A DNA stretch of 64,000 nucleotides, taken from assembly GCF_001187785.1 (NCBI RefSeq), contig NZ_CP012154.1, forward strand, positions 1,916,501 through 1,980,500, given 5' to 3'. Positions 1 through 64,000 of this stretch are shown in pieces; position 1 is the stretch's first letter, and each line of letters opens with the position of its first letter. Below the pieces are notes generated by a model that ran no database searches, was not told the DNA's origin, and was given only the letters and a program-made list of their open reading frames with translations. The position numbers and the translations under genes were made by a program. This stretch comes from Wenzhouxiangella marina (lineage in GTDB: Bacteria > Pseudomonadota > Gammaproteobacteria > Xanthomonadales > Wenzhouxiangellaceae).

Positions 1-839
1 AACAGGCCAAGCCAGACGACATCGACGAAGTGCCAGTACCAGGCCACAGCCTCGAAGCCGAAGTGGTTCTTCTTGGTGAAGTGGCCCATGGCGCAGCGCA
101 CGGTGATCACGGTCAGCATGATCGCGCCGACGGTCACGTGCAGACCGTGGAATCCGGTCAGCATGAAGAAGGTCGAACCATAGATCCCCGAACCCAGGGT
201 CAGCCCCAGGTCCTTGTAGGCGTGAGCATATTCATACATCTGAACGTACAGGAAGACCACACCGAGCAGGATGGTGGCGATCATCCAGGCGATCAGGGCG
301 CCGCGCTGGGAACGCTTCAGCGCCCAGTGAGCCATCGTGATCGTCACACCGGAGGTCAGCAGCAGCAGGGTATTGACCAGCGGCAGACCGAAGCCGGAAA
401 TGGTCTGGAAGGAACCACCCATCTCCGCCGGACCATTCGTCGGCCAGACGGCCTCGAAGCCCGGGTAGAGGAATTGGTTGGTCATCGCGCCCGTGCCCTC
501 GCCACCCAGCCACGGCACGGCGAACATGCGAGCGTAGAACAGAGCGCCGAAGAAGGCGGCGAAGAACATGACTTCTGAGAAGATGAACCAGATCATGCCC
601 TGGCGGAACGAGGTATCGACCGCCGAGTTGTACATGCCGGCTTCGGATTCCCGAATCACTTCCGCGAACCAGCCGAACATCATGGTGATCACGACCGCAG
701 CACCTGCTGCGAAGAACCACGGGCCGGAACTGGCCTCGTTCAGCCAGTTAGCGGCGCCGATCATCATGATGAACAAGCCGATCGAGCCGACGATCGGCCA
801 CTTCGCGGTGTGGGGGACGTAGTAATTGCCTTGTGCCAT
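1..839 (-). CDS. ctaE: Cytochrome c oxidase subunit III (partial, runs off left edge)
   Basis: The minus-strand frame opens with ATG at 839 (MAQGNYYVPHTAKWPIVGS) and stays open to the window edge, so the C-terminus is missing. It encodes the third core subunit of the inner-membrane haem-copper oxidase. Several hydrophobic helices are visible, along with family stretches such as WFIFSEVMFFAAFFGALFYAR and FHGLHVTVGA, and WYWHFVDVVWL near the edge. It is the last visible gene of the cox operon, 18 nt after ctaG. Assignment is secure from motif and context. Confidence 0.95.
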   Translation of the reverse strand, partial: MAQGNYYVPHTAKWPIVGSIGLFIMMIGAANWLNEASSGPWFFAAGAAVVITMMFGWFAEVIRESEAGMYNSAVDTSFRQGMIWFIFSEVMFFAAFFGALFYARMFAVPWLGGEGTGAMTNQFLYPGFEAVWPTNGPAEMGGSFQTISGFGLPLVNTLLLLTSGVTITMAHWALKRSQRGALIAWMIATILLGVVFLYVQMYEYAHAYKDLGLTLGSGIYGSTFFMLTGFHGLHVTVGAIMLTVITVRCAMGHFTKKNHFGFEAVAWYWHFVDVVWLGL

Positions 840-857
840 GAGGGCTCCCTCGATTCT

Positions 858-1412
858 CTAGTTCGTAGCGGCCAGCGCGTCGCTGGCGTCGTTATTGGGG
901 TAGATGATGTAGCTCAGGGTGATCAGATCGGTCCGCTCGGGCAGATCCGAACCGACGAAGAAACGCACCGGCATCTCGCGGCTCTCGCCCGGCTCGAGGA
1001 CCTGCTCGGTAAAGCAGAAGCACTCGGTCTTGTTGAAGTAGAGCGAGGCCAGGCCCGGAGCGACGCTGGGTACGGCCTGCGCCACCAGGGTGCGATCCGA
1101 GCGATTGTGCGCGATGTAGACCGTCTCGTACATCTTGCCCGGATGCACCTGCATCATGCGCTCGGTCGGCTCGAAGGCCCAGGGCAGGCCCGAATTGACG
1201 TTCGCATCGAAGTGCACCGTCACCAGGCGCGACTCATCGATCTCGGTGCTGAGCGTTTCGGTTACCGCGGTCTCGGCGGTTCGACCGCCGATCCCGGTGA
1301 TCTCGCAGAACTTGTCGTAGAGCGGCACCAGCAGGTAGCCGAAGCCGAACATGCCGATGGCCACGAGCGTCAGCAGACCCGCCGTACGAGCGGTACCCAT
1401 GGACTGACTCAT
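858..1412 (-). CDS. ctaG: Cytochrome c oxidase assembly protein CtaG/Cox11
   Basis: 184 residues with one N-terminal membrane helix (about residues 9-30) followed by a periplasmic domain, the Cox11 layout. The copper-binding CFCF motif is visible in NKTECFCFTEQ. The family inserts copper into the CuB site of subunit I. The ATG overlaps the stop of the preceding small ORF in an ATGA arrangement, suggesting coupled translation. Position between ctaD and ctaE is typical of proteobacterial aa3/caa3 operons. Confidence 0.95.
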   Translation of the reverse strand: MSQSMGTARTAGLLTLVAIGMFGFGYLLVPLYDKFCEITGIGGRTAETAVTETLSTEIDESRLVTVHFDANVNSGLPWAFEPTERMMQVHPGKMYETVYIAHNRSDRTLVAQAVPSVAPGLASLYFNKTECFCFTEQVLEPGESREMPVRFFVGSDLPERTDLITLSYIIYPNNDASDALAATN

Positions 1413-1552
1413 GAACCGGTACCCGACACGTTCATGAATGCCCGGCCGATGAAGGCCAGGTAGATGCCGAAGACGACGACGAGGAGCACCAGCACCGTGC
1501 GGATCACCCCACGGCGCTGATGCTTCGAGTCCTGTTGCTCGGTGGAACTCAC
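1409..1552 (-). CDS. Small single-pass membrane protein of the cox operon
   Basis: A 47-residue GTG-started frame between ctaD and ctaG. It has a polar, charged N-terminus (SSTEQQDSKHQRRG), one hydrophobic segment (IRTVLVLLVVVFGIYLAFIG) and a short tail. I chose the GTG at 1552 because a GGAG lies 8 nt upstream; a second GTG at 1561 would add three residues but leaves no room for a ribosome-binding site. Its stop overlaps the ctaG start by 4 nt. Small one-helix proteins at this place are common in such operons and are thought to help oxidase assembly, but I cannot name a specific family. Confidence 0.7.
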   Translation of the reverse strand: MSSTEQQDSKHQRRGVIRTVLVLLVVVFGIYLAFIGRAFMNVSGTGS

Positions 1553-1570
1553 GTCATTCACTCCGACCGA

Positions 1571-3184
1571 TCAGGCCAGGTTGTCCTTGTGGACGGCGAC
1601 GCTGTCGTCGACGACCGGCGGCGTGTCGAAGGTGTGCAGCGGAGCCGGGGAGGGCACCGTCCACTCCAGACCACGCGCGCCTTCCCACACCTGGGCCGTG
1701 GCTTTCTCGCCGCCACGAGCGCACTTCCAGATGATGTAGACGAACAGCAGCTGGCCGATGCCGAACATGAATCCACCGATCGAGGAGATCATGTTGAACT
1801 CCGCGAACTGCACGGCGTAGTCGGGGATACGACGCGGCATGCCGGCCAGGCCCAGGTAGTGCTGCGGGAAGAACAGCACATTGATCCAGATCGTGGACCA
1901 CCAGAAATGGACCTTGCCGAGGGTCTCGTTGTACATGTGCCCCGTCCATTTGGGCAGCCAGTAGTACACCCCGGCCATGATCGCGAAGATCGCACCCGTC
2001 ACCAGGACGTAGTGGAAGTGGGCCACCACGAAGTAGCTGTCGTGGTACTGGAAGTCCGCCGGCACGATGGCGAGCATCAGGCCGGAGAAGCCACCGATGG
2101 TGAACAGCACCACGAAACCCAGTGCGAACAGCATCGGCGTTTCGAAGGTCATCGAGCCGCGCCACATGGTGGAGACCCAGTTGAAGATCTTCACGCCCGT
2201 CGGTACGGCGATCACCATCGTGGCGTACATGAAGAACAGCATCGCGCCCAGCGGCATGCCCACGGTGAACATGTGGTGAGCCCAGACGATGAAGCTCAGG
2301 AAGGCGATCGATGCGGTGGCGTAGACCATCGAGGTGTAGCCGAACAGGCGCTTGCGCGAGAAGGTCGGGATGATCTCGGACACGATCCCGAAGGCCGGCA
2401 GGATCATGATGTAGACCTCCGGATGCCCGAAGAACCAGAAGATGTGCTGGTACAGGACCGGGTCACCACCACCGGCGGCGCTGAAGAAGCTGGTGCCGAA
2501 GAAACGGTCGGTCAGCAGCATGGTCACGGCACCGGCCAGAACCGGCATCACCGCGATCAGCAGGAAGGCCGTGATCAGCCAGGTCCAGACGAACAGCGGC
2601 ATGCGCAGCAGGGTCATGCCAGGGGCACGCATGTTCAGGATCGTGGCGATGATGTTGATCGCGCCCATGATCGACGAGATGCCCATCAGGTGGATGGCGA
2701 AGATCACGAAGGCCAGGCTGTTGCCGCCCTGCAGGGACAGAGGCGGATACAGGGTCCAGCCGGAAGCCGGCGCGCCGGTCGGCATGAACAGGGTCGCCAG
2801 CAGCAGGGTGAAGGCGAAGGGCATGATCCAGAAGGACCAGTTGTTCATGCGCGGCAGGGCCATGTCGGGGGCGCCGATCATCAGCGGCACCATCCAGTTG
2901 GCCAGGCCCACGAAGGCCGGCATGACCGCCCCGAAGATCATCACCAGGGCGTGCATGGTGGTCATCTGGTTGAAGAATTCGGGGTTGACCAGCTGCAGGC
3001 CGGGCGCGAACAGCTCGGCTCGGATCACCAGGGCCATGGCGCCGCCGATCAGGAACATGATCAGCGAGAAGACCAGGTACAGGGTCCCGATCTCCTTGTG
3101 GTTGGTCGAGAACACCCAGCGGGCCAGACCGGTGTGGTGAGGGCCGTGGTGCTCGTCGTGTTCGGCAGTGATGTCGTGACTCAT
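1571..3184 (-). CDS. ctaD: Cytochrome c oxidase subunit I
   Basis: 537 residues and twelve expected membrane helices: the catalytic subunit holding haem a, haem a3 and CuB. Diagnostic stretches include [17 protein letters not shown] (CuB histidine and the cross-linked tyrosine), [10 protein letters not shown] (two more CuB histidines) and [11 protein letters not shown] near the haem ligands. The HPEVY sequence marks an A-type haem-copper oxidase with a conventional K channel. It follows ctaC after 42 nt and precedes the small membrane ORF. Length is normal for the family. Confidence 0.98.
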
Positions 3185-3226
3185 AATCTATTCAATCCTC
3201 GATTGATTTAGCCAGTGGCCCCCGGA

Positions 3227-4369
3227 TCAACCCTGATCCAGTTCAGCGACCATGGAGGGCTGGATGATTTCGCCTTCCTCGTCGCTCCACGCATTGCGCG
3301 CGTAGGTCAGCGCGGCGGCAATGTCCTGCGGCTCCAGACGTCCACGGAAACCGGTCATGGCCGTTCCCTCCCGGCCGTCCAGCACCACCCGCAGATGGTC
3401 TTCCAGCTGACCCGTCGGCTCACCGTTCATGGCCAGCGCCGGGAAGGCCGGCTGCAGGCCGGAGCCATCGGCCTGATGGCAGGCCGCACACTGTGCTTCA
3501 TACACACCGGCGCCGTGATCCATCAACTCGGCGCGCGTCCACAGGCGGCTGGACTCCTGCGCGGTGGCGGCGATCGCCTGCCGCTGCTCGGCCACCCAGG
3601 CGTCGTAGGCCTCGCGGGAGACCGCCTCGACCACGATCGGCATGAAGCCGTGGTCCTTGCCGCACAATTCGGCGCACTGACCACGGTAGGTGCCTTCCTC
3701 CTCGATCAGGGTCCAGGCCTCGTTGATCATTCCCGGAATCGCGTCGCGCTTCCAGCCCAGGGCAGGGACCCACCAGCTGTGGATCACGTCATCCGAGGTC
3801 AGCAGGAAGCGAATCTTGGTGTTGACCGGCACCACGAGACGGTTGTCGACGTTGAGCAGGTAGTTGTCCACCGACTCGGGCGCCTCGCCGGAGCCGATCT
3901 GGCGAACCCGGTTGCTGTCCCGATCCAGTGCGGAATAGAAGCTGACGCCATCTTCGATGTAGTCGTACTTCCACAGCCACTGATAGCCGGTGATCTTGAT
4001 GTTCATCTCGGCACCGCCCGTCGACTCCATGTCGATCAGGACCCGCGTCGAGGGGATCGCCATGACCACCAGGATCAGCACCGGGATGGCCGTCCACAGG
4101 ATTTCGGCCTTCGTCGAATGGGAGAACTTGGCCGGCTCGTGGCCACGCGATTTCCGATGCACGATGATCGAGGTGAACATCGCGGTGAACACCAGCACAC
4201 CGATGATCGTCACGATTCCCAGAATCTGGTTGTGCAGCTGATAGACGTCCTTGCTGAACGGGGTGACGCCCTCGGACATGTTGTCCCCGACGGCGAACAG
4301 GCCCCAGGTCACGACCACGATCACGGCCATGACCGCCAGCGCGACGATCAGTTCGTTGGTTCTCTTCAT
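3227..4369 (-). CDS. ctaC: Cytochrome c oxidase subunit II with fused cytochrome c domain (caa3 type)
   Basis: 380 residues. Hydrophobic segments lie at about 8-26, 50-70 and 90-107, followed by the periplasmic CuA domain with H197, C232, C236, H240 and M243 (CAELCGKDHGFM). A C-terminal cytochrome c domain carries the haem-binding CAACH at 294-298 and a likely axial methionine at 338. This fusion is the caa3 arrangement, in which subunit II carries its own electron-entry haem. The start overlaps the stop of the DUF2244 gene by 4 nt (ATGA). Confidence 0.96.
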   Translation of the reverse strand: MKRTNELIVALAVMAVIVVVTWGLFAVGDNMSEGVTPFSKDVYQLHNQILGIVTIIGVLVFTAMFTSIIVHRKSRGHEPAKFSHSTKAEILWTAIPVLILVVMAIPSTRVLIDMESTGGAEMNIKITGYQWLWKYDYIEDGVSFYSALDRDSNRVRQIGSGEAPESVDNYLLNVDNRLVVPVNTKIRFLLTSDDVIHSWWVPALGWKRDAIPGMINEAWTLIEEEGTYRGQCAELCGKDHGFMPIVVEAVSREAYDAWVAEQRQAIAATAQESSRLWTRAELMDHGAGVYEAQCAACHQADGSGLQPAFPALAMNGEPTGQLEDHLRVVLDGREGTAMTGFRGRLEPQDIAAALTYARNAWSDEEGEIIQPSMVAELDQG

Positions 4370-4884
4370 CCCAAACTCACCTGTGGTTGATTGTCATGCG
4401 TCCAGGCCGACATTGGCCCGATGCGTTTCTTGATCTCCTGCGCGGCTTCGAGCCGCTCGTCGACGGATAGAAATCCGCCGACTTCCTGACGCTTCCCCTG
4501 GCAGCTGAGGAACACCCGGGCATCCCCCAGTCGACCTCGCTCCACGACCACCTTGACCCAGGCCAGCGGCCACTCGCTGCTCTGACGGCCGGCCTGCGTG
4601 TCGTGATCGACCCGGAGCACTCCGGGGCCGATCTGCAATCGCTGGCGAGCCCAGTGTCCCCGCCAGGCCAGCCGAAGGCAGAGTCCCACGGCCAGCAGAT
4701 GGAGTACCGCGATGACCATTACCGGCCAGAGCCCGAGGATCATCGGTCCGACAGCGACCAGCAGCGTGACCGCGCTCAGGCCCAGAAAGATCGCGGCCAG
4801 CCTGTCCAGCGAAATCGAAAGATTCGATTTCAACTCGACGATGTCGAAACCGGAATGTTCCGGGTTGCGAACGACTTCGATCAT
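4366..4884 (-). CDS. DUF2244 family integral membrane protein, first gene of the cox operon
   Basis: 172 residues. The frame extends upstream, but the internal ATG at 4884 (MIEVVRNPEHSGFDIVEL) is the sensible start because the 46 extra residues are Arg/Ser/Pro-rich and overlap the promoter. Two adjacent hydrophobic helices (about residues 30-75) are followed by a cytoplasmic C-terminal domain ending in a region with EWPLAWVKVVVERG. DUF2244 proteins often sit beside cytochrome oxidase genes; their function is unknown. It overlaps ctaC by 4 nt and so is probably co-translated with the oxidase. Confidence 0.85.
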   Translation of the reverse strand: MIEVVRNPEHSGFDIVELKSNLSISLDRLAAIFLGLSAVTLLVAVGPMILGLWPVMVIAVLHLLAVGLCLRLAWRGHWARQRLQIGPGVLRVDHDTQAGRQSSEWPLAWVKVVVERGRLGDARVFLSCQGKRQEVGGFLSVDERLEAAQEIKKRIGPMSAWTHDNQPQVSLG

Positions 4885-4930
4885 GGCAGGGCGAGATGGA
4901 GGTCGAGGTAGTGCATCAGAAACGCACGAT

Positions 4931-4960
4931 ATTGTAGCCGAAGCACGGCAGGAGCGGCAA
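4931..4960 (-). promoter_or_regulatory. Candidate sigma-70 promoter of the cox operon
   Basis: On the minus strand a -35-like TTGCCG (4960-4955) is separated by 18 bp from a -10-like TACAAT (4936-4931). Transcription would start near 4924, about 40 nt before the DUF2244 ATG. The -10 matches 5 of 6 consensus bases, the -35 only 3. Confidence 0.45.
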
Positions 4961-5069
4961 AGCAAATTCTTCACTTGCGTCAATGTACTGCCGCTCGCCG
5001 GGCGCCGGCCCGGCCCCCGCACCGGCCTGGCTGCGGTACACTCGCGGACTTTATCAGCAATCGTTCGAG

Positions 5070-8000
5070 ATGAGCATGTTGAAGCCCGATTCCGCCTTCG
5101 TTCTGGACCGTATCGAAGCGACCGATGAACGGACCCGCCGGCTCGATGAAGCCTGGTATGTCGACGAAACGGAGCAGGTCAGGGCCCTCGCCGAGCGCCT
5201 CGATCTGTCCGATGAGCGTCGACGTCATATCCGAGCGCGCGCAACCGATCTCGTTCGCCAGGTGCGCAGGCGCAGCAAGGATGCCGGCGCCATGGAGGCT
5301 TTCATGCGCGAGTACGACCTGAGCTCGAAGGAGGGCGTGGTTCTGATGTGCCTGGCCGAGGCCCTGCTCAGGATTCCCGACAGCGACACGGCGGAGAAGC
5401 TGATTTCCGACAAGCTCGCCGACGCCGACTGGGAAGCCCATCTCGGCAAGAGTGATTCCTTGTTCGTCAACGCCTCGACCTGGGGCCTGATGCTGACCGG
5501 CAAGCTCGTCAAGGTCGGCGAGAGCCGAAGCCGCGCCATCGGCACCACGCTGGCCAAGATCGCCAACAAATCGGGCGAACCCGTGGTCCGACAGGCCATT
5601 CGTCAGGCCATGCGCATCATGGGCCACCAGTACGTGATGGGCCGCACCATCAAGCACGCGCTGGACCGCGCGGCCAAGAAGGCCAACCGACGCTTTCGTT
5701 ATTCCTTCGACATGCTGGGTGAAGCCGCGCTGACCGCGGAAGATGCGGAACGCTACCGGCAGGCCTACGAGGACGCGATTCGGGCCATCGGCGCGCAGGC
5801 TGGCGGGGATTCGATCTACGCCGCCCCCAGTATTTCGGTGAAACTGTCGGCCCTGCATCCCCGCTACGAACAGGCGAAACGGGATCGCGTACTCGCCGAA
5901 ATGACGCCGGTGCTGCGTGATCTGGCGCGCCTGGCCCGCGAGCAGGGCATCGCTCTGACCGTGGATGCCGAAGAAGCCGACCGCCTCATGCTTTCGCTCG
6001 AGGTCTTCGAGCGCGTCCTGGCCGACCCGGAACTGAACGGCTGGAACGGCCTCGGCCTGGCCCTCCAGGCCTACCAGCGCCGTGCCTGGGCGGCGATCGA
6101 CTGGCTGGCCGATCGCGCTCGCTCGACCGGCCACCGCATTCCGATCCGCCTGGTCAAGGGGGCCTACTGGGACACGGAAATCAAGCTTGCCCAGGTCGAG
6201 GGCCTGCCGGGTTATCCGGTCTTCACGCGCAAGTCGAACACCGACCTGAGCTATCTGGCCTGTGCCCGACACCTGCTGGAACAGCCGGATGCCTTCTACC
6301 CGCAGTTCGCCACCCACAACGCACACACCATCGCGGCCATTGCCGAGCTGGCCGGCGATTCGCGCGATTACGAATACCAGCGGCTGCACGGCATGGGCAA
6401 GGAGCTCTACGAAGAAGTCCTCGACGACGAGACCTACAATGCAGCCTGTCGAGTCTACGCTCCGGTCGGCAATCACAAGGACCTGCTGCCGTATCTCGTG
6501 CGACGCCTGCTCGAGAACGGGGCCAACACCTCCTTCGTCAACCGGATCGTCGACGAGAAGCTGCCGCCCGAGGAGGTCGTGACCGATCCGGTTCAGCAGC
6601 TGCTCGCCCTGGAGCAGATTCCGCACCCGAAGATTCCCGCGCCGCGCGCCATCTACGGCGAGCACCGCAGTAATTCCTCGGGCATCAACTTCGCGCAACG
6701 ACCCGCTCTGGATGCCTTGAAGACGGCGATGGACGCCTTCGCCCAACGGCAGTGGCAGGCCCATCCACTGGGTCAGGGCGCCATCGCCGAGCAGGACGCG
6801 GAGCGGGTGCTCAGCCCGAGCGATCGGCGGCGCGAAGTCGGCCAGGTACGCTGGACCTCGACCGACTGCATCGAAGCGGTGATCGGCACGGCCATGCGCG
6901 CCCAGCTGACCTGGGATGAGCAGGGTGTCGAGGCGCGAGCGGCCATCGTCGAACGACTGGCCGATCTTCTCGAGGAACATCGCGCCGAACTGATGGCCCT
7001 GTGCGTTCGCGAAGCCGGCAAGACCCTTCGCGACGGCATCGCGGAGGTCAGGGAGGCCGCGGACTTCTGTCGCTACTATGCCGCTGAAGCCCGCCGCCAG
7101 ATGGCCGAGCCCGAGGTGCTGACGGGCCCCACGGGCGAGCGCAACGAGCTGCATCTGCATGGCCGCGGCGTCATGCTCTGCGTCAGCCCCTGGAACTTTC
7201 CCCTGGCGATCTTTACCGGCCAGATCGTCGCCGCCCTGGTCACCGGCAACAGCGTCATCGCGAAACCGGCCGAGCAGACACCGCTCATCGCCCATCGCGC
7301 GGTCGAACTGATGCACCAGGCCGGGGTGCCGGACGATGTCCTGTACTGTCTTCCCGGCGGACGCGAACTGGGGGCCCGATTGACCCGGGACGTCCGCCTG
7401 TCGGGCGTGGCCTTCACCGGCTCCACGGACACGGCGCGCAAGATCAACCAGTCGCTTGCCGAGCGGACCGGGCCACTGGCCATGCTGATCGCCGAGACCG
7501 GTGGCCAGAACGCCATGATCGTGGACTCCTCGGCCCTGCCCGAGCAGGTGGTGCGCGACGTCATCAGTTCGGCCTTCCTGTCCGCCGGCCAGCGCTGTTC
7601 GGCGTTGCGCATCCTCTGCGTTCAGGACGTGATCGCGGATCGCTTGCTGACCATGCTCGCCGGTGCCATGCGCGAGCTCACGATCGGCGAGCCCGGCCTG
7701 CTGGCCAGTGACGTGGGTCCGGTCATCGACGGCAAGCAGAAGCGCATGCTCGAGCAGCACGCCGAACGCATGGAGCGGGAAGCGCGCCTGATCGCCCGAG
7801 CCCGGCTTCCTCAGGATCTTCCGGAAGGGCACTGGTTCGCTCCGGTCGCCTTCGAGATCGATCGCATCGATCAGCTCGACGGCGAAGTGTTCGGGCCGAT
7901 CCTGCACGTGGTTCGGTTCAGGGGACGCGACCTCGATCGCCTGATCGACGACATCAATGCCACCGGCTTCGGCCTGACGCTCGGCATCCACAGCCGCATC

Positions 8001-8237
8001 GACCGGGTCCAGGACTACATCATGCAGCGCGTGCGAGTGGGCAACGCCTACGTCAACCGCAACATGACCGGCGCCGTCGTCGGTGTGCAGCCCTTCGGCG
8101 GCGAGGCGATGTCCGGCACCGGCCCGAAGGCCGGCGGCCCGCACTACCTGGCCCGCATGTGCGTGGAGCGGACCCGGACCATCAACACGGCGGCCGTCGG
8201 AGGCAACGCTTCGCTGCTGGCGTTGTCCGACGACTAG
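5070..8237 (+). CDS. putA: Bifunctional proline dehydrogenase / P5C dehydrogenase PutA
   Basis: 1055 residues from the ATG at 5070; upstream in-frame codons look like untranslated leader. It oxidises proline to glutamate with FAD and NAD+. The N-terminal half is the proline dehydrogenase barrel (RLVKGAYWDTE, EYQRLHGMGKEL). The C-terminal half is an aldehyde dehydrogenase with general-base E809 in AETGGQN and nucleophile C843 in SAGQRCSAL. No ribbon-helix-helix DNA-binding domain precedes the dimerisation region, and the length fits the short PutA types rather than the about 1,300-residue trifunctional type, so it is probably not an autorepressor. It is divergent from the cox operon. Confidence 0.97.
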   Translation: MSMLKPDSAFVLDRIEATDERTRRLDEAWYVDETEQVRALAERLDLSDERRRHIRARATDLVRQVRRRSKDAGAMEAFMREYDLSSKEGVVLMCLAEALLRIPDSDTAEKLISDKLADADWEAHLGKSDSLFVNASTWGLMLTGKLVKVGESRSRAIGTTLAKIANKSGEPVVRQAIRQAMRIMGHQYVMGRTIKHALDRAAKKANRRFRYSFDMLGEAALTAEDAERYRQAYEDAIRAIGAQAGGDSIYAAPSISVKLSALHPRYEQAKRDRVLAEMTPVLRDLARLAREQGIALTVDAEEADRLMLSLEVFERVLADPELNGWNGLGLALQAYQRRAWAAIDWLADRARSTGHRIPIRLVKGAYWDTEIKLAQVEGLPGYPVFTRKSNTDLSYLACARHLLEQPDAFYPQFATHNAHTIAAIAELAGDSRDYEYQRLHGMGKELYEEVLDDETYNAACRVYAPVGNHKDLLPYLVRRLLENGANTSFVNRIVDEKLPPEEVVTDPVQQLLALEQIPHPKIPAPRAIYGEHRSNSSGINFAQRPALDALKTAMDAFAQRQWQAHPLGQGAIAEQDAERVLSPSDRRREVGQVRWTSTDCIEAVIGTAMRAQLTWDEQGVEARAAIVERLADLLEEHRAELMALCVREAGKTLRDGIAEVREAADFCRYYAAEARRQMAEPEVLTGPTGERNELHLHGRGVMLCVSPWNFPLAIFTGQIVAALVTGNSVIAKPAEQTPLIAHRAVELMHQAGVPDDVLYCLPGGRELGARLTRDVRLSGVAFTGSTDTARKINQSLAERTGPLAMLIAETGGQNAMIVDSSALPEQVVRDVISSAFLSAGQRCSALRILCVQDVIADRLLTMLAGAMRELTIGEPGLLASDVGPVIDGKQKRMLEQHAERMEREARLIARARLPQDLPEGHWFAPVAFEIDRIDQLDGEVFGPILHVVRFRGRDLDRLIDDINATGFGLTLGIHSRIDRVQDYIMQRVRVGNAYVNRNMTGAVVGVQPFGGEAMSGTGPKAGGPHYLARMCVERTRTINTAAVGGNASLLALSDD

Positions 8238-8268
8238 ACGCTCAAGCCTCCGGACCCCGACAGCTGCC

Positions 8269-9810
8269 ATGTACGAACAGTTCTACGGACTCGACGAGCG
8301 ACCGTTCTCGATCACGCCGAATCCGCGTTTCGTCTATCTGAGCCAGCGCCATCAGGACGCCCTGGCGCATCTGCTCTACGGCGTCGGGCAGGGCGGCAGC
8401 GGCGGCTTCGTACAGCTGACCGGCGAAGTCGGGACGGGCAAGACCACGCTCTGTCGCCTGTTGCTCGAGCAGGTGCCGGAGCATACGCGCATCGCCCTGA
8501 TTCTCAATCCGATGCTCGACCCGCCGGAGTTGCTGCGGGCGATCTGCGCCGAACTCGAGATCGACCTCGAAGGGGTCGGAGGCCTGCAGGACCTGCAGAG
8601 CCGGCTCAATCATTACCTGCTCGATTGCCATGCCCGCGGCGAGCGCGTCGTGCTGATCATCGACGAAGCGCAGAACATGAGCCGTGAGGGTCTCGAGCAG
8701 ATTCGCCTGCTGACCAACCTCGAGACGAACACCGACAAGCTGCTGCAGATCATCCTGCTCGGCCAGCCGGAGCTGCGCCTGCTGCTGGCCCGCCCCGAGC
8801 TACGCCAGCTGGCGCAGCGGATCACGGCTCGCTATCACCTCGATCCACTTAATCAGAACGAATGCGAGCACTACATTCGCCATCGCCTGGCCGTGGCCGG
8901 TGCCGAGCGCTGTCCCTTCAGCCGAGACGCGATGAAGGCGCTGTTCCATGCCTCCGGCGGTGTCCCTCGTCTGATCAACATCATCGCCGATCGAGCCCTG
9001 ATGGCCGGCTACGCCCATGAACTGGAGCGGATCGACGCGCACACGGTGCACGAAGCGGCCCGCGAAGTTGCCGGCGATGCCTGGGACGAAGGAAGCGGCT
9101 GGCTGCGAGGCGTGCTGGCCACGATCGTCGTGCTCCTGATCCTGGCCGGGGGCGGCGCCCTGAGCTGGACCATGCTCAAGACCAGCGAACGGGAAGCCCC
9201 CGGCACCCGGCCTGCCTGGATGACGATTCTGGACGAGGCCGACATGAGCCTCGCCGCGTCGGAACTGGCCAGTCAGTGGCCGGAACTCGACGCCGAATCG
9301 ATCCTCCGGGCTTGCGCCGGGGAGGTCGACGAACAGGCCGCCTGTCGCCTCGAACGGGGGAGCTGGCGGTTCATCCAGCGCCTGGGACTCCCGGTGATCC
9401 TTCGCCTGGGCGCCGATGAACCCGCGCTGCTGGTGCTGGTCGGACTGAACGAGCATCAGGCCCTGCTGAGTCATCGGGGGCAGGAGTACCGGGTTCCCAT
9501 CGGCCAGCTGGATCGGCGCTGGCTTGGCGAGTTCTACGTGGTCTGGCCCGATCGGGGCGAGATCCTGCGAGTCGGTGACGAATCGCCTCGTGTCGCGCAG
9601 ATGAAACAACTGGCCAGCCGCGTGCCCGAACTGGAGTGGACCGGTTCGATCGATGCTCGCTATGATGATGATTTCGCGGCCTGGGTCAGTCGCTTCCAAC
9701 GCCTGCACGGTCTGACGGTCGACGGCATGATCGGACCGGCGACCCGCCTGCATCTGGGCGTACCGCATGAGAGCGGGCCCAGCCTTGCCACCAGTCTTGA
9801 CGGAGTGTAA
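8269..9810 (+). CDS. ExeA/GspA-like AAA ATPase with C-terminal peptidoglycan-binding domain
   Basis: 513 residues from ATG 8269 (MYEQFYGLDERPFSITPNP, the usual start of this family); the longer frame overlapping putA is discounted. An AAA domain has Walker A GEVGTGKTT (about 52-60) and Walker B VVLIIDEAQ. One transmembrane helix follows at about residues 279-301, then a periplasmic region ending in a peptidoglycan-binding fold (FQRLHGLTVDGMIGPATR). In Aeromonas ExeA works with ExeB to place the type II secretion secretin through the cell wall. It is followed directly by the gspB-like gene. No other type II secretion genes are in the window. Confidence 0.9.
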   Translation: MYEQFYGLDERPFSITPNPRFVYLSQRHQDALAHLLYGVGQGGSGGFVQLTGEVGTGKTTLCRLLLEQVPEHTRIALILNPMLDPPELLRAICAELEIDLEGVGGLQDLQSRLNHYLLDCHARGERVVLIIDEAQNMSREGLEQIRLLTNLETNTDKLLQIILLGQPELRLLLARPELRQLAQRITARYHLDPLNQNECEHYIRHRLAVAGAERCPFSRDAMKALFHASGGVPRLINIIADRALMAGYAHELERIDAHTVHEAAREVAGDAWDEGSGWLRGVLATIVVLLILAGGGALSWTMLKTSEREAPGTRPAWMTILDEADMSLAASELASQWPELDAESILRACAGEVDEQAACRLERGSWRFIQRLGLPVILRLGADEPALLVLVGLNEHQALLSHRGQEYRVPIGQLDRRWLGEFYVVWPDRGEILRVGDESPRVAQMKQLASRVPELEWTGSIDARYDDDFAAWVSRFQRLHGLTVDGMIGPATRLHLGVPHESGPSLATSLDGV

Positions 9811-9816
9811 GTCAGC

Positions 9817-10917
9817 GTGTCCTTCATTCTCGACGCCTTGAAAAAGTCCGATAGTCGGCGGCGCATGAGCCAGAATCCGGATCTGAGCACCGCGTCCACC
9901 GCAGCAGAACTTCCCGCGCCGAGGGAGCGTCGCGGTCGCGGCCTTTGGATCGGGCTCATTGCCCTGGCCGTGATCGTTTCGCTGGCCTATTTCCAGCGCG
10001 AGCCCCTCGAGCGTCAGTGGCAGGCCTGGACCGGCGCGGAGGGCGATCTTCCCGAGCCGCCCGAGCTTGCACTGCCAGCGGTCGCCGGGGTCCAATCCGA
10101 CAGTCCCGAAGGGCGCCGGCCGGCCCCAACGGATCCTGCCATTCCCGAACCGGATTCGCAGCGAATGGACGCGGACACCTTGCGAGAACGCGTGGTGACC
10201 GATCCGGAAGAAGCACAGGCCAGGCTCGAGCGACTGGCCGCGGCCAGGGAGCGCTCGCGACAGCTCGTTGCCGAACGCGCTGCCCGCAATGCGGCCCTTG
10301 CCGAGGCGGAGTCCTCGGGCGAGGTCGACACGCCGGTGGACCCGGCCATCAACGCCGCACGCCGACAGGCCGTTCCCCAGCAAGGCGGTACACGGGTCGT
10401 CGCCCAGGCGCCGGAGCGTCCCCAGCTCAGCGCACCGGATCCGGCCGAAGCCGCGCGCATCCAGGAACGCCTGCGCGAAGCCGCTCGACGTCGAGAACTG
10501 GCGATGCAGGAACCGGCGACCAGTGAAGAGAAGGCGCGGGCGGACGGTGGTGCATCCGCCGAAGCGGAGAGCATGCCGGCGCCGCGGGATCGGGGCGAAA
10601 TCCAGCCCATGCCTACCGATCCGAGCCTGGCCTCGGAGGCGGCTCCCGGAGCTGCGGAGAGCACCGCGCCCTGGACGCCCGAAGCGGCCGAGTACGTGCA
10701 TGCCTGGGAACTGCCCCTGTCCGTGCGGCGCAACATGCCGGCCCTGGCACTGAATATCCATGTCTTCGCCGAGCGCCCCGAAGACCGCTTCGTCCTGATC
10801 AACGGAGAGCGATTCGTGGCCGGCGACGAACTGGTCGAGGGTGCGCGACTGGTCGATATCCGCCGCGAAGGTGCCGTCGTCGATTTCCGCGACTACCGCT
10901 TCCTGCTCGAACCGTGA
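9817..10917 (+). CDS. GspB/ExeB-like general secretion pathway protein
   Basis: 366 residues from a GTG at 9817 with GGAG 11 nt upstream. The N-terminus MSFILDALKKSDSRRR is the hallmark of the GspB family and precedes a single membrane helix (about 48-62). A long low-complexity Glu/Ala/Arg/Pro linker fills residues 70-285. The last 75 residues form the conserved GspB domain (NIHVFAERPEDRFVLINGER). It is the probable partner of the preceding ATPase. Its stop overlaps the rhomboid GTG by 4 nt. Confidence 0.88.
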   Translation: MSFILDALKKSDSRRRMSQNPDLSTASTAAELPAPRERRGRGLWIGLIALAVIVSLAYFQREPLERQWQAWTGAEGDLPEPPELALPAVAGVQSDSPEGRRPAPTDPAIPEPDSQRMDADTLRERVVTDPEEAQARLERLAAARERSRQLVAERAARNAALAEAESSGEVDTPVDPAINAARRQAVPQQGGTRVVAQAPERPQLSAPDPAEAARIQERLREAARRRELAMQEPATSEEKARADGGASAEAESMPAPRDRGEIQPMPTDPSLASEAAPGAAESTAPWTPEAAEYVHAWELPLSVRRNMPALALNIHVFAERPEDRFVLINGERFVAGDELVEGARLVDIRREGAVVDFRDYRFLLEP

Positions 10918-11615
10918 GGCAGCGGCGCTGGTCCCGAGGCCGGCCTCGAACGCCGGTCTGGCCCGGCGTGCTGATTCTCATCGGCTCGGTCTGTCTGGTC
11001 GTGGCCACGTTGGCCAGCCTGGCCAGGCCCTCGGCCTCCTTCTGGCTCGACGCGCTGGCCTTCGTGCCCGCCGAGATCAGCCAGATCATCGCACAACCCC
11101 TGGGACAGTGGCTGCAGCGGCCCATGCTTCATCTGATCTCGGCCCTGTTCGTGCACGTCGACTGGCTACATCTCGTCGGCAATCTGGCCTATCTCTGGGT
11201 CTTCGGCCTGACCGTCGAGCGCGCGGTCGGCCATCTTCGTTTCGGACTCCTCTTCGTGCTACTCGGCGCCCTGGCCAACCTGGTCGTGGCCTGGCAGCTC
11301 GGAGACAGCACGCGGCCCGTCGTCGGCGCCAGCGGCGGTGTTTCGGCCATCATCGGGGTCTACCTCGGGCTGTTTCCGGATCGTCGAATGGGGCTGTGGC
11401 TCCCGCTGGGCCTGTACCTGCAGTTCGCCCGCGTGCCGGCACTGCTGGTCATCGGCTCCTGGTTCGCGCTGCAATTGCTGTTCAGCGTCTTCGGCCCCAT
11501 GTCGGGTGACGTGGCCTGGTGGTCACACGTGGCCGGCTTTCTGTTCGGACTGATCGCGGCGCTGTTCCTGCGCCTCATCCCGGGCCAGGCCAACCTGCGA
11601 TTGCGCGATGACTGA
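10914..11615 (+). CDS. Rhomboid family intramembrane serine protease
   Basis: 233 residues with about six hydrophobic helices. The catalytic serine is S140 in GASGG and the catalytic histidine H205 in WWSHVAG; the conserved HxxxN of helix 2 is H86-N90 (HLVGN). The family cleaves substrates within the membrane. The GTG start is embedded in the gspB-like stop (GTGA), so the two are likely translationally coupled. The active-site sequence is that of ordinary rhomboids, not the shorter rhombosortases linked to GlyGly-CTERM proteins. Substrate unknown. Confidence 0.93.
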   Translation: MRQRRWSRGRPRTPVWPGVLILIGSVCLVVATLASLARPSASFWLDALAFVPAEISQIIAQPLGQWLQRPMLHLISALFVHVDWLHLVGNLAYLWVFGLTVERAVGHLRFGLLFVLLGALANLVVAWQLGDSTRPVVGASGGVSAIIGVYLGLFPDRRMGLWLPLGLYLQFARVPALLVIGSWFALQLLFSVFGPMSGDVAWWSHVAGFLFGLIAALFLRLIPGQANLRLRDD

Positions 11616-11631
11616 CACCGGAGTGCGAGCG

Positions 11632-11946
11632 ATGTACAAGATCACCTTCTTCAACCAGGGACAGGTCTACGAGCTGTTCTGCGGCAAGGTCCATGGCAGC
11701 GAACTGGCCTACGGTTTCATCGAGATTTCCGAACTGATCTTCGACGATGGGGATTCGGTGGTCATCGACCCCACCGAGGAGCGGATGCGCGAGGAATTCG
11801 CCGACGTCGAAGTGATGCATCTGCCGGCCCATGCCGTGGTCCGGATCGAGAAGGTCCGCAAGCGGGGCAATTGCGTCATCCGCGATTCCAAGAGCGGAGA
11901 GAAGGTCACGCCACTACCCGTTGGCGCCCCGCGCAAGCGCTCCTGA
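11632..11946 (+). CDS. DUF1820 family protein
   Basis: 104 residues from ATG 11632, which has a GGAG about 9 nt upstream; the earlier ATG at 11608 lacks one. The sequence MYKITFFNQGQVYELFCGKVHGSELAYGF with a charged C-terminus matches the small DUF1820 family of gammaproteobacterial proteins. No function is established. No signal peptide or membrane segment is seen, so it is probably cytoplasmic. The 5' end lies within 20 nt of the rhomboid stop, so it may be co-transcribed with it. Confidence 0.85.
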   Translation: MYKITFFNQGQVYELFCGKVHGSELAYGFIEISELIFDDGDSVVIDPTEERMREEFADVEVMHLPAHAVVRIEKVRKRGNCVIRDSKSGEKVTPLPVGAPRKRS

Positions 11947-12040
11947 GGCATTTCCATCCACCGTTCGGCAGACGCTGGTCGGGTGGGGTTGCCTGTGCTA
12001 AGGTTCCGGCCTGGTTACGAGGCCCCTTTGGCGACCGACA

Positions 12041-13642
12041 ATGGAAAACAACAACAGCAACGCTTCGACTTCCTCGCAGAATTCCAGCCCCGATAACAAG
12101 CAGCGCAGCTTCCTCGAACGCAGCCTGAACGTGATCGAAGTGGTCGGCAACAAGTTGCCCGACCCGGCGGTCCTGTTCTTCCTGCTGATGATCGCCGTCT
12201 GGATCGCCTCGGCCTTCCTGGCCCAGTTCACCTTCACGGCCGTGCATCCGAGCACTGGCGAACCGATCAATGTGATCAATCAGCTTTCCGGCGACCAGCT
12301 GGCCAATTTCATGGTCAACATGGTCTCGGTCTTCGTCAATTTCGCGCCGCTGGGCATCGTTCTCGTCGCCCTGCTGGGTGTCGGCGTGGCCGAACATACG
12401 GGCTTCGTCAACGCCGCCCTTCGCAAGCTGCTGGGCTGGACGTCGGCCAGTCTCCTGACGCCCATGCTGATTCTGGTGGCCATCGTCAGCCACACGGCCG
12501 CCGACGCGGGTTACGTCGTCGTCATCCCGCTGGGCGCCGTGATCTTCTACGCGGCCGGTCGCCACCCGCTGGCCGGCATCGCCGCCGCCTTCGCGGGGGT
12601 GTCCGGGGGCTTCTCGGCCAATTTCATTCCCTCGGCCATCGACCCGATGCTGGCCGGGATCACGGAAGCGGCAGGGCAGGTGCTCGACCCCGAGCTCTAC
12701 GTCAACCCCCTGGCCAACTGGTTCTTCATGAGCGCGTCCAGCCTGCTCATCATCGGCATCGGCTGGTGGCTGACGGACAAGGTCATCGAGCCGCGCCTGG
12801 TCAAGGACACCCCGATCGACGGCGACATGTCGGACATGCCGACCCTGGAACCCCTGAGCCGGGAAGAGTCCCGCGGTCTGTCCTGGGCCACTTTCAGCAT
12901 CGTGCTGAGCTTCGCACTGCTGGCCGCCGCCGTCCTCTGGCCGGGTTCGCCCCTGCGCGACCCGAACCCGGATCTGACCCTGTTCGAGAGCATCACCTCC
13001 TTCGGGGCTCCGGTGATGCGTTCGATCGTGCCGCTGATCTTCATCCTGTTCCTGATTCCGGGCGTGGTCTACGGCTATGCCGCCCGAACGATCGAGTCGC
13101 ACAAGGACATCATCACGGGCATGAGCAAGGCGATGGAATCGATGGGCTACTACATCGTCATGGCCTTCTTTGCCGCCCAGTTCATCGCCGCCTTCAACAG
13201 CTCCAACATCGGCATCCTGATCGCCGTCAACGGCGCTGGCTGGCTCGGCAGCCTGGGTCTGCCGGCGCAGGTCACGATCGTCGGCATCATCGGCCTGACG
13301 ATGTTCGTCAACCTGTTCGTCGGATCGGCCTCGGCCAAATGGTTGATCATCGCTCCGATCTTCGTGCCGATGCTGATGCAGCTGGGCATCTCTCCGGAAC
13401 TGGCTCAGGCCGCGTACCGCGTGGGCGATTCCAGCTCCAACATCATCACGCCGCTGCTGCCGTACTTCCCGCTGATCGTGGTCTTCTGCAAGCGCTACTT
13501 CAAGGGCGCCGGGATCGGCACGCTGATCTCGATGATGCTGCCGTACTCGATCATGCTGGCGGTCGGCTGGACGATCTTCCTGCTGATCTACTGGGCCCTG
13601 GGGATTCCGCTCGGCCTGCAGGCCGGCTATACCTACGGCTGA
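12041..13642 (+). CDS. AbgT family transporter
   Basis: 533 residues with many hydrophobic helices after a polar Asn/Ser-rich N-terminus. Family stretches include PDPAVLFFLLM, AIVSHTAADAGYVVVIPLGAVIF, GGFSANF and the late GDSSSNIITPLLPYFPLIV. AbgT-type carriers move p-aminobenzoyl-glutamate into Escherichia coli; some relatives (MtrF, YdaH) export sulfonamides, so direction and substrate here are open. No folate-hydrolase (abgAB) partner is adjacent. Start is the only ATG near the conserved SFLERSLNVIE. Confidence 0.92.
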   Translation: MENNNSNASTSSQNSSPDNKQRSFLERSLNVIEVVGNKLPDPAVLFFLLMIAVWIASAFLAQFTFTAVHPSTGEPINVINQLSGDQLANFMVNMVSVFVNFAPLGIVLVALLGVGVAEHTGFVNAALRKLLGWTSASLLTPMLILVAIVSHTAADAGYVVVIPLGAVIFYAAGRHPLAGIAAAFAGVSGGFSANFIPSAIDPMLAGITEAAGQVLDPELYVNPLANWFFMSASSLLIIGIGWWLTDKVIEPRLVKDTPIDGDMSDMPTLEPLSREESRGLSWATFSIVLSFALLAAAVLWPGSPLRDPNPDLTLFESITSFGAPVMRSIVPLIFILFLIPGVVYGYAARTIESHKDIITGMSKAMESMGYYIVMAFFAAQFIAAFNSSNIGILIAVNGAGWLGSLGLPAQVTIVGIIGLTMFVNLFVGSASAKWLIIAPIFVPMLMQLGISPELAQAAYRVGDSSSNIITPLLPYFPLIVVFCKRYFKGAGIGTLISMMLPYSIMLAVGWTIFLLIYWALGIPLGLQAGYTYG

Positions 13643-13678
13643 ACGGATCCTTGAAGGCTCAGCCCGTCTCGTTCATGA

Positions 13679-13698
13679 CCCGGTCGTCGTAGACCGGG
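13679..13698. terminator. Hairpin between convergent genes
   Basis: A 7-bp perfect stem (CCCGGTC/GACCGGG) with a 6-nt loop lies 36 nt after the AbgT gene and 17 nt past the stop of the opposing deacetylase-like gene. There is no T-run on either side, so intrinsic termination is only possible. Confidence 0.35.
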
Positions 13699-13715
13699 CC
13701 ATGGTCGAGCCGGAC

Positions 13716-14528
13716 TCAGGGCGCGGTCACCGTCCCGGTGGCCCGCTCTGATTCGGCGCCCAGGGAAGCCGCCAGATCGCTGATCGTGACCAGCTCGACG
13801 CCTTCGGCCTCGAGCGAGGGCAGGGCGAGCCTGAGGAAGGCCAGGGTATTCGGCCGCGGATGGCCGATGGCGATGGCGCTGCCGTGGTATCGGGCCAGAT
13901 CGATCAGGTCCTGCCAGGCGCTGGCGATCGCCTCCGGCGCGTTGTCGTGATCCAGGAACACTCGCCGACGCAGTGCAGCCAGACCTTGCGAGCGCGCCAC
14001 GCTTTCCAGCTTCGTACCCGGCACCGTCCGGCTGTCGAGCACGATCAGTGAGCGCCCCAGCCACTGATCCCCCAACTCGACGATCGCCCCGACCAGGCGT
14101 CTGACTGCCTCCTCATTACCGGTGAAATGGCTGCCCTGGTGATTGTTCAGACCGATGGCCCCGGGCACGCGCCGCAGCTGCTCGATCAGATGTTCACGGA
14201 TTCTGCCTTCGTCCCAGTCCATGCCGATGCAGGTCAGGGCCAGACGGCAATTGTCGTAGCCGAGCCCGCCCAGGGGCAGATGCACCATCACCTCGCGCTG
14301 CTGCTCCGAGGCCATGCGCGCCAGGCTCTGCGCATGCGGACCTTCGGGAATGATCGCCAGGGCGACGCGGGGATCCAGTTCCAGCAGCGCACGATCCAGA
14401 TCCCACTGGTAACCCACGTCGTCGATCACCAGCGCGATACGCGCCGGCGCTTCGGCCTCTGCTCGGGCCAAGCCCGTCACCAGCAAGCTGGCAAGGACGA
14501 ACAGCAACACGCGCCTGCATCCCATCAT
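13716..14528 (-). CDS. yibQ: Divergent polysaccharide deacetylase family protein (YibQ/DUF610)
   Basis: 270 residues beginning with a signal peptide ending near ARA (about residue 23). The body matches the divergent polysaccharide deacetylase family: ALVIDDVGYQWDLD, VMVHLPL, NNHQGSHFT, and AIGHPRPNTL near the end. It is exported and presumably acts on an envelope polysaccharide; substrate unknown. The start overlaps the ctpA stop by 4 nt. The order gpmI-envC-ctpA-yibQ is conserved in many gammaproteobacteria, pointing to cell-wall work. Confidence 0.9.
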   Translation of the reverse strand: MMGCRRVLLFVLASLLVTGLARAEAEAPARIALVIDDVGYQWDLDRALLELDPRVALAIIPEGPHAQSLARMASEQQREVMVHLPLGGLGYDNCRLALTCIGMDWDEGRIREHLIEQLRRVPGAIGLNNHQGSHFTGNEEAVRRLVGAIVELGDQWLGRSLIVLDSRTVPGTKLESVARSQGLAALRRRVFLDHDNAPEAIASAWQDLIDLARYHGSAIAIGHPRPNTLAFLRLALPSLEAEGVELVTISDLAASLGAESERATGTVTAP

Positions 14529-15715
14529 GGCGTAGCGTTCGCCTCGAGCTGCATATTCAGCCAGGCGATGGCCCGTTCGAGCTCCCGGTCCAGGGGATCG
14601 TCGACGGCCACGGGCACGGGCAGGTCCGGCGCCAGACCGGAACCCTCCAGCACCTGGCCCGACGGCGTTCGGTAGCGCGCCGTGGTCAGACGGATTCCGG
14701 AGCCGTTCGGCAGCGGCCAGATCGATTGCACCGAGGCCTTGCCGTAGCTGGTCTGGCCGATCAGGGTCGCACGTCCATGATCCCGAAGCGCGGCCGCCAC
14801 GATCTCGGCGGCGGAGGCCGTCTCGCCGTCGATCAGGACCGCCATCGGCAGATCGGAGCGGAACTGGCCCGCTTCGGCGACGTACTCCTCCTGATTCTCG
14901 GGTCCGCGGCCTTCGGCGCGCACGATCAGCCCCTCGTCGAGAAAACGATCAGCGACCGCGATCGCAGACTGCAGCATGCCGCCCGGATTGCCGCGCAGAT
15001 CGAGAATCAGGCCACGCAGGGAGGGGTCGCCGTCGAGCCAGGCCAGGGCCCGGTCGAGCTCGGCCGGCGTGCTCTGCTGGAAACTGTCGATCCCGATCAG
15101 CATCAGTCCGTCATTCAGATCCACCCGATGCACGCTGTCGCGTCGGATGATCTGGCGGGTGAGCTCCATCGCCAGACGTTCGGCCCGAGGCCCACGCTCG
15201 ATCTCGAGGCGCACGCGGCTGCCCGGTTCGCCGCGGAGCAGCTGGCTCAAACGGTCCGTATCCAGACCTGCCACCGGCCGGCCGTCGACAGCCACGATGC
15301 GATCTCCGGCACGCAGCCCGCCCAGTTCGGCCGCCGAGCCCGGCGTGAGGCTTTCGATGCGCAGATGAGCTTCCTGCGGCGAAACGCGCATCCCCAGGCC
15401 CCCGTAGTGACCCGTGGCCTGGGCCTGGACCTCTTCGAAGCGCGCCCTGTCGAGCCAGGCAGAGTGGGGATCGAGCTCGGCCACCATGCCGCGCAGGGCC
15501 GCTTCCAGCAGGCGTCGATCGTCGACCGGCTCCACGTATTGCTCCTTGATCCTTGCCCAGGCCTCGGTGAAGGCCTTCAGGTCCGCGAGATCCAGACCAC
15601 CGCTGCCAGGGACCTCGGGTTCGGCCTCTGCACGAGCCAGACTTGCCATCGAACAGAGCAAGGCCAGCGACAACCCGACACCGAACAGCAGCGAACGAGG
15701 CTGAGCCACGCGCAT
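14525..15715 (-). CDS. ctpA: S41 family C-terminal processing peptidase
   Basis: 396 residues with a signal peptide (about 1-29). A PDZ domain spans about 105-185 (LTPGSAAELGGLRAGDRIVA), followed by the S41 protease domain with nucleophile S301 in DGETASAAE, general-base K326 in TSYGKAS and Q330. It is a periplasmic protease that trims C-termini. Its ATG follows the envC stop, and its stop overlaps yibQ by 4 nt, so it belongs to a cell-envelope operon with the EnvC amidase activator. Confidence 0.94.
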   Translation of the reverse strand: MRVAQPRSLLFGVGLSLALLCSMASLARAEAEPEVPGSGGLDLADLKAFTEAWARIKEQYVEPVDDRRLLEAALRGMVAELDPHSAWLDRARFEEVQAQATGHYGGLGMRVSPQEAHLRIESLTPGSAAELGGLRAGDRIVAVDGRPVAGLDTDRLSQLLRGEPGSRVRLEIERGPRAERLAMELTRQIIRRDSVHRVDLNDGLMLIGIDSFQQSTPAELDRALAWLDGDPSLRGLILDLRGNPGGMLQSAIAVADRFLDEGLIVRAEGRGPENQEEYVAEAGQFRSDLPMAVLIDGETASAAEIVAAALRDHGRATLIGQTSYGKASVQSIWPLPNGSGIRLTTARYRTPSGQVLEGSGLAPDLPVPVAVDDPLDRELERAIAWLNMQLEANATP

Positions 15716-16875
15716 CAGTTGCGCAGCCAGCTGGCTGGATTGATCGGGTCGCCATTACGACGCAGCTCGAAATACAGGCCGGTTTCCGGAACGCCGCCGC
15801 TGTTGCCGACGCTGGCGATGACCTCGCCGGGCCCGACCCAGTCACCGACGTCGCGCAACAAGGCTTCGTTGTGAGCGTAGAGACTCATGAAGCCATCGCC
15901 ATGGTCGACGATCAGGATCAGACCGTAGCCCCGCAGCCAGTCCGCATAGGCGACGCGACCGTAGGCGACGGCCCTGACATCATCGCCGCGCGAGCCGGGA
16001 ATCAGCCAACCGTTCCAGGTCAGCTCGCCGGCCCGCTGCTGCCCGAAACGGTGCAGGGGACGTCCCTCCAGCGGCCAGGGCAGGGCGCCACGGAGATCGG
16101 CCAGGGACGGCACGTCGGCCTCGGGTGGAATATCGGCGAGGCTGGCGGCGAGCTGGTCGAGCAGGCTGGCCAGCTCCTGCTCGTCGCGTTCGAGGGCGGC
16201 CAGGCGCTCCTGGTCGGACTGAACCCGCGCCTCGATGACCCGGAGTGCGGCTTCCCGCTCGGTGCGAGCGGACTGCAGACGGGCAAGATTGGCATCCTGC
16301 TCTCGTGCCAGTTCCCGGAGGCGCTCACGCTGGATCAACAGCGCTTCCCGCGTTTCCTCCAGTCGCGCCAGGGTCGTCTGCATTTCGGCCATCAGGTTCA
16401 CCCGCTGGCGCGACAGATACCCTTGATAGGCGAGCTGGCGCGAGACCTGACGAGGGTCGTCCTGGTTGAGCAGCAGCTTGAGGCGTGAATCGCTACCCTG
16501 GCGATGGATCCAGCGCAGCTGCCTGGCCAGCCCCTGCGCATGATCGGCCAACTGGCCCTCCAGGACCTCGGCCTGCGAGTCCAGCGCGCCGATGTCGGTC
16601 TCGGTCTGCTCGATGCGATCGCCGGTCCGACGGCGGTCACGCTCGGCGCTGGAGACCGCACGGTCGGCTTCGGCCAGGCGATCGAGTTCGGAATCACGCT
16701 CGCTCAGCGCTTCGGCCAGGCCGGCCCGGATCGTTTCGATTTCGGCCCGCACCGCCTCCAGACGGGCCGTCAGTTCGGCCTCTTCGGCCTCCGACTGGCC
16801 CTGGCTGGCCGACGAGAATGCCAGCAGGCCAAGGCCCAGCAGGACGAACCCCGACAGGAACGGCGCGCGGCGCAT
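15715..16875 (-). CDS. envC: Murein hydrolase activator EnvC-like (degenerate LytM domain)
   Basis: 386 residues from ATG 16875, which shares one base with the gpmI stop (TGATG); the longer frame is an overlap artefact. A signal peptide (about 1-27) precedes a long coiled-coil region (about 28-255) and a C-terminal LytM/M23 fold (about 285-386). The zinc ligands of active M23 enzymes are missing: the usual HxH is YFELR. That matches Escherichia coli EnvC, a non-catalytic activator of the AmiA/AmiB amidases at division. Neighbouring genes agree. Confidence 0.93.
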   Translation of the reverse strand: MRRAPFLSGFVLLGLGLLAFSSASQGQSEAEEAELTARLEAVRAEIETIRAGLAEALSERDSELDRLAEADRAVSSAERDRRRTGDRIEQTETDIGALDSQAEVLEGQLADHAQGLARQLRWIHRQGSDSRLKLLLNQDDPRQVSRQLAYQGYLSRQRVNLMAEMQTTLARLEETREALLIQRERLRELAREQDANLARLQSARTEREAALRVIEARVQSDQERLAALERDEQELASLLDQLAASLADIPPEADVPSLADLRGALPWPLEGRPLHRFGQQRAGELTWNGWLIPGSRGDDVRAVAYGRVAYADWLRGYGLILIVDHGDGFMSLYAHNEALLRDVGDWVGPGEVIASVGNSGGVPETGLYFELRRNGDPINPASWLRN

Positions 16876-18425
16876 CACGTCAGAGCTTCGGCCTCGTCGC
16901 AATGCGCCAGGGGGCGGCCGGTCATGCGTTCGGGCCGTTCCAGGCCCAGCAGGGCCAGCATGGTGGGGGCGATGTCGCGCAGGGAACCCTCGGCCTCCAT
17001 CCGGCAGTCGCGCGGCCCGACATAGACGAAAGGCACGGGATTGAGGGTGTGCGCCGTGTGCGCCTGGCCGGTGTCCGGATCGGTCATCTGCTCGACGTTG
17101 CCGTGGTCGGCGGTGATCAGCAGTTCGCCGCCTGCATTCCGGATGGCGTCGAGCACCTGGCCCAGCAGTCGATCGACGGCCTCGACGGCCGCCACGGCCG
17201 CCTCGAAGCGCCCCGAATGACCGACCATGTCCGGATTGGCGACGTTCGAGATGATGACATCGTAGTCGCCACCGGCGATCGCAGCGCACAGACGCTCGCT
17301 CAGTTCGGGGGCGCTCATCTCCGGCTGAAGATCGTAGGTCGCGACCTTCGGCGAGGGCACCAGCACACGGTCCTCGCCCTCGAACACCGTTTCCTCGCCG
17401 CCGTTGAAGAAGTAGGTGACGTGGGCGTACTTCTCGGTTTCAGCGATGCGCAGCTGCTTCAGGCCGGACCGGGCCAGCACCTCCCCGAACAGATCCTTCA
17501 TGCGTTCCGGTTCGAACAGGGCCGGGCAGGGAAAGTCCGCCTGGTAGCGGGTCATGGTCGCCATCGCCGCCAGCTCGGGGCGACGGCGCTCGAAGCCGGC
17601 GAAGTCCGGGTCGATCAGGGCCTGGGTCAGCTGGCGGGCACGATCGGCCCGGAAGTTGATGAACAGCACCACGTCGCCGTCATCGATGGCGTGTCCGCCC
17701 GCGATCGTCACGGGCTCGACGAACTCATCGTCCTGTCCTGCTTCATAGGCGCGCCGGAGTGCCTCCGAAGCGCTCGGCAGGTCCTGCGTGCCCCGCGCCT
17801 CGACCACGGCATTCCAGGCCCGTTCGACCCGGTCCCAGCGCTGATCCCGGTCCATGGCGTAGTAGCGGCCGGAGACACTGGCGATCGCCGCGCGCGGGTC
17901 CCGTTCAACGGCGAGCTCGAGCTGCTCGATCGACGGTTCCGCACTCCGGGGCGGCATGTCACGTCCATCGAGGAACGCATGCACGGCCACGGACCGGATG
18001 TCCGGATTGGCCAGAGCGGCGTCCAGCGTGGCCAGCAGATGGCGCTCGTGGCTGTGGACACCTCCGGGGGAGAGCAGGCCCAGGATGTGCACGCAACCAC
18101 CGGATCGGGCCGCCGCGTCCAGGGTCTCCTGCAGCACCGGGTTGGTTTCGAACTCGCCCGAGTCGATCGCCCGATCGATGCGGGTCAACTCCTGGTAGAC
18201 GATTCGACCGGCACCGATGTTCATGTGGCCGACCTCGGAGTTGCCCATCTGGCCCTCCGGCAGACCGACCGCCAGGCCGGAGGTCCGGAGCAGGGCGTGG
18301 GGCTGGCTGGCCCAGAGCGCGTCCCAGTTGGGCGTATCGGCCGTCGTGATGGCATTGTCCGGCGCGGCTTCGCGATGGCCCCAGCCATCCAGGATGAGAA
18401 GGGTGAGCGGGCGATGTTGCGGCAT
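16875..18425 (-). CDS. gpmI: 2,3-bisphosphoglycerate-independent phosphoglycerate mutase
   Basis: 516 residues, full family length. The manganese-binding start LLILDGWG (D13) and phospho-acceptor S63 in MGNSEVGHMNIG are present. TADHGN and VGHSG metal-binding stretches follow in the C-terminal half. It interconverts 3- and 2-phosphoglycerate in glycolysis and gluconeogenesis. First gene of a four-gene operon with envC, ctpA and yibQ, divergent from yibN-secB-gpsA. Confidence 0.98.
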   Translation of the reverse strand: MPQHRPLTLLILDGWGHREAAPDNAITTADTPNWDALWASQPHALLRTSGLAVGLPEGQMGNSEVGHMNIGAGRIVYQELTRIDRAIDSGEFETNPVLQETLDAAARSGGCVHILGLLSPGGVHSHERHLLATLDAALANPDIRSVAVHAFLDGRDMPPRSAEPSIEQLELAVERDPRAAIASVSGRYYAMDRDQRWDRVERAWNAVVEARGTQDLPSASEALRRAYEAGQDDEFVEPVTIAGGHAIDDGDVVLFINFRADRARQLTQALIDPDFAGFERRRPELAAMATMTRYQADFPCPALFEPERMKDLFGEVLARSGLKQLRIAETEKYAHVTYFFNGGEETVFEGEDRVLVPSPKVATYDLQPEMSAPELSERLCAAIAGGDYDVIISNVANPDMVGHSGRFEAAVAAVEAVDRLLGQVLDAIRNAGGELLITADHGNVEQMTDPDTGQAHTAHTLNPVPFVYVGPRDCRMEAEGSLRDIAPTMLALLGLERPERMTGRPLAHCDEAEALT

Positions 18426-18560
18426 GGGGGGACGGTATCCAGTTCGCAGGTCAGGCTGCGATTATCCCACAGACGATCCGGGACGATCGAGCCCGGATGC
18501 TGGCAAGGTGGGCCAAAATGGCGGATAATGGCCGGCTTTGGTCCGAGTCTCTGACAACCC

Positions 18561-19055
18561 ATGCAGCAAGTTCTGGAATTCGCCGGCAACCACCCGATTC
18601 TCAGCGCCGCCTTCGTGCTGGTGCTGGTGGCCTGGCTGGCCTACGAGGTCGCTCGGCTCGGGCGCAAATGGCGTGAACTCGACACCCTGGCCGCCGTGCG
18701 CCTGATCAATCAGGACGACACGGTGGTCATCGATGTCTCCAACAGCAGCGACTTCTCCAAGGGTCACATCATCGGCGCGTTGAACATGCCGCCGACCCGC
18801 ATCGAGGCCGGCAACAAGGAGCTGCTCAAGTGGCGCGAGCGACCGGTGCTCCTGTACTGCAAGAACAATCAGGTCGCACCGCAGATGGCCAACCGCCTGG
18901 TCAAGCTGGAATTCAGCAACGTGAACGTCCTAGCGGGCGGACTGTCGCAGTGGCTGGCTGACCAGCAGCCGGTGAGCCGCGCCAAGGGCTCGGGCTCGAA
19001 CAAGCGCAAGGAAAAGACGGGCAAGAAGCGCAAGGCCGAAGCGGCCGAAGGCTGA
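18561..19055 (+). CDS. yibN: Membrane-anchored rhodanese-like protein (YibN)
   Basis: 164 residues. One N-terminal helix (about 13-32) is followed by a rhodanese domain with AVRLINQDDTVVIDV, SKGHIIGALNMP and the putative active-site cysteine in LLYCKNNQVAP. The loop after the cysteine lacks the glycine of typical sulfurtransferases (CxxGxxS/R), so activity is unsure. The tail is Lys-rich. Gene order yibN-secB-gpsA opposite gpmI-envC is standard in gammaproteobacteria. Confidence 0.9.
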   Translation: MQQVLEFAGNHPILSAAFVLVLVAWLAYEVARLGRKWRELDTLAAVRLINQDDTVVIDVSNSSDFSKGHIIGALNMPPTRIEAGNKELLKWRERPVLLYCKNNQVAPQMANRLVKLEFSNVNVLAGGLSQWLADQQPVSRAKGSGSNKRKEKTGKKRKAEAAEG

Positions 19056-19139
19056 TCCGTCGCCCCGGCCCTTCGCTCCCCGAGTGAGCGAGGGTCGAAC
19101 ACTGACTGATTCAAAACCAATCGAAGGAAAGTACGCATC

Positions 19140-19631
19140 ATGGCAGAAGAAAACCAGGGCGCCGCACAGGGCGAGAACGCACAGAGCCGCGAGGCACAGA
19201 TGATCGTCCAGCACGTCTTCCTCAAGGACGCCTCCTACGAAGCGAAGTCTCCCCAGGAGCTGGACGGCGCCGAAGGCCAGCCGGACATGAACCTGAGCCT
19301 GTCGCAGCGCACCAACCAGCTCGACGACAATCGCTGGGAAGTGATCCTGAGCGTCACCGTGACCGCCAAGCAGGGCGAAAACACCGCCTTCCTGTGCGAG
19401 GTCCAGTACGGCGGCATCTTCCAGTTCGCCGGCTTCAGCGAGCAGCAGATGCCCTACGTGATCAACGTGCTGTGCCCGAACGTGCTGTTCCCCTACAACC
19501 GCACCCAGATCTCGAACATGGTCGCCGCCGGTGGTTATTTCATGCCGCCGATCCAGCCGGTCAACTTCGAGGCTGTCTTCCGTCAGCGTCTGGCCGAAGG
19601 GCAGGCTGGCGAGCAAGCCGGCAACGCCTGA
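19140..19631 (+). CDS. secB: Protein-export chaperone SecB
   Basis: 163 residues, with the conserved LKDASYEA, YGGIFQF, PYNRTQISNMVAAGGYFMPPIQPVNF stretches and an acidic/Ala-rich tail. SecB holds preproteins unfolded in the cytoplasm and delivers them to SecA. A ribosome-binding site GGAAAG lies upstream of the ATG. The gene ends 2 nt before gpsA, so the two are co-transcribed. Confidence 0.98.
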   Translation: MAEENQGAAQGENAQSREAQMIVQHVFLKDASYEAKSPQELDGAEGQPDMNLSLSQRTNQLDDNRWEVILSVTVTAKQGENTAFLCEVQYGGIFQFAGFSEQQMPYVINVLCPNVLFPYNRTQISNMVAAGGYFMPPIQPVNFEAVFRQRLAEGQAGEQAGNA

Positions 19632-19633
19632 GC

Positions 19634-20635
19634 ATGAGCGCTCGCATCGCCGTCCTCGGTGCCGGCTCCTGGGGCACCGCACTGGCACTTCAGCTCGCCC
19701 GTCAGGGCCACGAAGTCCGCCTGTGGGCCCGGGACCCGGCCCAGGCCGAGGCGATGCAGCGTGACCGGGTCAACGAACGCTATCTGCCCGGCTTCGCGCT
19801 GCCCGAGAACCTCTCGGTCAGCGCCGATTTCGACGCCTGCCTCGCCGACGTCGACCGGCTGCTGGTGGTCACGCCCAGCCACGCCTTCCCGGAAACCCTG
19901 GAACGCCTGGCGCCACACCTGACACCCGAAATGGGCCTGGCCTGGGCGAGCAAGGGCTTCGAGCCCGGCAGCGGTCGTCTGCTGCACGTGGTCGCCGAGG
20001 AACGCTTCGGCACGGCGATGCCCCTGGCCCTGATCACCGGGCCGTCCTTTGCCAAGGAAGTCGCCGCCGGGCTGCCGACGGCCGTCACCGTCGCTGCCAG
20101 CAGTCCCGAGTTCGGTGAGACCTGGGCCGGGCTGCTGCACGGCTCGGGCTTTCGCGCCTACTACACCTCGGACCTGACCGGTGCCGAACTGGGCGGGGCG
20201 GTCAAGAACGTGCTGGCCGTGGCCTGCGGCATGGCCGACGGTCTGGAGCTCGGCGCCAACACCCGCGCCGCGCTCATCACTCGCGGCCTGGCCGAAACCA
20301 TGCGCCTGGGCAAAGCCATGGACGCCGACCCCCGCACCCTGATGGGTCTGGCCGGCATCGGCGATCTGGTGCTGACCTGCACCGGCGATCTGTCGCGCAA
20401 CCGCCGCCTGGGGCTGGCCCTGGGCCGCGGCCAGAGCGTCGACGAGGCCGTGGCCGAGATCGGGCAGGTCGTCGAAGGCATCAAGACCTCGCAGGAGACC
20501 ATGCGCCTGGCCGAGCGCTACGGCGTCGACATGCCGATCACCGAGCAGGTCCATGGCATCCTGTTCAAGGGCTGGAATGCGCGCACCGGCGTCAAGGTGC
20601 TGATGGAGCGCGACCTCAAGCGCGAAACGGAATAG
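19634..20635 (+). CDS. gpsA: NAD(P)H-dependent glycerol-3-phosphate dehydrogenase
   Basis: 333 residues from ATG 19634. The N-terminal Rossmann motif is VLGAGSWGTALA. LITGPSFAKEV, GGAVKNVLAVACG and MGLAGIGDLVLTC are conserved active-site regions. It makes sn-glycerol-3-phosphate for phospholipid synthesis from dihydroxyacetone phosphate. It directly follows secB and faces trmL tail to tail. Confidence 0.98.
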   Translation: MSARIAVLGAGSWGTALALQLARQGHEVRLWARDPAQAEAMQRDRVNERYLPGFALPENLSVSADFDACLADVDRLLVVTPSHAFPETLERLAPHLTPEMGLAWASKGFEPGSGRLLHVVAEERFGTAMPLALITGPSFAKEVAAGLPTAVTVAASSPEFGETWAGLLHGSGFRAYYTSDLTGAELGGAVKNVLAVACGMADGLELGANTRAALITRGLAETMRLGKAMDADPRTLMGLAGIGDLVLTCTGDLSRNRRLGLALGRGQSVDEAVAEIGQVVEGIKTSQETMRLAERYGVDMPITEQVHGILFKGWNARTGVKVLMERDLKRETE

Positions 20636-20676
20636 GGCGCTTCAGGGCGCACACCCGATTCGGAACGTCACGACTC

Positions 20677-21204
20677 CTAAAGCACCGCACCCGCGAAATC
20701 GAGCTGGCGCCAGGCCTCATAAGCCGCGACCGAGGCCGCATTGGCCAGATTCAGGCTGCGCGCTCCCGGCAGCTGCGGAATCCGCACCCAGCGGTCCTTC
20801 GGCACTCGATCCAGTACCGTGTCCGGCAGGCCCCGGGTCTCCGGACCGAACAGCAGGACATCGCCCCACTGAAAGCTGCAATCGCTGTGGCGAACGCTGC
20901 CGCGCGTGGTAAAGGCCCACCAGCGCGCCGGCGGATGCAGCTCGATGAAGGCATCCAGATCCGTATGGCGCTGGACGACGGCGCGCTCCCGGTAGTCCAG
21001 TCCGGCGCGTCGCAGGCGCCGGTCATCGAGGGCGAAACCCAGCGGTTCGATCAGGTGCAAGCGGGCCGGCAGATTGACGCAAAGACGCATCAGATTGCCC
21101 GTGTTCGGGGCGATTTCGGGCTCGAAGAGCGCCAGTTCCAGGCGCTGCATCGGGATCGGAGCATCGTCCGGGCTGTGTTCTGCATCACGTTTCACTTGAT
21201 TCAT
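20677..21204 (-). CDS. trmL: tRNA (cytidine(34)-2'-O)-methyltransferase
   Basis: 175 residues from ATG 21204, which has AGGTG just upstream. A second ATG at 21150 gives 157 residues, the length of Escherichia coli TrmL, but has no visible ribosome-binding site; either may be right. The SPOUT fold motifs are PEIAPNTGNLMRLC, LLFGPETRGLP and GARSLNLANAASVAAYEA. The enzyme 2'-O-methylates the wobble base of tRNA-Leu isoacceptors. It is divergent from nrdJa. Confidence 0.93.
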   Translation of the reverse strand: MNQVKRDAEHSPDDAPIPMQRLELALFEPEIAPNTGNLMRLCVNLPARLHLIEPLGFALDDRRLRRAGLDYRERAVVQRHTDLDAFIELHPPARWWAFTTRGSVRHSDCSFQWGDVLLFGPETRGLPDTVLDRVPKDRWVRIPQLPGARSLNLANAASVAAYEAWRQLDFAGAVL

Positions 21205-21234
21205 GCACCTGAAGATCGTAAGGTATCGGCCGCG

Positions 21235-21250
21235 GCACAAGATATTGTGT
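21235..21250. promoter_or_regulatory. NrdR box 1
   Basis: The 16-mer GCACAAGATATTGTGT fits the NrdR box consensus (acaCwAtATaTwGtgt) at nearly every position and is almost palindromic. It lies 95 nt upstream of the nrdJa start, between divergent trmL and nrdJa. Confidence 0.85.
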
Positions 21251-21266
21251 TGCAAACATCGGGCAG

Positions 21267-21282
21267 GCACAACAGGTTGTGA
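21267..21282. promoter_or_regulatory. NrdR box 2
   Basis: GCACAACAGGTTGTGA keeps the CACAA...TTGTG arms of box 1 but has a degenerate centre. It starts 32 bp after box 1, about three helical turns, the usual spacing of paired NrdR sites. Confidence 0.75.
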
Positions 21283-21344
21283 ACAAGCGCGGTAACAACC
21301 TGTGCATAACTCCTAACAAGATCGGTCTTTCAAGAGGTTGCGGC

Positions 21345-23489
21345 ATGAGTGTTTCGGCAGAAGCCCTGACGGCGGCGCTCCCTGACATCGCGTTTCAGGA
21401 AGCGTCCCTGGATATCTGGGACAAGAAGTATCGACTGAAGTCGAAAACAGGGGAAATCATCGACAAGGAAATGGACGACACCTATCGACGTGTCGCCCGC
21501 GCCCTGTCCGCCGTCGAGGCCACCCCGGAGGCCCGTGAACACTGGTTCCGCGAATTCCTCTGGGCGCTGCGCCGCGGTGCCATCCCCGCCGGGCGCATCA
21601 CCTCCAATGCCGGCGCCCTGGATCACAAGCCCGCCACCTCGACCATCAACTGCACGGTCTCCGGCACGATCGGCGACTCGATGAACGACATCCTCGGCAA
21701 GGTGCACGAAGCCGGCCTGACCCTGAAGGCGGGCTGCGGCATCGGCTACGAGTTCTCGACGCTGCGCCCGAAAGGCGCCTACGTGTCGGGTGCCGGCGCC
21801 TACACCTCGGGCCCGCTGTCGTTCATGGACATCTACGACAAGATGTGCTTCACCGTGTCCTCGGCCGGCGGCCGGCGCGGTGCGCAGATGGCGACCTTCG
21901 ACATCTCGCACCCGGACGTGGCCGATTTCATCCGCGCCAAGCGCGCCGACGGCGTGCTGCGGCAATTCAACTGCTCGCTGCTGATCACCGATGACTTCAT
22001 CCGCGCCGTCAAGAACGAAGAGGACTGGCCGCTGGTCTTCCCGGTCCTCGACAGCGAAGCCGGCGAGATCGACCTGAGCGATCCCGAGCAAGTGGTCTGG
22101 CGCGACTGGCCGCAGACCCAGGGTTACGTGGTCAACGAGGAAGGCCTGGTCGCCTGCAGGATCTACAGGACCATCCCGGCCAAGCGCCTGTGGAACATGA
22201 TCATGACCAGCACCTACGACTATGCCGAGCCGGGCTTCGTGCTGGTCGACCGCATCAATGACCAGAACAACAACTGGTGGTGCGAGAACATCCGCGCCAC
22301 CAACCCCTGCGGCGAACAGCCCCTGCCGCCCTACGGCGCCTGCCTGCTGGGCTCGGTCAACCTGACCCGCTTCGTCGAGGACCCCTTCACCGAGGACGCG
22401 CGCTTCAACTGGGACGAGTACCGTCGCACGGTCAAGATCTTTACCCGCATGCTCGACAACGTGGTCGAGATCAACGGGCTGCCGCTGGAACAGCAGCGCA
22501 AGGAGATCGAGTACAAGCGACGCCACGGCATGGGTTTCCTGGGGCTGGGCTCCACGGTCACGATGCTGCGCATGAAGTACGGCCAGGCCGATTCCCTGGA
22601 GTTCACCGAAAGGGTCGCCCGGGAAATGGCCGTGGCGGGCTGGGAAGTGGGTCTGGAGCTGGCCGAAGAGAAGGGCCCGGCGCCGATCATGAACGACGAG
22701 TTCGAGGTCACGGCCCAGATGCTCCGCCAGCGCCCGGAAATGAAGGCCGATGGCTTTCAGGTCGGCGACAAGGTTCCGGGCCGCGTGCTGCACGCCCGCT
22801 ACAGCCGCTACATGCGCAAGGTGGCAGAAGTCGCACCCGAGCTGGTCGAGAAGCTCGCCGAGACCGGCGCACGCTTCACCCATCACACCTCGATCGCTCC
22901 GACCGGCACCATCTCCCTGTCCCTGGCCAACAACGCCTCGAACGGCATCGAGCCCAGCTTCGCCCATCACTACAACCGCAACGTGATCCGCGAAGGCAAG
23001 AAGAGCAAGGAGAAGGTCAGCGTCTACTCCTACGAGCTGCTGGCCTACCGCACCCTGGTCAACCCGCAGGCCATGCCGTACTCGGAGGACCCGGCCGAGC
23101 AGCTGCCCGACTACTTCCTGACCGCCGAAACGATCACGCCGAAGGAGCACGTCGGCATCCAGGCCGCGGCGCAGAAGTGGATCGATTCGTCGATCTCCAA
23201 GACCGCCAACGTGCCGACGGATTACCCCTACGAAGACTTCAAGGACATCTACCTGTTCGCATGGGAGCAGGGCCTCAAAGGCTGCACCACCTTCCGCTTC
23301 AACCCGCAGGCCTTCCAGGGCGTGCTGGTGACCGAGAAGGACCTCGAATCGACCACTTACACCTTCGAGCTGGAAGACGGTTCGACGGTGGAGCTCAAGG
23401 GCAACGAGGAAGTCGAATACGATGGCGAAGTGCACACCGCGGCGAACCTGTTCGACGCGTTGAAAGAAGGCTACTACGGGAAGTTCTGA
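21345..23489 (+). CDS. nrdJa: Class II (adenosylcobalamin-dependent) ribonucleotide reductase, large part
   Basis: 714 residues from ATG 21345, which has AAGAGG upstream; an earlier GTG frame start lies inside an NrdR box and is discounted. The conserved active-site NPCGEQPLPPYGACLLGSVN contains the C-x-E radical/proton pair (C322, E324). HHTSIAPTGTISL and GLKGCTTFRFNP complete the barrel. The protein ends without the C-terminal cysteine tail, which the next gene supplies, as in Pseudomonas nrdJa/nrdJb. It makes deoxyribonucleotides independently of oxygen but needs B12. Confidence 0.96.
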   Translation: MSVSAEALTAALPDIAFQEASLDIWDKKYRLKSKTGEIIDKEMDDTYRRVARALSAVEATPEAREHWFREFLWALRRGAIPAGRITSNAGALDHKPATSTINCTVSGTIGDSMNDILGKVHEAGLTLKAGCGIGYEFSTLRPKGAYVSGAGAYTSGPLSFMDIYDKMCFTVSSAGGRRGAQMATFDISHPDVADFIRAKRADGVLRQFNCSLLITDDFIRAVKNEEDWPLVFPVLDSEAGEIDLSDPEQVVWRDWPQTQGYVVNEEGLVACRIYRTIPAKRLWNMIMTSTYDYAEPGFVLVDRINDQNNNWWCENIRATNPCGEQPLPPYGACLLGSVNLTRFVEDPFTEDARFNWDEYRRTVKIFTRMLDNVVEINGLPLEQQRKEIEYKRRHGMGFLGLGSTVTMLRMKYGQADSLEFTERVAREMAVAGWEVGLELAEEKGPAPIMNDEFEVTAQMLRQRPEMKADGFQVGDKVPGRVLHARYSRYMRKVAEVAPELVEKLAETGARFTHHTSIAPTGTISLSLANNASNGIEPSFAHHYNRNVIREGKKSKEKVSVYSYELLAYRTLVNPQAMPYSEDPAEQLPDYFLTAETITPKEHVGIQAAAQKWIDSSISKTANVPTDYPYEDFKDIYLFAWEQGLKGCTTFRFNPQAFQGVLVTEKDLESTTYTFELEDGSTVELKGNEEVEYDGEVHTAANLFDALKEGYYGKF

Positions 23490-23491
23490 TC

Positions 23492-24226
23492 ATGACGGTA
23501 CGCATCAACAAGAAGATCGTCGGCTACCACGTCGGCGAAAAGAAGGAAGAGAGCAAAGCCGAGACGGACAAGAAGGCCAATCGCAAGGCCGACATCATCC
23601 GCATGCACGAAAAGCTCGAGCGTCCGGAAGGGATGGAGTGCCTGGAAGGCGCCACCTACAAGATCCGCACGCCCCTCGATGACCACGCTCTGTACGTGAC
23701 GATCAACGACATCGTTTTGAACATGGGCACGGAGCACGAGCAGCGCCGACCCTTCGAGATCTTCATCAACTCGAAGAACATGGATCACTTCCAGTGGATC
23801 GTGGCCCTGACCCGAGTCATGTCCGCCGTGTTCCGCAAGGGCGGTGACGTCACCTTCATGGCCGAGGAACTGCAGGCCGTGTTCGACCCGAAGGGCGGCT
23901 ACTTCAAGCCCGGCGGTCGCTTCGTGCCGTCCATCGTCGCCGACATCGGCGCCGTGGTCGAGCACCACTTCAAGCGCATCGGCTTGCTGGAGCCCGACGA
24001 ACTCAGCGAGCAGCAGCAGCTGATGCTCAAGCAGAAGCGCGCCGAGGTCGAAGCCCGCGAAAAAGCCGAAGGGCAGGGCGCCGACCTCCCGGCCGTCACG
24101 CCCGACAGCGACACCGCCGACTACCCGGCCTCCGCCACGCTCTGCCACAAGTGCTCGACCAAGGCGATGGTGCTGCTCGACGGCTGCCAGACCTGCCTGG
24201 CCTGCGGCTATTCGAAGTGCGGCTAG
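23492..24226 (+). CDS. nrdJb: Class II ribonucleotide reductase, C-terminal component NrdJb
   Basis: 244 residues, starting 2 nt after nrdJa. It carries a TSCPD-type domain (about 60-165) and ends in a cysteine-rich segment, CHKCSTKAMVLLDGCQTCLACGYSKCG, whose cysteines would bind metal and re-reduce the active site. The N-terminal part is Lys/Glu-rich. This matches the second half of split class II reductases in Pseudomonas. A strong terminator follows. Confidence 0.93.
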   Translation: MTVRINKKIVGYHVGEKKEESKAETDKKANRKADIIRMHEKLERPEGMECLEGATYKIRTPLDDHALYVTINDIVLNMGTEHEQRRPFEIFINSKNMDHFQWIVALTRVMSAVFRKGGDVTFMAEELQAVFDPKGGYFKPGGRFVPSIVADIGAVVEHHFKRIGLLEPDELSEQQQLMLKQKRAEVEAREKAEGQGADLPAVTPDSDTADYPASATLCHKCSTKAMVLLDGCQTCLACGYSKCG

Positions 24227-24266
24227 TCGGTCGCCGCGGACCCGTGCCGCGTTGATTCCGGCCCTG

Positions 24267-24294
24267 AAAACGCCCCGATTGTCGGGGCGTTTTT
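24267..24294 (+). terminator. Rho-independent terminator after nrdJb
   Basis: An 8-bp GC-rich stem (CGCCCCGA/TCGGGGCG), extended by flanking A-T pairs, with a 3-nt loop, followed by TTTTT. It lies 40 nt past the nrdJb stop. Confidence 0.9.
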
Positions 24295-24601
24295 CGTTGG
24301 AGCCTTCGGTCCTTAGACGGCAATTCCAAAGCTTGTAGTAGCGTAGAAAGAAAATCGGGGGGCCCATGAGCGCCAGATCGGCCACATCGGTCAAATCGAA
24401 CGATGGCTCGATTCTCTTGGATCCACTGCCAGACACCGCTAGGCGGCGTGATCGGGGGAGGCCAGCTTCAGCGACACGATCGCCGACGACTCCGTTGCGA
24501 GCGATATGGCCACCGTCTCGATCTCGGTCCGAACCATGGAGATCTTCCGGGATCGCTTTGAATAGGGGCCAGACCCAGGACAGGCCACCACCTGACCGGC
24601 A
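24295..24601. other. Intergenic stretch without a supportable gene
   Basis: About 300 bp with short open frames on both strands that lack family resemblance and good starts. It contains TTTGAATAGGGGCCA (24557-24571), which recurs exactly, inverted, at 35888-35902 and resembles sequence often found beside repeat-associated transposase genes. It may be a decayed remnant; nothing further can be said. Confidence 0.4.
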
Positions 24602-24892
24602 TCAAGGCTGATCGTTGTCTCGGGCCACGTAGGTAATGAAGAAGCCCTTGAGGTCACCGTCTTCCACATAGGGCTCGACGTCGATCACCGTGTAGCCGCG
24701 CTCGTAGTACTCGGCATGCAACTCGGTCATCGCCGCTGCCGCGCGATGGGTGCGGGTGAGGGGATTGACGTCATGGTAGATCGTCAGGCCCTGACCGGGC
24801 TCGGGGCTGAAATGACGATGGTCTTCGGCTTTGAGGCCTGAGCTCAGCATCGGCCCGCACAGCGCGACGGCCAATAGCAACTTGTTGATCAT
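24602..24892 (-). CDS. Small secreted protein, unknown family
   Basis: 96 residues from ATG 24892 with AGGAGAG upstream; a longer in-frame start has no ribosome-binding site. A signal peptide (MINKLLLAVALCGPMLSSGLKA) precedes a short mature domain with HFSPEPGQGLTIYHDVNPL and a charged C-terminal half, YYERGYTVIDVEPYVEDGDLKGFFITY. No recognised domain. It is divergent from the first beta-helix gene and could share regulation through the palindrome at 25064. Confidence 0.7.
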   Translation of the reverse strand: MINKLLLAVALCGPMLSSGLKAEDHRHFSPEPGQGLTIYHDVNPLTRTHRAAAAMTELHAEYYERGYTVIDVEPYVEDGDLKGFFITYVARDNDQP

Positions 24893-25063
24893 GTTTTCCA
24901 CTCTCCTGGACTGGTGAGTCACGTTCCATACCCTTGCTTCACACGGCGCGGGCAGGGCCATGCCCGACCTCAAGCTTAATGCTTTCTTCGCGCCCGTCGT
25001 GAGTTCTTCATGCCCTTCGTGTTCGGGATTTCACTCGCTACCCACAGGCCTAAGTTCGAGAAC

Positions 25064-25081
25064 ACTGGCAGATCTGCCAGT
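25064..25081. promoter_or_regulatory. LuxR-type (las/rhl-like) box, perfect 18-bp palindrome
   Basis: ACTGGCAGATCTGCCAGT equals its own reverse complement and contains the CT-N12-AG form bound by LuxR-family regulators such as LasR and RhlR. It adjoins the -35 element of the promoter for the beta-helix gene at 25138. Confidence 0.75.
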
Positions 25082-25109
25082 TGATCAGGCCATCGCTGCG
25101 GGATAGATT
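25081..25109 (+). promoter_or_regulatory. Candidate activator-dependent promoter of the first beta-helix gene
   Basis: A -35-like TTGATC (25081-25086) and a -10-like TAGATT (25104-25109) are 17 bp apart, each matching 4 of 6 consensus bases. The LuxR-type box would be centred near -43 relative to a start at about 25116, the class II activator position. Confidence 0.55.
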
Positions 25110-25137
25110 TTCGCTCTGATCTCAAGGGGCGGCACGC

Positions 25138-27450
25138 GTGGGTTCGACGCGGCCGAATCAGACCATGCTAAGACACTCCTTTCTGACCGCCGCCGTCGCG
25201 CAGGCACTGCTGCTGGGTGCCGCCAGGGCGGCCACCATCACCGTCGATGCAACCATCGATGCGGTGCCGGCCGACGACGGCAGCTGTACGCTTCGCGAAG
25301 CCATCGAAAACGCCAACACAGACAGCCAGAATGGCCGCACCAGCCCGGGTGAGTGCGAGGCGGGGCAGGGGGCCGATCTGATCGACTTCGATGCGAGCAT
25401 ATTCGGCGGCACCCAGATCATCACCCTGAGCCAGGGCGAGATGGTGATCACCGAGTCGATCACGATCGCCGGCACCGGCGCGGAGCTGCTGACGATCGAC
25501 GCCAATCAGGCCAGCCGCCATTTCCATATCGACGATGGCAGCAGCGGCGAGCTCAGCCAGGCGAACCTCAGCGATCTGGCCCTGGTCAACGGATCGGTCA
25601 CCGGGAACGGCGGCGCGATTCTGACGCGTGAGAACCTGATCCTCGAACGATCGACGATTTCCGGGAGTGTTGCGGAAGGAAGTAGCGTTGGGATCGGCCG
25701 AGGAGGGGCGATCTATGCCGGTGGACAAGGCACGCCCAACGCATATCTGATGATCGAATCGTCAAACCTGATCAACAACGAGTCCCATATCTTTGGGGGC
25801 GCAGTCGTCGCTGAATTGGGTGATGACAGCTCCGTTGTCATCAACGACAGCTTTGTGGAAAACAACGCGTCCCTCCAGTCCGTCGGCGGCGCGAGAATAC
25901 GATCGGGCATCAATGCCTCGATCCTGATCCAGAACAGTTCGATCAGTGTCAATACGAGCGTCTTCAACTACGGAGGACTCTTCATTCAGGTCGACGAGTC
26001 CAGCTCGGTTGTTTTGCAGGATACGGTGGTTTCGCAGAACTCGGGCAGGAGGATCGGCGGCGCGGAGATTCGCCTCGACTTCAGTCCGGCAAATGCGCCC
26101 GGTTCCCTCTCCATCCGAGACAGCTTCCTATCGGGAAACCTCGCTGAATTCGGCCCCGCAGGCCTGGCCACCTCTGCTCTGGGCCATGTCGACACAACGA
26201 TCGAGCGAACCTCGATCAGGAACAATACCGCGACCCGTAGCTATGGCGGTGCGAACGTTTCATGGCATTCGGGCGACGTACAGATCATCGACTCGACCAT
26301 CTCGGGCAACGTGGCGGGCCAGAACTCCGGCGGACTTTATCTCTCCTCCTATTCCGACCAGTCGGCCATTCTTGGCAATGTGTCGCTGATCGGGAGCCGG
26401 ATCAGCGGTAATTCGGCGGCATCGATCGGTGGACTCAAGGTCTATCTGTATGGCAGCGAGCTTTCGGCAGCCAATCTGCTGATTTCAGGAAGCGAGATCT
26501 CGGACAACAGCGCCTACGACACGGCCGGCGCCGAGGTCTATCTCTACGGGCGCTATTCATCGACGTCGGCGACCATCTCCAACACGACGATCTCGGGCAA
26601 CGAGGCGGATCGTTTCAATGGCGGGCTTCGCGTGCGCGCCACACGAGAGCCGGGCGAGACGCATGTCAATACCATCGAACTGGTGGACAGCACTGTCACG
26701 GACAATGCGGCGGACCTTGCCACCGCGACGCCGGGTGCCGGGGCGGGGATCCGCCTCTACGACATCGAGCCCGGCGCCGGACGCCTGAGCCTGAACCGGA
26801 GCATCGTGGCCGGTAACCGACTCGGCGGCGCGGGCACAGTGGTCGACCTGGACGCCAACGGTGTCGCCATCGAGGCGGCCTATTCGCTGATCGGCGACAA
26901 CACGGGCTCGAGCCTGGCCGAAGCGCCTCTTGGATCACCCGATGCCAATGGCAATCTGATCGGCGATCCGAATGGAAGCGGTGTCATCGACCCGCGCCTG
27001 GGGCCGCTGTTCGAAAACGGCGGGTCGGCCCGAAGCCATGCGCCCAGGGCCAGCTCACCGGCACTGGATGCGGCAGGGACCGCCTGCAGCGGCCCGGACC
27101 AGCGCGGCGTGCCTCGGCCGCAGGGCGCGGCCTGTGACATGGGTTCGGTGGAGCTGACCGACGGGGTGTTTTCCGATCGCTTCGAGGCCTCGACGGTCAT
27201 CACCGAGTTCGGCCGTCGAGTGGCCCGACTCGTGCGGGCGGGGCTGCTTGGGCTGCGAAGCGAGTCCTCCGAGGCCACTTTGCTGCTCGAGGCCAACGAG
27301 CCGGGGGCCCCGGATTTGCGTCACGCCTGGCTGCATGGGCGACATCGAGGGCGGGATCCCGAGATCCGCCTGTCGCGCTTCGAAGACGGCCAACTGAGCC
27401 TGGGCGCCTGGGTGGCCGTGACGGAACCTCATCTTGAAATTCGCTGGTAG
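25138..27450 (+). CDS. CSLREA-type right-handed beta-helix exoprotein, copy 1
   Basis: 770 residues from GTG 25138, which has AAGGGG 8 nt upstream; ATG 25165 (MLRHSFL) aligns with the start of copy 2 and is an alternative. After a signal peptide ending near ARA comes the CSLREA-type segment (DDGSCTLREAIENAN), then about 500 residues of irregular beta-helix repeats with ISGN, GGA and GGL turns. A conserved block SLIGDNTGSSLAE follows, then the FSDRFEAS motif and an about 90-residue C-terminal domain ending in Trp. Probably secreted or surface-exposed. No catalytic site is recognisable. Copy 2 follows 53 nt downstream. Confidence 0.85.
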   Translation: MGSTRPNQTMLRHSFLTAAVAQALLLGAARAATITVDATIDAVPADDGSCTLREAIENANTDSQNGRTSPGECEAGQGADLIDFDASIFGGTQIITLSQGEMVITESITIAGTGAELLTIDANQASRHFHIDDGSSGELSQANLSDLALVNGSVTGNGGAILTRENLILERSTISGSVAEGSSVGIGRGGAIYAGGQGTPNAYLMIESSNLINNESHIFGGAVVAELGDDSSVVINDSFVENNASLQSVGGARIRSGINASILIQNSSISVNTSVFNYGGLFIQVDESSSVVLQDTVVSQNSGRRIGGAEIRLDFSPANAPGSLSIRDSFLSGNLAEFGPAGLATSALGHVDTTIERTSIRNNTATRSYGGANVSWHSGDVQIIDSTISGNVAGQNSGGLYLSSYSDQSAILGNVSLIGSRISGNSAASIGGLKVYLYGSELSAANLLISGSEISDNSAYDTAGAEVYLYGRYSSTSATISNTTISGNEADRFNGGLRVRATREPGETHVNTIELVDSTVTDNAADLATATPGAGAGIRLYDIEPGAGRLSLNRSIVAGNRLGGAGTVVDLDANGVAIEAAYSLIGDNTGSSLAEAPLGSPDANGNLIGDPNGSGVIDPRLGPLFENGGSARSHAPRASSPALDAAGTACSGPDQRGVPRPQGAACDMGSVELTDGVFSDRFEASTVITEFGRRVARLVRAGLLGLRSESSEATLLLEANEPGAPDLRHAWLHGRHRGRDPEIRLSRFEDGQLSLGAWVAVTEPHLEIRW

Positions 27451-27503
27451 GCCTCCGGCGCGCTCGACTGAGCCTCCAGGAACCTGCTGCACAAGGATCG
27501 ATC

Positions 27504-29783
27504 ATGCTGAAACCTAGCCTTCTGGCCATCGCCATCGCTCAGGGACTGCTCCTGCCTTCTGCACGAGCAGCGCTCATCACCGTCAACAGCGCCAACGACG
27601 GGCTGCCGGCCGATGACGGCAGCTGCACCCTGCGCGAGGCGATCGAGAACGCCAACACCGACTCGCAGAACGGCCGCACCAGCCCGGGTGAGTGCGCAGC
27701 AGGCAGCGGGGTCGACGAGATCGGATTCGACCCGGGCCTGTTCGGCAATGTCCAGCTGATCAGCCTGAGCCAGGGGGAGCTGGCCATTTCTGAATCGTTG
27801 TCGATCACCGGTCCGGGTCGGGACCTGCTGACGATCGATGCAAACCAGGCCAGCCGACATTTCAATATCGACGACGGCGTCGCTGGCAGCTTGAGCGAGG
27901 TGTCGATCAGCGACCTGAGCCTGAGCAACGGCGCGGTCAACGGGAACGGGGGCGCAGTCCTGAGCCGCGAGAATCTCTCGCTGTCGCGTTCGACGATCAG
28001 CGGCAGCTCTGCGCTGCCCAACGGCCCCACTGGAGGCGGCGCCATCTACGCTGGTGAGGCTGGCACCGCCAACGCCACTCTGAGTCTCGATGCAGTCACG
28101 CTGAGTGGCAACTTTGCGCGCACCTGGGGGGGCGCCTTGCGCGTGGAGTTCGATGAATCGGGCTCGGTCACCGTGTCCAACAGCGCCATCCTCGATAACT
28201 TTTCGCAACAGAGTGGTGGTGGGGCCTGGATTCGAGTCGGCGCAAACGGCTCGATCAGCCTCCAGGGCAGCCAGGTCAACGACAACGAGAGCGTGAGCAA
28301 TTACGGTGGCTTGTTCCTGCGCGCCAACGGCGGCAGCGAGATTCTGCTCTCGGGCACCACGCTCAGCGGCAATCTGAGCCGGGTCATCGGTGGTGCGGAA
28401 ATTCGATCCTATGAAAGCACGGCCGGCGCGCCGGGCACGATCACCCTTCGCGACACGATCATCTCGGGCAACAGCGCGGAATTCGGCGCGGCCGGCCTGC
28501 GGAGTGCGGCGGGTCCCTATGTGGATACGCTCGTCGAGCGAACCCTGATCGATGGCAACACGGCAGACCGGAGCGTCGGCGGCGCCAATCTGGTCTGGTC
28601 TTCAGGCTCCCTGAATATCGTGAATACGATCGTCTCGGGTAACAGTTCGAATGAGCGCATCGGCGGACTTGTACTTTACAACGGCACCGGACAATTCGAA
28701 CTCACAGGCACAGCCACGATTACCGACAGCCGGATCGTCGGCAACGCGGCCAACTCGATCGGCGGGCTCTATGCGTATCTCTATGGGAGCGAGGTCTCGG
28801 GCGCCAACCTCACGATCTCGGGTACTGAAATTTCCGGCAACACGGCTTACGACACGGCCGGTGCCCAGATCTATCTCTACGGCCGCTTCTCCCCCGTAAC
28901 GGCGACAATTTCCAACTCGACCATCTCGGGCAACCAGGCCGATCGATCCAACGGTGGGCTGCGCCTTCGCGCCTCGCGCGAAGCGGGAGAAACGCACGTC
29001 AGTACGCTCGAGTTGGTCGACAGCACCGTGACCGACAACGCCGCCGATCTTGCCGCCGCGACGCCCGGCGCCGGGGCGGGAATCCGTCTCTACGACATCG
29101 AGCCCGGTGCCGCTCGCCTGAGCCTGAACCGAAGCATCGTGGCCGGTAATCGCCTTGGCGGGACGGGCACCCTGGTCGACGTGGACGCCGACGGCGTGGC
29201 CGTCGAGGCGGCCTATTCGCTCATCGGCGACAACACGGGCTCGAGCCTGGCCGAAGCGCCGCTCGGCTCGCCCGACGCGAACGGCAATCTGATCGGTGAC
29301 CCCAACGGGAGCGGCATCATCGACCCGCGCCTGGGGCCACTCACGGACAACGGCGGGACGACCCGCAGCCATGCATCCAGGGCCAGCTCGCCGGCACTGG
29401 ATGCGGCGGGGGGCAGCTGTGGTGGTATCGACCAGCGCGGCGTGCCACGTCCCCAGGGCGAAGCCTGCGACATGGGCTCGGTCGAAAACGTGGACGATCT
29501 GTTCAAGGATCGATTCGAAGCCAGCACCTCAAGCGCCTCTTTTTCGAACGACCTCGTATGGCTCGATCGGCAAGCGCTCGATAGCCTGCTCGGTCCATCA
29601 TCCGGGCCAGTGCTTGCCCTGCAGGGCAACGCGATCGGTTCATCGACGCTGCAACAACGCTGGGCGCAGGTCCGTCGCTTCGATGACCGGTTGGAGCTCC
29701 GCTTGAGCCGGGCGCGGGGGGATCGCATCGAACTGGGCAACTGGACGCCGGTCACGCGCCCTCAACTCGCGCTTCACTGGTAA
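27504..29783 (+). CDS. CSLREA-type right-handed beta-helix exoprotein, copy 2
   Basis: 759 residues, ATG with AAGGA upstream, signal peptide MLKPSLLAIAIAQGLLLPSARA. It is a paralogue of the preceding protein with the same order: CTLREAIENANTDSQNGRT, beta-helix repeats, SLIGDNTGSSLAE block, FKDRFEAS motif and a C-terminal domain ending LGNWTPVTRPQLALHW. The N- and C-terminal parts are very similar to copy 1, and the middle is more diverged. The genes are probably one transcript under the LuxR-type box. The luxR-type gene lies immediately downstream on the other strand. Confidence 0.88.
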   Translation: MLKPSLLAIAIAQGLLLPSARAALITVNSANDGLPADDGSCTLREAIENANTDSQNGRTSPGECAAGSGVDEIGFDPGLFGNVQLISLSQGELAISESLSITGPGRDLLTIDANQASRHFNIDDGVAGSLSEVSISDLSLSNGAVNGNGGAVLSRENLSLSRSTISGSSALPNGPTGGGAIYAGEAGTANATLSLDAVTLSGNFARTWGGALRVEFDESGSVTVSNSAILDNFSQQSGGGAWIRVGANGSISLQGSQVNDNESVSNYGGLFLRANGGSEILLSGTTLSGNLSRVIGGAEIRSYESTAGAPGTITLRDTIISGNSAEFGAAGLRSAAGPYVDTLVERTLIDGNTADRSVGGANLVWSSGSLNIVNTIVSGNSSNERIGGLVLYNGTGQFELTGTATITDSRIVGNAANSIGGLYAYLYGSEVSGANLTISGTEISGNTAYDTAGAQIYLYGRFSPVTATISNSTISGNQADRSNGGLRLRASREAGETHVSTLELVDSTVTDNAADLAAATPGAGAGIRLYDIEPGAARLSLNRSIVAGNRLGGTGTLVDVDADGVAVEAAYSLIGDNTGSSLAEAPLGSPDANGNLIGDPNGSGIIDPRLGPLTDNGGTTRSHASRASSPALDAAGGSCGGIDQRGVPRPQGEACDMGSVENVDDLFKDRFEASTSSASFSNDLVWLDRQALDSLLGPSSGPVLALQGNAIGSSTLQQRWAQVRRFDDRLELRLSRARGDRIELGNWTPVTRPQLALHW

Positions 29784-29808
29784 GGCGGGCCGGGCAGGGC
29801 GCTTGTGT

Positions 29809-30609
29809 CTATCCCCTCGCCCGTCTCGGCTGATCTGATTCGTCGGGCGGACGTTCCGGGCCGAACGGCGAAAGACCGTATTCGACTGCGGCAAAGGCCA
29901 CCAGCTGCTGCAGGCTGTGCAGGCCCGTCTGTTCCTTGGCGCGTTCCAAGTGATATCGGACGTTGGAATAGCTCATCCCGATGATTCGTGCAGTGTCTTC
30001 CAGCGACTTGCCAGCGACGATCCACTGCAGGCACTCCAGCTGGCGCTCGCTGAGAACGGAGCGATGCTCTGCTTCGATGCCCCAGGGCTGCCGGGCCAGA
30101 CAAGCGGTCGTCAACAGCACCAGTTCCCGTACGACCGAGTCCGGAATCGGCTCGAACAGCCCGATAAGCGCGCCCAGGCCTCGCGGCGCATGGGGGTAGG
30201 GGACTGCGATCAGGTCCTTGAGCCCTCGCCCATCAGGCGGTTTGGTGGATCGGAGAATGATTACCGTCGAGAAAGGCAGGTAGCGAGAATAGCGGCGAAG
30301 GTGAAACGGCTGAGCGCGGGTCAAGGCCCAGCGCAGCAGCCAGGCCGGTGTGTTGTCGAAACCCTGCTGCGCAAAATCTTCGACCGAGAGCGCCTCCAGC
30401 TCACCGGACAGATCCTGGGCCCAGTGCACCTTTACCTCGTGGGCGGCGTGGCGCTCCAGGGGGTAACTGAAGCCGCAGACGCCGGCCACTGGCCGCTGGC
30501 GCAGCGCCTTCAACAAATCATTCAAGGCCCGATCACTGCTTTCCGCCTGCAACAGGCTCTGCAGCTCCGTATGTAAGTCCTGAGTCAATGTCCCTGCGCC
30601 TTGAGTCAC
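29809..30609 (-). CDS. LuxR-family transcriptional regulator (solo)
   Basis: 266 residues from a GTG; the start is weakly supported. Residues about 15-170 resemble an autoinducer-binding domain (GLKDLIAVPYPHAPRGLGALIGLF). A LuxR-type helix-turn-helix follows from residue 186 (LSERQLECLQWIVAGKSLEDTARIIGMSYSNVRYHL). The invariant Trp, Tyr and Asp-Pro residues of acyl-homoserine-lactone binders are not clearly present (FDNTPAW where DP is expected), so the ligand may differ. No luxI gene lies in the window. It is convergent with copy 2, and a near-copy of the palindrome at 25064 sits just upstream of its start. Confidence 0.88.
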   Translation of the reverse strand: MTQGAGTLTQDLHTELQSLLQAESSDRALNDLLKALRQRPVAGVCGFSYPLERHAAHEVKVHWAQDLSGELEALSVEDFAQQGFDNTPAWLLRWALTRAQPFHLRRYSRYLPFSTVIILRSTKPPDGRGLKDLIAVPYPHAPRGLGALIGLFEPIPDSVVRELVLLTTACLARQPWGIEAEHRSVLSERQLECLQWIVAGKSLEDTARIIGMSYSNVRYHLERAKEQTGLHSLQQLVAFAAVEYGLSPFGPERPPDESDQPRRARG

Positions 30610-30613
30610 GCGG

Positions 30614-30631
30614 ACCGGCCGATCTGCCAGT
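30614..30631. promoter_or_regulatory. Second LuxR-type box, upstream of the luxR-type gene
   Basis: ACCGGCCGATCTGCCAGT differs from the perfect palindrome at 25064-25081 at 2 of 18 positions. It ends 5 bp before the GTG start of the regulator, which would suit autorepression. Confidence 0.6.
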
Positions 30632-30704
30632 CGAATCGTCTACGAGGTCGCCAGTGTACCGGAAGCCCTCAGAATGGCGTCGATGGGAGTGCCCGGATCC
30701 AATG

Positions 30705-30730
30705 AAAAGCCCCGGCGCGAACCGGGGCTT
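30705..30730 (-). terminator. Terminator of the 974-residue beta-helix gene
   Basis: A 9-bp stem (AAGCCCCGG/CCGGGGCTT) with a 6-nt loop. On the minus strand it is followed by TT and a short T-rich stretch, 31 nt after the gene's stop. Confidence 0.7.
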
Positions 30731-30760
30731 CTTCAACACAAGAACAAGGCCGCGACGGGA

Positions 30761-33685
30761 TCAGCCGCCCAGGGTTCGACGAATGCCGAACAGACCAAGC
30801 ACCATCAAACCGGCCCCCAGCAGTGCGGTTCCGACCCGGCCCATGACAGGGACGGGAAGGGCGGGACCGGCAGGCCCGGCCACGGCCGAGCCACTGAGCT
30901 GGACGGCCGAATCGCCGCCGAAGCTGTCGGACAGCAAGGCGACCGTCGCGTTGGCCGCCCCGGGCTCGGTCGGATCGAAGGCGAAGCTCAGCGTGCACGA
31001 TTCTGCCGGAGCCAGCACCGTCGGACCCCCATCGAGACACAGGCCGGGGCCGGTCACCAGACTGAAAGGCGGCATCAGGGCACTCGCATCGCTGAAGGTC
31101 AGCGGTGCATTGCCCGTGTTGGTTACCGTTGTCGAGCCGATGAGGCTGTCGCCCACCGAAATGGCGCCGAAATTGATCGATGGCGAGCTGAGGCTCAGCA
31201 CCGGTGCCAGGCCGACGCCGCTGACGGGCACGAGATCCGGGCTGCTCGGGGCATTCGACGGAATGCTCAGATTGCCGGTGAAGTTGCCCAGGGCAGGGGG
31301 CTGGAAAGTGACGTCGACCGTGCAGCTGGCCGTGGGTGCGAGGGTCTGGTTCGAACACGTATCGTTGAGCAGACCGAACACCCCGCCGCCCCGGACGGTC
31401 GAAATGGTCAGCGTCCCAAGGTCCAGATTCCCGGTTCCGGTGCTGGTGATGGTCAGCTGGGCAGAATCGTTCAGGCCGACCAGCAGGCCGCTGAAGTCGA
31501 TGGCCGAGGTCGATAGACCGACATCCGGCTCGATCAGCCCCTGGAATTCATAGGCGCCCATGTCAGCGGCGGCAGCGACCAGCCTGGGAAAGCCCGGCCC
31601 GCGTTGATCATAACTGGGAAGACCGCTGACCGCGCCGCCGTCGATGGCTGGCGAAGCGGCTGCAAGCGCATGCGTTCGTCCGTTGTTGGGCGAGCCTCCG
31701 TTCAGCGCCAGCGGAGCGAGCAGGGGATCGACGTCGAGCAGGTTGCCGGCGCCGCTGTAGCTCAGACCCGCGGAATCGCCCACCAGTGAGGTATTCAAGG
31801 ACACCACTGCCAGATTGGTCTCGATGTCCGAGGCACCGTAGTAGGTGCTGTTGTCTGCGATGATCGAGTTGTCGATCGAACCATTGGCGTCGGTCAGCAC
31901 GCCCCCGACCAAAGAAAAGCCACCACGAGTGGCCAGGCTCGCGTAGTTGGAAGCCACGGTAGTAAAGTTCATGACCAGGTTGCTGGCGGAAATCCCGCCG
32001 ACGAACCCGCCAGCATTGCCACTGACGGTGGAATTCTGGATGTCCACCTGGGAGCCCTGGCCGCGAGCGCCGAACAGATCCGCAGCGATGCCGCCGACAT
32101 CGCCGCCGCCGTTGCCGGAGAACTCGGAATACTTGACGCCGCAGATCGATCCTTGCTCGCATTGCAGGCCCGCGGCACCGCCGTCCAGGGCGGCGACATT
32201 GTCGAGCAGACGCGAGTTCTGCAGAATGCTGTAGCCCGAGGAACTGTAGACGCCCCCGCCATTGTTGCTCTGGATCAGGCTGGCGTTGAGACCGAGATAG
32301 GCGTCTGCGACGAAAACGCCGCCGCCGACCTGGGGAGCCGTGTTGGAGGAAACCGTACTGTAGGCCAGGTAGCCGTCGGCGCCCTGGAGCATGATTGCAC
32401 CGCCGGCACCGGATCTAGGGCCATAACCTCGATCGATGCCACCGCTCAGCACCTCGTTCTGGGTCAGCGTCAAGCCATAGCCCAGGAACCGTGGCCCACT
32501 GAGGCCTCGATTCGGCGGCGGCAGCACACCGTAGTAGGACGCCATCACTACCGCACCGCCGGATTGAGCGGCCGTGTTGTTGGCAAAGCTCGTGGTACTG
32601 GCCTCGACAGCGGAGTTCAGACCACCGATGGCCGCCCCGAAAACAGCGTAGTTGTAGTCGAAGCTGCTGTCGGTGATGAGAATCTCGTTGGACAGGGGAA
32701 CCGGCGCCCCCTGGGGCCCCGGGCCGCCCGTGATCACTGGCGCCGCCGCGATGGCGCCGCCGGTTTGAGCGGAATTGGCCAGGAAGAACGAGTTGTCGAT
32801 GCTCAGGTTGACCGGCGTCGTGCCGGTGATGATCACGGCGGATCCCGTCGTGCCCGCAGCCCGTTCAGGGCGTTTGCCGCCACTGATTTCGTTGTAGCCG
32901 GCGCCGATGGCACCACCGCCGATCTGGGCCAGATTGTTGTAGAAGTAACTGTTCTCGACCACGAGCTGGGCGGTCAGGTAACCCGGCGGAGGACCGCCCC
33001 GCTGCGGATTCTCGAGGGGGCTGACCTGAGCGCCAGCACCGAAATCCGCCTCGTTGTAGAAGAAGCTGGAGTTGCTCACTCGCGCATAGCCGCGAGTGAC
33101 CCCGATGCCGCCGCCCTGGTAGGTGGTCCGATTGAAGTTCAGCGCGCAATTGTCCACGGAAACCGCGGCTCCGTAGACCTCGATTCCGCCGCCCAGATAA
33201 AAGGCGTAGTTGTTGGAGATCAGACAATCCTGAAGGCTCACGTCAGCATCGTTGTGCGCGTAGACAGCGCTGCCGTTGCTGCTGTATCCGCCGGTCAGGG
33301 TGATGCCGCCGATGGTCGCAGTGGCACCATCGACATTGAAGATTCTAGAGCTGCTGTTGGCATCGAGCGTCAGATCGGCCGATCCGGGCCCGGCAATCGT
33401 CACGTTCGAGCTGATCAACAGTTCGCCGTTGCTGAGCGTGATCGTGCCGGTCAAGCCGGGTTGGAAGACGATCTGATCATTGATCCCGTCACCAGCGTCG
33501 CAGCTGTCGACCGCTGACTGCGTATTGACGGCCTCGATGGCCGAGCGCAGCGTGCATTCCTCGACGAAGCCCGGATCATCCAGGGAATCGACGGTGATGG
33601 TTGCGGCGGACAGTTGCGCAGCCGACAAGGAGGCGGTGATCGCCAGCGCGAGGCGAGAAGGATTGACTTGGTACTTCGCGGACAT
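30761..33685 (-). CDS. Beta-helix exoprotein with ASH-like domains and C-terminal sorting-like tail
   Basis: 974 residues. A signal peptide (to about residue 28) leads into ATITVDSLDD and a CSLREA-related ECTLRSAIEAVN segment, then about 630 residues of right-handed beta-helix repeats rich in GGG, NN and SS turns. Two choice-of-anchor/HYDIN-like beta domains follow (VGLSTSAIDFSGLLVG...; LSLSSPSINFGAISVG...). The end has a short PVPVMGR motif, one hydrophobic helix and a basic tail IRRTLGG, resembling IPTL/PEP-CTERM sorting signals. It is likely a surface protein processed by a sortase-like enzyme encoded elsewhere. More distantly related to the two CSLREA copies. Divergent from the PilJ-like lipoprotein. 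Confidence 0.85.
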   Translation of the reverse strand: MSAKYQVNPSRLALAITASLSAAQLSAATITVDSLDDPGFVEECTLRSAIEAVNTQSAVDSCDAGDGINDQIVFQPGLTGTITLSNGELLISSNVTIAGPGSADLTLDANSSSRIFNVDGATATIGGITLTGGYSSNGSAVYAHNDADVSLQDCLISNNYAFYLGGGIEVYGAAVSVDNCALNFNRTTYQGGGIGVTRGYARVSNSSFFYNEADFGAGAQVSPLENPQRGGPPPGYLTAQLVVENSYFYNNLAQIGGGAIGAGYNEISGGKRPERAAGTTGSAVIITGTTPVNLSIDNSFFLANSAQTGGAIAAAPVITGGPGPQGAPVPLSNEILITDSSFDYNYAVFGAAIGGLNSAVEASTTSFANNTAAQSGGAVVMASYYGVLPPPNRGLSGPRFLGYGLTLTQNEVLSGGIDRGYGPRSGAGGAIMLQGADGYLAYSTVSSNTAPQVGGGVFVADAYLGLNASLIQSNNGGGVYSSSGYSILQNSRLLDNVAALDGGAAGLQCEQGSICGVKYSEFSGNGGGDVGGIAADLFGARGQGSQVDIQNSTVSGNAGGFVGGISASNLVMNFTTVASNYASLATRGGFSLVGGVLTDANGSIDNSIIADNSTYYGASDIETNLAVVSLNTSLVGDSAGLSYSGAGNLLDVDPLLAPLALNGGSPNNGRTHALAAASPAIDGGAVSGLPSYDQRGPGFPRLVAAAADMGAYEFQGLIEPDVGLSTSAIDFSGLLVGLNDSAQLTITSTGTGNLDLGTLTISTVRGGGVFGLLNDTCSNQTLAPTASCTVDVTFQPPALGNFTGNLSIPSNAPSSPDLVPVSGVGLAPVLSLSSPSINFGAISVGDSLIGSTTVTNTGNAPLTFSDASALMPPFSLVTGPGLCLDGGPTVLAPAESCTLSFAFDPTEPGAANATVALLSDSFGGDSAVQLSGSAVAGPAGPALPVPVMGRVGTALLGAGLMVLGLFGIRRTLGG

Positions 33686-33791
33686 CGAAGAAGGCTCCCC
33701 AGAATGTTGCTACAGGCGCATATCTCCCTGAATAGCGCCAACCAGGCCCGTATTGTGACGCTGATCCCAAAACAATACAAATCGGAGCCTG

Positions 33792-33807
33792 GGTCGGTGG
33801 GCCGACC
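33792..33807. promoter_or_regulatory. GC-rich palindrome in a divergent intergenic region
   Basis: GGTCGG-TGGG-CCGACC forms a 6-bp inverted repeat with a 4-nt centre, about 107 bp upstream of the 974-residue gene and 136 bp upstream of the lipoprotein gene. A possible operator; the protein is unknown. Confidence 0.35.
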
Positions 33808-33835
33808 GACCTTCCTGACCAAACCAATAATTATA

Positions 33836-33851
33836 CATAATATACATTATG
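33836..33851. promoter_or_regulatory. AT-rich palindrome in a divergent intergenic region
   Basis: CATAAT-ATAC-ATTATG is a perfect 6-bp inverted repeat within an unusually AT-rich run (about 33825-33852). It also contains -10-like hexamers, so it may be a promoter, an operator, or both. Confidence 0.45.
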
Positions 33852-33942
33852 CGAACTTATGGGCGAGGCAAGACGCGAGGACATGCATGGCATACTGTTT
33901 TTTGTTGGCCGTTCTGCTTCCATCATACGGGGACTTGAAACC

Positions 33943-34839
33943 ATGCGATTCGCAAGATCCGCTTCACTCATTGGACTGGTACTGCTCTGTTCAGGCTGCG
34001 ACCAGTTCGGCCCGGCGGTCAGCCTGCATCAAGATCGACAACAGACCATTGAGCAGCTGCAAACCATTTCGGAGCTTCAATACGCGTTGCGAGCGTTCCC
34101 TATGGCAAGTCGCGAAATCCCGAATGGCAATGCAGATGCCATACAGGAGCTACTCGCCATTCAGAGCAGCGTCAGAGCTCTGCTCCAGTCTCTTCAAGAT
34201 GGTGGCATCGGCGAAAACCCACATAGGGGATTCTCATACTTCGCGACGTTCGAGGAGATCCAGTGGAATTGGGAACAGACCGACGCGCGCATCACGGCTC
34301 TGCTCGAGCAGAGTTCAACCATGTTGAACCTGCACGAGGAAAAAGTCCGGCTCCATGAAGCGATCCCTCAGATTCAAATGCGCCTTGACCAGACCGCCAT
34401 GCAATTGATCAGCTCGCAAGCTCCAGCGGTTCAGGTCCACTTTACGAACCGTCTGATGACCCTGACGGAACGATGGATCCGCAAATCCGAAGCGATCCTG
34501 GCGGGTCCCTTTACAGGTCGAGCCATGGTTGCCAGCGCCACTGGGGAACTGGATTACTTCAAGCATATTCAAACGGCGCTGCTGAACGGCAGCGAGACCC
34601 TCGGACTCGGCGCTATCGAAGACAGCCAGGCTCGAGAAATCCTGCTCCAAGCCTCTCGCGATATCGACGCCGCAGAACATGCTCTACGCTCACTTATCGA
34701 GCAAAGCGAAGCGATCGTGGAGATCAATAGTCTAGCCGACACGATCTGGCTGGATGTAGAGGACTTGGCACAAGACTGCCTGACGCTGTCGCGGGAAATC
34801 GCTTCTGCAAGCCAGACAGGCAGCGCGCGCGGAGAGTAG
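33943..34839 (+). CDS. Lipoprotein resembling the PilJ periplasmic sensor region, without a signalling domain
   Basis: 298 residues from ATG 33943. A lipoprotein signal ends in LLCSGC, so Cys18 or so would be acylated. Two helical modules follow that I align by eye with the periplasmic modules of the pilus chemoreceptor PilJ: residues about 30-105 (LQTISELQYALRAF...NGNADAIQELL) and about 115-290 (NLHEEKVRLHEAIPQIQ, VHFTNRLMTLTERWI, LLNGSETLGLG, SLADTIWLDVEDLA). No HAMP or methyl-accepting domain follows; the frame stops there. Codon use is more AT-rich than in neighbours, suggesting transfer. No other pilus genes are in the window. A ligand-binding or decoy role is inference. Confidence 0.7.
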   Translation: MRFARSASLIGLVLLCSGCDQFGPAVSLHQDRQQTIEQLQTISELQYALRAFPMASREIPNGNADAIQELLAIQSSVRALLQSLQDGGIGENPHRGFSYFATFEEIQWNWEQTDARITALLEQSSTMLNLHEEKVRLHEAIPQIQMRLDQTAMQLISSQAPAVQVHFTNRLMTLTERWIRKSEAILAGPFTGRAMVASATGELDYFKHIQTALLNGSETLGLGAIEDSQAREILLQASRDIDAAEHALRSLIEQSEAIVEINSLADTIWLDVEDLAQDCLTLSREIASASQTGSARGE

Positions 34840-34901
34840 CTCAACCGGTCGTCCCTGAAACAACAAGCTACCCGCCGGAGTCCGGCAGGCAGCCCTCGGC
34901 G

Positions 34902-35858
34902 TCAGGGCTCGGTTCGCTCGACGCCGCCGTCGACCCGGCCCTCGATATTCGTCATGACTCGCTGATCCACCTCGACCTTGCCGTGGACCGCGGCGCCTTC
35001 GGCGACGTGCAGCTCGGGCGCTTCGGCGTTGTAGTCCGCATCGAGACGGATGATCACATCGCCGTTGACCGTGCTGCCCGGGCCGATCCAGATCGACCCG
35101 GCATCGGAGTATTCGTGGCCGCTCAGGGGACTCCAGGAGCTGTCCTGGTCGATCACTTCGATGATCACATCACCGCCGACTTCGCTGCCATCGCGAACGC
35201 GGATATCGCCGTAGCGTGAGCGGAGATGCTCGACGACGCGGGCGCCACTCAAGTGAATTTCACCGTTTCGGGTCTCGATGGCACCCCCGACCTCGGCACT
35301 CTCGAGCACCGTGACGCTGCCGTTCCGGGAACTGATCGAGGCCCCCACGCGGGCCTCCGACGCCACTGCAATGGCGCCATTGCGGGTCACGATCCCAGCG
35401 CTCACACTAGCGCCCTGCCCCAGTTCGATCGCACCGTTGCGGGTCTCCGCGCTGTCCACCTGTCCACCAGCGGCGATCACGATCGCGCCATTGCGGGTGC
35501 TGACATCCGCTGCAGTCGTGCCCGCACCCAGGTTGACGCTGCCGTTGCGGCTTTCGATGCTGCCGACGCGCCCACCTTGAGCCACGGTGACGGACCCGTT
35601 GCGGCTGTCCAGATCGCCGGCGACGACTTCGATCCCGAGTTGAATGCCGCCATTGCGTGAAGAAATCTCTCCTTCGACGATCGCCCGGTCTCCGACGATG
35701 ATCGGCTCGTTACGACTTACCAGATCGCCGTCGTGGCGCGAATCTGCGGACACCATCACGGGTTCGGCCATCGCTGAAATGCTGGACAGGCAAAGCGCGC
35801 TGACGATCAAGAGGCCAAGTGACTGCTTTGCGATAGTGGTCAAGCGCTTGCTGTGCAT
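34902..35858 (-). CDS. Exported beta-solenoid protein of 18-19-residue 'RNG' repeats
   Basis: 318 residues from ATG 35858, which has GGAG 6 nt upstream; an earlier ATG lacks one. A signal peptide (to about residue 31, AMA) precedes roughly ten repeats between residues 48 and 232, each like (S/E)(S/T)RNG(A/S)(I/V)xLxxGAxVxGxI. The alternating pattern predicts a left- or right-handed beta-helix like that of bactofilins. The last 85 residues break the repeat and include a possible loop (DQDSSWSPLSGHEYSDAG) and two more solenoid turns. No family is recognised with confidence. Confidence 0.75.
   Translation of the reverse strand: MHSKRLTTIAKQSLGLLIVSALCLSSISAMAEPVMVSADSRHDGDLVSRNEPIIVGDRAIVEGEISSRNGGIQLGIEVVAGDLDSRNGSVTVAQGGRVGSIESRNGSVNLGAGTTAADVSTRNGAIVIAAGGQVDSAETRNGAIELGQGASVSAGIVTRNGAIAVASEARVGASISSRNGSVTVLESAEVGGAIETRNGEIHLSGARVVEHLRSRYGDIRVRDGSEVGGDVIIEVIDQDSSWSPLSGHEYSDAGSIWIGPGSTVNGDVIIRLDADYNAEAPELHVAEGAAVHGKVEVDQRVMTNIEGRVDGGVERTEP
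35163..35717 (-). repeat. Tandem 54-57 bp imperfect repeats encoding the RNG solenoid
   Basis: The coding sequence repeats a core 'tcgCGCAACGGC' (minus strand) about every 54-57 bp; on the plus strand this reads as recurrent 'ccgttgcgg' or 'ccattgcgg'. About ten units, diverged at third positions, so they are old repeats under protein-level selection. Confidence 0.75.
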
Positions 35859-35920
35859 TGGGCACTCCATGGGCGTAGATGTTTGCTTGGCCCCTATTCA
35901 AACGCAGAGGGATGCCCAGC

Positions 35921-35941
35921 GTCACGTGCAAAAAGTCACGT
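35921..35941. promoter_or_regulatory. Direct repeat GTCACGT x2 upstream of divergent secreted-protein genes
   Basis: GTCACGT occurs at 35921-35927 and 35935-35941, 14 bp apart. The first copy overlaps a CACGTG palindrome. It lies between the divergent RNG-repeat gene and the 253-residue secreted protein gene, so it may be an operator. Confidence 0.35.
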
Positions 35942-35993
35942 CCTTGCCTGCCATAATATGAGCTATATCTGATGCACAAAGGAGCTTCCCGCC

Positions 35994-36755
35994 ATGTTCA
36001 AACGCTTGTTCCTGACCACTGCTGCGCTGCTGATCATTCTCACGGGCCCTGCAATCGCCGAACAGGAGACCGAACGATCCACCGCCTTGAAGGTGCAGGT
36101 TCGTTCCCTTGATGCCAAATTCATCGGTACGGGCGTCGGCGGACTGAACGTCAGCATCATTGACCTGGAAACCGGTGCCGTGCTCGATCAGGGTCGCATC
36201 GAAGGCGCCACGGGCAATACCGGCGACATGATGACCACGGGGCAGACCCGTGGACTTACTCCGTCGGCGCCCGCATCGGCCTCCTGGACGGCTCACCTGG
36301 CCATTGACGAGCCGACCCAGGTCGCGATCGAGGTCACCGGCCCCCTCGACGTGGCGGGAAGCATTCGCCATCAGCGAACGAGCTTCTGGATGCTGCCCGG
36401 GGTGGATCGCGTCGATCCGCCGCTCGTGCTCCATCTGCCCGGTTTGATCGTCGATGCAGTGGCGATCGACGCCGAAGAAGCCGCGCTGCAGATCACGAGC
36501 GCCGTGACGATGCTCTGCGGTTGTCCGATCAACGAGGACGGCCTGTGGCGGGCCGGTGACTTCAGCGTTCGCGCCCTGCTCTACCGCGGCGATGAGGTGG
36601 TGGCCACCACGGATCTGGCATTCACGGGCACCACCAATCAGTTCGCCGGCCGGATGGAGGGACTGGAGGCAGGCGACTATCGGCTGTTCCTGACTGCTCA
36701 CCAGCATTCGACGGCCAATACCGGCGTCTTCGAGCAGCCCATCCGGCTGCCCTGA
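35994..36755 (+). CDS. Secreted protein, unknown family
   Basis: 253 residues with AAGGAG 8 nt upstream of the ATG. A signal peptide (MFKRLFLTTAALLIILTGPAIA) is followed by a beta-rich domain beginning STALKVQVRSLDAKFIGTGVGGLNVSI. A conserved-looking cysteine pair, MLCGCPINEDGLWRAGDF, lies at about 176-178. The C-terminal half looks like an immunoglobulin-like or FixG-type fold (DFSVRALLYRGDEVVATTDL, LEAGDYRLFLTAHQ). I do not recognise a named family. Convergent with the DUF4399 gene. Confidence 0.75.
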   Translation: MFKRLFLTTAALLIILTGPAIAEQETERSTALKVQVRSLDAKFIGTGVGGLNVSIIDLETGAVLDQGRIEGATGNTGDMMTTGQTRGLTPSAPASASWTAHLAIDEPTQVAIEVTGPLDVAGSIRHQRTSFWMLPGVDRVDPPLVLHLPGLIVDAVAIDAEEAALQITSAVTMLCGCPINEDGLWRAGDFSVRALLYRGDEVVATTDLAFTGTTNQFAGRMEGLEAGDYRLFLTAHQHSTANTGVFEQPIRLP

Positions 36756-36761
36756 GCGATG

Positions 36762-36793
36762 GCCTGCCGGGTCGCTCGGGCTGCCCGGCAGGC
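36762..36793. terminator. Hairpin between convergent genes
   Basis: A 10-bp perfect stem (GCCTGCCGGG/CCCGGCAGGC) with a 12-nt loop lies between the stops of the 253-residue secreted protein and DUF4399 genes. It could terminate both directions, though no T-run follows. Confidence 0.5.
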
Positions 36794-36811
36794 TCACAGG
36801 GAGCCGATTCC

Positions 36812-37258
36812 TCAGTCGGTCACCCGAATCACGATGACGTCGGACAGGACCGGCGGATCGTGCGGGACATGGTTGTGATCGCCGAGGAGCAGCTGCAAGC
36901 GATACTCCCCCGGCGCCAGCTCGATTTCGGTCTCGGTCTGGCCACCACCGAAGTGCACGACCTGTTCCGTTGCAGGCAGAGGCATGTCGAAGGACGGCAT
37001 CTCGCTTTCATCGAGATCGATCAACAGGTGGTGATGCCCGGTGTGCTGGGCACGCGTCCCCGCTGGCGCAACCCCCATCCCGCTCAGTCCGAAGCGGACT
37101 CGGACCGGCGAGGTCAGCGTCTCGCCATCTGCAGGGCTGATGAAATAGACCCTCGCATCCTCCGGCGCTGGAGAGCGAGGCATTCCCTGGGCCAGCGCTA
37201 GGCTGCTCGATGCGGAGAAACCCGCGGCCAGGGCGAAAAAAGCGATCCTGCGAAACAT
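36812..37258 (-). CDS. DUF4399 domain secreted protein
   Basis: 148 residues from ATG 37258, with AAGGAG 6 nt upstream. A signal peptide ends near ALAQ. The His-rich GHHHLLID and LLGDHNHVPHDPPV stretches are the signature of DUF4399, a family of small exported proteins of unknown function. The clustered histidines could bind metal, which is speculation. Convergent with the preceding secreted-protein gene. Confidence 0.88.
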   Translation of the reverse strand: MFRRIAFFALAAGFSASSSLALAQGMPRSPAPEDARVYFISPADGETLTSPVRVRFGLSGMGVAPAGTRAQHTGHHHLLIDLDESEMPSFDMPLPATEQVVHFGGGQTETEIELAPGEYRLQLLLGDHNHVPHDPPVLSDVIVIRVTD

Positions 37259-37414
37259 TTCCAGCTCCTTCTTCAATGGTCGACGATTCGGCCGCTAGGC
37301 CGATTCCAGCGCCGCAATCATACCGATGCACCGTCAAGCGGGGATTGATCCTGGCGAGCCCGTGGCCAAGCGACTATAGTGACGGCTGTTCCGCGGTGGG
37401 AGTAGTTTCTGATC

Positions 37415-38545
37415 ATGGTCGACAAGCTCGAACAGCGTTCCTTTCTGATCCTGCTGGCCGTGGTCACGGCCCTTTTCCTGTTCCTGCTCAAGCCCTTCTT
37501 TGCCCCGATACTCTGGGCTTGCATCATCGCGGTGCTGTTCCATCCCCTCCAGATCCGACTGGAGCGCTGGTGGGGCCCCAGACCCAATCTCACCGCGTTG
37601 ACCACCCTGCTGGCCTGCGTCGTACTGGTGGTCATCCCGGTCCTTCTCCTGCTGACCTCCTTCGTGCAACAGGGTGTCGATCTCTACCAGCGCCTCGATT
37701 CCGGCGAGCTGCGACCGGGTCAATATCTCGACCAGGTGCGCGCTGCCTTCCCGATGATCCAGGAACTGCTGGAGCGCTTCGACATCAACACCGACCGACT
37801 GCGGGAAAGCGCGGCGGCAGCAGCGATGACGGCCAGTCGCCTGATCGCTCAGAATGCCTTCGCAGTCGGCCAGAGCACCTTCGAGTTCGTGCTCAAGCTG
37901 GCGCTGATGCTCTACGTGGCCTTCTTTCTGCTGCGCGACGGCCGCCGCCTCATCGAAGAGCTGGTGCACGCCCTGCCCCTGGGCGACGAGCGCGAGCGCC
38001 TGCTGTTCAGAAAGTTTTCCGAGGTCACCCGCGCCACGGTCAAGGGCAATCTGCTGGTGGCCATGGCCCAGGGCGCACTCGGGGGCATCATCTTCTGGAT
38101 TCTCGGACTTCCGGCCGCCCTCCTCTGGGGCGTGGTGATGGCCGTTCTGTCACTGATTCCGGCGGTCGGCGCCGGCCTGGTCTGGCTGCCGGCGGCCATC
38201 TATCTCTACGCCATCGGCGAGTGGGTCTCGGCCACGGTCCTGATTGCCTACGGCCTGATCGTCATCGGCTTGGCCGACAACATCCTGCGCCCGATCCTGG
38301 TCGGCCGCGACACCAAGCTGCCCGACTGGATGGTGCTGCTTTCCACGCTGGGAGGGCTCGCACTGTTCGGCATCAACGGCTTCGTGGTCGGCCCCCTGAT
38401 TGCCGTCGTCTTCATCGCTTTCTGGCAGATTTTCAGCAAGGAATTCAATCAGAAAGAGAGTAATTCAAAGAAAACTGATGAGGTCGAGGAGAGCAACTCC
38501 TCTGAACCTGAACCGCCAGCACCCGAACCGGAGAGCCACAGCTGA
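37415..38545 (+). CDS. AI-2E family transporter (PerM-like)
   Basis: 376 residues with hydrophobic segments at about 10-40, 60-85, 145-170, 205-245, 250-295 and 310-345. The family motifs LPAALLWGVVMAVLSLIPAVGAGLVWLP and DNILRPILVG are present. The tail (about 350-376) is Glu/Ser/Pro-rich. AI-2E exporters include TqsA and also unrelated-function members such as Na+/H+ antiporters, so the substrate is not known. Just upstream of the DUF349 gene. Confidence 0.92.
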   Translation: MVDKLEQRSFLILLAVVTALFLFLLKPFFAPILWACIIAVLFHPLQIRLERWWGPRPNLTALTTLLACVVLVVIPVLLLLTSFVQQGVDLYQRLDSGELRPGQYLDQVRAAFPMIQELLERFDINTDRLRESAAAAAMTASRLIAQNAFAVGQSTFEFVLKLALMLYVAFFLLRDGRRLIEELVHALPLGDERERLLFRKFSEVTRATVKGNLLVAMAQGALGGIIFWILGLPAALLWGVVMAVLSLIPAVGAGLVWLPAAIYLYAIGEWVSATVLIAYGLIVIGLADNILRPILVGRDTKLPDWMVLLSTLGGLALFGINGFVVGPLIAVVFIAFWQIFSKEFNQKESNSKKTDEVEESNSSEPEPPAPEPESHS

Positions 38546-38593
38546 TCCAGTCCGATTCGGCCGTCTCGAACCCATCGAAACCCGCATGTCCCA

Positions 38594-41281
38594 ATGAGCC
38601 TGAAATCCCGACTGTTCAAGAAACCCTGGCAGCATCGCGACCCGGAGGTCCGGGCTCGCGCCGTGCGCGATGACGATTCCCCGGAGCTGAAGACTCGGCT
38701 ACCGGAACTGGCCCAGCACGATGATTCCGTGCAGGTTCGCCTGGCCGCCCTGGAGCGGATCGACACCGAGCCCTTCTGGCTGGACGCTCGTCTGCGCGAG
38801 TCCGACCCGGCGATCTGCGCTCGGGCCGACCGTTTCATCCTGAGGGCCGTGAACACGACCCCCGCCGAGGGCCTTCTGCAGGCGCGGCTGGACTGGCTGG
38901 AGCGCATCGATGAGCCCGAAATCTTCCGTCGCCTGGCGGCCGAAGCAAAGGATGTCGAGCTGCGCAGGGCCGCGCTTTCAAGGATCTCGTCGCAGGGATT
39001 TCTCGGTGACTGCTACGCCACCGAAGCCGATGCGGGGCTGGCGGAGGAGATTCTGCAACGCATCGAACAGGTCTCGACCCTCGAGCGTCTGCACGAGCGT
39101 CTGCGCAAGACCAGCAAGAAGCGCGCCGGGGCCGTCAAGGAACGTCTGCTCGAACTGCAAGCGGCCAGCGGCACGCTCGACCGTGAACGCCTGGCTGCCG
39201 AATCCCTCGTGGCACGAGCCGAGGCGCTGGCTCGCGGCGATGGCGAGACGGATCGCGCCGGGGCACTCGAGGAGATCCGCCGGCTCTGGGCCGGAATCGA
39301 GTCCGCGGACGAAGGCCTGAGCCGGCGCTATCGGGGCGCAGTGTCGATCATCGAGGCGTCCTTGAATCGTCCGCCGCCCGCGCCACCGGCCGAGCCCAGC
39401 GCCAAGGAAGAGAACCCCGACACCACCGACCAAGCGCCCTCCGAGGGCCTGAAACGGGCGTCCGAAGCGATTCGCCAGGCCCTGGCGGGCCCGGTCAAGA
39501 CGGACCGCGCCACCGCCCTGCTGGCCGATTGGGATCGGGCCTGGAACGCACTGAATCCACCCGGCGCGGCTGACCTGGCACTCAAGGAAGCGACGCTGCC
39601 CAGGCTGCGTGAGCTGCAGCATCGGATTCAGGCAAGAGCCGCCGCGAGTTCCAAGCCAGCTTCCACTTCGGAACCACGCTTCGATTTCGACGCCGAGCTC
39701 GATGCCACGGCCAACGCCATCGAACAGGGTGACATCGCCAGCGCCCATGCCGCCATCGGGCGGCTCAGGTCTGCACTTCGAAAGCTGCCGGCGAAGCAAC
39801 GCCCTGGCGCGGTGACCGGCCGACTGCAGCGACTGGACGGACGACTGAAGGAGTTGCGCAACTATCAGCACTGGTCGCACAACGAACATCGCGACCAGCT
39901 GATCGCACAGGTCGAGGCGCTGGCCGGTTCGGGCCAGCATCCGGATGCGATCAGCGCGGCATTGAAGGATGCACGCCAGGAATGGCAGCGACTGGACGAG
40001 CTCGAGATCCTGCCCGGTGACAAGCGGAAGTTCGCTGCCCCTGCCGGTCAGTGGCGTCGCTTCCAAGCGGCCTGCAAGTCGGCCTTCGACAGCGCCAAAC
40101 CCTACTTCGAGAAGCGTCAGGAAGTTCAGCAGGACAGCCTGGCCGAGCTGGATCGATTCATCGAGCAGGGCCTGGAGAAGGCCGGTCAGGAAGATGTCGA
40201 AGCCCGGGTCCTGACGCCGATCCTGCGCAAGGCTCGCCAGGCCATTCGCCGCCTGGACGAGCTGCCGCCGAAGTCCCGCGGCGCCTCCGCTGGCCGCCTG
40301 CGCGAGCTGATGGACCAGATCACGAAGAAGCTGGACGAGGCCAGCGAGAAGGTCGAGCTGGCCAAGCGTCGCCTGGTCGGTGAAGCGAAAGCACTCGCCC
40401 ACGAGAAGGACCTCAAGGCCGCCATCGACAAGGCCAAGAGCCTGCAGGCCCAGTGGCAGCGCCTGGGCTCGGCCAGACGCAAGGTCGATCAACAGCTGTG
40501 GAAGGAGTTCCGCGAACCCATCGACCCGCTGTTCGCCCAGCTCGACGACCAGCGCAAGGAGCAGAAGCAGGCCGACAAGGAAGCCATGGCCGAGCTCGAG
40601 GCGCTCTGCATCCAGGCCGAAGCCCTGGCCGAACTGCCGGGGGACGAGCTCGCCGAGGCCTCCGGTCGCATGCAGGGCCTGGCCGATGAATTCGCCGACA
40701 AGCAGACTCGGCCGGGCCGCCTCACGCAACGCTTCGACCAGGCCCGACAGCGCTTCGAACAGCGCCAGCAGGAGCAGCGGATGGAGCAGCAGCTGGCCGA
40801 AGTCAGGGCGCTCGAGTCGCTCGCCTCGGAGATCCAGCAAGGCTTCGAACAACGCATGAATGGAACGCCCGCCGAGGAGGCCCTGCCCGAAGACCTGGCC
40901 GCGGATTCGAGACTGAGCGGACACGAGGCCCTTCGACAGGCGATCGAACGGATTCGGGATCCAGATCAAACGCCGGAGCAGCTCGCGGCATGGGCCAGCG
41001 AGAACGCGGATCGAGCTCGACAGGTGGCCGTGGAGATCGAGTTCCTGTCAGGCATGGAGTCGCCTGCGGAGGACCGGCAGCTGCGCATGGACCATCAGGT
41101 GCAGCGCCTGGCCAGCCGCCTCGCCGAGCGCGCCAGTCAGCCGGATCTTGCCACCGAGCTCTCCGCACTCGAGGCGCGCTGGCTCGCCAGCCTGCCTCAT
41201 CCCGGGGAACGGCACGCAGCATTGGCTCAACGCTTCCAGAAATGCCAGAATGTCGTCAAAAAAATGACGGGGATCACATGA
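38594..41281 (+). CDS. DUF349 domain protein
   Basis: 895 residues, almost wholly charged and helical. The N-terminal about 150 residues look like HEAT-type repeats (RDPEVRARAVRDDDSPELKTRL). Several DUF349 units follow, recognisable by WQRLDELEILPGDKRKF...WRRFQAACKSAFD and WQRLGSARRKVDQQLWKEF. Coiled-coil segments fill the rest. No catalytic residues or signal peptide are visible; family function is unknown. The stop overlaps the next gene's ATG by 4 nt. Confidence 0.88.
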   Translation: MSLKSRLFKKPWQHRDPEVRARAVRDDDSPELKTRLPELAQHDDSVQVRLAALERIDTEPFWLDARLRESDPAICARADRFILRAVNTTPAEGLLQARLDWLERIDEPEIFRRLAAEAKDVELRRAALSRISSQGFLGDCYATEADAGLAEEILQRIEQVSTLERLHERLRKTSKKRAGAVKERLLELQAASGTLDRERLAAESLVARAEALARGDGETDRAGALEEIRRLWAGIESADEGLSRRYRGAVSIIEASLNRPPPAPPAEPSAKEENPDTTDQAPSEGLKRASEAIRQALAGPVKTDRATALLADWDRAWNALNPPGAADLALKEATLPRLRELQHRIQARAAASSKPASTSEPRFDFDAELDATANAIEQGDIASAHAAIGRLRSALRKLPAKQRPGAVTGRLQRLDGRLKELRNYQHWSHNEHRDQLIAQVEALAGSGQHPDAISAALKDARQEWQRLDELEILPGDKRKFAAPAGQWRRFQAACKSAFDSAKPYFEKRQEVQQDSLAELDRFIEQGLEKAGQEDVEARVLTPILRKARQAIRRLDELPPKSRGASAGRLRELMDQITKKLDEASEKVELAKRRLVGEAKALAHEKDLKAAIDKAKSLQAQWQRLGSARRKVDQQLWKEFREPIDPLFAQLDDQRKEQKQADKEAMAELEALCIQAEALAELPGDELAEASGRMQGLADEFADKQTRPGRLTQRFDQARQRFEQRQQEQRMEQQLAEVRALESLASEIQQGFEQRMNGTPAEEALPEDLAADSRLSGHEALRQAIERIRDPDQTPEQLAAWASENADRARQVAVEIEFLSGMESPAEDRQLRMDHQVQRLASRLAERASQPDLATELSALEARWLASLPHPGERHAALAQRFQKCQNVVKKMTGIT

Positions 41282-42933
41282 TTTCGACGCTTTTCCAGCG
41301 CGCTCTGCCCGCGCTGGCTCTTCTGCTCGTCCCTGGTCTGGGCTTCGCTCAGGCCGAGGAAACCGCCACCGCCTACGGGGTCATTTCCGTGCTCCCGCCC
41401 CTGTTGGCGGTGGCGCTGGCGCTCTGGTGGCGTCAGATCATTCCAGCCCTGTTCCTCGGGATCTGGCTGGGCGCCTGGGCGCTCAATGGCTTCACACTGA
41501 CGGGGCTGGGCGTCGGTCTGCTCGAGAGTTTCCAGCGCTACATCGTCGCCGCGCTGGCCGATAGCGACCACGCCGCCGTGATCCTGTTCTCGGCCATGAT
41601 CGGCGGCATGGTCGGCTTGATCACCCGAAACGGCGGCCTGGCCGGCGTGGTCACGGTGATCGTGAGCTTCGCCAGTTCCGTTCGGCGGGCCAGCATGGCC
41701 ACGGTCGCACTGGGCATGGCGATCTTCTTCGACGATTACGCCAACAGTCTGGTCGTCGGCAACACGATGCGACCGATCACCGACCGGCACCGCATCTCAC
41801 GCGAAAAGCTGGCCTATCTCGTCGACTCGACCGCGGCCCCGATCGCCTGCATCGCCCTGGTCACGACCTGGATCGGCTACCAGGTCGGCTTGATCCGATC
41901 GGCCCTCGAAGACATGCCGGGCGTTGAACTGAACGCCTACTTCGTCTTCCTCAATGCCATCCCCTACAGCTTCTATCCGCTCTTCGCCCTGGTCCTGATC
42001 GTGACCGTGGTCTGGAGCGGGCGTGACTTCGGCCCGATGCTGGCCGCCGAGCGACGCGCGCGGCACGAGGGCGAAGTGGCGCCCCCGGCTCGCACTCGAG
42101 CGCTGATCGAAGAAGACAACCAGCACATGGCGCCGGACGAGGACAAGCCACAGCGGGCCATCAACGCCCTGCTGCCGATCGCCACCCTGGTCATCACCGT
42201 CGTGGTCGGCATCTACATGAGCGGCGAAGGTGAGACCCTGCAGGAGATCGTCGGCAGCGCCGACCCCTACAAATCCCTGCTCTGGGGCTCGCTACTGGGC
42301 GTGCTGAGCGCTGCCGCCATGACCCTGGGCCAGCGCATCCTCGATCTGGGCGAGGTCACCTCGGCCTGGTTCGCAGGGGTTCGTTCCATGCTGCTGGCCA
42401 TCGTCATCCTGATTCTGGCCTGGGGCCTGTCCGCGATCACCACCGAACTCGGCACCGCACAGTACCTGGCCGACCTGGTGGGCGAGCACCTGCACCCGGG
42501 CCTGCTCCCGGCCCTCGTCTTCGTGCTCGCGGCCTTCACCGCCTTTGCCACCGGCTCGAGCTGGGGAACGATGGCCATTCTAGTGCCCCTGATGCTTCCA
42601 CTGACCTGGACCCTGATGCAGGGCGCGGGCATGAGCGATCCGAGCGACCTGGCGATCATCTATGCCGTCGTCGCCGGCATCCTCGGTGGCGCCGTCTGGG
42701 GCGATCACTGTTCGCCGATCTCGGACACCACCATCCTGTCCTCCATGGCCAGCCAGTGTGACCACGTCGAGCACGTCCGCACCCAGCTGCCCTACGCCCT
42801 GTTCGCAGGCTTCGTGGCCCTGCTGATCGGCGCCCTGCCCGCCGGCTTCGGCGCGCCGTTCTGGCTGCTCCTGCCCCTCGGCGCGCTCGTACTGGTGATC
42901 GGCATGCGACTGATCGGGAAGACGGTCGAATGA
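41278..42933 (+). CDS. NhaC-type Na+/H+ antiporter family protein
   Basis: 551 residues from ATG 41278, coupled to DUF349 by ATGA. An N-terminal signal-like hydrophobic segment is followed by about eleven more. Family motifs are IFFDDYANSLVVGNTMRPITD, STAAPIACIALVTTWIGYQ, FATGSSWGTMAILVPLMLPLTW and WGDHCSPISDTTILSSMAS. The WGDHCSPISDTT motif is typical of the NhaC/amino acid-sodium antiporter superfamily. The ion and substrate cannot be read from sequence. Confidence 0.92.
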   Translation: MISTLFQRALPALALLLVPGLGFAQAEETATAYGVISVLPPLLAVALALWWRQIIPALFLGIWLGAWALNGFTLTGLGVGLLESFQRYIVAALADSDHAAVILFSAMIGGMVGLITRNGGLAGVVTVIVSFASSVRRASMATVALGMAIFFDDYANSLVVGNTMRPITDRHRISREKLAYLVDSTAAPIACIALVTTWIGYQVGLIRSALEDMPGVELNAYFVFLNAIPYSFYPLFALVLIVTVVWSGRDFGPMLAAERRARHEGEVAPPARTRALIEEDNQHMAPDEDKPQRAINALLPIATLVITVVVGIYMSGEGETLQEIVGSADPYKSLLWGSLLGVLSAAAMTLGQRILDLGEVTSAWFAGVRSMLLAIVILILAWGLSAITTELGTAQYLADLVGEHLHPGLLPALVFVLAAFTAFATGSSWGTMAILVPLMLPLTWTLMQGAGMSDPSDLAIIYAVVAGILGGAVWGDHCSPISDTTILSSMASQCDHVEHVRTQLPYALFAGFVALLIGALPAGFGAPFWLLLPLGALVLVIGMRLIGKTVE

Positions 42934-42969
42934 CCCGGCGCCGGCCGGGTCAGAACGCCCGGCCGGCGC

Positions 42970-42975
42970 TATAAT
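42970..42975 (+). promoter_or_regulatory. Consensus -10 element, TATAAT, 6 nt before dnaE
   Basis: A perfect TATAAT ends 6 nt before the dnaE ATG, which would place transcription start at about the first base of the start codon. There is no Shine-Dalgarno sequence. The -35 region (GGGTCA at 42947-42952) is poor. Confidence 0.45.
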
Positions 42976-42981
42976 CTCCCG

Positions 42982-45900
42982 ATGGACCGCGAGAACTCCG
43001 CCGCACCGCCCTTCATCCATCTTCGGCTGCACACCGAGTACTCGCTGGAAGACGGCACCGTCCGCATCGGCCCGCTGATCGACCGAGCGGCCGAGCTGGG
43101 CATGCCGGCCATCGCCGTCACCGATTGGCACAACCTGTTCGGCCTGGTGAAGTTCTATCGCAAGGCGATGGACAAGGGCATCAAGCCGATCGCCGGGGCC
43201 GATCTACGCGTATCGGACCCGGAACACCCGGAACGCTTCGGCGTCATCACCCTGCTGATCCAGGATCGAACGGGCTACCTCAACCTCTGCCGCCTGCTCT
43301 CGCGCAGCTTCCTGGAGGGACGCTTCCGGGGCCAGCCGCGGGTCCATCCCGCCTGGCTGAAGGGTCAGACCGAGGGCCTGATCACCCTGCTCGGCCGCAG
43401 CTCCAATCTAGGCCAGGCGCTCTCCAACGGGCGCCGAAATCTCGCCAGAAGCCAGCTGAACGAATGGCTGCAGCTGTTTCCCGGGCGCTGCTACCTGGCC
43501 CTGGAACGGCTCGGCCGGGATGGCGAGAAACTGCTCGAGAACGGCCTGCTCGATCTGGCCATCCAGACCGAGACGCCGGTCGTGGCCAGCAACGACGTCC
43601 GCTTCCTGGACCAGGACGATTTCTTCGCCCACGAGGCCCGCGTCTGCATCCACCAGAGCCGCCTCCTCGACGACAAGCGGCGCAGCCGCGACTACGTCGA
43701 CCAGCAGTATCTGAAAAGCTCCGAGGCCATGGCCGAACTGTTCGCCGATCTGCCCGTGGCCCTGCACAACACATGGGAACTGGCGCAGCGCTGCAATCTG
43801 GAGCTGACCCTGGGTGAATACGCCCTGCCGGCCTTCCCCGTGCCCGATGGCGAAACCGAGGCCGACTTCCTGCGCAGGAAGTCCCGCGAAGGTCTGGACC
43901 AGCGTCTGAAGCGCCACGGACTCGCGCCCGACACGACGCGAGAGGATTATGACCAGCGTCTGGAGCGTGAGCTGGAAGTCATCGTCTCGATGGGCTTCCC
44001 CGGTTACTTCCTGATCGTCGCCGACTTCATCACCTGGGCCTTCGAGAATGGCGTTCCGGTCGGTCCGGGCCGAGGCTCCGGTGCAGGTTCCCTCGTCGCC
44101 TGGGTGCTCGGCATTACCGGATTGGATCCAATACGTTACGAGCTACTCTTCGAGCGTTTTCTGAATCCTGAGCGCGTCTCGATGCCCGACTTCGATATCG
44201 ATTTCTGCGTCGAGGGACGCGATCGAGTGATCGACTACGTCGCCCAGCGCTACGGCCGCGATCAGGTGTCCCAGATCATCACCTACGGCACGATGGCGGC
44301 CAAGGCCGTGGTGCGCGACTGCGGGCGCGTGCTCGGCTACAACTACGGCTTCGTCGACTCGATCGCCAAGCTCATCCCCAACAAGCTGGAGATGACCCTC
44401 GACAAGGCGCTGGAAGAAGAGCCCGAGCTCAAGCAACGCTACGACAACGAAGAAGACACGCGCTCGGTCCTCGACCTGGCTCGCTCCCTCGAGGGCCTCG
44501 CCCGCAACGCGGGCAAGCACGCCGGAGGGCTGGTCATCGCGCCCAGCGCCCTGACCGACTTCACGCCGCTCTACACCGAGCCCGACGGCCATTCGGTGCT
44601 GACCCAGTACGACAAGAACGACGTCGAATCCGTGGGCCTGGTCAAGTTCGACTTCCTCGGGCTTCGCAACCTGACGATCATCGACTGGGCCCTGAAGGCG
44701 ATCAACGAGTCCCGCAAACAGAAGGGTCAGGACGAGCTGGTCCTCGATGACCTGCCCCTCGACGACGACAAGGCCTTCAAGCTGCTCCAGGCCGCCCATA
44801 CGACCGCCGTCTTCCAGCTCGAGTCTCCGGGCATGAAGGAGCTGCTGCGCAAGCTCAAACCCGACAGCTTCAACGACATCGTCGCCGCCGTGGCCCTCTA
44901 CCGTCCCGGCCCACTGGATGCGGGAATGGTCGATGAGTACATCAACCGCAAGCACGGCCGCGCGCCGGTCAAGTACCCGCACCCCCTGGCCGAGCCGATC
45001 CTCGGCGACACCTACGGCGTCATCCTCTACCAGGAACAGGTGATGCAGATCGCCCAGGAGCTGGCCGGCTACAGCCTCGGAGGTGCCGACCTGCTGCGAC
45101 GGGCCATGGGCAAGAAGAAGCCCGAGGAGATGCAGCGCCAGCGCAAGATCTTCGTCGAAGGTGCCGCGAAGAACGACATCCAGGCCGACCAGGCCGAACC
45201 CATCTTCGATCTGATGGAGACCTTCGCGCGCTACGGCTTCAACAAGTCGCACTCGGTCGCCTACGCTCTGGTCGCCTACCACACGGCCTGGCTCAAGGCC
45301 CACTACCCGGCCGAATTCATGGCCGCCGTGCTGTCCGCCGATCTCGACAAGACCGACAAGATCGCCAACCTGATCGAAGACTGCCGGGCGATGGGGCTCG
45401 ATATCCTGCCGCCGGACATCAATGCATCGGTCTATCGATTCAAGGTCGAGAACGGCGCGATTCGCTATGGCCTGGGAGCGATCAAGGGGGTCGGCGCCGG
45501 CGCGGTCGAGAATCTGGTCGATGTCCGGGAGCGGATCGGCGGCTTCGATTCCCTGTCGAGCTTCTGCCGGGAAGTCGATCTCGGCAAACTCAATCGCCGA
45601 ACCCTGGAGACCCTGATCCGGGCCGGCGCCCTGGACCAGCTGAACGAGAACCGCGCGGCGCTGATGGCCGCGCTGCCGGAGATCGTGCAGGAGGCCGAGC
45701 GCTTCCAGGCCGACCGGGAGGCCGGCCAGGCCAGTCTGTTCGGCTCAGCACCATCGGCACCCAGCGATCCGACACCGGTGCCTGGACGCAGCGTGCCGGA
45801 CGTTCGCCCCTGGACCGGACGCCAACGACTGCGGGCGGAGCGCGAGGCCCTGGGCCTGTACCTGTCCGGCCATCCGATGGATGAAGTCCGCGATGAACTG

Positions 45901-46482
45901 GCCGGTTTCATCACCACCACCCTCGACCAGATCGGGCAGCGCCTGGGCGGAGAGCGAAACGGTGGTGAAGAGCGTCGCGGTCGCCGACAGGGCGTCGAGA
46001 TGACCCTGGCCGGTCTGATCGTGGCAATCCGCAAACGTCCGGGCAAGGGCGCCTTCGTGGCCATCGACGACAGCACCGGGCGCCTGGAAGTGGCGATCTT
46101 CGAGAACCTCTTCGATCAGGTCTCCAATCGCCTGATCAACGACGAAATCATCGTCATTCGTGGCAAGGTCGAAGTCGACAATTTCCGCGGCGGCTTCCGG
46201 ATGGTGGCCGAGGAAGTGCTCGAAGTCGATGAGGCTCGAGGGCGATTCGCGCAGCGTCTGGAAATCGAGGTCGATCAGGCCGGCGATGAATTCGATCGCG
46301 ATCTTGCCGCCGCCCTGCACCCCTACCGCTCGGGCCAGACCCCGATCATCCTGCGCTATCAGAACCAGGACGCGCACGCTCTGCTGAAGCTCGGCGAGAG
46401 CTGGCAGGTCCAGCCCTCCAGTGATCTGCTGGCCGCGATCGACGGGCTAGAGGGCATCCGCAGCGTGCGGCTTCGCTACTAA
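42982..46482 (+). CDS. dnaE: DNA polymerase III subunit alpha
   Basis: 1166 residues, full length. An N-terminal PHP domain (HLRLHTEYSLEDGTV, VTDWHNLFG) is followed by the palm with the catalytic aspartates in MPDFDIDFC (D403, D405, D407). Next come the fingers, the helix-hairpin-helix region and a C-terminal OB fold (LAGLIVAIRKRPGKGAFVAIDD). It is the replicative polymerase catalytic subunit. The start is fixed: no other start codon exists before conserved FIHLRLHTEYS. Confidence 0.99.
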   Translation: MDRENSAAPPFIHLRLHTEYSLEDGTVRIGPLIDRAAELGMPAIAVTDWHNLFGLVKFYRKAMDKGIKPIAGADLRVSDPEHPERFGVITLLIQDRTGYLNLCRLLSRSFLEGRFRGQPRVHPAWLKGQTEGLITLLGRSSNLGQALSNGRRNLARSQLNEWLQLFPGRCYLALERLGRDGEKLLENGLLDLAIQTETPVVASNDVRFLDQDDFFAHEARVCIHQSRLLDDKRRSRDYVDQQYLKSSEAMAELFADLPVALHNTWELAQRCNLELTLGEYALPAFPVPDGETEADFLRRKSREGLDQRLKRHGLAPDTTREDYDQRLERELEVIVSMGFPGYFLIVADFITWAFENGVPVGPGRGSGAGSLVAWVLGITGLDPIRYELLFERFLNPERVSMPDFDIDFCVEGRDRVIDYVAQRYGRDQVSQIITYGTMAAKAVVRDCGRVLGYNYGFVDSIAKLIPNKLEMTLDKALEEEPELKQRYDNEEDTRSVLDLARSLEGLARNAGKHAGGLVIAPSALTDFTPLYTEPDGHSVLTQYDKNDVESVGLVKFDFLGLRNLTIIDWALKAINESRKQKGQDELVLDDLPLDDDKAFKLLQAAHTTAVFQLESPGMKELLRKLKPDSFNDIVAAVALYRPGPLDAGMVDEYINRKHGRAPVKYPHPLAEPILGDTYGVILYQEQVMQIAQELAGYSLGGADLLRRAMGKKKPEEMQRQRKIFVEGAAKNDIQADQAEPIFDLMETFARYGFNKSHSVAYALVAYHTAWLKAHYPAEFMAAVLSADLDKTDKIANLIEDCRAMGLDILPPDINASVYRFKVENGAIRYGLGAIKGVGAGAVENLVDVRERIGGFDSLSSFCREVDLGKLNRRTLETLIRAGALDQLNENRAALMAALPEIVQEAERFQADREAGQASLFGSAPSAPSDPTPVPGRSVPDVRPWTGRQRLRAEREALGLYLSGHPMDEVRDELAGFITTTLDQIGQRLGGERNGGEERRGRRQGVEMTLAGLIVAIRKRPGKGAFVAIDDSTGRLEVAIFENLFDQVSNRLINDEIIVIRGKVEVDNFRGGFRMVAEEVLEVDEARGRFAQRLEIEVDQAGDEFDRDLAAALHPYRSGQTPIILRYQNQDAHALLKLGESWQVQPSSDLLAAIDGLEGIRSVRLRY

Positions 46483-46524
46483 AGGCTTCAGCTCGAGTGA
46501 ACAGGCGCTGGCCTATCGAGGGTC

Positions 46525-46908
46525 TCAGCGATTTCGAGAACGAAGACGCTCCAGGGCCCGGCGCTGCCGCTTGTCCGGTCGACCGGCCTGCGCACCCGCC
46601 TCACGAGCTTCTCGCTTTCGAGCCAGCTGCGCTTCGCGGCGCTCGATACTCTCAGCGGTTTCCTCGTAGAGCGCTCTCGCCTGCTCTGCCGAAACGCGTC
46701 GTTCGGCCAGCCCGATCACCACCACCTCGAACAGCAATTCGCCTCGACCGATCTGCAGGCGGTCTTCGACCCGCACCAGACGCGACGCCTTGGGCTTCTG
46801 ACCATTGATCTCGACCTTGCCGCCGCGAATGGCCTGCTGGGCCAGGCTGCGGGTCTTGAAGAAGCGGGTGGACCACAGCCACTTGTCGAGGCGAACGGCT
46901 TCGCTCAC
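46525..46908 (-). CDS. hslR: Heat-shock protein 15, S4 RNA-binding protein
   Basis: 127 residues: an S4 domain (RLDKWLWSTRFFKTRSLAQQAIRGGKVEINGQ) then a basic C-terminal helix rich in Arg, Lys and Glu. Hsp15 binds nascent-chain-blocked 50S ribosomal subunits after heat shock. Its ATG overlaps the stop of the sodium-channel gene by 4 nt. Confidence 0.93.
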   Translation of the reverse strand: MSEAVRLDKWLWSTRFFKTRSLAQQAIRGGKVEINGQKPKASRLVRVEDRLQIGRGELLFEVVVIGLAERRVSAEQARALYEETAESIERREAQLARKREAREAGAQAGRPDKRQRRALERLRSRNR

Positions 46909-47735
46909 TCGCCCTTCCCTGCCGGCGGCCGGCCGGCTTCGAGACGCGCCAGGCGCTCGTCGATGCGCTTGAGGGTCTCCATCAGGACCTGTCGCTGCTC
47001 CTCCTCCTCATCGGCATGGATCGACTGGGTGGCGGTGACGATGATGGCGATGAACAGGTTGAGCACCATGAAGCTCGAGACCAGAATGAACGGCACGAAG
47101 TAGACCCAGACCCAGGGGTAGGCATCGAACATGGGCCGCGCCACCCCGGTGGACCAGGACTCCAGGGTCATGACCTGGAACAGGGTGAACAGGCTGCGAG
47201 CCAGATTGCCCCACAGTTCGGGGAACTGCTCGCCGAACATCATCGTCCCCATCACCGCGAAGACATAGAACACCAGGATCAGCAGGAGTGCGGTCCAGCC
47301 CATGCCCGGCAGCGCGCGCATCAGGGATTCGATGATCAGGCGCAGCTTCGGCACCTGCGAGAGCAGGCGGAGCACTCGCAGGATGCGCAGGGCCCGCAGA
47401 ATCTCCAAGGGCCCGGAGGCAGGCACGAGGGAAATCCCGACGATGAAGAAGTCGAACAGGTTCCAGCCTGAACGAAAGAAGCGTGGCCCGAAGGCCACGA
47501 GCTTCAACAGGATCTCGATCACGAAGATCCCGAGGATGATTGCATTGGCCCCAGCGAGCACGGCGCCCGCCCGCTCCATCATCGTCGGAGAAGTCTCCAG
47601 GCCCAGGATCGCGGCATTGAGCACGATCAGGCCGATGATGAAGCGCGAAAAGCCGCGCCCTTCGACCCAGTGACCCAGGCGCTCCCGCCAGTGCAGCGCC
47701 CTGGCCGGGGCCAGCGCCTCCTCAGGCGCCGGCAC
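46905..47735 (-). CDS. Bacterial voltage-gated sodium channel (NaChBac family)
   Basis: 276 residues from a GTG that overlaps the htpG stop by 14 nt; the longer frame runs further into htpG. Six helices S1-S6 are visible. S4 carries four arginines three residues apart (R114, R117, R120, R123). The selectivity filter is TLESWS (190-195), the same as in NaChBac/NavAb, which marks sodium selectivity. A C-terminal coiled coil (HADEEEEQRQVLMETLKRIDERLARLE) would tetramerise it. The start codon has no clear ribosome-binding site, so the exact N-terminus is uncertain. It lies between htpG and hslR. Confidence 0.92.
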   Translation of the reverse strand: MPAPEEALAPARALHWRERLGHWVEGRGFSRFIIGLIVLNAAILGLETSPTMMERAGAVLAGANAIILGIFVIEILLKLVAFGPRFFRSGWNLFDFFIVGISLVPASGPLEILRALRILRVLRLLSQVPKLRLIIESLMRALPGMGWTALLLILVFYVFAVMGTMMFGEQFPELWGNLARSLFTLFQVMTLESWSTGVARPMFDAYPWVWVYFVPFILVSSFMVLNLFIAIIVTATQSIHADEEEEQRQVLMETLKRIDERLARLEAGRPPAGKGE

Positions 47736-49641
47736 TGGCAGAGGCGTCCTTGTCGCCCTCGGTAGGGGTCGGAGCCAGGGCACTGACCAGCAATGCATTG
47801 ACCCGGCGGACATAGGCTGCCGGATCGCTCAGCTCGCCGCCTTCGGCCAGCAGGGCCTGATCGAACAGCAGCTGGGCCAGCTCGCCGAAGCGCTCCTCAT
47901 CCTGCTCTGCCGCCATCAGCTCGACGACGGCATGGGTCGGATTGATCTCCAGCTCCGGCTTGGTCTCCGGCACCTCCTGGCCCGCCTGGCGCAGCAACTT
48001 CTGCATCTGCAGGCTCATGCCGTGCTCATCGCTGACGATGCAAGCAGGCGATTCGGTCAGGCGTCGCCCGGGAATCACATTGCCGACCCGATCGCCGAGC
48101 ACCTGCTTGATGCGGCCCGCAAGTGCGGTGGCAGAGGCATCCGGTGCATCGGCCTCTTCGCCGAGCTCGAGCTTGCCGCGCGCCACGGACTTCAGGGTCT
48201 TGCCCTGGTACTCGTCCAGATGGGCGACCAGCCACTCGTCGATGCGGTCGGTCAGCAGCAGGACTTCGATGTCGCGCGCCCGGAAGGCTTCCAGGTGCGG
48301 GCTCGAGCGCGCCACTCGCAGGCTGTCGGCGGTGAGGTACCAGATCGTGTCCTGATCCTTGCCCATGCGCTCGATGTAGTCGTCCAGCCCGACCGAATGC
48401 TCTCCGTCGGAACGTGTGGAGGCGAAGCGGAGCAGTCTGGCGATCCGCTCGCGCTGCTCGTGGTCCTCGATCACGCCTTCCTTGAGGACGCTGCCGAAGG
48501 CGGACCAGAAACGCTCCCAGGGCTCGCCGCCCGCTTCGGCCAGCTTCTCGATCAGGTCGAGGCTGCGCTTGACCACGGTCGCCCGGATCTTCTTCAGCAG
48601 CGGACTGTCCTGGAGCAGCTCGCGCGAGACGTTCAGCGGCAGATCCGCCGAGTCGACGACCCCGCGCATGAAGCGAAGGTAGCGCGGCAGCAGCTGCTCG
48701 GCCGCGTCCATGATGAACACGCGCTGGATGCAGAGCTTCAGGCCCTCCCGCTCGTCACGGTTGGTCAACAGATCGAAGGGCGCCTGACCCGGCAGATACA
48801 GCAGCAGACTGTAGCTCTGCGTGCCTTCGACATGATGATGGGCCCAGCTGACCGGATCCGAGGCATCCATGCCCAGGCTGCGGTAGAAGCTCTTGTAGTC
48901 CTCGTCTTCGAGCTCGGCCTTGGAGCGCGCCCAGATCGCCTGGGAATCGTTGACCAGGCTGGACCCATCGCCTTCGGAGTCACCCGGCCTGGATTCATCC
49001 AGCAGACGAATCGGGAAGGCCACATGGTTGGAATAGTGGCGGATGATCCGCTCGAGGACCCAGCGGTCGAGCAGATCCCGGTGTTCTTCTCGCAGGCTCA
49101 GGGTGACCACCGTGCCCTGCTCGGGACGATCGATCGACTCGATCCGGTATTCACCCTCGCCGCTGGAAATCCAGCGCACGCCCTCGCCCGGCGGCAGGTC
49201 GGCACGGCGCGTTTCGACCTGCACTTCACTGGCGACGATGAACGCAGCATAGAAGCCGACCCCGAACTGACCGATCAGGCGCGCGTCCTTCTTCTGGTCG
49301 CCCGACAGGGAGTCGAGAAAGCGGCGCGTGCCGGAACGGGCAATGGTGCCGAGATTCTCGATGACCTCGTCGCGGCTCATGCCGATACCACGATCGACGA
49401 CCCGCAGCTGGTGCTTCTCCGCGTCGAAGTGGACGTCGATACCCAGGTCCTGATCGAGGCCCTTGAGGGCTTCCTTGGTCAGGGCTTCGAAGCGCAGCTT
49501 GTCGCTTGCATCGGAGGCGTTCGAGATCAGTTCCCGCAGGAAGATCTCGCGGTTGGAGTACAGGGCGTTGATCATCAGCTTGAGCAGCTGATGGACTTCG
49601 GTGTCGAAAGCTCGGGTTTCGGTGTTGGACGTCTGGCTCAT
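47722..49641 (-). CDS. htpG: Chaperone protein HtpG (Hsp90)
   Basis: 639 residues. The N-terminal GHKL ATPase carries ELISNASDASDKLR, VVDRGIGMSRDEVI and GQFGVGFYAAFIV. Middle and C-terminal domains follow (QRVFIMDAAEQLLPRYLRFMRGVVDSADLPLNVSRE). The bacterial Hsp90, cytoplasmic, ATP-driven. The last 14 nt overlap the sodium-channel gene. A Shine-Dalgarno is not obvious. Confidence 0.98.
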   Translation of the reverse strand: MSQTSNTETRAFDTEVHQLLKLMINALYSNREIFLRELISNASDASDKLRFEALTKEALKGLDQDLGIDVHFDAEKHQLRVVDRGIGMSRDEVIENLGTIARSGTRRFLDSLSGDQKKDARLIGQFGVGFYAAFIVASEVQVETRRADLPPGEGVRWISSGEGEYRIESIDRPEQGTVVTLSLREEHRDLLDRWVLERIIRHYSNHVAFPIRLLDESRPGDSEGDGSSLVNDSQAIWARSKAELEDEDYKSFYRSLGMDASDPVSWAHHHVEGTQSYSLLLYLPGQAPFDLLTNRDEREGLKLCIQRVFIMDAAEQLLPRYLRFMRGVVDSADLPLNVSRELLQDSPLLKKIRATVVKRSLDLIEKLAEAGGEPWERFWSAFGSVLKEGVIEDHEQRERIARLLRFASTRSDGEHSVGLDDYIERMGKDQDTIWYLTADSLRVARSSPHLEAFRARDIEVLLLTDRIDEWLVAHLDEYQGKTLKSVARGKLELGEEADAPDASATALAGRIKQVLGDRVGNVIPGRRLTESPACIVSDEHGMSLQMQKLLRQAGQEVPETKPELEINPTHAVVELMAAEQDEERFGELAQLLFDQALLAEGGELSDPAAYVRRVNALLVSALAPTPTEGDKDASASAGA

Positions 49642-49683
49642 GGCAGGTCTGCAGAGTCTTGGGATACCTCACCCCAGATAGGC

Positions 49684-49714
49684 GTCGGCGGGCCTGAAAT
49701 CAAGGCCCGCCGAC
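49684..49714. terminator. Strong hairpin between htpG and the M49-like gene
   Basis: A 12-bp perfect stem (GTCGGCGGGCCT/AGGCCCGCCGAC) with a 7-nt loop, 23 nt past the stop of the M49-like gene. No T-run follows on the minus strand, so intrinsic termination is possible but unproven. Confidence 0.5.
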
Positions 49715-49736
49715 CGATCTCGACGTCAGGGAACTC

Positions 49737-51449
49737 CTAAAAGCCGACGACCTCGTGCCCCTGCTCGAAGACCACGTCGACCGGAATGCCGGCCGCGTCG
49801 ATCCGATCCAGATCCGCCTGCAGCTGCGGGCCGATCCGACCCAGCTCCTCCAGCATGCGCCCGGCCCGTTCGTAGTCACCGTCACCCTGCATCACCAGGA
49901 TGTCGCGCGACAGGGCATCAACCGCCTCGGAAAAGCGCTCTTCGATGACTCGGTAGTGGCCGTTCTCGTCACGCTCGAAGGCCCCGAAGTCGGCAAAGTA
50001 GTTGAAGCGCATCATGTTCGCCCGACCGTGAGCGCTGGCTGCGCCGAAACGCACGGAGCGGAAGATGCCGGCGAGGAAGGTCACGTAGTAATCCATGACC
50101 TCCCCCTCCATCTCGCCCTGTTCGAGGAGTTCTCGCACCATGTACAGCCCCAGCACATCGGCCTTGCCTTCCTCGTGCGGACTGGCGTGCTCGCGCAGTG
50201 CCTCACGCACCGTCCCCTGTCCATTAATGGTGTTCTTGATGCCCAGTCCATGGGCCACCTCGTGGAACATGGTATTGCCGAAGAAGGCGTCGAACTGGAT
50301 GTGCCGACGCTGGTCCTCGGCGATCAGCACCTCGGCCAGGGGCTCGAGAATGGCGTCGAACTTGGCGCGCATGGCGTTCTTGAGCTGCAGCCGTCGGGTG
50401 CCTCTCGCCAGCTGCACCTCTTCGTCATTGGGAAGATTGACCGCGATCGTCTTCGAACCAGCATTGGAATGACCGGCGTAGTAGACCATGTCGTAAGCAT
50501 TGAGGTCTGAATCGGTACCGGGCGACTCGGCGCGATAAGCCTCGGGCACCGGAAGCCCTTCCTGCAGGGCCGGGAGCAAGGCCGCGTAGCGGCTGAGACG
50601 CTGGCTCCAGTCGTGATCCTTGAGCATCACGTAGGCCTCGTAACCCGCCTTGGCTCCATAGCGCTGATCCTCGTAGGTTTCGATCGCGCCGATGATGATC
50701 TCGACGTTGTTGTCGCGCACGTCCATCCAGGCCATGTCGGACGGCTGGTAGTCGTCGCTGACCAGTGCTTCCGCTCTGAGGCGCAGATAATCAGCGAAGC
50801 CTTCGCTGTCGGACAGCTCGGCTGCCTGGCGCAGCAGCGCCGCGGCTTGCTCCAGTTCTTCCGCGTAGGCTTCATGGTAGGGAACCACTTCCAGATCGCC
50901 CGCTTCGTCCCGGCGGATCAGGGTGTAGAGATCCAGCTTGGCCGGGTCTTCGAAGGCCTCGAACTCCTCGTCGCTCATGTCGGCCGGATAGTAGTTCGCA
51001 CCGGCCGGCTTCGGACCGAAGCCCGGCAGAAACGGCTGATTTCCGGCCAGACGATCCCAGGGTCCGTAGTTGATCTCGGCGAAGCGGCGCGCGTCGGGAT
51101 CGTCGATCCCGGCCAGGAAGACGACCGGGTCCCCGAAAGCCTGCTTCCAGAACAACGCATCCATGATGGCGGCGGCATCGATCAGCAGGCCCACCATGCG
51201 CTGCTCGTTCTCGCTGAGCCGATCGACCGGCGGGTCGAGACGGAAGCTCGAGTAGATCCCCGGCCGGACCGGAGCCAGAGCCTCGGCGGCGGTTTCGACC
51301 GAGGGTGCATCATCCGCCGCGACGGCCGCGACCGTGGGTGGCGATGCCTCGCCTTCACTGCCCTGCGAGGCGGGCTCGGTGGCATCGCCGCAAGCAGCCA
51401 GAGCAAGGGCCAGGCTCGAGGCGAGGAGAATTAGAATCATCGATTTCAT
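49737..51449 (-). CDS. M49-like (dipeptidyl peptidase III family) zinc metallopeptidase lipoprotein
   Basis: 570 residues from ATG 51449; the longer frame upstream runs into the divergent M23 gene. A lipoprotein signal (ILILLASSLALALAAC) is followed by an acidic, Ser/Ala-rich linker. Zinc motif HEVAH (396-400) sits in FHEVAHGLG, and the third ligand is E426 or E427 in HEEGKADVLGL. Classic DPP III has the longer HExxGH, so this is a relative with a shorter motif. Predicted outer-membrane or periplasmic peptidase. Confidence 0.82.
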   Translation of the reverse strand: MKSMILILLASSLALALAACGDATEPASQGSEGEASPPTVAAVAADDAPSVETAAEALAPVRPGIYSSFRLDPPVDRLSENEQRMVGLLIDAAAIMDALFWKQAFGDPVVFLAGIDDPDARRFAEINYGPWDRLAGNQPFLPGFGPKPAGANYYPADMSDEEFEAFEDPAKLDLYTLIRRDEAGDLEVVPYHEAYAEELEQAAALLRQAAELSDSEGFADYLRLRAEALVSDDYQPSDMAWMDVRDNNVEIIIGAIETYEDQRYGAKAGYEAYVMLKDHDWSQRLSRYAALLPALQEGLPVPEAYRAESPGTDSDLNAYDMVYYAGHSNAGSKTIAVNLPNDEEVQLARGTRRLQLKNAMRAKFDAILEPLAEVLIAEDQRRHIQFDAFFGNTMFHEVAHGLGIKNTINGQGTVREALREHASPHEEGKADVLGLYMVRELLEQGEMEGEVMDYYVTFLAGIFRSVRFGAASAHGRANMMRFNYFADFGAFERDENGHYRVIEERFSEAVDALSRDILVMQGDGDYERAGRMLEELGRIGPQLQADLDRIDAAGIPVDVVFEQGHEVVGF

Positions 51450-51629
51450 GCATCGGGCTCCGATATGGGACAGGCCCGGCCGCGCAGATCCGGGCTCGAC
51501 GATTGTACTGATTTGCATCGCCCCCGACAGAACCGCATAATTGACGGTCTGCCGGGCTTCGGAGAAGCTCATGCGGCCCGCGACCGGGGTCGGCAGCACG
51601 GGTCGATCCAATCCGGAACTCGGAGTCAC

Positions 51630-52586
51630 ATGCGACATCGCTATCTGATCACGATCACCGATTACCGCGGTGCCCGACACTACACCCTCACCCAGCTGAT
51701 GAAGCGCATGCTGGCAGGTGTGCTGTGCGCGGTTGGACTGGTGTTCCTGACCGGCACCCTGCTGCTGCACGGCCTGAACAGCCGAGTGAACGAGCTCAAC
51801 GGCGAGCTGGCCTCGCTGGAGACCCGTCAGGCCGAAATCATGGCCAGCAACGATGCCCTGCTCGCCGATCGGCAGGCCCTGCAGAGGGAAGTCGACGAAA
51901 AGGCGGACTCCCTGATGGCGCTGTCCAGCGAACTGGAGAGCATCGAGATCCTGATCGGCCTGCGTGCCGAACCGGAACGCCCGCTGGCCCAGCGCATCGA
52001 TACCGCCAGCCAGACCGCGTTCGAGAAGCGACTCATGCTGGAATCCATTCCCAGCGGCTTCCCAGTGGAATCCGAGGTCGTGACCAGTCGCTTCGGCATG
52101 CGTCGCCACCCGATTCGCGACGAGCTGGCCATGCACGGTGGTGCCGATCTGCGCGCGACCACCGGCACGCCGATCTACGCCACGGCCGACGGCGTGGTCG
52201 AATGGGCCTCGTTCCACCACAACAGCGGCCTCGGCAAGATGGTCAAGCTGGTGCACAACTACGGCTTCTCCACGATCTACGGCCACATGGACGAGATCGA
52301 AGTGCAGGTCGGCACCTACATCAAGCGGGGTGAATTGATCGGTTATTCCGGCAACACCGGCGCTTCGGCCGCGCCCCATCTCCATTACGAAGTCCGACAC
52401 CTCAATCGTCGCCTGGACCCACTACCCTTCCTCAACTGGTCGATTAACGATTATGATCGGGTCTTCACCGAAGAGGATCGAGTCGAATGGGAATCATTAG
52501 TCGAGGTCATCCGCAGGACCGCAAGCGTGGCGGCGGAACGACCGTCATCGCTTCAGGCACAAAACTGGTCGGCGACCTCACCCTGA
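51630..52586 (+). CDS. M23 family metallopeptidase (membrane-anchored)
   Basis: 318 residues from ATG 51630 with GGAG 6 nt upstream. One transmembrane helix (about 29-50) precedes a short coiled coil and a LytM domain. The zinc ligands are intact: H in RHPI..., HGGADL and the HLHYEVR pair. It probably cleaves peptidoglycan stem-peptide cross-links. The final 100 nt are shared, in another frame, with the bactofilin gene. M23-bactofilin pairs shape cells in several proteobacteria (for example Helicobacter Csd1/CcmA). Confidence 0.93.
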   Translation: MRHRYLITITDYRGARHYTLTQLMKRMLAGVLCAVGLVFLTGTLLLHGLNSRVNELNGELASLETRQAEIMASNDALLADRQALQREVDEKADSLMALSSELESIEILIGLRAEPERPLAQRIDTASQTAFEKRLMLESIPSGFPVESEVVTSRFGMRRHPIRDELAMHGGADLRATTGTPIYATADGVVEWASFHHNSGLGKMVKLVHNYGFSTIYGHMDEIEVQVGTYIKRGELIGYSGNTGASAAPHLHYEVRHLNRRLDPLPFLNWSINDYDRVFTEEDRVEWESLVEVIRRTASVAAERPSSLQAQNWSATSP

Positions 52587-52945
52587 ACGACAGCCTGCAT
52601 GTCGATGGCTCCGTCGAGGGCAAGATCGACTCCGACAACGAGGTCTCGATCGGCGAGGAAGGCCGAGTCGAAGGCGACATCAACGCGGATACCGTCATGA
52701 TCAGCGGCCAGTTCGACGGCAGCATCGAAGCCAAGCGCCTGGAAATCGTTGCGACTGGCAGGGTCTCGGGCAGTATTGCCGTCGCTCAGCTGGTGATCGA
52801 GTCCGGCGCCGTGTTCAATGGAACCAGTCGAACACGGGAGTCCGAAGCACCACGGCGCATCGCGCAGGCCGGCGGCGATGAAAGCCGCACGAAACCGGCA
52901 AAGGACGCGAAGGCAGACAAGGCAGCCGCCCAGGGCGCTTCCTGA
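52487..52945 (+). CDS. Bactofilin (polymer-forming cytoskeletal protein)
   Basis: 152 residues. A polar N-terminus is followed by the bactofilin beta-helix domain (TTVIASGTKLVGDLTLNDSLHVDGSVEGKI through VIESGAVFNGTS, about residues 18-113) and a charged tail. The only usable start codon is the ATG at 52487, so it overlaps the M23 gene by 100 nt. Bactofilins polymerise without nucleotide at the inner membrane and recruit the partner hydrolase. Confidence 0.93.
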   Translation: MGIISRGHPQDRKRGGGTTVIASGTKLVGDLTLNDSLHVDGSVEGKIDSDNEVSIGEEGRVEGDINADTVMISGQFDGSIEAKRLEIVATGRVSGSIAVAQLVIESGAVFNGTSRTRESEAPRRIAQAGGDESRTKPAKDAKADKAAAQGAS

Positions 52946-52982
52946 GGCCCTCGGCCAGCCAATCGGCCGTAGCGGCAGCCCT

Positions 52983-53435
52983 CTAGCGCCCTTTCTTCTT
53001 GCGTCGGACGTAGACGGTTCTGTGGCTTCGGGCCACCGTCCGACCGTCCTCGTCGACGACGTCGACTTCATGCTCGATCAGCACCGGCTCACCAGAGCTG
53101 GCCGCCGCTTTCGCGCTGTTGATGGACTGGTCATCCAAGTGAAACTCGGCCATCACCTTGCCCCGGCCCGGGCGCAGGAAGTCGATCGATGCCGATCGGT
53201 CCCAAACCAGGTAGTCCCTGCCCAGGCGCTCGAGGTACATCAACATGTAGAACGGGTCCGTCATCGCGAACAATGACCCACCGAAGTGCGTTCGAACGTA
53301 GTTGCGGTTGTACCAGCGAAGATGCATCTCGACCCGGACGCGCGAGTAGTCCTCGCTGATTTCGCGCACGCGGATTCCGGCAGCCAGAAAAGGCGGCCAG
53401 ATATTCATCAACAGACGCAAGCGGGATGCTTTCAT
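52983..53435 (-). CDS. DUF4442 domain protein (hotdog fold)
   Basis: 150 residues matching the DUF4442 thioesterase-like family: NIWPPFLAAGIRVREIS, YNRNYVRTHFGGSLFAMTDPFYMLM, DRSASIDFLRPGRG. The HFGGSLFAMTD region corresponds to the hotdog helix. Whether it hydrolyses acyl-CoA is not known. The tail is very basic. No signal peptide. Confidence 0.85.
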   Translation of the reverse strand: MKASRLRLLMNIWPPFLAAGIRVREISEDYSRVRVEMHLRWYNRNYVRTHFGGSLFAMTDPFYMLMYLERLGRDYLVWDRSASIDFLRPGRGKVMAEFHLDDQSINSAKAAASSGEPVLIEHEVDVVDEDGRTVARSHRTVYVRRKKKGR

Positions 53436-53485
53436 CCTTGGCCACGCGAATCGAAAGGGGGCGGCTGAAATGCTGAGCCGAAAAC

Positions 53486-53518
53486 GGAAAAAGCCCGCCG
53501 AACGCTTGCTCGGCGGGC
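53486..53518 (-). terminator. Rho-independent terminator after rplS
   Basis: A 9-bp stem (GCCCGCCGA/TCGGCGGGC) with an 8-nt loop. On the minus strand it is followed by TTTTT. It lies 27 nt past the rplS stop and closes the rpsP-rimM-trmD-rplS operon. Confidence 0.9.
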
Positions 53519-53544
53519 CTCTGAAGCTCTCTGACTAGCAGGAA

Positions 53545-53907
53545 TCAGGCGCTGGCGCGACGGGTCAGCTTTTCCTTGATTCGAGCAGCCTTGCCTTCCA
53601 GGTTGCGCAGGTAGAACAGCTTGGCGCGACGAACCTTGCCGCGACGCTTGACTTCGATCGAGTCGATCAGCGGGCTGTAGGTCTGGAAGACGCGCTCGAC
53701 GCCCGTGCCATGCGACATCTTGCGCACGGTGAAGGCGGAGTTGACGCCACGGTTCTTGCGAGCGATGACCACGCCCTCGAAGGCCTGAAGCCGCTGGCGG
53801 TCGCCCTCACGCACCCAGAGGTTCACGACCACGGTGTCACCGGCGGAAAAATCCGGAATTTCGCGCTGGGTCTGTTCGCTGTTGATTTGTTCGATGATGT
53901 TGCTCAT
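53545..53907 (-). CDS. rplS: 50S ribosomal protein L19
   Basis: 120 residues from ATG 53907 ([12 protein letters not shown]); the longer frame is not supported. Conserved [35 protein letters not shown] and [25 protein letters not shown] are present. Last gene of the four-gene operon. Confidence 0.98.
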
Positions 53908-53999
53908 GGCTTTCAGGTTCCCGGTCAATGATCTCGCCGCGCAGATACGCGGCAACACAAGCCAACAATAATAACCTGTTTCTGGCCTCTTGTGGAGCC

Positions 54000-54746
54000 C
54001 TAAGGCAGGAATTCTTCAGGGAATTCCTCCAGCGCCCGAAGATCCTCCTTGCCGAGCTCGTGCAATCGAAACAGGTCGGGACGAAGGCGCGCCGTTCGAT
54101 GCAGAGCCTGGGCCCGACGCCAGCGATCGATCCGGGCATGATCGCCGCTCAGCAGCACCTCCGGCACCGAGCGATCCCGCCAGTGCTCCGGGCGAGTGTA
54201 ATGGGGGCAATCGAGCAAGCCCGTCGCGAAGGAGTCCTGGACGGCCGACTCGGAATGCCCGAGCACGCCGGGCAGGCGCCGCGTCACGGCATCGATCAGG
54301 ATCGCCGCGGCGGGCTCACCGCCCGACAACACGTAGTCCCCGACCGACCACTCTTCGTCGACCAGACTGTCGATGAGTCGCTGGTCGACCCCCTCGTAGC
54401 GGCCACAGACCAGGATCAACGCGGGCCGCTCGGCGAGCTCCAGCGTGCCGGCGTCATCCAGCGCTCGCCCCTGGGGGCTCAGGTAGACCACGGAGGCACT
54501 CGGCGACGCCGACTTGGCCGCCTCGATTGCCTGAGCGAGCGGCTCCGGGCGCATCACCATCCCGGGCCCGCCTCCGAAGGGGCGATCATCGACGCTGCGA
54601 TGGACACCGCTGGCGTAGTCACGGGGATTCCAGGTCTGCAGCTCGATCCGGCCGTCGGTCAAGGCCCGGCCCGTCAGACCGAGCTGCTTCAGGCCCTCGA
54701 TCCATTCGGGAAACAGACTGATGACATCGATCCTCGAAAGGCTCAT
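54000..54746 (-). CDS. trmD: tRNA (guanosine(37)-N1)-methyltransferase
   Basis: 248 residues from ATG 54746, overlapping the rimM stop by 4 nt. The SPOUT-type motif [23 protein letters not shown] and [20 protein letters not shown] are present. It methylates G37 next to the anticodon, preventing +1 frameshifts. Standard place between rimM and rplS. Confidence 0.98.
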
Positions 54747-55267
54747 TCCTCGGTCCATTCAAGCGGCCAGTCGACAACGATCCTTTCCGATTGCAGATCG
54801 ACCTGCTTGACCACCTGGTCACGAACGAAGGGGATCAATACGGAACGTCCGGTCTCGTCACGGATGTCCATGACGTCGTTGGCTCCGGTCTCGATCAGAC
54901 CGTGGACGGCGCCGAAGACATGATCCTGGAGATTGACCACTCGAGCGCCGATCAGGTCCGACCAGTAGAAACGGCCCGGATCCGGCTCGGGCAGGCATGC
55001 CCTGGGCACGAGGATTTCGGAATCGATGAGTGCTGAGGCCCGGTCAGGGTCGTCGATACCTTCAAGCCTTGCCACCAGGCGAGGCCCCTGACGACGCCAG
55101 TCCAGAACCTTGTATGGCGACTGCCCTGGGCCGATCAGCCAGGGCTGGTAGGAAAAGATTGCGTCCGGCGGCTGGGTATCGGAGTAGATCCGAACCCAGC
55201 CCTGGACGCCCCAGAGTCCGATGACGCGGCCGATGACGACCTGCTCAGCGGTCTCCGGCAGAGCCAT
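54743..55267 (-). CDS. rimM: Ribosome maturation factor RimM
   Basis: 174 residues. The N-terminal RimM domain starts VVIGRVIGLWGVQGWVRIYSDT, and the C-terminal PRC-barrel has FYWSDLIGARVVN...VLIPFVRDQVVKQVDL. RimM assists 30S subunit assembly around S19. It shares one base with the rpsP stop (TGATG). Confidence 0.97.
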   Translation of the reverse strand: MALPETAEQVVIGRVIGLWGVQGWVRIYSDTQPPDAIFSYQPWLIGPGQSPYKVLDWRRQGPRLVARLEGIDDPDRASALIDSEILVPRACLPEPDPGRFYWSDLIGARVVNLQDHVFGAVHGLIETGANDVMDIRDETGRSVLIPFVRDQVVKQVDLQSERIVVDWPLEWTEE

Positions 55268-55524
55268 CAGGCTCCCTGCTGGGCCTTGCGCGCTTCCTTG
55301 ACCAGGTGCGAGACACGCTCGGTCAGCTGTGCACCCTGACCCACCCAGTGATCGACGCGATCGGTGTCGACGCGCAGGCGCTCTTCCTGACCACGAGCAA
55401 CCGGGTTGAAGAAGCCCAGGCGCTCGATGTTGCGACCGTCGCGACGGTTGCGGCTGTCGGTAACGATGATGTGATAGAACGGCTGCTTCTTGGCGCCGCC
55501 CCGGCTCAGACGAATCTTGACCAT
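55267..55524 (-). CDS. rpsP: 30S ribosomal protein S16
   Basis: 85 residues from ATG 55524 ([21 protein letters not shown]); extra upstream codons are leader. Conserved [19 protein letters not shown] follows. First gene of the rpsP-rimM-trmD-rplS operon. Confidence 0.98.
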
Positions 55525-55595
55525 GATTACTCCGTGATGGTTCGACCGGTCGGCGGTTTTCCCCGCCACCGATTACAGATCTAGCAAAACGTGCA

Positions 55596-55601
55596 ATTGT
55601 A
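55596..55601 (-). promoter_or_regulatory. Candidate -10 element of the rpsP operon
   Basis: TACAAT on the minus strand, about 72 nt before the rpsP start. A weak -35 (TTCCAT) lies 17 bp further upstream. Confidence 0.35.
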
Positions 55602-55666
55602 TCCCTGAATGCCCCTGAATGGAAGCAGGGAGCCCCGAGAACGCGGAGAATTTCCGCGCGGACGGA

Positions 55667-57016
55667 TCAGGGCTGAAACAGGCCCATGGGCTGATAGCTT
55701 CCCAGGTCGGGGAATACCTGCTCGAGCGAGCTCGCTGGGTAACCCATGCGTCGGACCAGGGCCTCGGCCAGCACCTGGCGATAGTCGGTGGTCACATCAA
55801 GGTCCTGGAATTCGAACAGAGAGGCCTTGTCGAGGCCCGGGAAACTGCCATAGAACTGACCGCCGTTGACCGAGCCACCGAGGGCCATCATCACGTTCCC
55901 GTAGCCGTGATCGCTGCCGCTGGACTGGTTTGCACTGACCTTGCGACCGAACTCACTGAGCATGACGACGGTGACCCGGTTCATCAGATTGCCCTGCGAG
56001 GACTGGGACAGGTCGGTATGGAAGGCATCCAGGGCTTCAGCCAGGCCCTGCACACGAATCCCGTAGTAGTCGTAGTGGTCCGGATTGCCGGGATCGGGCA
56101 TACCCTGCCCGTCGTGCGTATCCCAGCCGCCGTAGTCCAGGGTCGCCGCGACCAGACCGGTGTCCGCCTTGATCAGTTGGGCCAGATTCTGCAGCTGGTT
56201 GCCGAAGGACCCGGACGGATAGACGGCCCCGCCCTCGGGCTGGTACTCGTCGAAGGCCAGATCGCGCATCTCGGCCAGTGCCTCGGCGGCCAGACGACCG
56301 GAATCGGCCAGCGCCCCCTGACCCGGCGCCCACAGGGGCTGAATCTGGTGGTGCGCGCCCTGATGCCCCGCAATGTCGGGGTTGCTGTCGTTCCAGGACC
56401 AGTGGAATCCGTCGACGCGGAAGTCCTGGGCACTGGCAACAGTGAACGCATCGTTCGAACCCAGCAGGGAGACGGGCAAGGTCGACGCAAATCCGAAGGC
56501 ACTGCTGAGCTGCGGCGTCGGCAGCCCGGCTGCCGTGGCCAGATAGCGAGTGAGCCAGCCCTCGGGAGTGTTCTTGCTGCCGGGCGTACCCAGGTCGATC
56601 CAGGCCTGGGCGTCGAAATGGCTGCGCGAGAGATGACTGGGCATGCCACTGCCCTGGACGATGGCCAGATCGCCGGACAACCAGAGCCGGTGCAGCCACT
56701 TCGGCGCCGCACCGACCGGATCGCCCGGGCCACCGCCGGCGCGCGGGTGAATACCCCAGTGCGCATCCAGGGGTCGCAGGCGATCCTCGGGAATGGTCAG
56801 GCTGCCGCGGAGCAGTTCGTAGTTGGCCCGTTCCGGACCCGCCATCGGCACCACCAGATGCAGCCCATCGATACCTCCGCGCAGGAACAGGAACACGATC
56901 ACGTCATGGCCGATGCCGCGCCCGCCACCGAGCGGATTGAAGTAGGCCAGCCCCGGAACCGCGCTGGCGCCGGCGGCCGCACAGCAGCCCTTGATGAAGG
57001 AACGGCGGCTGATCAT
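55667..57016 (-). CDS. DUF1501 domain protein (Tat-exported)
   Basis: 449 residues. The N-terminal MISRRSFIKGCCAAAGAS is a twin-arginine signal. The mature part matches the DUF1501 (sulfatase-like) family: VIVFLFLRGGIDGLHLVVPMAG, LDYGGWDTHDGQG, VTVVMLSEFGRKVSAN, SDHGYGNVMMALGG. Function is unknown. The ATG overlaps the stop of the DUF1800 gene by 4 nt, a common pairing. Confidence 0.93.
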   Translation of the reverse strand: MISRRSFIKGCCAAAGASAVPGLAYFNPLGGGRGIGHDVIVFLFLRGGIDGLHLVVPMAGPERANYELLRGSLTIPEDRLRPLDAHWGIHPRAGGGPGDPVGAAPKWLHRLWLSGDLAIVQGSGMPSHLSRSHFDAQAWIDLGTPGSKNTPEGWLTRYLATAAGLPTPQLSSAFGFASTLPVSLLGSNDAFTVASAQDFRVDGFHWSWNDSNPDIAGHQGAHHQIQPLWAPGQGALADSGRLAAEALAEMRDLAFDEYQPEGGAVYPSGSFGNQLQNLAQLIKADTGLVAATLDYGGWDTHDGQGMPDPGNPDHYDYYGIRVQGLAEALDAFHTDLSQSSQGNLMNRVTVVMLSEFGRKVSANQSSGSDHGYGNVMMALGGSVNGGQFYGSFPGLDKASLFEFQDLDVTTDYRQVLAEALVRRMGYPASSLEQVFPDLGSYQPMGLFQP

Positions 57017-58716
57017 CGCTGGTGGAACTCCGGTGAGATGAGAATCAAGGACACCATGGCACGCAGGCGCACGGGCGTGTAGTGCGCGCTCAGATTGCCA
57101 CTCGACCAGTTGCCGTAGGGCAGACCGCTGCTGATATCCAGCTGCACGTCCGCTGCGGCGTTCTGGCGAAGGAAGTCGACGAGCCGCTGGCGTCGCGCTG
57201 CATCGATGGTTCCACCCAGCAGGCGCTGGACCCAGAAGTCGACCAGGTTCGCCGCCGTGCGATCCGCCGCCAGCGGGAAGGCCGCCTCGGTGATGCCCTG
57301 GACATCGAGCAGAAACGGGCCGTCGTTGGCCTCCCTGAGTTCGGGAAGGCGGCTTAGCAGGCGCCAGCTCTGGCCCATCACCGACGCCGAGGTCCAGCGC
57401 GCGGCCGTGTCCGGGTAGCCGTCGGGGGCAGGCCAGCGGAAGCTGCCGTGGCCGGTCTGCTGGAAGCGGCCGAACAGCTCACCATAGGGCGTCCAGCCGT
57501 CATAGTGGCGCGGCTCGATCTCGGCCCCGCACTTCCGAAAGGCGCTGACCATCAGCTCGAAGGGCCGCCTGACCTTGCTGCCCTGCCCCGACTTGAATTC
57601 CTCGGAGCCCAGAATATGGCGCAGGACGAGGGCGATCTGGTCCGGGGACTGCCAGTTGGCCTGCCAGACCGAGGCCGCCGAATCGACCAGGCTCTGCGGT
57701 GGCTCGTCAGCGACGAAGCGGCGACAGAGCTTGGTGCAGAGATGACGGGCCGTGGCGGAATGCCTGGCCAGCAGGTCCATGACCGTGCGCGCCTCCTCCT
57801 GCCCCGCAGGACCGACCCACTGGTCGAGCACGTTCTTCTGCCCACCCTCGTGCCAGGCCGAGTGGTAGAAGAACTCGCCCGTGTCGTATTCGGGCGTATC
57901 CGGAAACTGCCAGTGGCCATCACGAATCGTCCAGCCGGTGAAGCAACGGGCCACGTCGTAGACGTCGGCATCGCTGTATCCGACGGCCAGACCGTCTTCG
58001 CCGATCGGCACCTGCCCGTGGAATGCACCCGGGTAATAGACTTCCGAACCCAGCGTATGGAGCTCCATCAGCTCCCGCGCCCAGTTCTCGTTGTAGCCAC
58101 CTCGGCGGTTGGACTTGTTATCCAGGTAATACTGCATGGCCGTCGACTTCGCCACGGACTCGAGCAGGGTTCGGAAATTACCCAGGGCCTGCGGCCGGAT
58201 GGCGTCTCGATCATGCTGAACGAAGACCGGCGCAATGCTGAAGTCCCAGCCGGTCACGTTGAAGTGATCGTGCCAGAATTCGACCATCATCTCGTAGAGC
58301 TGGCGGCTCGAATAGGTCGCCCGCATCAGGCGGGCGGCGTCGGTCTCGGCCACCGGGAAGTAGCGCTCCGGGGAGCCGTTCATCGAGCCACGGACGTGAT
58401 CGGCCCACAGCTGGGTGATCGGTTTGCCCAGGGTCTGGAAGCCGGCGGCGGAGAGACGCGACTGCAGGTCATTGTCGGGAAGCGCCTGCCAGTTCAGCTG
58501 CAGATCGAGCCAGGCGTCGAGCCGTTCATCCACGGTGCTGCCGAGCCCGTTGAACTGGGCCAGATCTTCGGGCCTCGCGCCATAGCTGATCCTCTCGAGA
58601 ACGCGCCAGGCGAACTCGTCCGGATCGATGCGGTTGTCTTCGAAGCGGTCGTTGAAGATCGGATCGACGTCCCCCCGGCCATCCGATCGAGTCATTCCCC
58701 CGAACTGAACATCCAT
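57013..58716 (-). CDS. DUF1800 domain protein
   Basis: 567 residues. The family body is clear from LLERISYGARPEDLAQFN-type start, MMVEFWHDHFNVTGW, NRRGGYNENWARELMELHTLG and DVARCFTGWTI. It has no visible signal peptide, unlike its Tat-exported partner, so how it is exported is unclear. Residues about 15-30 contain the acidic DVDPIFNDRFEDN motif, also found in the two CSLREA proteins. A GGAG precedes the ATG. Co-transcribed with DUF1501. Confidence 0.92.
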   Translation of the reverse strand: MDVQFGGMTRSDGRGDVDPIFNDRFEDNRIDPDEFAWRVLERISYGARPEDLAQFNGLGSTVDERLDAWLDLQLNWQALPDNDLQSRLSAAGFQTLGKPITQLWADHVRGSMNGSPERYFPVAETDAARLMRATYSSRQLYEMMVEFWHDHFNVTGWDFSIAPVFVQHDRDAIRPQALGNFRTLLESVAKSTAMQYYLDNKSNRRGGYNENWARELMELHTLGSEVYYPGAFHGQVPIGEDGLAVGYSDADVYDVARCFTGWTIRDGHWQFPDTPEYDTGEFFYHSAWHEGGQKNVLDQWVGPAGQEEARTVMDLLARHSATARHLCTKLCRRFVADEPPQSLVDSAASVWQANWQSPDQIALVLRHILGSEEFKSGQGSKVRRPFELMVSAFRKCGAEIEPRHYDGWTPYGELFGRFQQTGHGSFRWPAPDGYPDTAARWTSASVMGQSWRLLSRLPELREANDGPFLLDVQGITEAAFPLAADRTAANLVDFWVQRLLGGTIDAARRQRLVDFLRQNAAADVQLDISSGLPYGNWSSGNLSAHYTPVRLRAMVSLILISPEFHQR

Positions 58717-58805
58717 CTGGTCAGTCTCCCGGAATTCCCGAACTGGAAATCTATCCTATCCCGTAGCCGGATTCCGTGCGACGGATCACAATTTGGCTCG
58801 AGCGC

Positions 58806-60497
58806 TCAGTCCTCAGGAGCCACGACCCTTGCACCACCGGACGTCCAGCGCGGGTCGTGGGCGGCCTCGACCGCACCGCTGGCCCGATCCCACATCACCG
58901 CATGCATATTGCCCCAGCTCCGGGTGCGGACCTCGACCTCGTGGCCCAGGGCCTCCAGCGCCGCGATGGATTCGTCGTCCAGGCTGTCAGGTTCGAGGGA
59001 AATCACATCGGGTTGATACTGGTGGTGGAAGCGCGGCAGGGAGACCCAGGACTCGGGGCCCTCGCCTTCGATGAAATCGAGGATGCCGAGCAGCACCATG
59101 GTGATGATGCGCGAACCACCGGGCGTTCCCAGCACAGCGACCCGATCCTGTCCGCGCACGATCGTCGGGCTCATCGAGCTGAGCATGCGCTTGCCAGGCG
59201 CGATCGCATTGGCGGCAAAACCGATCAGACCATAGGCATTCGGCTCGCCCTCGGCGGCGGAAAAATCATCCATCTCGTTGTTGAGCAACACGCCCGTGCC
59301 CGGCGGCGCAAAGGCCGAACCATAGGGAAGATTGACCGTCAGCGTGGCCGAAACGAGGTTGCCATCCGCATCCATCAGCGAGAAGTGCGTGGTGTTGTTG
59401 CTCTCGCGGATCAGCGAAGGATCGGCGGCGAGACTGGCCGAAGGCGTGGCGCGATCCAGGCGAATCCCGGCGCGCAGGCCCGAGGCGTAGAAGGGGCTGA
59501 GCAACATGTCGGTCGGGATATCGACGAAGTCCGGGTCACCCAGATACAGGGCGCGATCTCGGTAGGCACGGCGCATCGCTTCGGCGAGCAGATGGATCCG
59601 CTCGACCTGACTGAGCGACGGCAGATCGTAGGGCTCGATGAGGTTGAGGATCTGGGCAATGGCGATGCCGCCGGAAGACGGCGGCGGCGCCGTGATCAGC
59701 TCGAAGCCCTCGTAGTCGATCCGGATCGGTTCGCGCTCGACGGCTCGGTAGCCGGCCAGATCGTCCAGGGTCCAGATTCCACCGGCCTCTCGAGCACCTT
59801 CGACCAGCAGCCGGGCGGTTTCGCCGCCATAGAAACCCGCATGACCCTGCTCCGCCAGTCTGCGCAGCGTTCCTGCCAGCTCCGGTTGCCGGATGATCGT
59901 TTCCAGTTCAGGCACCCCGCCACCCGGCATGAAGATCGCTGCCGTCTCGGGCCAGCGCTGCATCACCTCGGTACGCCAGCCAAGCAGACGGCGGTACTTC
60001 TCGTCGACCGGAAAGCCTTCCTCGGCCAGGCGAATGGCCGGCGCCAGCAGGTCCTGCAGGGGCAGTCGCCCGTAGCGCTCCGCGATATGCACCCAGGCCG
60101 CTGCCGCACCGGGGATGCCTGCCGCGAGCGGGCCATTCACCGCCCAGTCGCGTTCGACCTCACCGCTCTCGTTCAGGTACATGTCGGCCGTGGCCGCTGC
60201 CGGTGCCGTTTCGCGCCCGTCGACCATCGTGGTCATGCCGTCGCTGGCACGCTGCAGCAGCCAGAACCCACCGCCACCGATCCCGGACGAGGCCGGCTCG
60301 ACCACGGCCAGCGCCGCAGAAACCGCGACCGCCGCATCGAAGGCATTGCCACCGGCCTGCATGACCTCGATACCGGCGTCGGTCGCCAGTTCATGGGCCG
60401 AGGCGACCGCGATGCGACCAGGCGCCGACTCGGCGGCCAGCACCATGCCGTAGGGCATCACTGCGAACCAGAGACAGAACAGGAATCTTGCGTGCAT
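58806..60497 (-). CDS. ggt: Gamma-glutamyltransferase
   Basis: 563 residues from ATG 60497 with AAAGG upstream; the preceding TTG is unlikely. A signal peptide ends near VLAA. The precursor splits before T370 in NNTTHFSLMDADGN, the catalytic N-terminal threonine. GGNAFDAAVAVSAALAVVEPASSGIGGGGFWLL and LSSMSPTIV are conserved. A periplasmic enzyme that cleaves glutathione and gamma-glutamyl compounds. Confidence 0.97.
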   Translation of the reverse strand: MHARFLFCLWFAVMPYGMVLAAESAPGRIAVASAHELATDAGIEVMQAGGNAFDAAVAVSAALAVVEPASSGIGGGGFWLLQRASDGMTTMVDGRETAPAAATADMYLNESGEVERDWAVNGPLAAGIPGAAAAWVHIAERYGRLPLQDLLAPAIRLAEEGFPVDEKYRRLLGWRTEVMQRWPETAAIFMPGGGVPELETIIRQPELAGTLRRLAEQGHAGFYGGETARLLVEGAREAGGIWTLDDLAGYRAVEREPIRIDYEGFELITAPPPSSGGIAIAQILNLIEPYDLPSLSQVERIHLLAEAMRRAYRDRALYLGDPDFVDIPTDMLLSPFYASGLRAGIRLDRATPSASLAADPSLIRESNNTTHFSLMDADGNLVSATLTVNLPYGSAFAPPGTGVLLNNEMDDFSAAEGEPNAYGLIGFAANAIAPGKRMLSSMSPTIVRGQDRVAVLGTPGGSRIITMVLLGILDFIEGEGPESWVSLPRFHHQYQPDVISLEPDSLDDESIAALEALGHEVEVRTRSWGNMHAVMWDRASGAVEAAHDPRWTSGGARVVAPED

Positions 60498-60526
60498 CGA
60501 ATCCAACCTTTCCGCCAGGAGATTCT

Positions 60527-61641
<1,115 letters not shown>

Positions 61642-61708
61642 GGTGGTAGGATAGCGCGCCGGCTGCAGGCGGTTGGGACCTCGGCCCGTTATCACAGGCA
61701 CTCCAGCG

Positions 61709-62701
61709 ATGTTTTCGATTTTCCGACGCAAGAAATCCGGTCAGGGCCTCGAGTCCACCCAGCTTCGTCCCGCCGAGAAGAGCGGGCAGGACCCCCTCGA
61801 ACAGCGCCTCGAGCGAAGCCGAGCCAGCCTCGGTGAGCTGTTCAGTCTCATCGGCCGCGCCTCGAAGGTCGACGAGGAGCTGATCGAGGAAATCGAGACC
61901 ACGCTGCTGACCGCCGATCTCGGCGTGGCCGCGACCACCCGCATCATCGACCGCCTGCGCGAAGGCATCGCACAGGGCCTCATCGGCGGCCCCGAGGCTG
62001 TGCTGCCGGCGGTGCAGGCCGAGCTCTACGATCTGATCGAGCCCTGCGAGGAATTCCTCGCCATCGACCCCGAGCGCAAGCCCTTCGTCATCCTGATGGT
62101 CGGGGTCAACGGCGTCGGCAAGACCACCACGATCGGCAAACTGGCCCGCCGCTATCTCGACGAAGGCAAGTCGGTCATGCTGGCCGCTGGTGACACCTTC
62201 CGCGCTGCCGCGGTCGAGCAGCTCAAGGCCTGGGGTGAGCGGCACGGTGTCCCGGTCGTCGCCCAGGGCAGCGGTGCCGACACGGCCGCGGTGATCTACG
62301 ACGCCCTGCACTCGGCGAAATCGCGCGGCGTGGACATACTGATCGCCGACACCGCCGGGCGTCTGCACACCCAGGGCCATCTCATGCAGGAGCTGGCCAA
62401 GGTGCGTCGGGTGATGCAGAAGATCGACCCCGAGGCACCGCACGAAACCATGCTGGTCGTCGACGCAGGCACGGGACAGAATGCCCTGGCCCAGGCACGC
62501 CAGTTCAACGAGGCCGTCCCCTTGACCGGAATCACGGTGACCAAGCTCGACGGCACCGCACGAGGCGGAGTGCTGTTCGCCATCGCCGAGGAGCTCCGCA
62601 TCCCGATCCGTTTCATCGGCGTTGGCGAGAGCGCCGCGGATCTGCGTCCGTTCGACGCGGGCACCTTCGTCCACGCCCTGCTGCCCGTCGAGGCGCCCTG
62701 A
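61709..62701 (+). CDS. ftsY: Signal recognition particle receptor FtsY
   Basis: 330 residues from ATG 61709 (MFSIFRRKKSGQ). The acidic A domain is short. The NG domain has GTP motifs GVNGVGKTTTIGKLA, DTFRAAAVEQL, DTAGRLHT and TKLDGTARGG. It docks SRP-ribosome complexes at the inner membrane. It starts 67 bp from the divergent rsmD. Confidence 0.98.
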   Translation: MFSIFRRKKSGQGLESTQLRPAEKSGQDPLEQRLERSRASLGELFSLIGRASKVDEELIEEIETTLLTADLGVAATTRIIDRLREGIAQGLIGGPEAVLPAVQAELYDLIEPCEEFLAIDPERKPFVILMVGVNGVGKTTTIGKLARRYLDEGKSVMLAAGDTFRAAAVEQLKAWGERHGVPVVAQGSGADTAAVIYDALHSAKSRGVDILIADTAGRLHTQGHLMQELAKVRRVMQKIDPEAPHETMLVVDAGTGQNALAQARQFNEAVPLTGITVTKLDGTARGGVLFAIAEELRIPIRFIGVGESAADLRPFDAGTFVHALLPVEAP

Positions 62702-62721
62702 CCGAATCCGACGTCAGGCCC

Positions 62722-63765
62722 ATGAGCTTTTCCGAACGCCTGCTTGCCTGGTGGGAGCGGCACGGCCGCCACGACCTGCCCTGGCAGACCGATCGCAGCC
62801 CCTATCGGGTCTGGTTATCCGAGATCATGCTGCAGCAGACGCAGGTCGCCACGGCGAAACCCTACTTCGAGCGATTCACCCAACGATTTCCTGAGCTCGA
62901 GGATCTGGCTCGGGCCGAGATCGACGAGGTGCTGGCGCTCTGGTCCGGACTCGGCTACTACGCACGAGCCAGGAACCTGCATCGAAGCGCCGAGCTTTGC
63001 CTGGAACGGCACGATGGCAGCCTGCCCGAGCAGGCCGAGGCCCTGCAGGCCCTGCCCGGCGTCGGCCGCTCGACCGCGAACGCCATCCTGGCCCAGGCCT
63101 GGGATCGCCGGGCACCGATTCTCGATGGCAACGTGAAGCGCGTGCTGGCCCGCCACCGAGCGATCGCGGGCTGGCCCGGGCGCAGCAGTGTCGAGAAGCT
63201 GCTCTGGCAGGCCGCCGAAGAGCTCACGCCCGACAATCGGGCCGCGGACTACACTCAGGCGATCATGGACCTCGGTGCCACGGTCTGCCGACCCCGAAAT
63301 CCCGACTGTCGGCGTTGCCCGGTCGCCGAGGATTGCCGGGCCAGGATCGAAGGCCGCACCGAGGAGCTACCCGGGCGACGGCCGAAGAAGACCCGCCCCC
63401 GACGGCAGGCGGAGTATCTGCTCCTGCGGGATTCAGCCGGTCGCGTGCTGCTGGAACGGCGGCCTCCGGCGGGCATCTGGGGCGGACTCTGGTCATTGCC
63501 CGAACACGACAGCCTGGAACTGTCCGGCGAGCTGGAGCCCCTGCCCTCGCCGGCACCGATGGAACACGAGTTTTCCCACTTCAGCCTGAGGCTTGAGTTC
63601 CACCATGTCAGGCTCGACACCGCGATTCAGGTCGAAGATCGGGTAACGGCCTGGCTGAACATCGCTGAGGCGCTCGAGCGCGGACTGCCTCGACCGATGC
63701 GCGCCTTGCTCGAATGCCTCGACGAATCCGATCCAGGCCAGGCGGCCAGGGACAGGCTCAGATGA
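62722..63765 (+). CDS. mutY: Adenine DNA glycosylase MutY
   Basis: 347 residues. Helix-hairpin-helix LPGVGRSTANAIL, catalytic E34 in LSEIMLQQTQV and D135 in ILDGNVKR. The iron-sulfur cluster ligands are C189, C196, C199 and C205. A C-terminal NUDIX-like domain (RPPAGIWGGLWSLPE) recognises 8-oxoguanine. It removes adenine mispaired with 8-oxoG. Confidence 0.97.
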   Translation: MSFSERLLAWWERHGRHDLPWQTDRSPYRVWLSEIMLQQTQVATAKPYFERFTQRFPELEDLARAEIDEVLALWSGLGYYARARNLHRSAELCLERHDGSLPEQAEALQALPGVGRSTANAILAQAWDRRAPILDGNVKRVLARHRAIAGWPGRSSVEKLLWQAAEELTPDNRAADYTQAIMDLGATVCRPRNPDCRRCPVAEDCRARIEGRTEELPGRRPKKTRPRRQAEYLLLRDSAGRVLLERRPPAGIWGGLWSLPEHDSLELSGELEPLPSPAPMEHEFSHFSLRLEFHHVRLDTAIQVEDRVTAWLNIAEALERGLPRPMRALLECLDESDPGQAARDRLR

Positions 63766-64000
63766 TCCTCAAGGTGATGGCCTTGAGTACCGCCCGCGTC
63801 CGATCCCGGGTACCCAGCTTGGCGAGAATGTCCGAGACGTAGTTCTTCACCGTTCCTTCGGCCAGATGAATCGTGTTGGCGATCTCACGGTTCGAATAGC
63901 CACCGGCCAGCAGGCGCAGAATCTCGATCTCTCTCGGCCCGAAGGGTTCGACCGGCGCGCTCTGATCATCGTAGCGGTAGTGCCCGCGCACCCGATCCGT
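63758..64000 (-). CDS. LuxR/NarL-type DNA-binding response regulator (partial, cut by right edge)
   Basis: Only the C-terminal about 80 residues are in the window; the frame stays open to the edge. They form a LuxR-type helix-turn-helix (FGPREIEILRLLAGGYSNREIANTIHLAEGTVKNYVSDIL). The pattern is that of two-component response regulators such as NarL/DesR; the receiver domain would lie beyond the edge. It overlaps the end of mutY by 8 nt. Confidence 0.88.
   Translation of the reverse strand, partial: TDRVRGHYRYDDQSAPVEPFGPREIEILRLLAGGYSNREIANTIHLAEGTVKNYVSDILAKLGTRDRTRAVLKAITLRII

Follow-up and report, generated by a model that had tools for sequence, protein, structure and literature searches.

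A LuxR-type box before a CSLREA operon of Wenzhouxiangella marina and its near copy at the adjoining regulator gene suggest a local two-operator circuit

According to a published account (PMC3907764), TraR binds 18-bp inverted repeats, which in the class II arrangement lie about 45 nt upstream of the transcription start and partly over the -35 element. The residues with which TraR contacts DNA are given in a further paper as Thr190, Met191, Asn203, Arg206, Arg210 and Lys221 (PMC9654057); a third names nine invariant residues of quorum-sensing LuxR proteins, in TraR numbering W57, Y61, D70, P71, W85, G113, E178, L182 and G188 (PMC4338825).

The locus described here lies in a window of 64 kb, which is the whole stretch of DNA that was analysed, and has a box before two genes for predicted secreted proteins and a near copy of this box at the gene of a GerE-type regulator, an arrangement that suggests a small two-promoter switch. 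Its features are as follows:

25064-25081, strand not applicable: site 1, ACTGGCAGATCTGCCAGT, a palindrome perfect over 18 bp that is proposed as the operator for the CSLREA genes
25081-25086, plus strand: -35-like TTGATC (4/6), whose first base is the last base of site 1
25104-25109, plus strand: -10-like TAGATT (4/6), 17 bp past the -35-like TTGATC
25124-25129, plus strand: AAGGGG, possible ribosome-binding site for GTG 25138
25138-27450, plus strand: gene 1, choice-of-anchor Q domain and CSLREA-like N-terminus below the cut-off; start at GTG 25138 or ATG 25165
27504-29783, plus strand: gene 2, CSLREA N-terminus above the cut-off and choice-of-anchor Q domain; separated from gene 1 by 53 bp
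29809-30609, minus strand: LuxR-type regulator of 266 residues, GTG start, C-terminal GerE helix-turn-helix at residues 184-240
30614-30631, strand not applicable: site 2, ACCGGCCGATCTGCCAGT, two mismatches to site 1, proposed autoregulatory operator

The 18-bp perfect palindrome of CT-N12-AG form, reported at 25064-25081 in a preliminary description of this DNA, is borne out, since the 9+9 pairs of ACTGGCAGATCTGCCAGT are all symmetric and the 16 bases at its core follow CT-N12-AG. Taken alone, site 1 is only mildly unusual. The window has two perfect 9+9 palindromes, where 40 second-order Markov simulations of 64 kb gave 0.83 on average, and one with CT and AG correctly placed, where the same runs gave 0.075; the other perfect palindrome (43865-43882, with an extra pair at 43864-43883) lies within a DNA polymerase III alpha gene. 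No Rfam element was matched in 24500-34000.

The promoter elements next to site 1 are both present as first described, a -35-like hexamer with a -10 spaced by 17 bp, but the pair they form is weak and scores 8/12. It is the sole 8/12 pair on the plus strand of 24974-25137, where 0.18 would be expected per 164 bp at the whole-window rate, and no pair of at least 9/12 was found on either strand of 24500-34000, a region for which shuffles expect 1.7. The pair is thus ordinary for this DNA, yet plausible as a promoter. With a transcription start estimated near 25116, the centre of site 1 would fall at about -43.5 and the site touches the -35-like element, which fits the geometry of class II activation (centre 42-45 nt before the start, touching the -35). 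The class II distance claimed earlier, with a centre near -43, holds in this sense, although only relative to a start predicted from an 8/12 pair.

Although CSLREA and choice-of-anchor proteins occur widely, they have received little study, and we know of no regulator for them. Genes 1 and 2 are 62% identical over 761 columns, both exceed the cut-off of NF041518 and both have signal-peptide-like starts, while TIGR04214 gives 30.1 bits for gene 2 and 22.3 bits for gene 1 with a cut-off of 25. They likely form an operon, because the scan found no terminator-like site between them. The strand-rich AlphaFold model of gene 2 (two sequences) has short strands, a mean pLDDT of 59 and moderate confidence in the middle of the protein; a Foldseek search with it gave no match at E <=0.001, and its top rows, at E 0.02 to 2, were mostly beta-helix proteins, so that a beta-solenoid fold can be proposed with low confidence. 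Of the earlier statement that the box precedes two secreted beta-helix proteins, the signal-peptide-like starts and the CSLREA and choice-of-anchor Q assignments stand. The 'surface display' put forward with it is not supported, as no anchor or autotransporter domain is among the Pfam and NCBIfam matches. Work on a type II secretion mutant lists a CSLREA protein among those less abundant in its supernatant (PMC9245377).

Further genes surround the operon. A third CSLREA-like gene, at 30761-33685 on the minus strand and upstream of the regulator gene, encodes one stretch of choice-of-anchor Q type and two of choice-of-anchor D type (ASH/HYDIN-like Ig), and has no copy of the box in front; between it and the regulator gene lies a GC-rich inverted repeat, perfect over 9 bp (30707-30730). 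On the other side, a divergent gene (24602-24892, minus strand) encodes 96 aa with a signal-peptide-like start and no Pfam match; it starts 172 bp from site 1 and could share a control region with the operon. Judged by coordinates, the other CSLREA genes among the matches listed for the genome have no place with the box at <=3 mismatches nearby, so the proposed circuit would be local and not a general control of CSLREA genes.

Site 2, which the preliminary description had missed, is what lifts the interest of the box above the mild. Its end is 4 bases away from the GTG with which the minus-strand LuxR-type gene begins. It keeps an imperfect symmetry (7/9 pairs) and is the sole further match in the window at <=3 mismatches, the next best ones having 5 mismatches (four places). 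When the half-sites were scrambled and made palindromic (n=200), one such pattern had at least one place in the window at <=2 mismatches and none had two. The whole genome, a single contig of 3,675,202 bases, contains the box at 5 places with <=2 mismatches and at 15 with <=3, whereas the reversed control pattern occurs at 0 and 5 places, respectively. Among the five copies at <=2 mismatches, two are placed as promoter elements, one 4 bp from the regulator gene and the other at the adjoining operon. In about 208.5 Mb of 60 relatives there are 14 places at <=2 mismatches; at this frequency, the chance that the 150 bp preceding a given gene contain such a place is about 1e-5, and it is about 1e-4 if the frequency is taken from the other three places in the genome itself. 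With a second copy at the start of the regulator gene, the link of the box to this regulator is stronger than was first known.

Of those other three places, one lies inside an accA-like gene, and its letters recur identically in a genome of the same genus (G019). The remaining two (3238447 and 3240040, one mismatch each) belong to a 141-bp repeat with two copies in the genome, at L026:8380-8520 and 3239972-3240112; these copies are 99% alike and about 1.6 kb apart, and each carries ACTGGCAAATCTGCCAGT about 150 bp ahead of an ORF of 344 aa, the first ORF, which is the one of the two that was tested, matching an IS200-like transposase (PF01797). Site 1 as a piece of such a mobile repeat was considered and is unlikely, because the flanks of the repeat sites and of site 1 differ by eye. 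All ten places with three mismatches share bases with one or more mechanical ORFs of >=90 codons, which is a weak test, since both repeat sites do so too.

The helix-turn-helix of the regulator is a Pfam match to GerE (PF00196, 2.4e-10, residues 184-240), and its N-terminal half, about 180 residues, has no Pfam match. Its best NCBIfam match is TraR, in the helix-turn-helix only and far below the cut-off, and the closest PDB entries, TraR, RhlR and LasR, are likewise close in the helix-turn-helix only. In the PDB-search alignment, Arg206 of the DNA contacts of TraR is kept, whereas Thr190, Met191, Asn203, Arg210 and Lys221 differ; among the invariant quorum-sensing residues, L182 and G188 are kept, E178 is replaced by Q and the six N-terminal ones cannot be reliably aligned. 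A single-sequence structure prediction had a mean pLDDT of 46.8, with the N-terminal half below 50. The gene is on the opposite strand, convergent with the operon and 25 bp past its last stop, and so does not form the end of the operon itself, as its earlier placement there had implied. GerE has 13 matches in the genome, 12 of them over the cut-off; a further GerE helix-turn-helix in the window (63782-63943, minus strand, 59.5 bits, in a frame of 263 aa) is found near its end.

Neither the regulator nor, among the matches listed, a close counterpart of the operon turned up in related genomes. Among the 60 relatives there is no full-length relative of the regulator, although four other genomes match it within the helix-turn-helix region alone. 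No full-length relative came from the family's other 42 genomes (E up to 0.01) either, where the partial matches were three within the helix-turn-helix and a fourth covering residues 21-65, and a search of genome_contigs by short patterns found no relative. Gene 1 has partial matches only in 60 other genomes, the best at E 2e-26 among the matches listed, with identities among these of up to 56% over short stretches. The exact 16-bp core was found at >=119 loci of genome_contigs with no linkage to LuxR genes (a single such gene, 2.2 kb off), a test that says little, as about 100 chance matches are expected by estimate and the number of loci is itself a lower bound. Microvirga accounts for 8 genomes in 80 of these >=119 loci (L142, L150, L151, L165, L178, L182, L185 and L194), a share that exceeds what chance would suggest and possibly represents one conserved site of the genus. 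At 30 LuxR and 4 LuxI loci from the order, palindromes of the same form near LuxR genes are few and none is identical, an example being GCTGGCCGAACGGCCAGG in L099 and L100.

From the sequences and positions of the two sites, the rarity of such a pair and the helix-turn-helix assignment, which are all observed, we infer binding, the transcription starts and whether each site activates or blocks, as a local circuit with two operators, to which we give a probability of roughly 0.6. The regulator encoded at 29809-30609 would bind the 18-bp palindrome as a dimer. At site 1, it would aid the RNA polymerase at a poor -35 element and so lead to transcription of the two CSLREA genes by class II activation. 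At site 2, which lies 4-22 bases before its own start codon, it would more likely block its own transcription, limiting its synthesis by negative autoregulation; blocking is the likelier effect there because no -10-like hexamer is found at the distance seen in the operon, the hexamer at that distance from site 2 being ACATTG, which scores 0/6. A signal would presumably act through the N-terminal half of the protein. In this way, the control of the operon by a LuxR-type regulator, as first proposed, retains the operator shape, the class II distance, the nearby GerE gene and now a second box, and loses density and surface display.

The earlier suggestion of density- or signal-controlled display is unsupported in its density part, and so is control by an acyl-homoserine lactone, as the genome gave no match to a LuxI-type synthase (PF00765, which the same search detects in 14 of the order's 299 genomes) or, in the regulator or elsewhere, to an autoinducer-binding domain (PF03472, detected in 49 of these 299 and also in E. 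coli). Acyl-homoserine lactone quorum sensing as an established fact is therefore rejected, and its solo form is left as a rival, in which the N-terminal half would be a strongly diverged autoinducer-binding domain that hears the acyl-homoserine lactones of neighbours, or related molecules. The quorum-sensing type of the helix-turn-helix speaks for such a solo, as does a BLASTP alignment with the LuxI-paired LuxR of L098, which runs from residue 117, upstream of the helix-turn-helix, into it (31% over 137 positions, E 4e-10 for that pair). The mean pairwise score against 24 LuxR proteins was equalled or beaten by 10 of 200 shuffles for residues 116-160 and by 22 of 200 for residues 96-181, and a profile built from LuxR proteins of the order (n=24) gave 0.1 bits to the N-terminal half, with 14 of 300 shuffles doing as well or better. 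Against it, besides the missing PF03472, 62 of 200 shuffles reached the same pairwise score when residues 1-181 were compared and 131 of 200 when residues 1-95 were, hhalign gave a probability of 0.2 over 13 columns, and its single-sequence model stays below pLDDT 50. The likeness to autoinducer-binding domains is at best marginally above shuffles; a distant domain of this kind is possible, and the solo reading as a whole appears unlikely to us.

The direction of control could also be the reverse, with the regulator repressing both the CSLREA operon and itself, and the box over the -35 blocking the RNA polymerase until a ligand releases the protein, as certain LuxR proteins do act as repressors (PMC4338825). 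Site 1 overlaps the -35-like element by its last base and site 2 sits at the regulator's own start, which is a repressor-like place, but a centre close to -43 beside a poor -35 suits a class II activator. Repressor-controlled promoters usually have better hexamers than the poor ones of this operon, and we hold repression at both sites to be improbable. A different dimeric regulator might instead own both sites, the nearness of the GerE gene being incidental and site 2 controlling the regulator gene from outside. A survey that covered the GerE family placed 12 matches of the genome above the cut-off, and most TraR DNA-contact residues are changed in the 29809-30609 protein, which leaves room for such a factor; that one of the two promoter-placed copies is 4 bp from a GerE gene, which itself adjoins the operon with the other copy, makes it quite unlikely. 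Finally, a functionless palindrome would agree with the 0.83 perfect 9+9 palindromes expected per 64 kb and with the window's other one lying in coding DNA, but the second copy of the box at the regulator gene leaves very little room for chance.

The two-operator circuit, set beside the described systems, shares its elements with several of them. The centre of site 1 equals the core of the tra box, GCAGATCTGC, whereas the outer half-site bases of the tra box differ from those of site 1. The likeness to TraR and the tra box of Agrobacterium Ti plasmids resides in the 18-bp inverted repeat and, here as predicted, the class II position at the -35 (PMC3907764). However, that system has a TraI-type synthase, whereas the genome here has none and no detectable autoinducer-binding domain, and in the same account no tra box precedes traR, whereas here the box precedes the regulator gene. 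The CviR box given in PMC9654057, CTGNCCNNNNGGNCAG, shares the CTG...CAG ends with N10, the C at position 5 and the G at position 12 of the 16-mer, but differs at positions 6 and 11, which are A/T instead of C/G, and the genome here is without the synthase gene. The LuxR solos, as defined in PMC4338825 by an autoinducer-binding domain that was not detected in the regulator here, are alike in their GerE helix-turn-helix and in a genome without a synthase. The set comprises a specific regulator with its proposed operator and target, and a helix-turn-helix of quorum-sensing type fused to a sensory half without family match. In a more far-reaching and less probable reading, a regulator with a sensory half outside all described families would have retained or gained a quorum-sensing-style operator, as a species-specific switch with two operators that turns on two large secreted beta-solenoid proteins and limits itself. 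If so, a lux-type operator would have outlived acyl-homoserine lactone sensing, or would have arisen apart from it.
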